A stretch of 34,003 bases of DNA from Acidimicrobiaceae bacterium (lineage in GTDB: Bacteria; Actinomycetota; Acidimicrobiia; Acidimicrobiales; RAAP-2). The notes under the pieces were generated by a model that did not search any database, was not told where the DNA came from, and saw only the letters and a program-made list of their open reading frames with translations. The stretch spans positions 1 through 34,003 of the forward strand of contig JABEUQ010000173.1 in the NCBI GenBank assembly GCA_013044265.1, given 5' to 3'. The position numbers and the translations under genes are program-made. This document shows, in pieces, positions 1-34,003 of this stretch; position 1 is the stretch's first letter; each line of letters opens with the position of its first letter.

Positions 1-600
1 CGTAGGTCACGGCACCCGAGCCCGAGCCGCCACTGGCGGTGAGGGTGAGCGGCGTTCCGAGGGTGCCACTCCTACTCGTGAGGGTGAGAACCGCTTGAAT
101 TTTGAGAATGGCCGGTCCGAAGGTGACGGTGGTGGCCGGCGAACTGGTTGCTAAATACGTAGCGTCCGCGGCCTTGGTGACGGTGACGGTACACGTACCC
201 GACCGCGTCGCGTTCAACTTGTTCGAACTAATCCAACATGCCGCCGTCCCAGTATTCGTGACGCCGTAGGTCACGGCACCCGAGCCCGAGCCGCCACTGG
301 CGGTGAGAGTGAGTGGCGTTCCGAGGAAGCCACTGGTGGATGTGAGCACGAATGCGGCTTGGACCTTAAGGGTCGCCGGAACGAAGGTGACGGTGGTGGC
401 CGGCGAACTGGCTGCTAAATACGTAGCGTCCGCGGCCTTGGTGACGGTGACGGTACACGTACCCGACCGCGTCGCGTTCAATGCGACACCATTGATAGAA
501 CAAGCCGCCGTCCCAGTATTCGTGACGCCGTAGGTCACGGCACCCGAGCCCGAGCCGCCACTGGCGGTGAGGGTGAGTGCGGTGCCAACCGTGCCACTAA
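1..600. repeat. 264-bp in-frame tandem repeat
   Basis: The string CGTAGGTCACGGCACCCGAG occurs at 1, 265 and 529, giving an exact 264-bp (88-codon) period. Long blocks are identical between copies, including third codon positions. Divergence is concentrated around 215-240 versus 479-500 and at the module junctions near 90-115 and 345-375. The array lies inside the secreted repeat protein and continues past the left edge, so the copy number is unknown. Confidence 0.9.
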
Positions 601-916
601 TGGACGTGAGAGTGAGAGTGGCCTGGGCAACCAAGGTAACCAGCGGACTACGCAGACCACCACCGGTGGTGGCAGACGTGGTGGCTACTGGAACTACGCC
701 GGAGTGAAGAGTATTCGTCGTGGAATACGTCGCACCATAACCCGTCGAGGATGCCTGTCGCGATGAGGATACCGTTGTCGCCGCCGAAGCGGAGGAACTG
801 GCAACGAACGTCAGGCCAGTTGCCAGCAACGCTGACACCGCACCGAGCGTCACAGCCGACCCCAACACCGATCGAAATTTCCGATGACCCTTGGGGTCAA
901 TGAACATGATTTTCAT
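1..916 (-). CDS. Secreted Ig-like repeat protein (3' end outside window)
   Basis: The frame is open from an ATG at 916 to the left edge, so only the N-terminal ~305 residues are visible and there is no stop. The start is supported by AGAAGG six bases upstream; a second in-frame ATG lies three codons on. Residues 1-46 form a signal peptide (basic start, hydrophobic stretch, ending near SASA). A Ser/Thr-rich linker follows, then 88-residue repeats of the type LTLTASGGSGSGAVTY with a spaced Cys pair in each. Two full units and part of a third are visible. Such units occur in large exported actinobacterial surface proteins and are predicted to fold as Ig-like beta sandwiches. The role may be adhesion or a surface layer, but this is inference. 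The anchoring end is not visible. Confidence 0.8.
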   Translation of the reverse strand, partial: MKIMFIDPKGHRKFRSVLGSAVTLGAVSALLATGLTFVASSSASAATTVSSSRQASSTGYGATYSTTNTLHSGVVPVATTSATTGGGLRSPLVTLVAQATLTLTSISGTVGTALTLTASGGSGSGAVTYGVTNTGTAACSINGVALNATRSGTCTVTVTKAADATYLAASSPATTVTFVPATLKVQAAFVLTSTSGFLGTPLTLTASGGSGSGAVTYGVTNTGTAACWISSNKLNATRSGTCTVTVTKAADATYLATSSPATTVTFGPAILKIQAVLTLTSRSGTLGTPLTLTASGGSGSGAVTY

Positions 917-1197
917 CTGCTGCCTTCTTTCGTTCGCATATCGAGAAGCGGAACTACGAAAGGCGCAACGTCTAGACCCAACCACAGACAATGTACCGTG
1001 CGCTGCAACAAATTTGCCCGAGACACGACAAGCGCTCTTTCGTCGGATATCACAAACCACTAGGTACGCGAGGATGTGACGGGCCCATTGTTGTCAGACC
1101 TGGTCTGCGTGGATAACTCACAAATGTCTTGCTACAACTCGATCGACACTGGCGAACCCGAGACTACGTCGCTACTAGTGCTGCTTCGACTCCGAAG

Positions 1198-1935
1198 TCA
1201 CGTGGCAGTACCGAAAAACGCCCCGATACCATACGTCACGGCGAGAGCCAGGACTCCGCCCACGCCGACGCGTAGTGCACCACGGATGCGAGAAGCACTG
1301 CCGAGAGCCGCACCAACGACACCCAGTAAACACAATGACACCAGAGTGACGATAGCGATGATGACGGTGCGCGGGCCCGCGGGACTGAGTGCGGCGGCGA
1401 GAAGCGGAATGCTGGCACCGACAGCAAAACTGCTCGCAGATGCGAGGGCCGCCTGCATCGGTCGCGCCGCACTTGCTTGCGTATGACCCAACTCATCGCG
1501 AAGATGTGCGCCTAGCGGGTCCTGTTCTTGCAGGATAGTGGCGACCTCGAGAGCCAGAGCTGACGGCAGCCCACGTCCTTCGTAGATCGCGGCCAGTTCA
1601 AGTAGTTCCCCCTGCGGATCCACATCGAGCTCCTCCTGCTCACGCCGCCGATCGCCAGACTCGGTATCGGCTTGGGCGCTCACTGAGACATACTCTCCAA
1701 TGGCCATGGCCATGGCTCCAGCACTCAGCGCGGCCACACCGGCCGTGAGGATGGCACCGCGACTCGATCCAGATGCGGCCACACCAACCAGCAGTGCCGC
1801 AGTGGAGACGAGACCGTCATCGGCGCCCAGCACGGAGGCCCTGAGCCAACCAGAGCGTTCCGAACGGTGTCGTTCAAAGTGAGTAGGCATATACGAAGGG
1901 TACTGGTCGTCGAGTGGCCTTGACGTAGTCATCAC
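1198..1935 (-). CDS. VIT1/CCC1-family membrane transporter
   Basis: The 245-residue protein matches the VIT1/CCC1 (nodulin-21-like) layout. The first membrane segment carries the conserved 'SVLGADDGLVSTAALLVG' stretch (about residues 33-50). A second segment rich in small residues contains 'AGAMAMAIGEYVSVSAQ'. A charged cytoplasmic region (about 90-150) follows, then three more hydrophobic segments. Family members move Fe2+ or Mn2+ across a membrane, usually out of the cytosol in exchange for protons. The Glu in the GEYVS motif is the conserved metal or proton residue. No strong ribosome binding site precedes the first ATG pair, and a start at the internal Met of residue 16 is also possible. 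The gene stands alone. Confidence 0.85.
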   Translation of the reverse strand: MMTTSRPLDDQYPSYMPTHFERHRSERSGWLRASVLGADDGLVSTAALLVGVAASGSSRGAILTAGVAALSAGAMAMAIGEYVSVSAQADTESGDRRREQEELDVDPQGELLELAAIYEGRGLPSALALEVATILQEQDPLGAHLRDELGHTQASAARPMQAALASASSFAVGASIPLLAAALSPAGPRTVIIAIVTLVSLCLLGVVGAALGSASRIRGALRVGVGGVLALAVTYGIGAFFGTAT

Positions 1936-2275
1936 CGTCGTCGTGTCCGATCAGGTCAAGGAATGTTGTTCTGACCTTTTCTTCGTCTTCGAAGTTAGAG
2001 TCGCTCAGCGGCCAAAGAGTAGCGGGCGTCACGATGTGGAACTCCGAAGCGGCGTCGAGGCGATAGTGTTCGCCCACCCCACTCATGAAGGAACAACTCT
2101 GCGTGGAGCGAAGCCGTCGGCATCAATGAGTGAGGGCGACCTCTCGCTGGCGAAGTACCGCATCGACGGCGAAACTCGCGTGCACCCGTCAACTCAACAG
2201 GCGCAGTTGACAGTTCATCGGCGCAAGAGGCGACGGCCTCTCACACAAACTGCCAACTGAACCTGTGATTGAAAA
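1936..2275. other. Intergenic, no gene supported
   Basis: This stretch lies between the VIT1-like gene and the end of the kelch/FN3 gene. Short open frames exist on both strands, but none has a ribosome binding site, a recognisable domain or convincing codon use. The only structure I see is the small inverted repeat at 2226-2241. Confidence 0.5.
2226..2241 (-). terminator. Possible weak hairpin terminator after kelch/FN3 gene
   Basis: The inverted repeat AGAGGC-GACG-GCCTCT lies about 35 bases downstream of the stop codon of the gene ending at 2276. It forms a 6-bp GC-rich stem with a 4-base loop. No T-run follows in the direction of transcription, so it is at best a U-less terminator and could be chance. 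Confidence 0.2.
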
Positions 2276-4204
2276 CTATCTAGCGACGGCGGCCACTTGA
2301 TTAGAGAATGGTCCGATTCCAGCCGAATTCACCGCGCGCACAATCACGTACGCCGGCTGACCCTTCACTGCCAAGAACGTATAGGCGAATTGAGTGAACG
2401 GAACTGAAACGAGAGGGCGAGACGCTGCACCATTAGGTGATGTTCCTACATAAATGTCGTAGCCACTCAGTCGCACACCGCCATTGGAGGTCGGCGGATT
2501 CCAGCGAATAGAAATGTACGTGCCCGACACACTCTTGGAAATGATGAGGGGAGCGCTCGGCAACGTGATCCGACGTCCAACGGGTGCACTACTGCCCGTC
2601 AAGTGGACCGGGGCCGAGGGTGCTGACATGACACTCGTGCCCGCGGCATTGGTCGCGTTCACCGCAAATGTATAGGTACCACCATTTTGAAGACCAACGA
2701 TACGACAACTCGTCATCGACAACGGAACGTGACAGAACGCACCACCGGGCGAAGTGATCACGCGGTAACTACCTACTGGGGTACCACCGTTGAGTGTCGG
2801 AACGCTCCAGTAGACCCACGCCGTGCCCGCCGCAGTGCCGGCACCCGGTACGACCTTGAGAATCATGGGTGCTGATGGGGCCGTCGCGGGACGCACCAAG
2901 TTCGACAAACTGGATGGACCCGTGCCCACGAGACTCACCGCGGCAACCGCAAAGCGGTACAGGTCACCATTGGTGAGTCCGGTCACGGTGCACGTCGTGG
3001 GGACCGGCACGGTACTTGACACGGTCACCATCGTGGTGCCCGCGGTGTTGCACGTCTGACCGCCACGGCTCGCCATCGTCATATCCGTGGCCACCACGGT
3101 GTACTCGTAAATCACCGTGCCCCCGTTACCCGCGGGAACATTCCAGGTCACCACCGACTGGGTATTGGCGTTCGAAGTAGCTTGAACATTCATCGGCGCG
3201 CTCGGTGTCTCCACAAAATTCCACGTGTCCGACAGTGCGTTCGTTCCGTTGTAACCACCAAAGAGAAGAGCGCTGTTGGTGGTCGTGTTGTAGGCCACGG
3301 CCGACAAGTAGCGCCCCGAGGGGGCAGTGGATGACAACAGCGCGCTCCACGACGATCCATTCCAGTTCCACATCTCGAAGTTGGCATTCGCCGTGTCACT
3401 TCCCCCAAAGAGGACGACATTACCCATGTTGGCGTCGTAGAACATCGAGGCTCCATAACGAGCCGATGGACTCACCGCGAGTTGCGAGGTCCAATTGGAT
3501 CCGTCCCACGTCCAGGTATTGGAGATCGGACCGGCGACGCCCAATCCTCCGTAGAGGACGACGTTATGGGTTTGTCCGTCGTACGCCATGCTGGCGCCCG
3601 AGCGCGGAGCCGGCAATGGGGTACTCAGTGTCGCCGACGTCCAGGTCGTCCCATTCCAGAACCACGTATCAGAGAAGAAACCATTCGTTCCGCTACCCCC
3701 GAAAAGGACCACGTTGTTAGTGGTCGCGTCGTAGACCATGGCCGCACCCGAACGTGCTGCGGGTCCCGAGACCGATAGCTTCGTCCAGTTGGTCCCGTCC
3801 CACGTCCAAGTATCTGCGACCGGACCCGTGGCGCTGAGTCCGCCAAAGAGCACGACGTTATGGGTGGCCGCGTCGTAGACCATGCTGGCGGCGCGCAGCG
3901 CGACCGGACTCGTGGTCGGCGTCAACTTAGACCACACATTGCCGTTCCACGACCACGTCTCGCCGAGCACGGCGCCGTTAAAACCTCCGAAGTAGAGCGT
4001 GGTGTTCGTAGCAGCGTCGTAGACCATAGAACCGTCGTACCTCGCTGAAGGTCCGAGGTTACCCGTTGGTACTTGGGACCAGTGAGCGGGCGCGGGGACG
4101 GTCGCCCCAGCTGGCGAATGCAATCCGATCACGGACAGGGCGCCGAGGGCTACGACCGAAAGGACCGTAGCCGCGCGGCGTAGAGGGGAAAGAACTGTGA
4201 GCAT
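2276..4204 (-). CDS. Secreted six-kelch plus three-FN3 protein
   Basis: The ATG at 4204 is preceded by GGAGG at five-base spacing. Residues 1-35 are a signal peptide ending near AGA. Six kelch-type repeats follow (about residues 50-335). Each has a 'MVYDAATNNVVLFGG' core and a 'DTWTWDGTNWT' core, which predicts one six-bladed beta-propeller. Three fibronectin type III domains follow (about 335-430, 440-535 and 545-640), each opening with a PSAP motif and carrying a 'GGTPVGSYRV'-like strand. There is no C-terminal anchor, LPXTG motif or transmembrane segment, so the protein is probably released or held non-covalently. No catalytic residues stand out. Carbohydrate or protein binding is the likely role, by inference from fold only. 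Confidence 0.85.
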   Translation of the reverse strand: MLTVLSPLRRAATVLSVVALGALSVIGLHSPAGATVPAPAHWSQVPTGNLGPSARYDGSMVYDAATNTTLYFGGFNGAVLGETWSWNGNVWSKLTPTTSPVALRAASMVYDAATHNVVLFGGLSATGPVADTWTWDGTNWTKLSVSGPAARSGAAMVYDATTNNVVLFGGSGTNGFFSDTWFWNGTTWTSATLSTPLPAPRSGASMAYDGQTHNVVLYGGLGVAGPISNTWTWDGSNWTSQLAVSPSARYGASMFYDANMGNVVLFGGSDTANANFEMWNWNGSSWSALLSSTAPSGRYLSAVAYNTTTNSALLFGGYNGTNALSDTWNFVETPSAPMNVQATSNANTQSVVTWNVPAGNGGTVIYEYTVVATDMTMASRGGQTCNTAGTTMVTVSSTVPVPTTCTVTGLTNGDLYRFAVAAVSLVGTGPSSLSNLVRPATAPSAPMILKVVPGAGTAAGTAWVYWSVPTLNGGTPVGSYRVITSPGGAFCHVPLSMTSCRIVGLQNGGTYTFAVNATNAAGTSVMSAPSAPVHLTGSSAPVGRRITLPSAPLIISKSVSGTYISIRWNPPTSNGGVRLSGYDIYVGTSPNGAASRPLVSVPFTQFAYTFLAVKGQPAYVIVRAVNSAGIGPFSNQVAAVAR

Positions 4205-4272
4205 GATTCCTCCGAACGAGTGGTGAGATTACCGACTCTTCAATCCACTTTAGATTCGTGACCAAGTACTCC

Positions 4273-4287
4273 AGCCGATTCTCGGCT
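4273..4287. repeat. Inverted repeat upstream of kelch/FN3 gene
   Basis: AGCCGA-TTC-TCGGCT is a perfect 6+6 inverted repeat about 70 bases upstream of the start codon at 4204. On the minus strand a TTGTCA element lies just upstream of it, with GAGAAT about 18 bases further on inside the repeat. It could therefore be an operator overlapping a promoter. The promoter match is weak. Confidence 0.25.
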
Positions 4288-4469
4288 TAGTCTAAGACGC
4301 CTGACAATTTATGACGTTTATGTGTCGACCCAATGACGACGTGCGAATCCACGCACCTTTCAACGTCACGTTTGAGTTGCGTACACTTTTTATTGAAGAC
4401 ATTCACCAAACCCGTACCAGGAGTTCGTCTGACGCTCACTGGGCCCGCGCTGCGAATAGCGCAACTGTT

Positions 4470-5090
4470 TTAGTGACTAAAGATCGTGACATTGCTGACG
4501 TAGGGCAAGATGGCCCAACCACAAACGATGCCCACTGCGACGCTCGCCAATGTGGTCCATGACCGTATCGCCGAACCGCGAACTCGCCGACGCGCCCCGC
4601 GCAGAAAATCTCGTGGCGCAACTCTCATTGTCTCCTGGAGGTGGGCCAACACGTGTATCGCCGTCACCACGAACCACAGGAGGAATGAAGCACGATGTAT
4701 CTGCGAGAGCTCAAAGCGCATTGACCGAGGAGCTCCGATCACTAACCCCACCCCGGAGAATAACAACACCAGTGTCAACACCACGAGCACCGGACCGAGC
4801 AAGCGCAGCAGAGGCATCGGCGGACCTTTGCGTCGATACGCGAAGCTGCCGGTGTAATACTTCATCATGCGCCACGAAGTACTGGCTACTTTGAGTAGCA
4901 CCGGCGGGATCACCACGACCCCGAAGAAGACGTGCAGACGGGTCTGCACGTTGGCCACCGGCACGGTGAGGCCCACCAAAAACAACAACAACAACAAGAC
5001 CGCCGCTACTAACGAGGTCAGTCGCTCGTTGCCGTCCACACCACCCGAAGGCGGTGACACTCGCGGCGTCGATGTTGAGCGGCTCGTCAT
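4470..5090 (-). CDS. Small cytochrome-b-like membrane protein
   Basis: I place the start at the ATG at 5090, which has GAGGA seven bases upstream. The open frame extends further but would overlap the CHAP gene. The 206-residue product has about five hydrophobic helices (roughly 25-45, 52-70, 97-118, 131-150, 178-197). Histidines lie in or beside helices at 53, 132, 146 and 150. The pattern, with a Tyr-Gly-Pro-Pro loop between helices 2 and 3, resembles di-heme four-helix cytochrome b proteins (cytochrome b561/DUF4405-like), though I cannot assign the family firmly. If heme is bound, it would shuttle electrons across the membrane. The gene lies 22 bases downstream of the CHAP-hydrolase gene on the same strand, so co-transcription is likely. 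Confidence 0.65.
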   Translation of the reverse strand: MTSRSTSTPRVSPPSGGVDGNERLTSLVAAVLLLLLFLVGLTVPVANVQTRLHVFFGVVVIPPVLLKVASTSWRMMKYYTGSFAYRRKGPPMPLLRLLGPVLVVLTLVLLFSGVGLVIGAPRSMRFELSQIHRASFLLWFVVTAIHVLAHLQETMRVAPRDFLRGARRRVRGSAIRSWTTLASVAVGIVCGWAILPYVSNVTIFSH

Positions 5091-5112
5091 GGTTGATTCC
5101 TCGTTTTCCGTA

Positions 5113-5817
5113 TCAAGCGTTGGGCGAGACGTAGCCCGCGAGGACCGCCGTGCCCGTGCCCGCCGCGTCAGCGTTATATTCATTGACCTTGTATTCGACT
5201 CGGCTAAACCCAGTGTGGCTACCATCACCATTCACCGCGTTGGGACCACTGGAACCAGGCGTGTAGCTCACGACAACCGCCACGTGCTGCGCCACCAATG
5301 CCGCGGCATCGAGACCATAGACCGCCACGTCACCAGGTTGAGGAATGTAGCCCGAACCCAGCGGGTGCCAGGTGTGATGACGCACTCCCCACTCGTAAAA
5401 ACTCGCTGAGGACGAGTTGAGGTCACCGTTGATGAATTGATACACGACTGGTACGCCAGCCAGTCGCCACGCCCACGCCGCAAAGTCGGCGCACCACTGT
5501 TCGTCGCGATTGGCATTACCACAATCGCTCGTCCCCGCAATCCAGTAGGCGCTGAACTTGTTGCAATACGTATTCGACGGGTTCGTGGAGTAGCCCACCT
5601 GTCCTAGAGCAAGACTCACAATCCGTGCGCGCGTCTGCGCAGACACGGTGGCTCCAGAGACCTTCGCGCTCACTGTCGGCATGGTGAGAGTCGAAAAGAT
5701 CGAGTTGCTCTGCGTCACGAGAATCATCCCCACCAGGGCAGCCACGAGAAGAATGCCGAGTGTGATCACTCGCCGACGCCGACGCTGACGCCTGCGTACT
5801 TCACGGCGGGCCATCAC
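5113..5817 (-). CDS. Secreted CHAP-type cell-wall hydrolase
   Basis: The product is 234 residues. A very basic N-terminus (RRRQRRRRR) precedes one hydrophobic segment (about 17-35) that acts as a signal anchor or signal peptide. The C-terminal domain (about 65-234) has the CHAP (NlpC/P60-like Cys-His peptidase/amidase) pattern. Cys109 lies in 'EQWCADFAAW', His178 in 'AQHVAVVV', and a polar NGDG at about 196-199 is the likely third position. Such enzymes cleave peptidoglycan stem peptides or amide bonds outside the membrane. Two further Cys (85, 99) may form a disulfide. The start is GTG at 5817, with GGAGT seven bases upstream and an ATG immediately after. It probably heads an operon with the cytochrome-b-like gene. 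Confidence 0.8.
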   Translation of the reverse strand: MMARREVRRRQRRRRRVITLGILLVAALVGMILVTQSNSIFSTLTMPTVSAKVSGATVSAQTRARIVSLALGQVGYSTNPSNTYCNKFSAYWIAGTSDCGNANRDEQWCADFAAWAWRLAGVPVVYQFINGDLNSSSASFYEWGVRHHTWHPLGSGYIPQPGDVAVYGLDAAALVAQHVAVVVSYTPGSSGPNAVNGDGSHTGFSRVEYKVNEYNADAAGTGTAVLAGYVSPNA

Positions 5818-6593
5818 CGCGAAGACTCCATTGAAAATTGCCCCCTCACTGGGTAGCGACTGGATAGCGAGACGGCCGTGGAGGGAAGCGCTGTCGAATA
5901 CATTGTCGAGGGCCTCCCCTCCGCACCGAAAAGTGTGGAGACAGACAATTTATTCGTCCGACCGCAACGGCGAATAAAAACAATGTAAGGGAAGGCTAAA
6001 TGCACCGCGGTGCTGTGTTAAGTCGTTCTCAGTAGCTCGATTGCCCCGCTTCGACGTGCGCGGAGAAACAAAAATACGTCACGAGCTCCGCTCACCCAAG
6101 CGCACAACAGAGCGAGGTGTCGCGGAACGTAACAATACCCATCCCCACTGCAATGGACCTCTCACTCTCTTTCAACTCGAACGTCTGTTCAACGGCCGCA
6201 ATCGCGCGGCGCCATGATGTCTATAGGCAGGTAAAACTCGTCAAAGCAGTACCCCCCGCACTCAAATTCACAGGGTCGGCGTCGCCCCCCGCCGCGATAA
6301 TTCTGACTTACGGGTACGCGCACGGTGGGCTACGTATTCGAGCGTAAACCAGATTCCAATACGTCGTATTTCCACATGACTTCTTTTCATCCCGGAACAG
6401 TCCTCGATCAGATAAAGCGGTTCGCCGTTAAAGTTAGGAGCTAGGGCATCGTCTGCGATTCGCCTTGACTTCAATCCTGTCGGGTGAATGTTGCAGTCTT
6501 TTACTTGATTACTCTGCGTAATTCGATGGCGGTTTCAATAAATAAAGAATCACATTGGCGCATCACCATAACCCTACTGAGCAAGGAAGTGTC
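5818..6593. other. Long intergenic region, no gene supported
   Basis: This gap of about 776 bases lies between the CHAP gene and the first MFS gene, which diverge. Short open frames occur, but none has a recognisable domain plus a ribosome binding site. One inverted repeat is visible: TTTATTCG at 5949-5956 and CGAATAAA at 5971-5978, extendable inward by CCG/CGG with one bulge. The part just before the MFS gene (about 6490-6560) is AT-richer and probably holds its promoter. Confidence 0.5.
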
Positions 6594-8042
6594 GTGACCG
6601 TAACTCTCGAGCGCGCAAACTACAAGGTCACGTTCGGGGTGCTTGTTCTCGGTGTCTCAGCATACGCACTACTGCAGTCGCTCGTGATTCCAGCTCTCAC
6701 GACAATTCAAAGCACCATGCACACCACGCAGAACACGGTCACTTGGGTCGTGACGGCGTACCTGTTATCGGCGTCGATCTTCACTCCGGTCATGGGACGC
6801 GTGGGGGACATCTTGGGCAAGGAACACGTCATGGTTGCCACGCTGGTCGCTCTTTCGTTGGGCTCGCTCATCGCCGCACTCGCGACAAACGTGACCGTTC
6901 TGATCATTGGACGAGCGGTGCAGGGAATCGGTGGTGGGGTAATCCCCCTCGCCTTTGGCATTATTCGCGACGAGTTTCCCCACGAAAAATTGGCGACAGC
7001 AATTGGGGCCATCGCCGCCATGACTGCGGTGGGTGGTGGTGTAGGACTGATTATCGCAGGGCCAATTCTGGAGAAATTAGGACTGCACTGGCTGTTCTGG
7101 ATCCCGTTGGCGATGACTTTGATCGCCGCCGTACTCACCTACTTACTGGTTCCTGAATCACCGGAGCGCTCACCGGGACGCATCTCCTACTCGGCGGCAC
7201 TCTTATTGTCCGCCTGGCTCGTCGCGTTGTTGCTTGCCGTCTCAGAGGCACCAACCTGGGGATGGTTCTCGACCAAGACGCTCAGCACCGGGGCACTCGG
7301 CCTTGTCTTGCTGATCGTGTGGGTGGTGGTGGAGCTGCGGGTCAACGACCCGGTCGTCGACATGAAGATGATGCGAGTCCCCGCGGTGTGGACCAACAAC
7401 CTGGTGGCTTTCCTGTTCGGAATCGGGATGTACTCGGTCTTCGCCTTCCTTCCCGAATTTGTTCAGACCCCGCGAGCGCTGGGCTACGGTTTCACCGCGA
7501 GCACCACGGCGTCAGGATTGTTCCTCATTCCTCTCTCCCTGGGTATGTTCTTCGTCGGTTTGTATTCGGGCAGGATCGCCGAGCGCTTCGGATCCAAAAC
7601 GGCGGTCGTCGTTGGCTCGGCGATATCGGGCGCGGGTTACTTCATGCTCGCCCTGGCACACTCAGCGGCCTGGGAAATCTACCTCGCCAGTTCACTGCTC
7701 GGCATTGGCCTCGGCCTCGCCTTCTCGGCGATGTCGAACCTCATCGTGCGAGCCGTGCCCGCGAACCAAACCGGGGTGGCCAGCGGTATGAACGCCAACA
7801 TTCGTACCATTGGTGGCGCTGTCGGAGCGGGCGTCATGTCGAGCATCGTCACTTCCAAGATGCTGGTCTCGGGGGCACCCGCCGAATCAGGGTATACCTA
7901 CGGATTCATCTTCCTCGGCGTCTGCGCCGTGCTAGCGGTCGTTGCGGCAATCTTTATTCCGAGCACCACCCCCGACCACGAGCAGCATCTCAATCACGCC
8001 GAGTTGGCAATGGTCCCTGGTGGCACTCTGACCGAGGGTTAG
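6594..8042 (+). CDS. DHA2-type MFS drug exporter
   Basis: I choose the GTG at 6594 because AAGGA lies six bases upstream. A TTG 13 codons earlier has no such site and would add a His-rich start (AHHHNPTEQ). The 482-residue product is hydrophobic throughout with 12-14 predicted helices. It has the MFS motif A variant 'GRVGDILGKEHVM' between helices 2 and 3 and the DHA2 stretch 'GRAVQGIGGGVIPLAFGI' in helix 4. These are typical of EmrB/QacA-like proton-driven exporters. Substrate cannot be told from sequence. It converges with a second DHA2 transporter, and the two stop codons share the bases TTAG at 8039-8042. Confidence 0.85.
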   Translation: MTVTLERANYKVTFGVLVLGVSAYALLQSLVIPALTTIQSTMHTTQNTVTWVVTAYLLSASIFTPVMGRVGDILGKEHVMVATLVALSLGSLIAALATNVTVLIIGRAVQGIGGGVIPLAFGIIRDEFPHEKLATAIGAIAAMTAVGGGVGLIIAGPILEKLGLHWLFWIPLAMTLIAAVLTYLLVPESPERSPGRISYSAALLLSAWLVALLLAVSEAPTWGWFSTKTLSTGALGLVLLIVWVVVELRVNDPVVDMKMMRVPAVWTNNLVAFLFGIGMYSVFAFLPEFVQTPRALGYGFTASTTASGLFLIPLSLGMFFVGLYSGRIAERFGSKTAVVVGSAISGAGYFMLALAHSAAWEIYLASSLLGIGLGLAFSAMSNLIVRAVPANQTGVASGMNANIRTIGGAVGAGVMSSIVTSKMLVSGAPAESGYTYGFIFLGVCAVLAVVAAIFIPSTTPDHEQHLNHAELAMVPGGTLTEG

Positions 8043-9478
8043 CCCTTCGCTACGCGAACCGTTCGAAGGGCGTCACCCGCACTCCGATCCATTAGAAACG
8101 CATTGATCGTCGCCGCCAAACCAAGCACTGCAAGGAGGATGAAGGCGACGCGGTACGCACTCTGTGCGTTCAGTGCGTTGGTGTGATTGAAGGAACTGCC
8201 AATTCGCAGCGCCACCACACCTGCCGAGGCGGCGAAACCGGTCGCCACCTGTTGCACGGTAGCGGCGAGCGTCGTACCGTGAGCCATGTCTTCTTCTACC
8301 ACGTCGCTATAGACCAAGGTCAAAAAGCCGGTGTAACCAATTGAACGCACCACGCCATTGATGAACGCCACCAACGCGATGAGTGTGATGGGCGTACCAG
8401 CGTCAATTAGGGCGAAGGCCAGCATCGTGGCGACCACCGCCGATGTCGCGACGAGTAGCACGCGACGATAGCCCCATCGATTAAGCAACGTGGTCGTCGA
8501 GGGCTTGGCCACCACGTTGCCGATGAAAACGAACAGGACAATAGTGCCCGACTTGATCGGACTCCAGCCGAATTGGTCCTCAAACATGAGGGGCAATAAC
8601 AAGGGGACAGATCCCACCACCACGGTGAAGGGAACGATGCCGCGCAACGACTGTGTAAAAGTCGTCACGCGAAAGATTGAGACGTCGAGAAACGGCTCGT
8701 GGCGCCGGCGTAGATATACCGTGGCGACAGCAAGTACCGTCAGCGACAACAACAAATCGAAGCACACGCGAGTCCACGACGACGTGAGATTGCCCGCTAC
8801 GAAGGCGGAATACACCAGACCACCCAATCCAATCCCGGTCAAAATCATCCCGCGCCAATCAAGACCAGAGACTCGAGAATGTCCCCGAGTCGACGGCTTC
8901 ATGATCAACGAACCCACGAGAAACGCTACGACGCCCAGTGGCACATTGGGCAAGAACAACCAACGCCAACTTCCAAAGGTGACGATGACTCCACCCACCA
9001 AGGGGGCAATCGCCGGAGCTAACAGACTCGGCCAGACGATGTAGGCCACCAAGCGCATAATGTCGGTCTTGTCGGAGTTGGCCAACACCACGACGCGTCC
9101 GACGGGGACCATAAGGGCCGCCCCCACACCCTGGAGCGCACGCGCCGCCACCAGTTCGCTCAAATTGTGACTCAGGGCGCAGAGTAACGAGGCCAGAGTG
9201 AACATCGCAATTGCCGAAAGAAACAGACGGCGCTCGCCGAGTCGCGACATCAACCAGTTACCCACGGGAATGACGACTGCGAAAGTAATCAAGTACGTCG
9301 ATATCAACAGGCCAATGGCCGTTGAAGAGACTCCTAATGCCGCTCGCAGCTTTGGCGCCGCCGTCGTGACAATCGTGCCGTCGAGATTCTCCATGAAGTA
9401 ACACGACGCCACCAACAACGCGAGATGACGTCGATAGGAGTCGATCACTCTGGATATCCAATCATGCGCCGAGGGCAA
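8039..9478 (-). CDS. DHA2-type MFS transporter
   Basis: The 479-residue polytopic protein has 'MENLDGTIVTTAAPKL' in helix 1 (motif D1 of the 14-helix DHA2 group). It also has 'GNWLMSRLGERRLF' (motif A), 'AARALQGVGAALMVPVGR' in helix 4 (motif B) and 'GSWRWLFLPNVPLG' after helix 6. All are hallmarks of EmrB/QacA exporters that use the proton gradient. The called start is TTG at 9478 with only a weak GGATGAG upstream; a GTG ten codons downstream is an alternative. It is divergent from the dehydrogenase gene at 9572, across a 93-base gap that includes a perfect inverted repeat. Confidence 0.85.
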   Translation of the reverse strand: MPSAHDWISRVIDSYRRHLALLVASCYFMENLDGTIVTTAAPKLRAALGVSSTAIGLLISTYLITFAVVIPVGNWLMSRLGERRLFLSAIAMFTLASLLCALSHNLSELVAARALQGVGAALMVPVGRVVVLANSDKTDIMRLVAYIVWPSLLAPAIAPLVGGVIVTFGSWRWLFLPNVPLGVVAFLVGSLIMKPSTRGHSRVSGLDWRGMILTGIGLGGLVYSAFVAGNLTSSWTRVCFDLLLSLTVLAVATVYLRRRHEPFLDVSIFRVTTFTQSLRGIVPFTVVVGSVPLLLPLMFEDQFGWSPIKSGTIVLFVFIGNVVAKPSTTTLLNRWGYRRVLLVATSAVVATMLAFALIDAGTPITLIALVAFINGVVRSIGYTGFLTLVYSDVVEEDMAHGTTLAATVQQVATGFAASAGVVALRIGSSFNHTNALNAQSAYRVAFILLAVLGLAATINAFLMDRSAGDALRTVRVAKG

Positions 9479-9538
9479 CGCTCATCCATGAACGATAATC
9501 CTGGCCCAACGAACACTAGAGTGACTCGGTCCGATCCA

Positions 9539-9551
9539 GGTGGTCACCACC
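9539..9551. promoter_or_regulatory. Inverted repeat in divergent MFS/dehydrogenase gap
   Basis: GGTGGT-C-ACCACC is a perfect 6+6 inverted repeat around a single central C. It lies 20 bases before the dehydrogenase start codon and 60 bases before the MFS start. Its place between divergent genes suits an operator, but no regulator gene is adjacent and it could be chance. Confidence 0.3.
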
Positions 9552-9571
9552 ACGAGTGAACATGAGAACCT

Positions 9572-10471
9572 ATGAGCAACGAAATCGTTGGAACGTCACC
9601 ACGTGTGGGCTTCATTGGATTGGGGACCATGGGTGCTTCCATGGCCGCCAACCTGGCTCGAGCGGGCTTCGATCTCACAGTATGGAATCGGACTCCTGGT
9701 CGCGATGCCGCCGTCGTCGACCTGGGAGCACACCGTGGTTCAACACCCGCCGAGGTTGCCGCCGAAAGTGACATCGTCGTCGTGTGCGTGACCGATTCGC
9801 CTCAGGTGGAAGAAGTCCTCTTCGACGAAAACGGCCTCGTCGCCGGCTTTCGAGAAGGAACACTGGTCATCGATTGCTCGAGTATCTCCCCACTCGCCAC
9901 GCGCGAGTTCGCCACGCGTCTCGCACCGCACAACGTGCGCTGGGTCGACGCGCCCGTCTCGGGAGGATCGGAAGGGGCCCTCAAGGGGACACTGTCGATC
10001 ATGGTCGGGGGAACCGAGGAGGACGTGGAGCGGGCTCGGCCCGTCTTGGGGGCCATGGGCTCGCTCATCACTCACGTCGGCGAGTTAGGCGCTGGTCAGT
10101 GGACCAAGGCCATCAACCAAGTCATCTTGGCAGGCACTTATCTGGGCGTGGCCGAGGGTATCGCGCTGGGCCTGAGTGCGGGACTCGACGTGGACAAGGT
10201 CGTGGCGGCACTTTCTGGCGGAGCTGCGGGTTCGTGGATTTTGACAAATCGCAGCGGCCGCATGATCGACGACGAGTATCCGTTGGGCTTTAAAATCTCA
10301 CTACACCGCAAGGACCTCGCCATCGCGCTAGAACTGGCCCACCAAACCGGTGCCCAACTGCCAGTCGCCACACTGGCGTCAGAGTTCGAGGACGAACTCA
10401 TCGCTCAGGGTCATGGTGACGACGATAACTCCGCCCTCGCCCGCAGTATTCGTCAGCGGTCGGGGCTCTAG
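9572..10471 (+). CDS. 3-hydroxyisobutyrate dehydrogenase-family oxidoreductase
   Basis: The 299-residue, cytoplasmic-looking protein matches the beta-hydroxyacid dehydrogenase family. It has an N-terminal Rossmann domain with 'GFIGLGTMGASMAANL' (residues 13-28, dinucleotide binding). The substrate motif 'DAPVSGGSEGA' lies at 126-136. Catalytic Lys179 lies in 'GQWTKAINQ', followed by the all-helical C-terminal domain with 'KDLAIALELA'. The Asn-Arg-Thr after strand 2 (WNRTPGR) suggests NADPH preference, as in glyoxylate/succinic-semialdehyde or tartronate-semialdehyde reductases. The exact substrate (3-hydroxyisobutyrate, tartronate semialdehyde or another) is open. The ribosome binding site is weak. 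Its stop is ten bases from the convergent ygiD-like gene. Confidence 0.85.
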   Translation: MSNEIVGTSPRVGFIGLGTMGASMAANLARAGFDLTVWNRTPGRDAAVVDLGAHRGSTPAEVAAESDIVVVCVTDSPQVEEVLFDENGLVAGFREGTLVIDCSSISPLATREFATRLAPHNVRWVDAPVSGGSEGALKGTLSIMVGGTEEDVERARPVLGAMGSLITHVGELGAGQWTKAINQVILAGTYLGVAEGIALGLSAGLDVDKVVAALSGGAAGSWILTNRSGRMIDDEYPLGFKISLHRKDLAIALELAHQTGAQLPVATLASEFEDELIAQGHGDDDNSALARSIRQRSGL

Positions 10472-10481
10472 ACCCCCGTCC

Positions 10482-11252
10482 TCAAATTGCGTACGAAGTC
10501 ATCGACAGCGAACCCATTGTGCACCCCTCAGCAAACGTCGATGGGCTCGTAGCACCCACTGACGCCAATCCCGCAAGGTACGCCAGCGGCAAGAAGTGGT
10601 CCGGCGTCGGAACGGCCAGGCGGTAGTCGTCGCTCTGAGTGAGCTGGCCGAGTTGACTGGGGTCACTCATAAGCACTGAGCGAGTGTCGTCGTCAAAGCG
10701 CTGCGCCCATTCAAAACCTTGATTTTCGGCGCGCCACTCGATGGCGCGCAAATTGTGCACTACGTTGCCGCTCCCTAGTATCAGCACCCCCTCGTCGCGC
10801 AAGGGTGCGAGTCGCGCTCCAAGGTCGATGTGGTACTCCAAGGGTTTGGAAGCGTCGATGGCGAGTTGCACCACTGGGACATCGGCATCGGGGTACATGT
10901 GCGCGAGGATTGACCAGGTGCCGTGGTCAATCCCCCACGTCTCATCGTCGAGTCCCACCCATGTCGGATCAACGAGGTCAGCCACGTGCTGGGCGAGCAG
11001 TTGGTCACCGAGGACGGGGTAGTCGAAATCGAAGAGCTCCTGAGCAAAGCCGTAGAAGTCGTGGATAACGCGCGGCCGGGCCATCGACGTCACTGCAGTG
11101 GCGTTGATGTACCAGTGCGCCGAAATGGCCAAAATAGCCGCGGGCTTCTCAAAGGAATTTGCGAATGTCGACCAGGCGTCGGTGTAACGGTTGTACTCGA
11201 GGGTGTTCATCGGACTTCCGTGACCGACGAAGGCAGCGGGCATCGTTGACAT
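10482..11252 (-). CDS. ygiD: YgiD-like 4,5-DOPA extradiol dioxygenase family protein
   Basis: I start at the ATG at 11252, preceded by GGGAGG with four-base spacing. This gives 256 residues, close to the usual ~260. The protein opens with 'PAAFVGHGSPMN', and a second metal site follows in 'ISAHWY' (His46). Further His residues are in 'GSGNVVHNLR' and 'HFLPL'. These four His positions match the metal ligands of the YgiD/LigB class III dioxygenase family. The 'WGIDHGTWSIL' stretch is also family-typical. E. coli YgiD opens the ring of DOPA in vitro, but the natural substrate in most bacteria is an unidentified catechol or quinol. It is divergent from a marR gene, a pairing that suggests aromatic or quinone stress. 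Confidence 0.85.
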   Translation of the reverse strand: MSTMPAAFVGHGSPMNTLEYNRYTDAWSTFANSFEKPAAILAISAHWYINATAVTSMARPRVIHDFYGFAQELFDFDYPVLGDQLLAQHVADLVDPTWVGLDDETWGIDHGTWSILAHMYPDADVPVVQLAIDASKPLEYHIDLGARLAPLRDEGVLILGSGNVVHNLRAIEWRAENQGFEWAQRFDDDTRSVLMSDPSQLGQLTQSDDYRLAVPTPDHFLPLAYLAGLASVGATSPSTFAEGCTMGSLSMTSYAI

Positions 11253-11283
11253 GAGACCTCCCGGGGTAGTTGACACGTCTACC

Positions 11284-11311
11284 AGTATAGAGCAACTAGA
11301 TGAAATATCAA
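11284..11311 (-). promoter_or_regulatory. Predicted promoter of the ygiD-like gene, with possible operator
   Basis: On the minus strand TTGATA (11311-11306) and TATACT (11289-11284) are separated by 16 bases, a good vegetative-sigma match. About 30 bases separate the -10 from the start codon. The near-palindrome CAACTAGATG (11293-11302; 8 of 10 symmetric) lies in the spacer, where a MarR-type repressor could block polymerase. The promoter is seen directly; the operator is inference. Confidence 0.5.
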
Positions 11312-11322
11312 CCAGAACTAGG

Positions 11323-11328
11323 TAGGCT
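11323..11328 (+). promoter_or_regulatory. Leaderless -10 element of marR
   Basis: TAGGCT is followed by exactly six bases and then the ATG at 11335. There is no ribosome binding site. This places transcription start at or near the A of the start codon, the standard leaderless arrangement of Actinobacteria. No good -35 element is visible. Confidence 0.5.
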
Positions 11329-11334
11329 GAACCC

Positions 11335-11805
11335 ATGACCTCAACGCCGCGTTGGCTCTCCCCCGAACAACTCCGCGCATGGAAAGATCTTTCCCTCATG
11401 CAACTGCAGCTTCAGGCCCGACTGAGTCGGGGGCTCGCCGAGTACGGACTCTCCTATCAGGACTACCTCGTACTCGCTACCCTCTCGGACCAGCCCGACG
11501 GGCGACGCCGCGTGGTTGAGCTCAGTGACGAACTCGGCTGGGAGAAAAGTCGCCTTTCCCATCACATCACGCGCATGTGCGAGCGGGGCCTTCTCACTAA
11601 GTCACCTTGCCCCAGCGACCAACGTGGCATCTTCGTCATGCTCAGTGACTCCGGTCGCACGACTCTAGAGAACGCTGCACCCGCTCACGTAGGTGACGTT
11701 CAACGCTATTTCTTCGACCAACTCAGCCCCGCACAGGTCGAGGCACTGGCGAATATCGCTGGTGAGGTCTTGACCAATCTCTCCGCTGCCCAGACCGTGG
11801 TCTAG
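11335..11805 (+). CDS. MarR-family transcriptional regulator
   Basis: The 156-residue protein has the MarR winged-helix layout. Helices at the N-terminus serve dimerisation. A helix-turn-helix follows, with recognition helix in 'GWEKSRLSHHITRMCERG' (about residues 68-85). The wing carries 'SPCPSDQRGIFVMLSDSG' (family pattern: DxRxxxxxLT). C-terminal helices complete the dimer. MarR proteins usually repress a divergent neighbour and release DNA on binding phenolic ligands or on Cys oxidation. Cys residues at about positions 81 and 91 might sense oxidants or quinones. The likely targets are its own gene and the divergent dioxygenase gene, 82 bases apart. Confidence 0.85.
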   Translation: MTSTPRWLSPEQLRAWKDLSLMQLQLQARLSRGLAEYGLSYQDYLVLATLSDQPDGRRRVVELSDELGWEKSRLSHHITRMCERGLLTKSPCPSDQRGIFVMLSDSGRTTLENAAPAHVGDVQRYFFDQLSPAQVEALANIAGEVLTNLSAAQTVV

Positions 11806-11920
11806 TCACCCGCCGTGAGTAAGTGTCCTCGTCACCACACCAATGTCGATCACCGCTCTACAACATCTCGTGATACCCCTCTGTAGGAGATCAATGTTGC
11901 CCGTTGGCGGTAGCCAGGAA

Positions 11921-14164
11921 CTACTTAGCAATGATCATCTCGTGGCGAATCGCCATAGGTGCGGGGGCGAAACCAAATGATCCATAAAAATTGGCCACGA
12001 TGGTCGTCTCACCCACGTGAGTGGTCCCTACGGTGCAATGCGCTGACGCCACTCGCGCACTAACGGACCTTAATGTCGCGACACAGCTTGGGGCGTGTGC
12101 GCCGAGGCCAGCTGACAATGTGATCTCACCGTGCGGCGCACTCGTCGACGTCACCAGAGCACCAACGATGGTGCGACCCACCACGTTCTCGCGCACTAGA
12201 GGTGCGAGCAGGGTGATCTTTGTCGGGTCAGTAGGAACCCTGATACGAAAGGCCTGGGACCCGTCGATTCCCACGCAACTAGTGGCGCTCGCGCAGGCTA
12301 GGCCGTGCAGCACATTGGAGCCACCAACGCTGGCCGTTGACGACCAAGTCGCCCCGTTAAATACGTACGCGCCACCGCTCAAACCACTCGCCACACAAAA
12401 ATACGTCGCCCCGCAACTCACGTTATATAGGCCGAATGGGGCCACCGTCTGCGGAGCACTCCACTTAGTGCCGTTAAAACTAAAGGCTTTACCTTCTATA
12501 TCGACAGCTTCGCAGAAGTTCTCGGAAACACACGAGATCGACCACAAGGTCGCCTGTTTCTCCACTCGCGGTCCAAGTACCCAGCGACCCTTCGAAGAGA
12601 GATAGGAACCACCCGCGGAATCCACAGCGACGCACGGTCCGTTACCCGACGCGCACGAGACATCGGTAGCGATCGCCCCCGCCGGCAACTGGGGAAGGTA
12701 GCCCTTGACCACACCGCTGGAACGACCTTGGGGCGAGAGATATTCACACTGCTCAGCACAACTGACGGCGAAAGTAGGAGGACTCGCCGAGGGCACCGGC
12801 GTCCACTTTGCCGTCTCGGGGGCGAGAGTGAAAGCAAGATAATTGCCCACGACCGCCGCACAATGTAGCGACTGCAACGGGTTCGACGAAGCACCGCAAC
12901 GGATCTCGCGAATCCCCAGGGGAATCGTCGTGACGGACTGTGGTGGCGACCACGAACCCGCGCGATAGGTCATAATCTCACCCGCGGCGTCGCTCGCAAT
13001 GCAGTACGTCGCACTGGCGCAGGTCACCGACGTCAGAGTGTGCGGAGCGTCGAATGTAGAACTGGCCTCACTATAGAACGGGACACCCCCAGCGCCCAAG
13101 GTGACGGCAATGGAGAAACCGTCGTTATCGACCGCTAGACACGCGACACTCAGGCCAGAGGCGAAGCACGAGAGTGCGTTGATCTGCGAGGGCGCATTGA
13201 GTTGTCCCACGCTCGACCACGTACTGAAGGGTGCCAACGAGGACACTCCTTCACTCGAGGAGTTGTTGGCGAGGCAAGTCTGTACGGCACAGGACACCAG
13301 GACACCCAACGTGCTCGGAGCAAACACTGCCTGCGTCGTCCAGTTCGTGCCATTAAAAGTACTCACCTGATTGGCGACCGAGCCCACCACACAACTCGAC
13401 GACGAGACGCAACTAATCGAAGCGCCAACAAAATTCTTGACCCCCGGATCAATTGGCGTGGGCAGCGGCGGATGTGTGAATTGAGATGGGGGGGAGGCGT
13501 TGAAGTTGAACATCATCACCCCGCCACCCTGGTCGGTCGCAAAACAGATGAAACTGGCGGTACACGACACCGCATCAAACGGTACGACGTCAGTCGACGC
13601 GAACGCCACGGTGTCGGAAAACCAGGTGCCGTTGAAGTAGTAGTAGTCAGCCGGGGTGAAGTTCGCCGTGCGCCCCACCGCGAGGCAGAAGCTCGACGAA
13701 ACACACGACACCGCCACCATGATCGGGCCCTGAGGAGTGGCGAAGGCGGTAGGGGCACTCCACGAGGCGCCGTTCCACACGATGTAGTTGCCAACCTGGT
13801 CCGTCGCAACACAAAACGTCGCCGTGGGACACGAGATTGCCGTAATTGCCCGCGTCGCATCGACTACGACGGGTGTCGTCCAACTACTACCGTTGTAGGT
13901 GCTCACTGCACCAGAGAGATCACCAGCAACGCAAAAAATTGCACTCGCGCACGACACCGATGCCACACCGCCCTTGCCACTTACCAGCGTGGTCCCCGCA
14001 CTCCACATCAACTTTTCCGTCGGGGAAGTGCGACCTACTGCACCCGCCGGAACGACTGGCAGGGTCAGCGCTCCCATGACCGACACCAGTGTCAAACTCA
14101 CCAAGGCTGCGCGCCACTGGAGCGCGGTCAACCCGAAATTACGTCGAAAACTCACGCGTTGCAT
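11921..14164 (-). CDS. Large secreted protein of ~14 Cys-pair modules
   Basis: The ATG at 14164 has AGAAGG seven bases upstream. Residues 1-42 are a signal peptide ending near AGA. About 14 modules of 40-50 residues follow (about 55-650). Each has a core of the type 'SVSCASAIFCVAGD' with two Cys five or so residues apart, then Gly and an 'FNGTNWT'-like strand. The pattern predicts beta-propeller blades, possibly two seven-bladed propellers, each blade tied by a disulfide. A C-terminal domain (about 655-747) with two more Cys looks Ig-like. No anchor or catalytic motif is visible. It resembles actinobacterial exported repeat proteins of unknown role. The same 'NGxxW' strand appears in the kelch protein at 2276-4204. 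Confidence 0.8.
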   Translation of the reverse strand: MQRVSFRRNFGLTALQWRAALVSLTLVSVMGALTLPVVPAGAVGRTSPTEKLMWSAGTTLVSGKGGVASVSCASAIFCVAGDLSGAVSTYNGSSWTTPVVVDATRAITAISCPTATFCVATDQVGNYIVWNGASWSAPTAFATPQGPIMVAVSCVSSSFCLAVGRTANFTPADYYYFNGTWFSDTVAFASTDVVPFDAVSCTASFICFATDQGGGVMMFNFNASPPSQFTHPPLPTPIDPGVKNFVGASISCVSSSSCVVGSVANQVSTFNGTNWTTQAVFAPSTLGVLVSCAVQTCLANNSSSEGVSSLAPFSTWSSVGQLNAPSQINALSCFASGLSVACLAVDNDGFSIAVTLGAGGVPFYSEASSTFDAPHTLTSVTCASATYCIASDAAGEIMTYRAGSWSPPQSVTTIPLGIREIRCGASSNPLQSLHCAAVVGNYLAFTLAPETAKWTPVPSASPPTFAVSCAEQCEYLSPQGRSSGVVKGYLPQLPAGAIATDVSCASGNGPCVAVDSAGGSYLSSKGRWVLGPRVEKQATLWSISCVSENFCEAVDIEGKAFSFNGTKWSAPQTVAPFGLYNVSCGATYFCVASGLSGGAYVFNGATWSSTASVGGSNVLHGLACASATSCVGIDGSQAFRIRVPTDPTKITLLAPLVRENVVGRTIVGALVTSTSAPHGEITLSAGLGAHAPSCVATLRSVSARVASAHCTVGTTHVGETTIVANFYGSFGFAPAPMAIRHEMIIAK

Positions 14165-14275
14165 GGCGTATCCTTCTGCGATAAAACTCTTCGCTGGAGC
14201 CTAACGGCAGACCCCAAGGGCACTCCTCAACCGACCGCCGCCGAGTTAGGCCAGCTGGTTTGGAAGGACTCCCCG

Positions 14276-14303
14276 TTGCCTCGAATATTGACCCGGGTAG
14301 GCT
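14276..14303 (+). promoter_or_regulatory. Leaderless promoter of the DUF2142-like gene
   Basis: TTGCCT (14276-14281) and TAGGCT (14298-14303) are 16 bases apart. The -10 is followed by exactly six bases and then the GTG at 14310. There is no ribosome binding site, so translation is probably leaderless. The -10 and its spacing match those of marR at 11323. Confidence 0.5.
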
Positions 14304-14309
14304 GTTTCA

Positions 14310-15881
14310 GTGAACTGGAGAGAGAAGGGGATAGCTTCTTCGAAAGTTCTGATTACACCCCGTAACGCGTTCGTCATCATCCTGGTGCTCGCGTTCGCTT
14401 CGCTTGCTTCCTGGTCTTTTGCGAGCCCGCTGGTAGCGTCCCCTGACGAACAGGCCCATCTATTGCGCGCCTACGCCCTCGATCATGGACAGTTGGGTTC
14501 GGCCACGACACCACCGAGCAAAGTCAACGAGAACGTCGTCGTTCCCACCTCGCTCTACTACTCGGCGATCTATCCCATCTGTTGGCAGATGAAGGAGCAG
14601 ATCCCCGCGACGTGTTCAAAGCCGTGGCCCACCAGTTCAGCCCCCCAGACCATCTCCATCTACGTCGACCACTATCCCCCGCTGTACTACCTGTTCGTCG
14701 GCACCGCTACGTACATCTCTCACCAGGTGAGCGGGATCTATATGATGCGCCTCATCAGCTCTTTGATGGGCGCACTGATGTTGGCCATAGCTGCGTACGC
14801 GATTGCGCGCTGGAGCAAGCGACGCGCGCTCTTCCTCGGTATTTACATCGCTCTGGTTCCCGAAGCGTACTTCTTATCCTCGTCGGTCAATCCCAGCGGA
14901 TTTGAAATCATGACGTCAATCTGTCTGTGGACGCTGGTGGCCATTTTCGCCCTCGAGCAGCGTGATGATCCGCCGCACCAACTCGTGGTTCTACTCGCCT
15001 CGATAGCGTGCATCGACGTGCTCATCCGCGGTCTCTCGCCACTCTGGGTCGCTCTCGCGGGACTGACCTTGATCTTTCTATCGGGGCCACGCAAACTCTT
15101 TGAACTTTTCAAGCGCCGCCGCGATCTGCAGATCGCCGCAGGAGGCGTCGTCGTCGCAGCGCTACTAGCCGCGTTATGGATTTTCACCCAAGGAACCCTC
15201 AACATCCTGCCGGTGGGAGCCGCGGTACCTAAGAATGATTCCACGCTGGCGGTACTTCACATCGTTGCTGCTTCCATTCAGGGTTGGTTACGCGAAATGA
15301 TCGGCATCTTGGGTTGGCTCGACACCCCACTTCCCAACATTGTCTACCAGTCGTGGAACACGATCGTGATTGGGGCACTCGTCCTTGCACTCGTACGTGG
15401 AAACTGGCGTGAACGTACTACCGTCGTAGCGCTCAGCGCGCTCACAATCCTTATTCCACTGGGTCTGGTAACGCGTCAAGCCAAGATCCTGGGTGTGGTC
15501 TGGCAGGGTCGTGACGGCATGCCCCTAGCTGTAGGCGCGGTCATCATGGCCGTTGCCGTACTGGGTGCGCCGCCGAGGCGGCGCGCACGACGCGCCGTTG
15601 AGCGGATTAGCCGCGCCACTCGGCAGTTAATTTCTCGATATACCCTGATCGGGGTTGTCGCCGTGCTGGGCCTCGCCAATATGTACAGTTTCTACATCAA
15701 CTTGCGACGCTACGCGGTCGGTCGCTACGGCCCAAGATTTTTCTTCCTACACAGCCAAGGTTGGTCGCCGCCCACTGGACAACTTCTTACCCTTGTGGTC
15801 TACGCACTCGCAACGACCGCCCTCGCAGGTGTGCTGATGGTCTGGCTGTGGCATTCACCGAGTCCCGACGAGACGCCATAG
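14310..15881 (+). CDS. DUF2142-like polytopic membrane protein
   Basis: The 523-residue product has about 11-13 hydrophobic segments. After the first helix (about 20-40) comes 'SPDEQAHLLRAYALDHGQ', the acidic extracytoplasmic motif typical of DUF2142, a family related in layout to GT-C glycosyltransferases. A loop with several Cys and Pro residues follows (about 75-110), then the helical body. GT-C enzymes transfer sugars from polyprenyl-phosphate donors outside the membrane, with acidic residues in this first loop as catalytic base. That role is inferred here. The neighbouring gene encodes a large GT2 glycosyltransferase on the same strand 104 bases away, which supports a surface-polysaccharide job. 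The start is a GTG on an apparently leaderless message. Confidence 0.7.
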   Translation: MNWREKGIASSKVLITPRNAFVIILVLAFASLASWSFASPLVASPDEQAHLLRAYALDHGQLGSATTPPSKVNENVVVPTSLYYSAIYPICWQMKEQIPATCSKPWPTSSAPQTISIYVDHYPPLYYLFVGTATYISHQVSGIYMMRLISSLMGALMLAIAAYAIARWSKRRALFLGIYIALVPEAYFLSSSVNPSGFEIMTSICLWTLVAIFALEQRDDPPHQLVVLLASIACIDVLIRGLSPLWVALAGLTLIFLSGPRKLFELFKRRRDLQIAAGGVVVAALLAALWIFTQGTLNILPVGAAVPKNDSTLAVLHIVAASIQGWLREMIGILGWLDTPLPNIVYQSWNTIVIGALVLALVRGNWRERTTVVALSALTILIPLGLVTRQAKILGVVWQGRDGMPLAVGAVIMAVAVLGAPPRRRARRAVERISRATRQLISRYTLIGVVAVLGLANMYSFYINLRRYAVGRYGPRFFFLHSQGWSPPTGQLLTLVVYALATTALAGVLMVWLWHSPSPDETP

Positions 15882-15942
15882 CTTGGGTCGAGCGCGAAAC
15901 GGCGAATGAACGCAGTTCGGTAAGATGCACCAGGTACTTCTT

Positions 15943-15954
15943 GCCCACGTGGGC
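15943..15954. promoter_or_regulatory. 12-bp perfect palindrome before the glycosyltransferase gene
   Basis: GCCCACGTGGGC is a perfect palindrome 31 bases before the start codon at 15986. It lies shortly downstream of TAAGAT (15921-15926), which could serve as a -10. An operator in the leader is possible. The sequence is GC-rich, so a chance origin cannot be excluded. Confidence 0.3.
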
Positions 15955-15985
15955 GTCACCAATGAAGGAATGAGAGGCGAAGACG

Positions 15986-18226
15986 ATGTCTGATGCTTAT
16001 TCGTCGGAACCCGTCTCGACGACCCACCAGGCGCACACGCTCCGCAGCAACGAAATCACGGTTTTGCGAGAAATTGTCAAAATCTACGAACTCGAAGCAG
16101 CGAACAACGAGATTGTCGCCGCCCAGTTCCGTCAGATCACCGACTCGCGCTTCTACCCCCTCGCAGTCCTCACTTTGAAGGTCGCTAATGTTGTCGAGCG
16201 CTGGGTGCGACGCGTGCTGCACCGTGCACCCATGTCCTCGCAATTCGCGGGTCCGCCTCCGGCCCCGGCCCCCGAGCCCGCGCCACCTCAGCCCGTAGAC
16301 CCTCGCCTGCTCTTGGTGGGACTCGAGGACGAACCCGAGGAAGAAGTTGTTCCCCCGATTGGTTCCGAGGAGTTAGAGGTTGTCGCTGAAAAGCCGCAGA
16401 GCCCTCGCGTTATTAAGTTCAAACGGGGCTTGTTTATCCTGAAGCATTCGCTCAAGGTGGCCATCGTCGGCAATGGTAAGGGCCGAACGAGTCCGCGACT
16501 AGAAGCCAATCCGTACTTCGCCTGGACCTTGGCGTATCGCCTCGAGAACGAACACGTACGCAACCACCTCAAACGACGAATTGCACTCATCAACCCCCAG
16601 CCCCTGATGAGCATCGTGATGGCGTCGTACAACCCCGACCATCGCTTCTTTCGTGAGGCCATCGAATCGGTATTGGACCAGTACTACGAGAACTTTGAGC
16701 TTCTTATCGCCGACGATTGCTCGCCTGACGCGCAAGTGCGTTCCATCGTTGAGGAGTACGCCGCCAAGGACTCTCGAGTGCGCCTAATCCGTCGCGAGAC
16801 AAACGGCGGCATCTCCGCAGCGACCAATGCTGCTATCGCCGCGGCGAGTGGCGAGTGGCTCGTCTTCATGGACCATGACGACTCCCTGGTCCCCCACGCT
16901 TTATTGCACGTCGTTTTAGCCGCGCAGGAACACCCCCAGGCCGCCCTGATCTACTCCGACGAGGACAAGATCAACGAAGCGAACGAGCCCTTCACCCCTT
17001 ATTTCAAGAGTGACTTCGATCCGCTCTTACTGCTCGGACAGAACTACGTCAGCCACCTCACCAGTATTCGCCGCGACATCGTCAACGGTCTCGGTGGCCT
17101 GCGCAGCGAATTCGATGGTTCTCAGGACTGGGACCTCGTATTACGCGTGACCGAGAGCGTGAATCGCAGCTCCATCATTCATATCCCCCACGTCCTCTAC
17201 CACTGGCGTAGTCACGCCGGTTCGACCTCCTTGGCCACCGAGGCCAAGCCGTGGGCTGTGGACGCAGGTCGTCGTGCCGTAATCGACGCTCTGGCTCGTC
17301 GCGGAGTCCAGGGCGAAGTCAAGCGCGTCCCGGGCTCGGGTTTTAATCGCGTGGTCTACGCGTTACCCGAGAACCCCCCAAAGGTTTCAGTACTTATACC
17401 GACACGAGATGGCAAGTACCTTGGCGACTGCTTGCAATCCTTGCTCGACAAGACCACTTATCCCAACTTCGAAGTCGTGGTCATCGACAACGGATCAGTC
17501 AAGCCCTTCACTCAGGCAATGTTCCACGTCCTAAGCGACAAGATCAAAGTCGTGCGCGACGATAGCCCCTTTAATTACTCAGCACTGCACAACCGTGCGG
17601 TTCCCTCGTGCGAAGGTGAAATCCTCCTGCTGCTCAATGACGACACCGAGATCATCGACGGTGACTGGATGACCCACATGATTGCCCAACTCCTGCAACC
17701 CGGTGTGGGTGCCGTGGGTGCCAAGTTGCTCTACCCCGATGGGCGTATTCAACACGCCGGTGTGCTCTTAGGGCCCCAGGGTCTCGCGTCGCACGTGGGC
17801 CAGTTTCGTCCCGCTGCCGACATGGGCTACTTTGGTCGCACCGCGCTGGCCTCGGAGTACCAAGCCGTCACCGCGGCCTGTCTGGCGGTTCATCGACACG
17901 TCTGGGAAAACGTTGGGGGTCTCGATGAAAACCTCAAGGTCGCCTTCAACGACATTGATTTCTGCCTACGGGTTCAAGCCGCTGGTCACAAGGTCACCTA
18001 CACCCCCTTGGCCCAACTGCTGCACTACGAATCAGTATCGCGAGGTTCAGACCAGCACGGTGAAAAGTACATTCGCTTCATCAACGAAGTTCTGACGGTC
18101 CGTGATCGTTGGGGACTCGAGATTGCCCGCGATCCGTACTACAACCCCAACCTCTCGCTGAATCACGGTTTGTTCCAATTGGCATACCCTCCGCGGACTT
18201 CGCCCTGGTACACCGGCATCGAATAG
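15986..18226 (+). CDS. Tandem GT2 glycosyltransferase with N-terminal extension
   Basis: The ATG at 15986 has GAGAGG upstream. The 746-residue product has three parts. Residues 1-200 form a predicted helical or coiled segment (18-60), an acidic Pro-rich linker (90-135) and a basic stretch. The first GT-A domain (about 207-440) starts 'LMSIVMASYNPDHRF' and has 'DHDD' at 296-299 as metal/nucleotide-sugar site. The second GT-A domain (about 468-725) starts 'KVSVLIPTRDGKY', has 'LLNDDTEI' as DXD motif and 'FNDIDFCLRVQAAG' as the acceptor-side ED-type motif. GT2 double-domain enzymes of this kind build rhamnan, O-antigen or other surface glycans. There is no transmembrane segment, so it is cytoplasmic or membrane-peripheral. 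It is probably functionally linked to the upstream DUF2142-like gene. Confidence 0.85.
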   Translation: MSDAYSSEPVSTTHQAHTLRSNEITVLREIVKIYELEAANNEIVAAQFRQITDSRFYPLAVLTLKVANVVERWVRRVLHRAPMSSQFAGPPPAPAPEPAPPQPVDPRLLLVGLEDEPEEEVVPPIGSEELEVVAEKPQSPRVIKFKRGLFILKHSLKVAIVGNGKGRTSPRLEANPYFAWTLAYRLENEHVRNHLKRRIALINPQPLMSIVMASYNPDHRFFREAIESVLDQYYENFELLIADDCSPDAQVRSIVEEYAAKDSRVRLIRRETNGGISAATNAAIAAASGEWLVFMDHDDSLVPHALLHVVLAAQEHPQAALIYSDEDKINEANEPFTPYFKSDFDPLLLLGQNYVSHLTSIRRDIVNGLGGLRSEFDGSQDWDLVLRVTESVNRSSIIHIPHVLYHWRSHAGSTSLATEAKPWAVDAGRRAVIDALARRGVQGEVKRVPGSGFNRVVYALPENPPKVSVLIPTRDGKYLGDCLQSLLDKTTYPNFEVVVIDNGSVKPFTQAMFHVLSDKIKVVRDDSPFNYSALHNRAVPSCEGEILLLLNDDTEIIDGDWMTHMIAQLLQPGVGAVGAKLLYPDGRIQHAGVLLGPQGLASHVGQFRPAADMGYFGRTALASEYQAVTAACLAVHRHVWENVGGLDENLKVAFNDIDFCLRVQAAGHKVTYTPLAQLLHYESVSRGSDQHGEKYIRFINEVLTVRDRWGLEIARDPYYNPNLSLNHGLFQLAYPPRTSPWYTGIE

Positions 18227-18228
18227 AT

Positions 18229-18867
18229 CTAGTGCTTTGTCTGGATCCAGTAATCCTCACGGTTTCTGGCCGCAGTAAGAGTGGTAGGGGTTTCGAGTCC
18301 TGGAGCCATGGATGCGGCGCTACCCGCCATTACTTGATGGTGATCGATGTTCAACAGCCGAATCCAACTCTGCTGTCCCATTGTTAGTGAGATGAAACAT
18401 GCGAGTTCCACTAGCTCCTCTTCAGAGAAGTTCGCGTGCACTCTTTGCCAGAAAGTGTCGTCGGGGTCGAGCCGCCACGTAATGGCCTCGGCGTACGAGA
18501 GTGCCGCACGCTCTCGCTCAGAGTAAGCCCCTGACGTCTCGAAGTTCATTAGGGCGTCGAGTTTGCCTTCGGTAATCCCCGACGCCTGCGCCGTGGGACT
18601 TCGCTGATTGCCGCAATACTCACACTTCACCGATCGTGATACGTAGACTCGGCACAACTCTTTTATGGCGTGGTCGACCACGCCATGGCGAAACAACTTG
18701 TCCCAGGCGTCGGCGAACGCCCAGAACGCCCCTGGTGAATGAGCGCGCACCGCGGAACTCTCGGGTCGTGGAGTCCCCTCACGAGCACATTGCTCCATCA
18801 CGTTCATCATGGCGCTATCCATTTTCTCGAGCGGAAAATAGGAGATTCTCTGTGGACGATCCGTCAT
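18229..18867 (-). CDS. AhpD/carboxymuconolactone decarboxylase-like protein
   Basis: The 212-residue, all-helical protein has 'ELCRVYVSRSVKCEYCGNQR' (residues 70-89), the AhpD-like core with Cys82-x-x-Cys85, and a preceding Glu70. In AhpD the CxxC is followed by a His after three residues (CxxCxxxH); here that position is Arg89. A classical peroxidase-linked disulfide relay is therefore uncertain. A second helical block (about 110-175) has 'ERAALSYAEAITW', also typical of the family. The ATG has a GAGGGGGAG upstream. The gene ends two bases from the convergent glycosyltransferase stop, with no room for a terminator. Function is a guess beyond the fold. Confidence 0.7.
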   Translation of the reverse strand: MTDRPQRISYFPLEKMDSAMMNVMEQCAREGTPRPESSAVRAHSPGAFWAFADAWDKLFRHGVVDHAIKELCRVYVSRSVKCEYCGNQRSPTAQASGITEGKLDALMNFETSGAYSERERAALSYAEAITWRLDPDDTFWQRVHANFSEEELVELACFISLTMGQQSWIRLLNIDHHQVMAGSAASMAPGLETPTTLTAARNREDYWIQTKH

Positions 18868-18954
18868 ACTCCCCCCTCAGGGTTCCGATGAGAAACTTAC
18901 GCTCTGTGTCGGTGGTAGTGCAACGGCACCATCGAATTCTTTTAAACCCTCGGC

Positions 18955-20553
18955 CTAGCGCCTTTCAATCAAGTCCATGTAGTCGTCACGCCACAAGTCA
19001 AAATACTCCTCGGGCAACAAGACAGCGTGGGTTGGCTTCATTGACTCAACGAACTCCCTTTCGTGGCTCACCGCCACGATCGTGCCCGTCCACTGGCCCA
19101 TCATCTCACCCAAGGCCAGCACGCTGGCCGGGTCTAAGTTGTTCGTAGGTTCGTCCAACAACAAGAGATTCGCGTCCGAGGCGGCCAAGATAGCTAGGGC
19201 CAGCTTGGCTCGCTCACCACCGGATAACGTGCCCGGCATCTGATGAGCCGCCGAGCCCTTGAGACCGAATGCACCCAGTAGGGCCCGCCGTTGAACCTCG
19301 GTGACAACCGTTGCGTTATCGAGGTGTGCCAAGACATTCTTGGAGAAATCGAGTTGCTCGTGTTCCTGGGCGAAGTAGCCCACGGTCACGTTGGCACCGA
19401 ACTTCACCACACCACTCTGGGCTGACTGGGTACCCGCGAGGCAGCGAAGCAGCGAAGACTTCCCCGCGCCATTCTTTCCGACAATCACGATGCGATCGCC
19501 ACGGCGAGTAATGAAGTTCACGTCGTTCAACACCGTCAACGACCCGTAGCGCACACCGACGTTCTCTACGGTCATGGGGACGTCCCCACTTCGCGGGGGT
19601 GGGGGAAGACGAAAGGTGACTTTCTTTTCCTTTTTTGTCACTTCGACACGACTGTCCTCAAGTTTTTCAACTTTTCGGTCCAGCACCTTGGCGAGCCGTG
19701 CTCGCGCCGCGGTTTGACCACGCATGGAGTCCGCGAGGCTTTTCATCCGATCAATCTGCTCGCCCTGGTGCATGGCCATTTTTTCTTCAGTAAGGCGACG
19801 TGTCTCTTCTTGTTCGAGAAACTTCGAATAGTTCCCCTTGTATTCGCGCAATTGGCCGTCGCGTAACGCCAGCACCCGGTCGATTGATTTGTCAAGGAGC
19901 GGAAGGTCGTGACTAATCACCAGCACCGTGCCGCGGAATCGATCAAGTTCGTCAAATAACCAGCGTTTGGCAGCCTTGTCGAGGTGGTTTGTGGGTTCGT
20001 CCAACACCATGGTCTCGGGCAACTCATAGAGCACTCGCATCAAATCAATCCGACGTCGCTGCCCTCCCGAGAGGGAACTCAGATCCTCGAGCAGCAGGTC
20101 TTCGGCAAGCCCTAACCCGGCCGCCAAACGGGCGACCTCGGACTCAGCCTCGTAGCCCCCGCGTTCACGAAAGGCTTCTTCCAACGCGGTGAAGCGTTCG
20201 ATGGTCTCCTCGGTCGGATCAGCCGCGAGTTCATGGCGAGCGTGTTGCATGTCGGCGTCGAGTTGGTCGATGCCACGTGCGGAGAGCACGTGTGAAAGTC
20301 CAATAGGTTCTACTCCCAAACCCCCCGGGACCGGCTCTTGGGGGAGGTGGCTGACGCGACCTTGATGTTGCACGTTGCCCGTGATACGCAGGTGCTCGGG
20401 GGTGTAGCCCAGCAACACTGATAGCAGTGTCGATTTACCCGCGCCGTTACGCCCAACGAGGCCCACTTTCTCGCCATTGCCCACCGTAAAGGACACTGGC
20501 TCGAGAATACGGCGTGCGCCAATCTCAATCCCCAAATCTCGGACTATCAGCAT
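18955..20553 (-). CDS. ABC-F family ATPase
   Basis: The 532-residue protein has two ABC domains and no membrane segment, the ABC-F layout. Domain 1 has Walker A 'GRNGAGKST' (34-42), signature 'LSGGQRRR' and Walker B with 'DEPTNHLD'. Domain 2 has 'GKNGAGKSS', 'LSGGERAK' and 'DEPTNNLD'. The linker of about 80 charged residues (about 255-335, predicted helical hairpin) is the P-site tRNA interaction motif that enters the ribosome. ABC-F proteins bind the ribosomal E site, either to relieve stalls or to protect against antibiotics. No resistance subtype can be assigned. The start ATG at 20553 has only a weak GGGA upstream. Confidence 0.85.
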   Translation of the reverse strand: MLIVRDLGIEIGARRILEPVSFTVGNGEKVGLVGRNGAGKSTLLSVLLGYTPEHLRITGNVQHQGRVSHLPQEPVPGGLGVEPIGLSHVLSARGIDQLDADMQHARHELAADPTEETIERFTALEEAFRERGGYEAESEVARLAAGLGLAEDLLLEDLSSLSGGQRRRIDLMRVLYELPETMVLDEPTNHLDKAAKRWLFDELDRFRGTVLVISHDLPLLDKSIDRVLALRDGQLREYKGNYSKFLEQEETRRLTEEKMAMHQGEQIDRMKSLADSMRGQTAARARLAKVLDRKVEKLEDSRVEVTKKEKKVTFRLPPPPRSGDVPMTVENVGVRYGSLTVLNDVNFITRRGDRIVIVGKNGAGKSSLLRCLAGTQSAQSGVVKFGANVTVGYFAQEHEQLDFSKNVLAHLDNATVVTEVQRRALLGAFGLKGSAAHQMPGTLSGGERAKLALAILAASDANLLLLDEPTNNLDPASVLALGEMMGQWTGTIVAVSHEREFVESMKPTHAVLLPEEYFDLWRDDYMDLIERR

Positions 20554-21239
20554 TTAGCGTCCCAGTGACTCAGCGCAGGCGGAAAGTTCGTCTCGCAAAC
20601 CAGGATGAAAAATAGCCATCGTCATTCGGGCTCGCTCGCTCACGCACACCCTTCGTACGTCAGCGTTAGCGCACTCGGCCACGGAGATCCCAGCGAGTTG
20701 GCGAGTTGGCGTCACGCCAGCGTGGGAATTCATAACTCCAATGATACGACTCTGACGCACACTATTCACCAGGGTGCTCGACTGAGCGCCGACCAACGAC
20801 GTGTGCTCGAACGCGATATGCCCCCTTGACCACGTCTACGGGACCGCCGACACCTAAATATTGACCTGTATCTGCGAATCAGCGATGGTCTCACCTGGTA
20901 ATGACGCCGAAGGAGTCCAGCTACTCGAAACCACGTGAGAGCTACGAATGATGTCCACTCGGTCAATGGAGAGGCTGAACTGCGCAAAGTCCCGTGGCCG
21001 GATTGTCGCGGAGATAATGATGTCTCTCGCTAGACCAATACGTCGGGGTCTGCATCGACAGAGCGGTATCCTTCGAGATGCGCGCCACTGTGCTCAACGG
21101 ACTGACTTGGTCATAGTCGTCGGGTTAACACCTACAAGGCCAACGTCTTTGATCACATTGACCATTTCACTAGCGTTTGACTCACGCACAAGCATCGGGG
21201 TGTTCCGCCGAAATATCGTGGATGTGCCACGATTGGTGA
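20554..21239. other. Long intergenic region, no gene supported
   Basis: This gap of about 690 bases lies between the divergent ABC-F and DsbA-family genes. A short minus-strand frame ends in a TAA directly abutting the ABC-F start at 20553 but lacks a good start. On the minus strand another frame is open from about 21091 to 20860, read after a TGA at 21094-21096, and encodes a protein-like stretch ending in 'ADSQIQVNI'. It may be a decayed gene. Nothing here matches a domain I know. Confidence 0.45.
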
Positions 21240-21896
21240 ATGGCTTCTGAAATTTTTGTCGACGTCTGGAGTGACGTCGTGTGCCCGTTTTGCTATCTAG
21301 GTTTTCGTCAGTTTCACGATGCCCTCGAGCAATTTGAGAACGCTGCGTCCGTAGTCGTTCGTCATCATGCCTTTGAGTTGGACCTTGACGCGCCACACGC
21401 CTATCCCGGCACGCTCAACGAGTTACTCGCCGTCAAGTACTCCATGCCCCTAGAGCGAGCGAGCGCACTCAATGAACGAGTGAACGATAGCGCCTGCCAA
21501 ATGGGAATGGCGTGGTCTCTCGAAACTGCTCGCCCCACCAATACCTTCGACGCTCATCGCGTGATTGCTCACGCCGCAACCCAAGGACGACAAGGTGAGA
21601 TGCTTGAGCGCCTCTTTCGGGCATACTTTAGCGAGGGGCACCTACTCAGCGATCCGCAGACCCTTTCGATGCTCGCGCTCGAAATAGGAGTAGTGGGCAC
21701 GGACAATATACTCTCGAGTAACCAGTTCACCGAAGAAGTTCGCCACGATGAACATCTGGCCACCAAGGCTGGTATCACTGGTGTTCCTACTTTGATCTTT
21801 GACGGGGCTCTTCGTGTGTCGGGCGCCCAGGGTTCTGACGCAATGCTCAACGCCCTGCACACTGCGTGGACAGGGCGTTGCGAGCAGCGAGCTTAG
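21240..21896 (+). CDS. FrnE-like DsbA-family oxidoreductase
   Basis: The 218-residue protein has the DsbA/FrnE layout. A thioredoxin-like start has Cys15-Pro-Phe-Cys18 in 'SDVVCPFCYLGFR'. A helical insert follows (about 60-150) with 'NTFDAHRVIAHAA', which is typical of FrnE. The cis-Pro loop 'GVPTLIFDG' is near 180. There is no signal peptide, so it should work in the cytoplasm. FrnE-type proteins are thiol-disulfide exchangers or isomerases linked to oxidative-stress tolerance; the family name also covers polyketide-pathway enzymes. No ribosome binding site is evident before the ATG. The gene is convergent with gyrA and overlaps it by four bases at the stops. Confidence 0.85.
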   Translation: MASEIFVDVWSDVVCPFCYLGFRQFHDALEQFENAASVVVRHHAFELDLDAPHAYPGTLNELLAVKYSMPLERASALNERVNDSACQMGMAWSLETARPTNTFDAHRVIAHAATQGRQGEMLERLFRAYFSEGHLLSDPQTLSMLALEIGVVGTDNILSSNQFTEEVRHDEHLATKAGITGVPTLIFDGALRVSGAQGSDAMLNALHTAWTGRCEQRA

Positions 21897-24370
21897 ATTT
21901 CTTCTCCCGCGGGAACCACTGCAGCAGTTGCCACCGAATGTCCTTCGTCGAGATTCATCACGCGCACACCCGTGGCGTCACGTCCCTGCGAAGAAACTTC
22001 CCTCGCCGAGGTTCGGATGAGCACACCACCACTCGAGGCAAGTAACAGTTCGTCATCGAGTCGAACCATGAACGAAGCCACTACGAAACCTCGCGCCGCC
22101 GAGAGCTTGATCGCTCGTACACCCTGACCGCCACGACCTTGACGATTGAAACGTTCTGTCTTGACGCGCTTGCCAAATCCGGTATCGGTCACGAGAAACA
22201 AATCTGCGTCGTCGCGTACAACGTCAAGGGAGATCGCCTTGTCGTCTTCTCGTAGTTTGATCGCTCGTACGCCGGTCGCATCACGTCCCATTTCACGGAC
22301 TTCGCTCTCGTTGAAGCGGATGGACATGCCACGGAAAGTAACCACCATCAGGTCATCTTCACCACTCGTTGGTACAACACGAACCACCTCATCGCCCTCA
22401 CGTAGTTTGATGGCAATCCAACCTTCGCGTCGTGATTTGTCGTACTCGGAGAACGGAGTCTTCTTCACTGTCCCGTTCGCGGTCGCGAAGACTAGAAACT
22501 TATCGTCGGGGAAATCACTGGTAGTGACAATTGCTTGAATTGATTCGTTGGGCTGAAGATTCAACAAGTTAACTATTGCCGTCCCCTTGGCAGTGCGCTC
22601 CTTGATGGGAATCTCGTGACCGCGCAACCGGAATACCCTTCCGAGATTCGAGAAGAGCAGGAGATACGCGTGGGTCGTCGTGTGCACAATTTGTTCAACG
22701 AAGTCCTCTTCTTTGAGCTTGGCACCTTGAACTCCGCGTCCACCTCTCGCCTGAGTGCGAAATGCATCCGCCGAGACTGACTTGATGTAGCCCGCTTGGG
22801 TCATGGTGATCACCACGTCCTCATCGTCGATGAGATCCTCCATGCCCAGTTCACCTGGATCATTAACGATTCGCGTGAGGCGCGCCGTCGCGTACTTATC
22901 GCGAATCACCGTAATCTCATCAGCGATCACCGTACGCAACTTCTGGTCGTCCGCGAGGATTGACTGCAGTCCTGCAATCGTCTCACGTAGTTTGTTCATT
23001 TCCTCTTCGAGCTCTGAGCGACCAAGCCGCGTCAGACGACCCAGCGTCATATCCAGGATGTGATTAGCCTGCTCCTCTGAAAAATCAAAGGGGTTCGCCA
23101 TGAGGGCAATGCGAGCCGCGCCGCGATCGTCTGAACCACGAATGGTGGCGATCACGAGATCGAGCATGTCGATTGCCTTTAGGAGGCCTTCGACGATGTG
23201 TGCGCGCGCCTCGGCTTTGCGCAGGCGGAATTGAGTACGTCGCGTCACCACGTCAACTTGGTGGTCAATGTAGTGACCGAGTGCTTGAGCCAGGTTGAGA
23301 GTGCGAGGGACCCCATCGACTAACGCCAGTTGGTTTACAGCAAAAGTGGTCTGAAGAGAGGTGTTCTTGTAGAGCTTGTTTAAAACTACGTTGGCGTTGG
23401 CATCGCGTTTGAGCTCGATCACCAGACGTGCTTTGCGTCCTGCAGAGTCATTTTGGACACCTGAAATACCGTCGAGTTCGCCAATCTTTACCAGGTCGTG
23501 AATCTTTTCCTCGATCGATTCAACCGACACCTCATAGGGAAATTCGGTCACAACAATACGACTAGCCCGTGCGGTTTCCTCGATCTCAGCGACCGCTCGC
23601 ATCTTGATAGAACCACGTCCTGTACGTATAGCGTCAAGAATTCCTTGGCGACCTAAAATTTGTGCCCCAGTGGGAAAGTCGGGCCCCTTCACAAAGGCCA
23701 TTAAGTCGTCGGGGGTCGCTTCGGGATGAGCTAAAAGATGTAGTACCGCATCGATAGTCTCACCGAGATTATGTGGTGGAATCTTGGTAGCCATTCCCAC
23801 CGCAATGCCTTGGGACCCGTTGACTAATAAGTTGGGAAAGCGTGCTGGAAGTACGGTGGGTTGCTGGGTGGAGTTGTCATAGTTTGGCTCAAAGTCAACA
23901 GTCTCTTCGTCAATGGAATCCAAGAGTTCCAGAGCGAGTGGCGCTAGGCGACACTCGGTGTAGCGCATGGCAGCGGCGCCCTCGTCTGGACCAGTGCCTC
24001 CAAAGTTACCGTGGCCACTGATAAGCGGGTGGCGCATGGCAAAATCCTGGACCATTCGCACGAGTGCGTCATAGATGGCGCTATCGCCATGGGGGTGATA
24101 GGTACCCATGACTTCTCCAACAACCTTCGCACACTTGGTGTGAGGTCGGTCAGGTCGCAGACCTTGGTCGAACATTGAATAAAGAATTCGACGGTGCACT
24201 GGCTTGAGTCCATCGCGTGCGTCGGGGAGGGCCCGTGACACGATGACAGACATCGAATACTCCAAGAAGGAGCGCTCCATCTCAAGGTTGATCTCGATGG
24301 GTTCGATGTAACCGAGGACTTCATCACCCCCACCGGTGTTGGAAGTGTTGTTGCTATTGGATCGAGCCAT
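21893..24370 (-). CDS. gyrA: DNA gyrase subunit A
   Basis: The 825-residue protein contains the breakage-reunion domain, with catalytic Tyr137 in '[11 protein letters not shown]'. The quinolone-determining region '[15 protein letters not shown]' has Ser97 and Asp101, matching E. coli Ser83 and Asp87, so there is no classical resistance change. A coiled-coil segment with its gate is at about 360-500. The C-terminal six-bladed beta-pinwheel has the GyrA-box '[10 protein letters not shown]', which wraps DNA to introduce negative supercoils. With GyrB it forms the A2B2 gyrase. The ATG at 24370 has AGAAGGA upstream and lies 14 bases after gyrB, so the two are co-transcribed. The final codons overlap the convergent DsbA-family gene. 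Confidence 0.97.
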
Positions 24371-24384
24371 GATTTCCTTCTCTC

Positions 24385-26328
<1,944 letters not shown>

Positions 26329-26444
26329 TCAATCGTTAAAATTTCGGCGCGCACGACGCAACCGTGTTTACAAGAAACTTGCTTCCATCCTACTGGTTAC
26401 CCACTGACATTTAAGCTGCCTGGGTGCTTAAAAAGCCTATTATT

Positions 26445-26747
26445 TTAGGGTTTCTGGGTGGTTTTCAGTGATCGAGGCGCGCGATCCCCGAGCACTGAGA
26501 GACCCTCCAAAATTGACTCTTGTTCGAGGTTGATTTGTTGAGCAAATGCACCGGACGGCACGCTAATAATGAGTACTTGTTTTTTAACAAATTCGGGGTG
26601 GCAGGACTGCGCAACAGCCACTTCGACTAGCGATGGCCACAAGGCTTGGATTTCCTCCATGATGTTGAGATCGACCTTTTTTACTCGGTTCGCCATCGTC
26701 CGCAACACATCGCCGAGGGGGGTTGGTTGATCGGAGAATTTCCTCAT
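26445..26747 (-). CDS. dciA: DciA (DUF721) replicative-helicase loader
   Basis: The 100-residue protein has the DUF721 pattern. A helical N-terminus 'PTPLGDVLRTMANRV' is followed by 'LWPSLVEVAVAQSCHPEFVKKQVLIISVPSGAFAQQI', cited here in outline only. This is a KH-like fold with the conserved Trp, the 'VPSGAFAQQI' strand-helix and a terminal helix. DciA is the ancestral partner that loads DnaB helicase at the origin, in bacteria lacking DnaC or DnaI. The start overlaps the recF stop as ATGA (26744-26747), which implies translational coupling. The protein is shorter than mycobacterial DciA (about 160-190 residues), lacking a long disordered N-terminal extension. Confidence 0.85.
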   Translation of the reverse strand: MRKFSDQPTPLGDVLRTMANRVKKVDLNIMEEIQALWPSLVEVAVAQSCHPEFVKKQVLIISVPSGAFAQQINLEQESILEGLSVLGDRAPRSLKTTQKP

Positions 26748-27823
26748 ATCTCAACCGTAAGATCAATGATCACCGCAGGTGTCATTGCTTTAGGAAGTGG
26801 TGAGGCGGTGGTGACTAGGGTTTGTCCACCCGGAAGGAGGCGTAACAATCGGTCGCTACGCACTGGATCGAGTTCACTAAAAACATCGTCCAGTAAAAGA
26901 AGAGGGGCAACAATGCGTTCTTGCTGCACCAATTCATGCCCAGCAAGACGAATTGAAAGTGCTAGGGAGCGCTGTTCCCCTTGTGAGGCCTGGCGTCGCG
27001 CATCGCGAGTGTCTAGTTGAAGGATGACGTCGTCGCGATGTGGGCCAATTGTGCTGTATCCACGTTGTACGTCGTCCGGCAACACCGCCCAGAGTGCTTG
27101 GTCGAGGTTCCCCACCCAAGATTTCTCATATTCTGCGCTGATCGCCAGGTTGTCGTGGGCTAATTCTTGATAGAAGTGGGTGATCAGTGGTGACAGTCGT
27201 TGTAGCAAATGTTGGCGCTCACCAATGAGTTCTTCAGCTGCCAAACAGAACTCGGCGTCCCACACCAAAAGTTCTTCACGTTGTCTTAAGGATGGTTTTA
27301 TGCCTTGTAGGCCGCGTAAGAAGGCGTTGCGTTGTTGGAGAACCTTGGCATAACGCTCAATGATTTCTCCGGTATGGGGCCATACATCGGTTAACAAATT
27401 AGAGATCAGAGTACGACGTTGGTCGGGTCCTTGGCGTACGACGTCCACTCCTTCAGGGGTGAACACCGTGAGGGGTAGAACTTCCGCTACGGCGGCGCGT
27501 GATTGTGGTCGTTGTCCGTTGACCAGCATTCTTTTAGTGGTGTTACGCAAACCACGGTGCAGCGTTAAATCGACTTGCACCCTCCGTTCTCTTTGAAAAA
27601 GAACACCGTGTACCTCGGCTAAGTCGTGGTGCGCACGAATCATGTCACTCGCTGAAGTAGTGCGAAAGGAGCTCGCTGTTGCTATGGCGTACACCGCTTC
27701 AAGTATCGAGGTTTTGCCTGTGCCATTAGGTGACAACAGCACCGTGACTGCGTCGCGGTCGGGTTGAAAAACAAATTCTTTAAACGACCGAAAATTACGC
27801 AGGGTGAGTTCGTGGAGCCCCAC
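26744..27823 (-). CDS. recF: RecF recombination mediator ATPase
   Basis: The 359-residue SMC/ABC-type protein opens with 'LHELTLRNFRSFKEF', the RecF signature start. It has an ABC signature 'SQGEQRSLALSIRL' and Walker B 'PLLLLDDVFSELDP'. The phosphate loop reads 'SPNGTGKTS', with Ser31 where the family usually has Gly. RecF acts at single-strand gaps with RecO and RecR to load RecA. The start is GTG at 27823 with no clear Shine-Dalgarno, 15 bases after the dnaN stop. The reading frame overlaps dciA by four bases. The order dnaN-recF-dciA-gyrB-gyrA is the standard actinobacterial replication operon. Confidence 0.95.
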   Translation of the reverse strand: MGLHELTLRNFRSFKEFVFQPDRDAVTVLLSPNGTGKTSILEAVYAIATASSFRTTSASDMIRAHHDLAEVHGVLFQRERRVQVDLTLHRGLRNTTKRMLVNGQRPQSRAAVAEVLPLTVFTPEGVDVVRQGPDQRRTLISNLLTDVWPHTGEIIERYAKVLQQRNAFLRGLQGIKPSLRQREELLVWDAEFCLAAEELIGERQHLLQRLSPLITHFYQELAHDNLAISAEYEKSWVGNLDQALWAVLPDDVQRGYSTIGPHRDDVILQLDTRDARRQASQGEQRSLALSIRLAGHELVQQERIVAPLLLLDDVFSELDPVRSDRLLRLLPGGQTLVTTASPLPKAMTPAVIIDLTVEI

Positions 27824-27837
27824 GAGGTCAACCAGCT

Positions 27838-28938
27838 CTACTGAACACGAACCGGCATTAGAAGATACCGGAAACGAACGTCTTCGACTCCGTGCACCAT
27901 TGCGGGCCGCACGGCGTCTGACATCTCTAACATGACCTCATCACCAACAACGGCTTCAATTCCATCTATTAAAAATGATGGGTTGAAAGCGATTGTAAGT
28001 TCCTCCCCTTGATAGTCAGCATCAACGTTGTCTTCAATATCACCAGTGTCGACACTTTGTGTTCGAATCTCGACTGTTTTTTCTTTCATTGTTAGACGCA
28101 CTGATGAGGTTGAGTCTTTCGCTAGGAGTTTTGCTCTCTTAAGTGACGTCAACAGGGTGTCTTTGGCGATCCGTAGTTGATTGGGATAGCTAGCGGGAAT
28201 CAATTGAAGAACCGAAGGGTAGTTTCCGTCAATTAGACGAGAAGAGATCGTGCTGGAACCAACAACGAAGCAGATCTCGGCGTCAGTCAGTGTTACCCCG
28301 ATCTCGGCGTCCGCCGCTAGCGAGGCTGCTCCTCGTTGTAGTTCTTGTAGAGCTCGTGCTGGAACTAGAAGATCGTGTGAACCACCAATACCCGCGACGC
28401 CAGGTACATCACGAACCGCGAGTCGGTACGAGTCGGTTGCGATAAGACGCAGGGTGTTGTTTTCATGAGTAAAAAGTACTCCTGTCAACAAAGGGCGAGC
28501 GTCGTCATTGGCTGCCGCGCGAACCACTTGGTTCAGCCCTTGAACTAGGTCGTTCGCAGTAATGGCCGTTGTTGCCCCCGACACTGGTGGAATGTTGGGG
28601 TAATCCATAACCGAAAATGTTCGTAGTGAGAATTTTGCTCGTCCGAGTGAGACTTCGACGTTTTCATCGAGGTTCGCGATAGTCACCGCCCCGGCCTCGA
28701 GTGATCTAACTGCATCGACGATGAGCCGAGCTGGAACGACCGCCGCCCCATCTTCGAGACCAATGACATCAACGTTCGTACGCACGGTGATATCTAAATC
28801 GGTACCGGTGACTGTCAGTTGATTCCCCGTCAGTGAAAGGAGTATCCCCGACGAAGCGCCGATAAGACGGGTGGCGACAACTCGACTCGCTGCACTAAGT
28901 GCTTCAACCAGCAGATCGCGTTCTGATTTGAACTTCAT
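27838..28938 (-). CDS. dnaN: DNA polymerase III sliding clamp (beta subunit)
   Basis: The 366-residue protein shows the three-fold repeated clamp layout. The N-terminal domain begins 'MKFKSERDLLVEALSAASRVV', quoted in part. The middle domain has 'ATDSYRLAVRD', a clamp-typical motif. The C-terminal domain ends in 'HGVEDVRFRYLLMPVRVQ', where the final hydrophobic pocket and the Met-Pro-(Val/Met)-Arg end are characteristic. As a dimeric ring it tethers Pol III and binds many partners. The ATG at 28938 has AAAGG eight bases upstream. It is first in the left-going operon after the origin. Confidence 0.96.
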   Translation of the reverse strand: MKFKSERDLLVEALSAASRVVATRLIGASSGILLSLTGNQLTVTGTDLDITVRTNVDVIGLEDGAAVVPARLIVDAVRSLEAGAVTIANLDENVEVSLGRAKFSLRTFSVMDYPNIPPVSGATTAITANDLVQGLNQVVRAAANDDARPLLTGVLFTHENNTLRLIATDSYRLAVRDVPGVAGIGGSHDLLVPARALQELQRGAASLAADAEIGVTLTDAEICFVVGSSTISSRLIDGNYPSVLQLIPASYPNQLRIAKDTLLTSLKRAKLLAKDSTSSVRLTMKEKTVEIRTQSVDTGDIEDNVDADYQGEELTIAFNPSFLIDGIEAVVGDEVMLEMSDAVRPAMVHGVEDVRFRYLLMPVRVQ

Positions 28939-29190
28939 GGAACGGCCTTTCTTTGCTACTGAGGATACGTGTGGATGGATATATAAAAGTTATTCAGTAG
29001 TAGTAGGTCTGTGGATTTGTGGATAACCACGTGAAATACCTGATGAATTGTGACATGAACGTGAAGGTTTCCTGCACAGGCGTGTGGAGAGTTTCTTCAA
29101 CCCTCTAAATTCAACTATGGAGTTATGTGGATTCATCGCCGGGTTATCCACTGATATCAACACGAGAGTCGTCAGTTTTTGCACAAGCCC
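28939..29190. other. oriC: Origin of replication (oriC) in dnaA-dnaN gap
   Basis: This 252-base gap between dnaA and dnaN is the usual actinobacterial origin location. I see DnaA-box-like 9-mers at 28970-28978 (TGTGGATGG), 29010-29018 (TGTGGATTT), 29018-29026 (TGTGGATAA, perfect), 29126-29134 (TGTGGATTC) and 29144-29152 (TTATCCACT, one mismatch). Three TAG trinucleotides sit directly beside the 29010 box. An AT-rich tract (28975-28997, containing ATATATAAAAG) lies next to the TAGs. The dnaN promoter must also lie here. Confidence 0.8.
28998..29006 (+). other. DnaA-trio element of the basal unwinding system
   Basis: TAG-TAG-TAG is followed by the spacer GTC and then the DnaA boxes at 29010 and 29018. 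This is the order box, short GC spacer, trios, AT-rich DNA of the bacterial basal origin unwinding system, read on this strand in reverse. The trios would guide DnaA oligomerisation on single-stranded DNA leftwards towards dnaN. Three trios is close to the known minimum. Confidence 0.6.
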
Positions 29191-30546
29191 CTACAGCTCC
29201 CCTTGGAGTTGTTGAGTCAGTGTGTTGACCTGATTCAACAACTCGACATTCACTGTTATCTGCTCTTTAATTTTTTCTACGGCGCTGATGACGGTGGTGT
29301 GGTTACGGCCGTCAAAAATTCGCGCAATCATCGGGTAGGAATAGTTATCCAGGAGGTCGCGAATGAGATACATAGCAACGTGGCGAGCTTGTACTAAAGG
29401 ACGAAGTCGCTTTGAACCAAGGACGTCCTCGGTACTCAAACCGTAAAAATCTGCGACTGCCTTAACAATTGTCTCTGGCTTCAGAACGACGTGTTCGTGG
29501 CCCAAACCAGTCAGGTGTCGTTGAGCCAACTCGAGAGAGATTGGTACCTGGTGAAGGTTAGAAAATGCCCGCAGCATCGTTATGGATCCTTCGAGCTCAC
29601 GAATATTGTCGCGAACGCGGTGAGCAATCCACTCAGTGACATCATTCGGGAGGGTGATGCCCTCCGCCTCAGACTTCGAGCGGAGGATTGCAATGCGGGT
29701 TTCTAAATCCGGTTGGTCGATATGGGTGACCAAGCCCTGGAGTAAACGACTACGAAAACGTTCTTGTAGTCCAGCGAGGTCGCGAGGTGAACGATCAGAA
29801 GTCAACACAATTTGCTTACCCTCACTGTGGAGGGTGTTGTACGTGTGAAAGATTTCTTCATGGAAGGTCTCACCACGAGCCTCCATGAACTGAATGTCGT
29901 CAATCAGCAATACGTCGACCTCACGATAACGCTCGTGGAGCGCGAGTTGAGTCCGCGTCTGGATTGCGCGAATGAAATCGTTCAGGAATGTTTCGGTCGA
30001 AACGTACAGCACTTTACGGAAGGGATAGTTTTCCTGAACATAATTTCCGATGGCGTGAAGTAGGTGTGTTTTCCCAAGGCCCGAGTTGCCGTACATTAAT
30101 AGAGGATAGTAAGCACGACCAGGTGTTTCAGCAGCTGCAAACGCAGCAGATCTCGCTAACTGGTTGGAGTTGCCAACAACAAAAGTGTCGAAAGTCATTC
30201 GAGGGTCGAGACGAAGGGGTCGATCCGCGCTTGTTACACGAGGTACAGCTACTTCGTTTTCAATCGGGACATTCTCGACCATTGGTTCGTGAACATCTCC
30301 TTCACCGACAGTTAACGAGATGGTCACCGATCGCCCCAATAACCGTTGAGCTTGTTCAGTAATTAATGGTAGGTATCGCTGTTGAACTCGTAACAATTGA
30401 ATTTGATTCGGCGCAGAAATGATGAGTTGGTCATTTTGGTAATCCACAAGGCGCAGTGCACTAAGTCCCGCTGACCACATTGCTTCAGAAGTGTTACCAC
30501 GCAAGGAGTCCTGTAGAGCAGACCACACCTCATCAATACTCTGCAT
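29191..30546 (-). CDS. dnaA: Chromosomal replication initiator DnaA
   Basis: I take the ATG at 30546, preceded by GGAGG with four-base spacing; a longer open frame upstream has no support. The 451-residue protein has domain I (about 1-80), a short linker (81-110) and an AAA+ domain. That domain has Walker A 'GNSGLGKTH' (153-161), Walker B 'DVLLIDDIQF' (211-220) and the arginine-finger 'RFRSRLLQG'. Domain IV is a helix-turn-helix with 'SKRLRPLVQARHVAMYL'. The signature reads 'GRNHTTV' (413-419), with Asn415 where DnaA almost always has Asp. It binds TTATCCACA boxes and melts the origin. Domain II is much shorter than in Streptomyces. Confidence 0.96.
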   Translation of the reverse strand: MQSIDEVWSALQDSLRGNTSEAMWSAGLSALRLVDYQNDQLIISAPNQIQLLRVQQRYLPLITEQAQRLLGRSVTISLTVGEGDVHEPMVENVPIENEVAVPRVTSADRPLRLDPRMTFDTFVVGNSNQLARSAAFAAAETPGRAYYPLLMYGNSGLGKTHLLHAIGNYVQENYPFRKVLYVSTETFLNDFIRAIQTRTQLALHERYREVDVLLIDDIQFMEARGETFHEEIFHTYNTLHSEGKQIVLTSDRSPRDLAGLQERFRSRLLQGLVTHIDQPDLETRIAILRSKSEAEGITLPNDVTEWIAHRVRDNIRELEGSITMLRAFSNLHQVPISLELAQRHLTGLGHEHVVLKPETIVKAVADFYGLSTEDVLGSKRLRPLVQARHVAMYLIRDLLDNYSYPMIARIFDGRNHTTVISAVEKIKEQITVNVELLNQVNTLTQQLQGEL

Positions 30547-30569
30547 CGTTCCTCCACAGACCAAAACTG

Positions 30570-30597
30570 ACTTTATCCACAACCAAACCATTGTCAA
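30570..30597 (-). promoter_or_regulatory. Predicted dnaA promoter overlapped by a DnaA box
   Basis: On the minus strand TTGACA (30597-30592) and TAAAGT (30575-30570) lie 16 bases apart, about 25 bases upstream of the dnaA start codon. The perfect DnaA box TTATCCACA (30573-30581) overlaps the -10 element. This fits negative autoregulation of dnaA by DnaA. Confidence 0.55.
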
Positions 30598-30758
30598 ATT
30601 CGTTGGTCTGCCCACTTGGGTTTGTAACACTACACCGCTACGAGGCTCTCGCACAGTGGGACGGGGTCACTTGTCGGGTAGGATTGTCCCCAGTAACGCG
30701 CCAGCGACCCCCAGGGGGTAACGCGAAGCGTATTGACACAGCTTGAGAAGAGGATTTT

Positions 30759-30893
30759 GTGAAGCGTACCTATCAGCCAAATCAGCGGAAAAGGGCTAAA
30801 ACCCACGGATTCCGCGCCCGGATGAGCACTCGCGCAGGTCGTGCTGTGTTGAAGTCTCGCCGTCTCAAGGGCCGTCGCCAACTGACGGTCTGA
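30759..30893 (+). CDS. rpmH: Ribosomal protein bL34
   Basis: A 44-codon gene starts at GTG 30759 and ends with TGA at 30891-30893. The product starts '[18 protein letters not shown]' and contains the family core '[20 protein letters not shown]', the signature of bL34 of the large ribosomal subunit. AGAGGA lies five bases upstream of the GTG. It is divergent from dnaA and heads the right-going operon with rnpA eight bases downstream, the standard arrangement. Confidence 0.95.
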
Positions 30894-30901
30894 GCCGTCC
30901 T

Positions 30902-31228
30902 ATGCCCGGTCGGGTTAGTACCCGACGGCAATTTGCCGAATTTGCGACACCAACGGGCCGTGGACAGAGTGGATCTCTTCGAGTTCTTTTCGTTGAGCAC
31001 TCCAACCAGGGTTCATTCGACGTGGCTTACGCAATCAGCCGTAAGGTTGGCAATGCGGTTGTGCGCAATCGGATTCGCCGGCGCCTCCGGGCAGTTATGG
31101 ACAGCCTTTCCCCCGCCCCAAAGACAGGTTTATACCTGATCAAGTGTGGTAACGGGACAGGAGAACTCACCTATGACGAAATCCAACAACACCTCCAAGT
31201 CGCACTCGCAAGAGCTCGAGCAGTCTGA
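30902..31228 (+). CDS. rnpA: Ribonuclease P protein component
   Basis: The 108-residue basic protein has the RnpA signature 'SRKVGNAVVRNRIRRRLR' (about residues 46-63), which contacts the RNA subunit. It assists the RNase P RNA in 5' maturation of tRNAs. It begins eight bases after rpmH with no strong ribosome binding site, so coupling to rpmH translation is likely. The tail overlaps the first 56 bases of yidD. Confidence 0.93.
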   Translation: MPGRVSTRRQFAEFATPTGRGQSGSLRVLFVEHSNQGSFDVAYAISRKVGNAVVRNRIRRRLRAVMDSLSPAPKTGLYLIKCGNGTGELTYDEIQQHLQVALARARAV

Positions 31229-31475
31229 ACTCTCCCGGGCGTCACAAGTGCTTCTTTCACTCATTTCTTGGTATCAGAAGGCACGCGCGGGCCGAATTGC
31301 GCCCTGTCGGTTTTACCCATCGTGTTCGAGTTACGCGTACGAAGCAGTAGAAGTCCACGGTGTGATTCGAGGACTAGGGCTGGCATTACGTCGTATCTCA
31401 AAGTGTCGGCCCCTCGGCCCACACGGAATAGACCTCGTACCCGTAGTTAAGAAAGATAGGTCAAGTACTTTATGA
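31173..31475 (+). CDS. yidD: Membrane protein insertion efficiency factor YidD
   Basis: I use the ATG at 31173 (upstream GGAG), which overlaps the rnpA end; a longer frame begins at 31146. The 100-residue protein has the YidD core 'CRFYPSCSSYAYEAVEVHG' and 'ISKCRPLGPHG' with the three conserved Cys. A membrane-peripheral helix precedes it ('VLLSLISWYQKA'). It helps YidC-dependent membrane-protein insertion. Its stop overlaps the yidC start as ATGA. Confidence 0.92.
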   Translation: MTKSNNTSKSHSQELEQSELSRASQVLLSLISWYQKARAGRIAPCRFYPSCSSYAYEAVEVHGVIRGLGLALRRISKCRPLGPHGIDLVPVVKKDRSSTL

Positions 31476-32404
31476 AGTCCCTCACTCACTCCATTGGCTC
31501 CCTCTTTCAGCCAATCTTCAAACTCTTCGGCTGGATTCTTGCTTTCTTTTATGGGTTGATTCCCAATTACGGTGTTGCGATTGTCCTTCTGACCATTGTG
31601 ATCATGGGGGCACTCACCCCCTTCACCATTAAGAGCACGAAGTCAATGCAGGCAATGCAGAAACTTCAACCGGAGATCAAGAAACTTCAACAAAAATATA
31701 AAGGTCCTGAGAATCGCCAGATTCTTAACGAAGAAATGATGAAGCTGTACAAAGAGGAGGGCGCCAATCCCCTAGGCGGTTGCCTTCCAGTACTGCTCCA
31801 GGCACCGTTCCTCTTCATTCTTTACAGTGTGATTAAAGGTCTCGCGAATGTTGTCCTACAAGGGAAAACTCTGGTAGCACAGCCTCGTTACATCCCACAG
31901 TCATCAACGATGTATCACAACCTGGTTGCTTCACATGGTCAAATCAATGTATTCGGCATGGACTTGAACCTCAAGGCATTCAGTGCCCATAGTTCTTTCA
32001 TGGCACAAGTACCATTCTTTGTCTTCGTGGCGGTGGCGGTGGGGCTGCAGTATTTCCAAATGGCACAGCTCAATAATCGCAGCCGCAAAGTAGGACAACC
32101 AATGCCATCTCAACAACAGATGATGCAGCGCTTCCCGCCGATTTTTTTCGCATACTTCTATTTGATAATTCCAGCTGCAGTTGTGCTGTACATGATTGTT
32201 TCTACAGGAATCCGCATTATTACTCAAGATCTGATGTTCCGTTCCGGTATTTCGAATCCCCAGAAGAACGGTGTGAGATCCGTCGAAAAGGAGTTGCCGG
32301 CCGCGGCGCAGAGCAAGGAAACGAAGGATGATCAGAAACCTTCAACTATCAAGCCGCAAGCGCAAAGTCGCTCGAAGGCAAAGCGCAAAAGGAAGGAACG
32401 CTAG
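31472..32404 (+). CDS. yidC: YidC/Oxa1 membrane protein insertase
   Basis: The 310-residue protein has about five transmembrane segments. The first contains 'YGVAIVLLTIVIMGALTPF', followed by a cytoplasmic helical hairpin 'SMQAMQKLQPEIKKLQQKYK'. 'GANPLGGCLPVLLQAPFLF' starts the next segment. A long extracytoplasmic stretch follows (about 130-175), then further helices and a very basic tail (SRSKAKRKRKER) for ribosome binding. It inserts membrane proteins alone or with SecYEG. The Arg usually found in TM1 of the hydrophilic groove (R-L-x-x-x-P in Bacillus) is Met or Gly here. It follows yidD by overlap and precedes jag by two bases. Confidence 0.95.
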   Translation: MKSLTHSIGSLFQPIFKLFGWILAFFYGLIPNYGVAIVLLTIVIMGALTPFTIKSTKSMQAMQKLQPEIKKLQQKYKGPENRQILNEEMMKLYKEEGANPLGGCLPVLLQAPFLFILYSVIKGLANVVLQGKTLVAQPRYIPQSSTMYHNLVASHGQINVFGMDLNLKAFSAHSSFMAQVPFFVFVAVAVGLQYFQMAQLNNRSRKVGQPMPSQQQMMQRFPPIFFAYFYLIIPAAVVLYMIVSTGIRIITQDLMFRSGISNPQKNGVRSVEKELPAAAQSKETKDDQKPSTIKPQAQSRSKAKRKRKER

Positions 32405-32406
32405 AA

Positions 32407-33279
32407 ATGGATTGGGTTGAAACCACCGGTAAATCAATCGACGAGGCCACCGATCGAGCCCTCGCTCATCTCGGGGTTCATCGAGATGATGCAGAAATTG
32501 AAGTTCTCGAGGAACCAAAAGCGGGACTTTTTGGTCGAATTCGTGGTGAGGCCCGCGTGCGTGCCCGCGTGCGACCAGCTGGACCTCGCCCTAAGCGCTC
32601 ACGCCGTTCGGGTGGACGAGAAGATAAACCTAAAAATCCCGAGGGTCGCGATAACAAGAGTAGAGCTCCAAAACCCAAGTCGAACGATGGGGAACGAGCC
32701 CGAAGTACACGAGAGCGTCCTGAATCAGGTCGCCCCAAGCAGGTTTCAAAAGGACCATCAACGAAGTCCGAGAAGGTTTCATTAAAGGAGAGCAACATGG
32801 CTGAAGGAATCACACTGGCAGAACAGGGTGTTATCGGTAAGGGTTTCCTCGAGGGCTTGCTGTCGTCGATGAATATCACTGCTCAGGTTAATGTCCGTGA
32901 GATTGACGAAGAGACTGTCGAGTTGTCGGTTAATGCCACTCCCCCTACCGAACTGGGTGTGCTTGTAGGGCCTCGCGGAACAACCCTGCAGGCCTTACAA
33001 GAGGTCACCCGTACGGTTGTTCAATCGAAGAGTCCCGGTCGTACTGATCGGATTCTGGTCGATGTGGCTCAATATCGTGAACGTCGAGTGGCGGCGCTCG
33101 GCCGTTTCGCGAACCAGGTTGCACAAGAAGTGGTGGAGAGCGGCGAAGAGCGCGCCCTAGAGCCAATGTCCGCTGCAGATCGGAAGGCCATCCACGACGC
33201 ACTTTCGGGTCTTGATTCAGTGGTTACTCGATCAGAGGGCGAGGAGCCTCGCCGATTCGTGGTTGTTTCTCCGGCATAA
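32407..33279 (+). CDS. jag: Jag/KhpB RNA-binding protein
   Basis: The 290-residue protein has an N-terminal Jag domain (about 1-50, with 'EVLEEPKAGLFGRIRGEARV'). A long charged linker follows (about 58-130, Lys/Arg/Pro/Ser-rich). Then comes a KH domain (about 150-215) with 'LGVLVGPRGTTLQAL', and an R3H domain with 'YRERRVAALGRFANQVAQEV' and 'LEPMSAADRKAIHDAL'. It binds RNA; in other Gram-positive bacteria KhpB works with KhpA in cell-length and envelope control. The start is two bases after yidC, with GGAAGGA upstream inside yidC. Confidence 0.92.
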   Translation: MDWVETTGKSIDEATDRALAHLGVHRDDAEIEVLEEPKAGLFGRIRGEARVRARVRPAGPRPKRSRRSGGREDKPKNPEGRDNKSRAPKPKSNDGERARSTRERPESGRPKQVSKGPSTKSEKVSLKESNMAEGITLAEQGVIGKGFLEGLLSSMNITAQVNVREIDEETVELSVNATPPTELGVLVGPRGTTLQALQEVTRTVVQSKSPGRTDRILVDVAQYRERRVAALGRFANQVAQEVVESGEERALEPMSAADRKAIHDALSGLDSVVTRSEGEEPRRFVVVSPA

Positions 33280-33287
33280 TTAGAGTC

Positions 33288-33911
33288 GTGACAATTCAGT
33301 GGTTGTACCGCGCCCTCGAGGAATCGAGGGCGCGGGGCTTTTTAGGACCGATGCCCATCGAAACACAAATCGATCATGCAGCCGGCTTCTTCCAAGTATG
33401 GGACGATCTCAACAGTGTTCCCCCTAGTCAATTTCTGGATCTCGGTAGTGGAGGGGGATTGCCAGGATTGGTGCTCTTTGAGCACTGGGCTGTTCCCGCT
33501 ACTTTTTTGGACTCAATGGTCAAGAGGACCAACTTCCTACAAGAGGTCATGGACTGGGACGGTGTTCCTGGGGTCGCTAGGGTCATTAACGGTCGAGCCG
33601 AGCAGCTTTCTCGTGAGAGAGTATTCGATGGTCAGTTCCCCCTTGTTACTGCTCGCTCTTTCGGCCCCCCTGCGGTGACGGCGGAGTGCGCAACCAGATT
33701 CTTAAGTGTTGGCGGCATCTTGATCGTTTCTGAACCACCAACTGAAGGCGATGTCGATCGCTGGAATCCGTCTGCTTTAGGACAGCTAGGTCTACATTCC
33801 GAAGGTCGTATCAGAAAAGGTGCAGCTTTTCAGATCATTAGAAAGACAAAAGCGACTCCCGATCGATTTCCTCGCGAGATTGGTACACCAGGTAAAAACC
33901 CTTTATTCTGA
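33288..33911 (+). CDS. rsmG: 16S rRNA m7G527 methyltransferase RsmG
   Basis: The 207-residue protein has the SAM motif 'FLDLGSGGGLPGLVL' (about residues 49-63), 'FLDSMVKRTNFLQEV' and the C-terminal 'DRFPREIGTPGKNPLF', close to the RsmG ending RYPRRPG.P.K.PL. It methylates G527 of 16S rRNA; loss gives low-level streptomycin resistance. The called start is GTG at 33288, eight bases after jag, without a ribosome binding site. A terminator-like hairpin lies at 33308-33343 within this frame. The ATG at 33351 (residue 22), which has AGGA just upstream, is an alternative start and would leave the hairpin intergenic. Confidence 0.9.
   Translation: MTIQWLYRALEESRARGFLGPMPIETQIDHAAGFFQVWDDLNSVPPSQFLDLGSGGGLPGLVLFEHWAVPATFLDSMVKRTNFLQEVMDWDGVPGVARVINGRAEQLSRERVFDGQFPLVTARSFGPPAVTAECATRFLSVGGILIVSEPPTEGDVDRWNPSALGQLGLHSEGRIRKGAAFQIIRKTKATPDRFPREIGTPGKNPLF
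33308..33343 (+). terminator. Intrinsic-terminator-like hairpin inside 5' rsmG
   Basis: CCGCGCCCTCGA and TCGAGGGCGCGG pair perfectly over 12 bp with a GGAA (GNRA-type) loop, followed by GGCTTTTT. This is a strong Rho-independent terminator sequence for right-going transcripts. Its position is just after the jag stop and 20 bases into rsmG as usually called. Confidence 0.7.
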
Positions 33912-33927
33912 TGTTTCACGTGAAACA
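33912..33927. other. parS: parS centromere site
   Basis: TGTTTCACGTGAAACA is a perfect 16-bp palindrome identical to the bacterial parS consensus (TGTTNCACGTGAAACA). It is the binding and CTP-loading site of ParB, used for origin segregation and SMC loading. It lies directly at the rsmG stop, near the expected parA-parB genes and about 4.8 kb from the oriC gap. Confidence 0.93.
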
Positions 33928-33945
33928 TAGTGACTCTAGAGGAGA

Positions 33946-34003
33946 ATGGACGGGGTCGATCACGTAATCACTGGAGCAGGGCTCTCGACGAGGTTGGCCC
34001 ACC
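33946..34003 (+). CDS. Start of a gene after parS, probably parA (partial)
   Basis: An ATG at 33946 with GAGGAG just upstream (very short spacing) opens a frame to the window edge, beginning 'MDGVDHVITGAG'. A GTG at 33930 in another frame is also open. The place after rsmG and parS is where parA (soj) is expected, but no Walker motif is reached, so identity and start are inferred from position only. Confidence 0.35.
   Translation, partial: MDGVDHVITGAGLSTRLAH

Follow-up and report, generated by a model that had tools for sequence, protein, structure and literature searches.

A covarying, terminator-like hairpin kept within the first codons of rsmG in one genus of Acidimicrobiaceae

In the window analyzed here, the whole stretch of 34,003 nucleotides, the early codons of rsmG also spell out a terminator-like hairpin, and a hairpin occupies the identical rsmG codons in 74 of the 81 loci compared from the same genus. 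The element is probably an intrinsic (Rho-independent) terminator, set in rsmG codons 7-19, that ends most of the transcripts coming from rpmH-jag, with read-through setting the transcription of rsmG. One stretch of DNA is kept for two readings: it encodes residues 7-19 of an rRNA methyltransferase, and it forms a terminator-like hairpin whose arms covary. The genomes concerned span about 56% GC (the source window) to 71% GC (the G142 stretch).

The 3' end of the window has the gene order dnaA(-)/rpmH-rnpA-yidD-yidC-jag-rsmG, with a Pfam assignment for every gene, and stops 92 nt past rsmG. GC content declines from about 0.55-0.60 to about 0.49-0.54 toward the dnaA-rpmH region (window 22000-34003). 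The rsmG product carries the GidB domain (PF02527, 49.6 bits against a cut-off of 27) and matches the RsmG structure PDB 3g88 with an E value of 3.4e-13; its score with NCBIfam TIGR00138, 53.3 bits, lies below the equivalog cut-off of 99.5. The name rsmG, for the 16S rRNA G527 methyltransferase, is therefore given on the Pfam domain, the position after jag and the PDB match.

Table 1. Features at the jag-rsmG junction and downstream, in window coordinates.
Feature	Position	Strand	Remarks	Basis
jag (khpB/eloR)	32407..33279	+	gene preceding rsmG; 3' end GCA TAA	Pfam Jag_N and R3H, NCBIfam Jag_EloR, above cut-off
CATAAT, candidate -10 box	33275..33280	+	spans the jag stop; -13..-8 of the rsmG GTG	
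rsmG (gidB)	33288..33911	+	GTG start; without Shine-Dalgarno-like 4-mer	Pfam GidB; start conserved
5' arm of terminator-like hairpin	33308..33319	+	in rsmG codons 7-11	
GGAA (GNRA) tetraloop	33320..33323	+	GGAA in 58/74 carriers	
3' arm of terminator-like hairpin	33324..33335	+	in rsmG codons 13-16	
U-tract, T5	33339..33343	+	rsmG codons 17-19 (GGC TTT TTA); GGC is the 3-nt spacer after the stem	
parS palindrome, exact 16-mer	33912..33927	.	abuts rsmG stop; member of a cluster in relatives	

A preliminary description of this DNA had reported a perfect 12-bp stem, a GNRA loop and a T5 run 20 bases into rsmG, and these coordinates hold. Ten of the 12 pairs are GC, which makes this the GC-rich stem-loop of an intrinsic terminator, and the U-tract, the second mark of that class, lies 3' of the stem on the sense strand. 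The folding z-score is -3.0 over 33280-33360, and the segment 33288-33343 folds at -30.1 kcal/mol with a z-score of -4.7. Might such a structure simply arise by chance? Terminator-like sites as a class are not above expectation: 11 were listed in 24000-34003 against 10.4 in shuffles, and a second scan, of the whole window, gave three against six in the reversed control. In the first list no site is longer or richer in GC than the rsmG hairpin, and in the second none scores higher. The claim that it stands above chance accordingly comes from codon choice and conservation, rather than from scan counts. In an amino-acid-preserving Monte Carlo procedure 7.8 of the 12 pairs are expected, against a mean of 11.9 observed over 74 species. 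For the source species, only 0.14% of draws reach the stem and 0.05% reach the stem together with the T count; the T count by itself is unremarkable, being reached in 44% of draws (P 0.44). Across the carriers, which are not independent of one another, the stem has P < 0.01 in 68 of 74 and stem plus T count P < 0.001 in 65 of 74, and the T count alone has P < 0.05 under codon shuffling in only 18 of 74.

Several familiar identities were discarded. A dispersed repeat is ruled out by the single copy of the stem pattern in its own genome, with up to three mismatches tolerated. No known RNA family was recognized: Rfam 15 gave no match at gathering score in the window, and in four relatives it gave four miRNA hits, all below threshold. 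Mimicry of 16S helix 18, the substrate region of RsmG, was rejected as well: the longest word that it shares with 16S rRNA from one relative (L214, G142) is 5 nt, and 264 of 300 shuffles reach it.

Does the hairpin overlap genuine coding sequence, or does rsmG begin downstream of it? One alternative has the gene begin at the ATG at 33351, so that the hairpin would be an ordinary non-coding terminator. The source species does contain that ATG and an AGGA upstream of it (33344-33347), as the preliminary description had pointed out. Against this start, the 33351 position holds a start-like codon in only three of 74 carriers, and 72 of 74 have GTG or ATG at the position of 33288; the two exceptions, L028 and L071, seem by eye to have a GTG two to three codons upstream. 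RsmG residues 5-19 are nearly fixed among carriers, residue 7 excepted, and the corresponding motif [GR][FYL][LI]G is found in all 34 clean non-carriers, every one of them without this hairpin. Since the peptide motif is kept where the hairpin is absent, the constraint on the peptide is not due to the hairpin, and a conserved peptide together with a non-conserved ATG at 33351 places the start at 33288 and the hairpin within codons. The downstream start is thus scarcely credible, and an overlap of the hairpin with the true rsmG coding sequence is supported by these comparisons. The preliminary description had leaned the same way, toward a hairpin over coding sequence. It had posed this as the alternative to a terminator of the rpmH-to-jag unit with rsmG starting at 33351; the late start fails, the terminator survives as something inferred, and the two readings merge into one, a likely terminator inside real coding sequence.

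Codon choice points to a second demand on these residues. Arginine 14 is AGG in 71 of 74 carriers, although elsewhere in rsmG this codon accounts for 10% of arginines, and TCG, GCG, CGC and CTC are likewise preferred in the hairpin arms. In the U-tract, TTT is used in 63 of 74 carriers, and residue 19 is TTA in 54 and TTG in 19, together 73 of 74, codons with 5% and 13% usage elsewhere in rsmG; non-carriers there have TTC in 22 of 34 and TTA in none. L071 keeps its U-tract codons against usage even though third-position GC in its rsmG is 86%. The last codons of jag (33240-33280 in the window) are biased also: CCT at -10 in 47 of 74 against 16% usage, GCA, the final Ala codon, at -1 in 50 of 74 against 13%, and GTG at -6 in 71 and at -5 in 60 of 74 against 33%.

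The family search covered 172 genomes, in 151 of which rsmG was matched; 84 of these, by hand count and with the source genome included, belong to the same genus, and 81 of the 84 loci were compared, with G099, G116 and G154 left out. Of the 67 genomes with an rsmG match outside the genus, 29 contributed a locus. Loci were placed ungapped and in frame on the motif GFLGP. One spurious relative, L032, turned up in the relatives search. All 12 pairs form in 67 carriers and 11 pairs in the other seven. The hairpin is absent from five same-genus loci (L064, L077, L078, L081 and L082), and in two, L006 and L038, Ns sit within it; the hairpin may hinder sequencing or assembly. None of the 29 loci from other genera has it. 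A covariance model, run under strict filtering at the cost of some weak matches, found nothing in the family's other 20 genera among the 172 genomes, and its 79 matching genomes are all of this genus. Of these, 77 were counted, namely the 74 carriers with G116, G154 and G078 (the genome of L038); G129, which is the degenerate L064, and G169, an off-site match at E 4.2e-4, were not. Over 397 genomes of the order the model gave 13 matches, 12 in this genus and one in G266 (E 6.7e-4). The G266 match was rejected: its locus, 601 of whose 1941 bases were inspected directly, has no match to rsmG or jag at E up to 10. Two loci of other genera have sites of their own: in L109 the corresponding part of rsmG holds another terminator-like hairpin, followed by TTTCTT, through chance or convergence, and the non-carrier L087 has a terminator-like site upstream of rsmG.

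The stem covaries. In an alignment of 75 sequences (the 74 carriers and L064), 96.2% of the cells pair, and both sides have changed in nine of 14 pairs, with 34 such cells against 4.8 in shuffles. On none of five covariation measures did any of 500 shuffles reach the observed value; slid registers scored far lower. RNAalifold recovers the same inner 12 pairs. A rough tally of changes to or from double-changed pairs, made with Fitch counts on a FastTree tree from which the first 21 RsmG residues were omitted, gives about 30 independent events, 13 of them at the outer pair 21-48. The hairpin structure is under selection. Conservation of both stem and peptide, and compensatory changes, were the signs that the preliminary description had proposed to look for, and all are present. 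A different explanation for a selected palindrome is that a protein binds it as DNA, or that it is a by-product of the nearby parS region, and one can note that the core sequence is strikingly constant among carriers and that a parS cluster lies downstream. Either version is nevertheless very improbable: the arms change pairwise to quite different sequences with the stem preserved (L045, L072), G-U pairs are kept, the T tract is retained on one side only, and the hairpin sequence differs from parS.

What is the history of the element? In a tree of 109 rows that includes the hairpin codons, the 'none' label needs three changes and the 'hairpin' label four, the latter because a row with Ns is counted apart; in a quick tree without the hairpin codons the 'none' label needs two. 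We read the history as one apparent gain by the ancestor of the genus, followed by two losses. L064 and the clade of L077, L078, L081 and L082 have lost the U-tract together with the stem, TTC CTG or TTC CTC standing in its place, and this joint loss argues that the two are one device. Unlike the carriers, L077 and L078 show GGAG ahead of rsmG, and their jag-rsmG gap is longer. Two losses in one genus amount to a natural experiment on the purpose of such a terminator.

The joint loss also bears on the proposal that the hairpin acts after transcription, by slowing rsmG translation or as a site of cleavage or stability, with no termination at all. A very stable fold directly after the start codon (-30 kcal/mol over 33288-33343) and the retention of G-U pairs are what such a role would predict. 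The U-tract speaks against it, in the preference for the rare TTA codon among carriers, in its absence at this place in all 34 non-carriers, and in the disappearance of the U-tract where the stem is gone. A purely post-transcriptional role seems to us unlikely.

How would a terminator operate here? RNA polymerase from the rpmH-rnpA-yidD-yidC-jag unit would run past the jag stop and form the hairpin and U-tract; we infer that most polymerases are then released in vivo after about 55 nt of rsmG, and that the rsmG mRNA comes from those that read through. The stem begins 20 nt past the rsmG GTG and 28 nt past the jag stop; 67 of 74 carriers have 27-28 nt between jag stop and stem. At this distance ribosomes finishing jag should not cover the stem, and ribosomes initiating on rsmG should rarely arrive in time. 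In E. coli, according to the accessible part of PMC4824070, a terminator 28 bp past a stop codon was about 90% efficient and one 5 bp past a stop less than 10%, and for a terminator placed 30 bp into an ORF translation lowered termination by only about 10%; by analogy, these data suggest that translation protects little so near a start codon, which tells against the proviso in the preliminary description that translating ribosomes would spare rsmG. Because the spacing fits these rules, ribosomes on jag and rsmG would usually not block termination, whose efficiency would be fixed if the E. coli values apply. The outcome would be a fixed step-down in expression level between a ribosomal-protein operon and the gene for an rRNA methyltransferase of which the cell needs little, and the benefit would presumably lie there; less transcription would also enter the parS cluster downstream.

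The forms of the element among carriers are consistent with termination. Contiguous stem pairs, G-U included, number 11-15 across the 74 carriers and reach 15 in 39, and in 37 of those 39 the T run begins at the end of the stem or one base inside it. A terminator score exceeds zero in 72 of 74 carriers with a median of 48.3; the source species, at 13.4, is modest. Several observations count against a terminator: the U-tract of the source species has only five Ts and stands 3 nt off the stem, two carriers do not score above zero, and five members of the genus do without the element. In the stretches sampled from relatives, hairpin-plus-T sites barely outnumber those in reversed controls, and G142 and G097 contain few of them. 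In 800 kb of G142 (71% GC) there are four against two, the rsmG hairpin having the top score; in 160 kb of G097, four against eight, the rsmG hairpin ranking second beside a site labelled intergenic. The 240 kb of G167 has 27 against 19, several of them strong and intergenic; its 140-kb stretch has 15 against 13, with the rsmG hairpin second, and the other 100 kb has 12 against 6. In G142 and G167 the tag that the gene caller gives to this hairpin is 'in_anti', presumably because a longer open frame on the opposite strand was taken.

Might ribosomes nevertheless decide the outcome? A special form of the terminator reading, whose probability overlaps with it, is a ribosome-gated attenuator, in which read-through depends on initiation at rsmG. 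Ribosomes would enter rsmG either by re-initiating once jag is finished or by loading on leaderless mRNA, and rsmG transcription would follow initiation or the state of the ribosomes. Shine-Dalgarno-like 4-mers are found before rsmG in none of the 74 carriers, the jag-rsmG gap is 7-8 nt in 67 of 74, and the hairpin starts just past the site of an initiating ribosome. In three genomes of the genus, moreover, TANNNT is enriched at -12 of candidate starts, a mark of leaderless transcripts: stretches of G142, G167 and G097, with up to three candidate starts per gene, have 73 such sites at -12, 27 at -13 and 24 at -14, against 2-12 at the other offsets from -24 to -7. Leaderless mRNAs thus appear to be common in this genus, with a pattern like that of M. 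tuberculosis in what could be consulted of PMC3898074. The candidate box at rsmG, CATAAT, is present in 51 of 74 carriers; its first base is C, where the strict leaderless box, a TANNNT that ends 6-7 nt before the start codon, has T. In the same three genomes CANNNT is not enriched at -12, with 26 sites against 8-35 elsewhere, and CATANT three times against 0-1 elsewhere. Against gating, the small loss to translation so near a start in the accessible text of PMC4824070 leaves ribosomes little leverage, and CATAAT is missing in the GC-rich carriers L061, L067, L070, L071 and L075, which keep the hairpin. An rsmG promoter upstream of the hairpin, if there is one, would count against the terminator reading in general, since termination would cut short its transcript as well, which is an odd design.

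Attenuators of known types were sought also. Complementary stretches exist between the jag 3' end and the hairpin, but an antiterminator formed from them was rejected, since partners shuffled among species pair equally well: for three of the best pairings 929, 2000 and 1729 of 2000 shuffles were as high, which weighs against gating by this route. A leader-peptide attenuator of the trp or erm type finds no separate short leader ORF, the hairpin lying in rsmG codons after a full-length jag. We consider ribosome gating less likely than not. Somewhat more doubtful still is its full form, a gate without a leader peptide: the rsmG codons would be enzyme and terminator at once, only a ribosome re-initiating from jag or loading on leaderless mRNA would let transcription pass, and the parS cluster would be kept quiet. 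In the gate reading, passage is limited to those two routes because the start lacks a Shine-Dalgarno sequence. If a gate of this kind were true, expression of a 16S rRNA-modifying enzyme would be set by the ribosomes' own ability to initiate.

What lies downstream? The preliminary description spoke of rsmG-par expression, which reaches beyond the end of the window and is not supported, and in relatives a parS cluster (the name for this palindrome follows PMC2346475, in the portion available) precedes parA. We surveyed 37 loci with more sequence, 30 of this genus and seven others, allowing up to two mismatches; parA was identified in 34 of the 37, in each case solely from the P-loop motif. Sites identical or near to parS lie between rsmG and the parA P-loop, or the end of the stretch, in all but L240, with 3-7 copies in each of the 30 same-genus loci and 0-3 in the seven others; the first often abuts the rsmG stop. 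Every copy in L228 and L230 has one to two mismatches. One example of the cluster is L007:2125-3352. From the rsmG stop to the parA open frame the distance in relatives runs from 48 nt to about 1.7 kb. With a parS stretch between rsmG and parA, an rsmG-par operon is not to be assumed.

One would think that a terminator placed here might be retained chiefly because it keeps transcription of the ribosomal operon out of the parS cluster, a purpose compatible with the terminator reading and favored by the copies found in 30 of 30 same-genus loci. The four-species clade without the hairpin, however, has four to five such sites and L064 has four, and rsmG itself must be transcribed toward them. Because parS sites also occur in non-carriers, the role of shield is possible and not required; as the main reason for retention it is quite improbable.

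The terminator reading, then, describes a known kind of device in an unusual and well-conserved placement. Both messages are kept, and the element probably holds rsmG output down beside a ribosomal-protein operon; the arrangement suggests that in compact gene clusters a transcription unit can finish within the gene that follows it. Our search of open-licence PMC papers found no terminator embedded in rsmG codons. A near design is the engineered ORF-internal tR2 terminator of PMC4824070, which, in the part consulted, has a hairpin and U-tract within the first 100 nt of coding sequence and terminates in E. coli plasmids; the rsmG hairpin differs in being natural, and lies in conserved codons across the loci of one genus. 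The ioTTS of Methanococcus (PMC10450193) step transcription down between genes of one unit, ribosomal-protein operons included, as we propose here; they belong to archaeal machinery, and the sections available describe no codon-embedded covarying hairpin. In M. tuberculosis the rpfB-ksgA terminator and RNA switch (PMC6009663, as far as the available text goes) is an actinobacterial intrinsic terminator before ksgA, also a gene for a ribosome-maturation methyltransferase. It lies in a 5' UTR and has an alternative fold, whereas the rsmG hairpin is coding and no alternative fold was found for it among the pairings compared. ORF-internal RNA 3' ends in E. coli, some of them regulatory, are a further likeness, and are attributed to Rho termination or processing, with no genus-wide covariation described in the accessible part of PMC7815308. 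A mycobacterial gidB locus, in the portions of its description at hand, has the same gene order, promoters just upstream of gidB, and parS near gidB. There gidB and parA overlap and no embedded hairpin is described; co-transcription of jag and gidB was not detected in M. smegmatis, which resembles what is proposed here.
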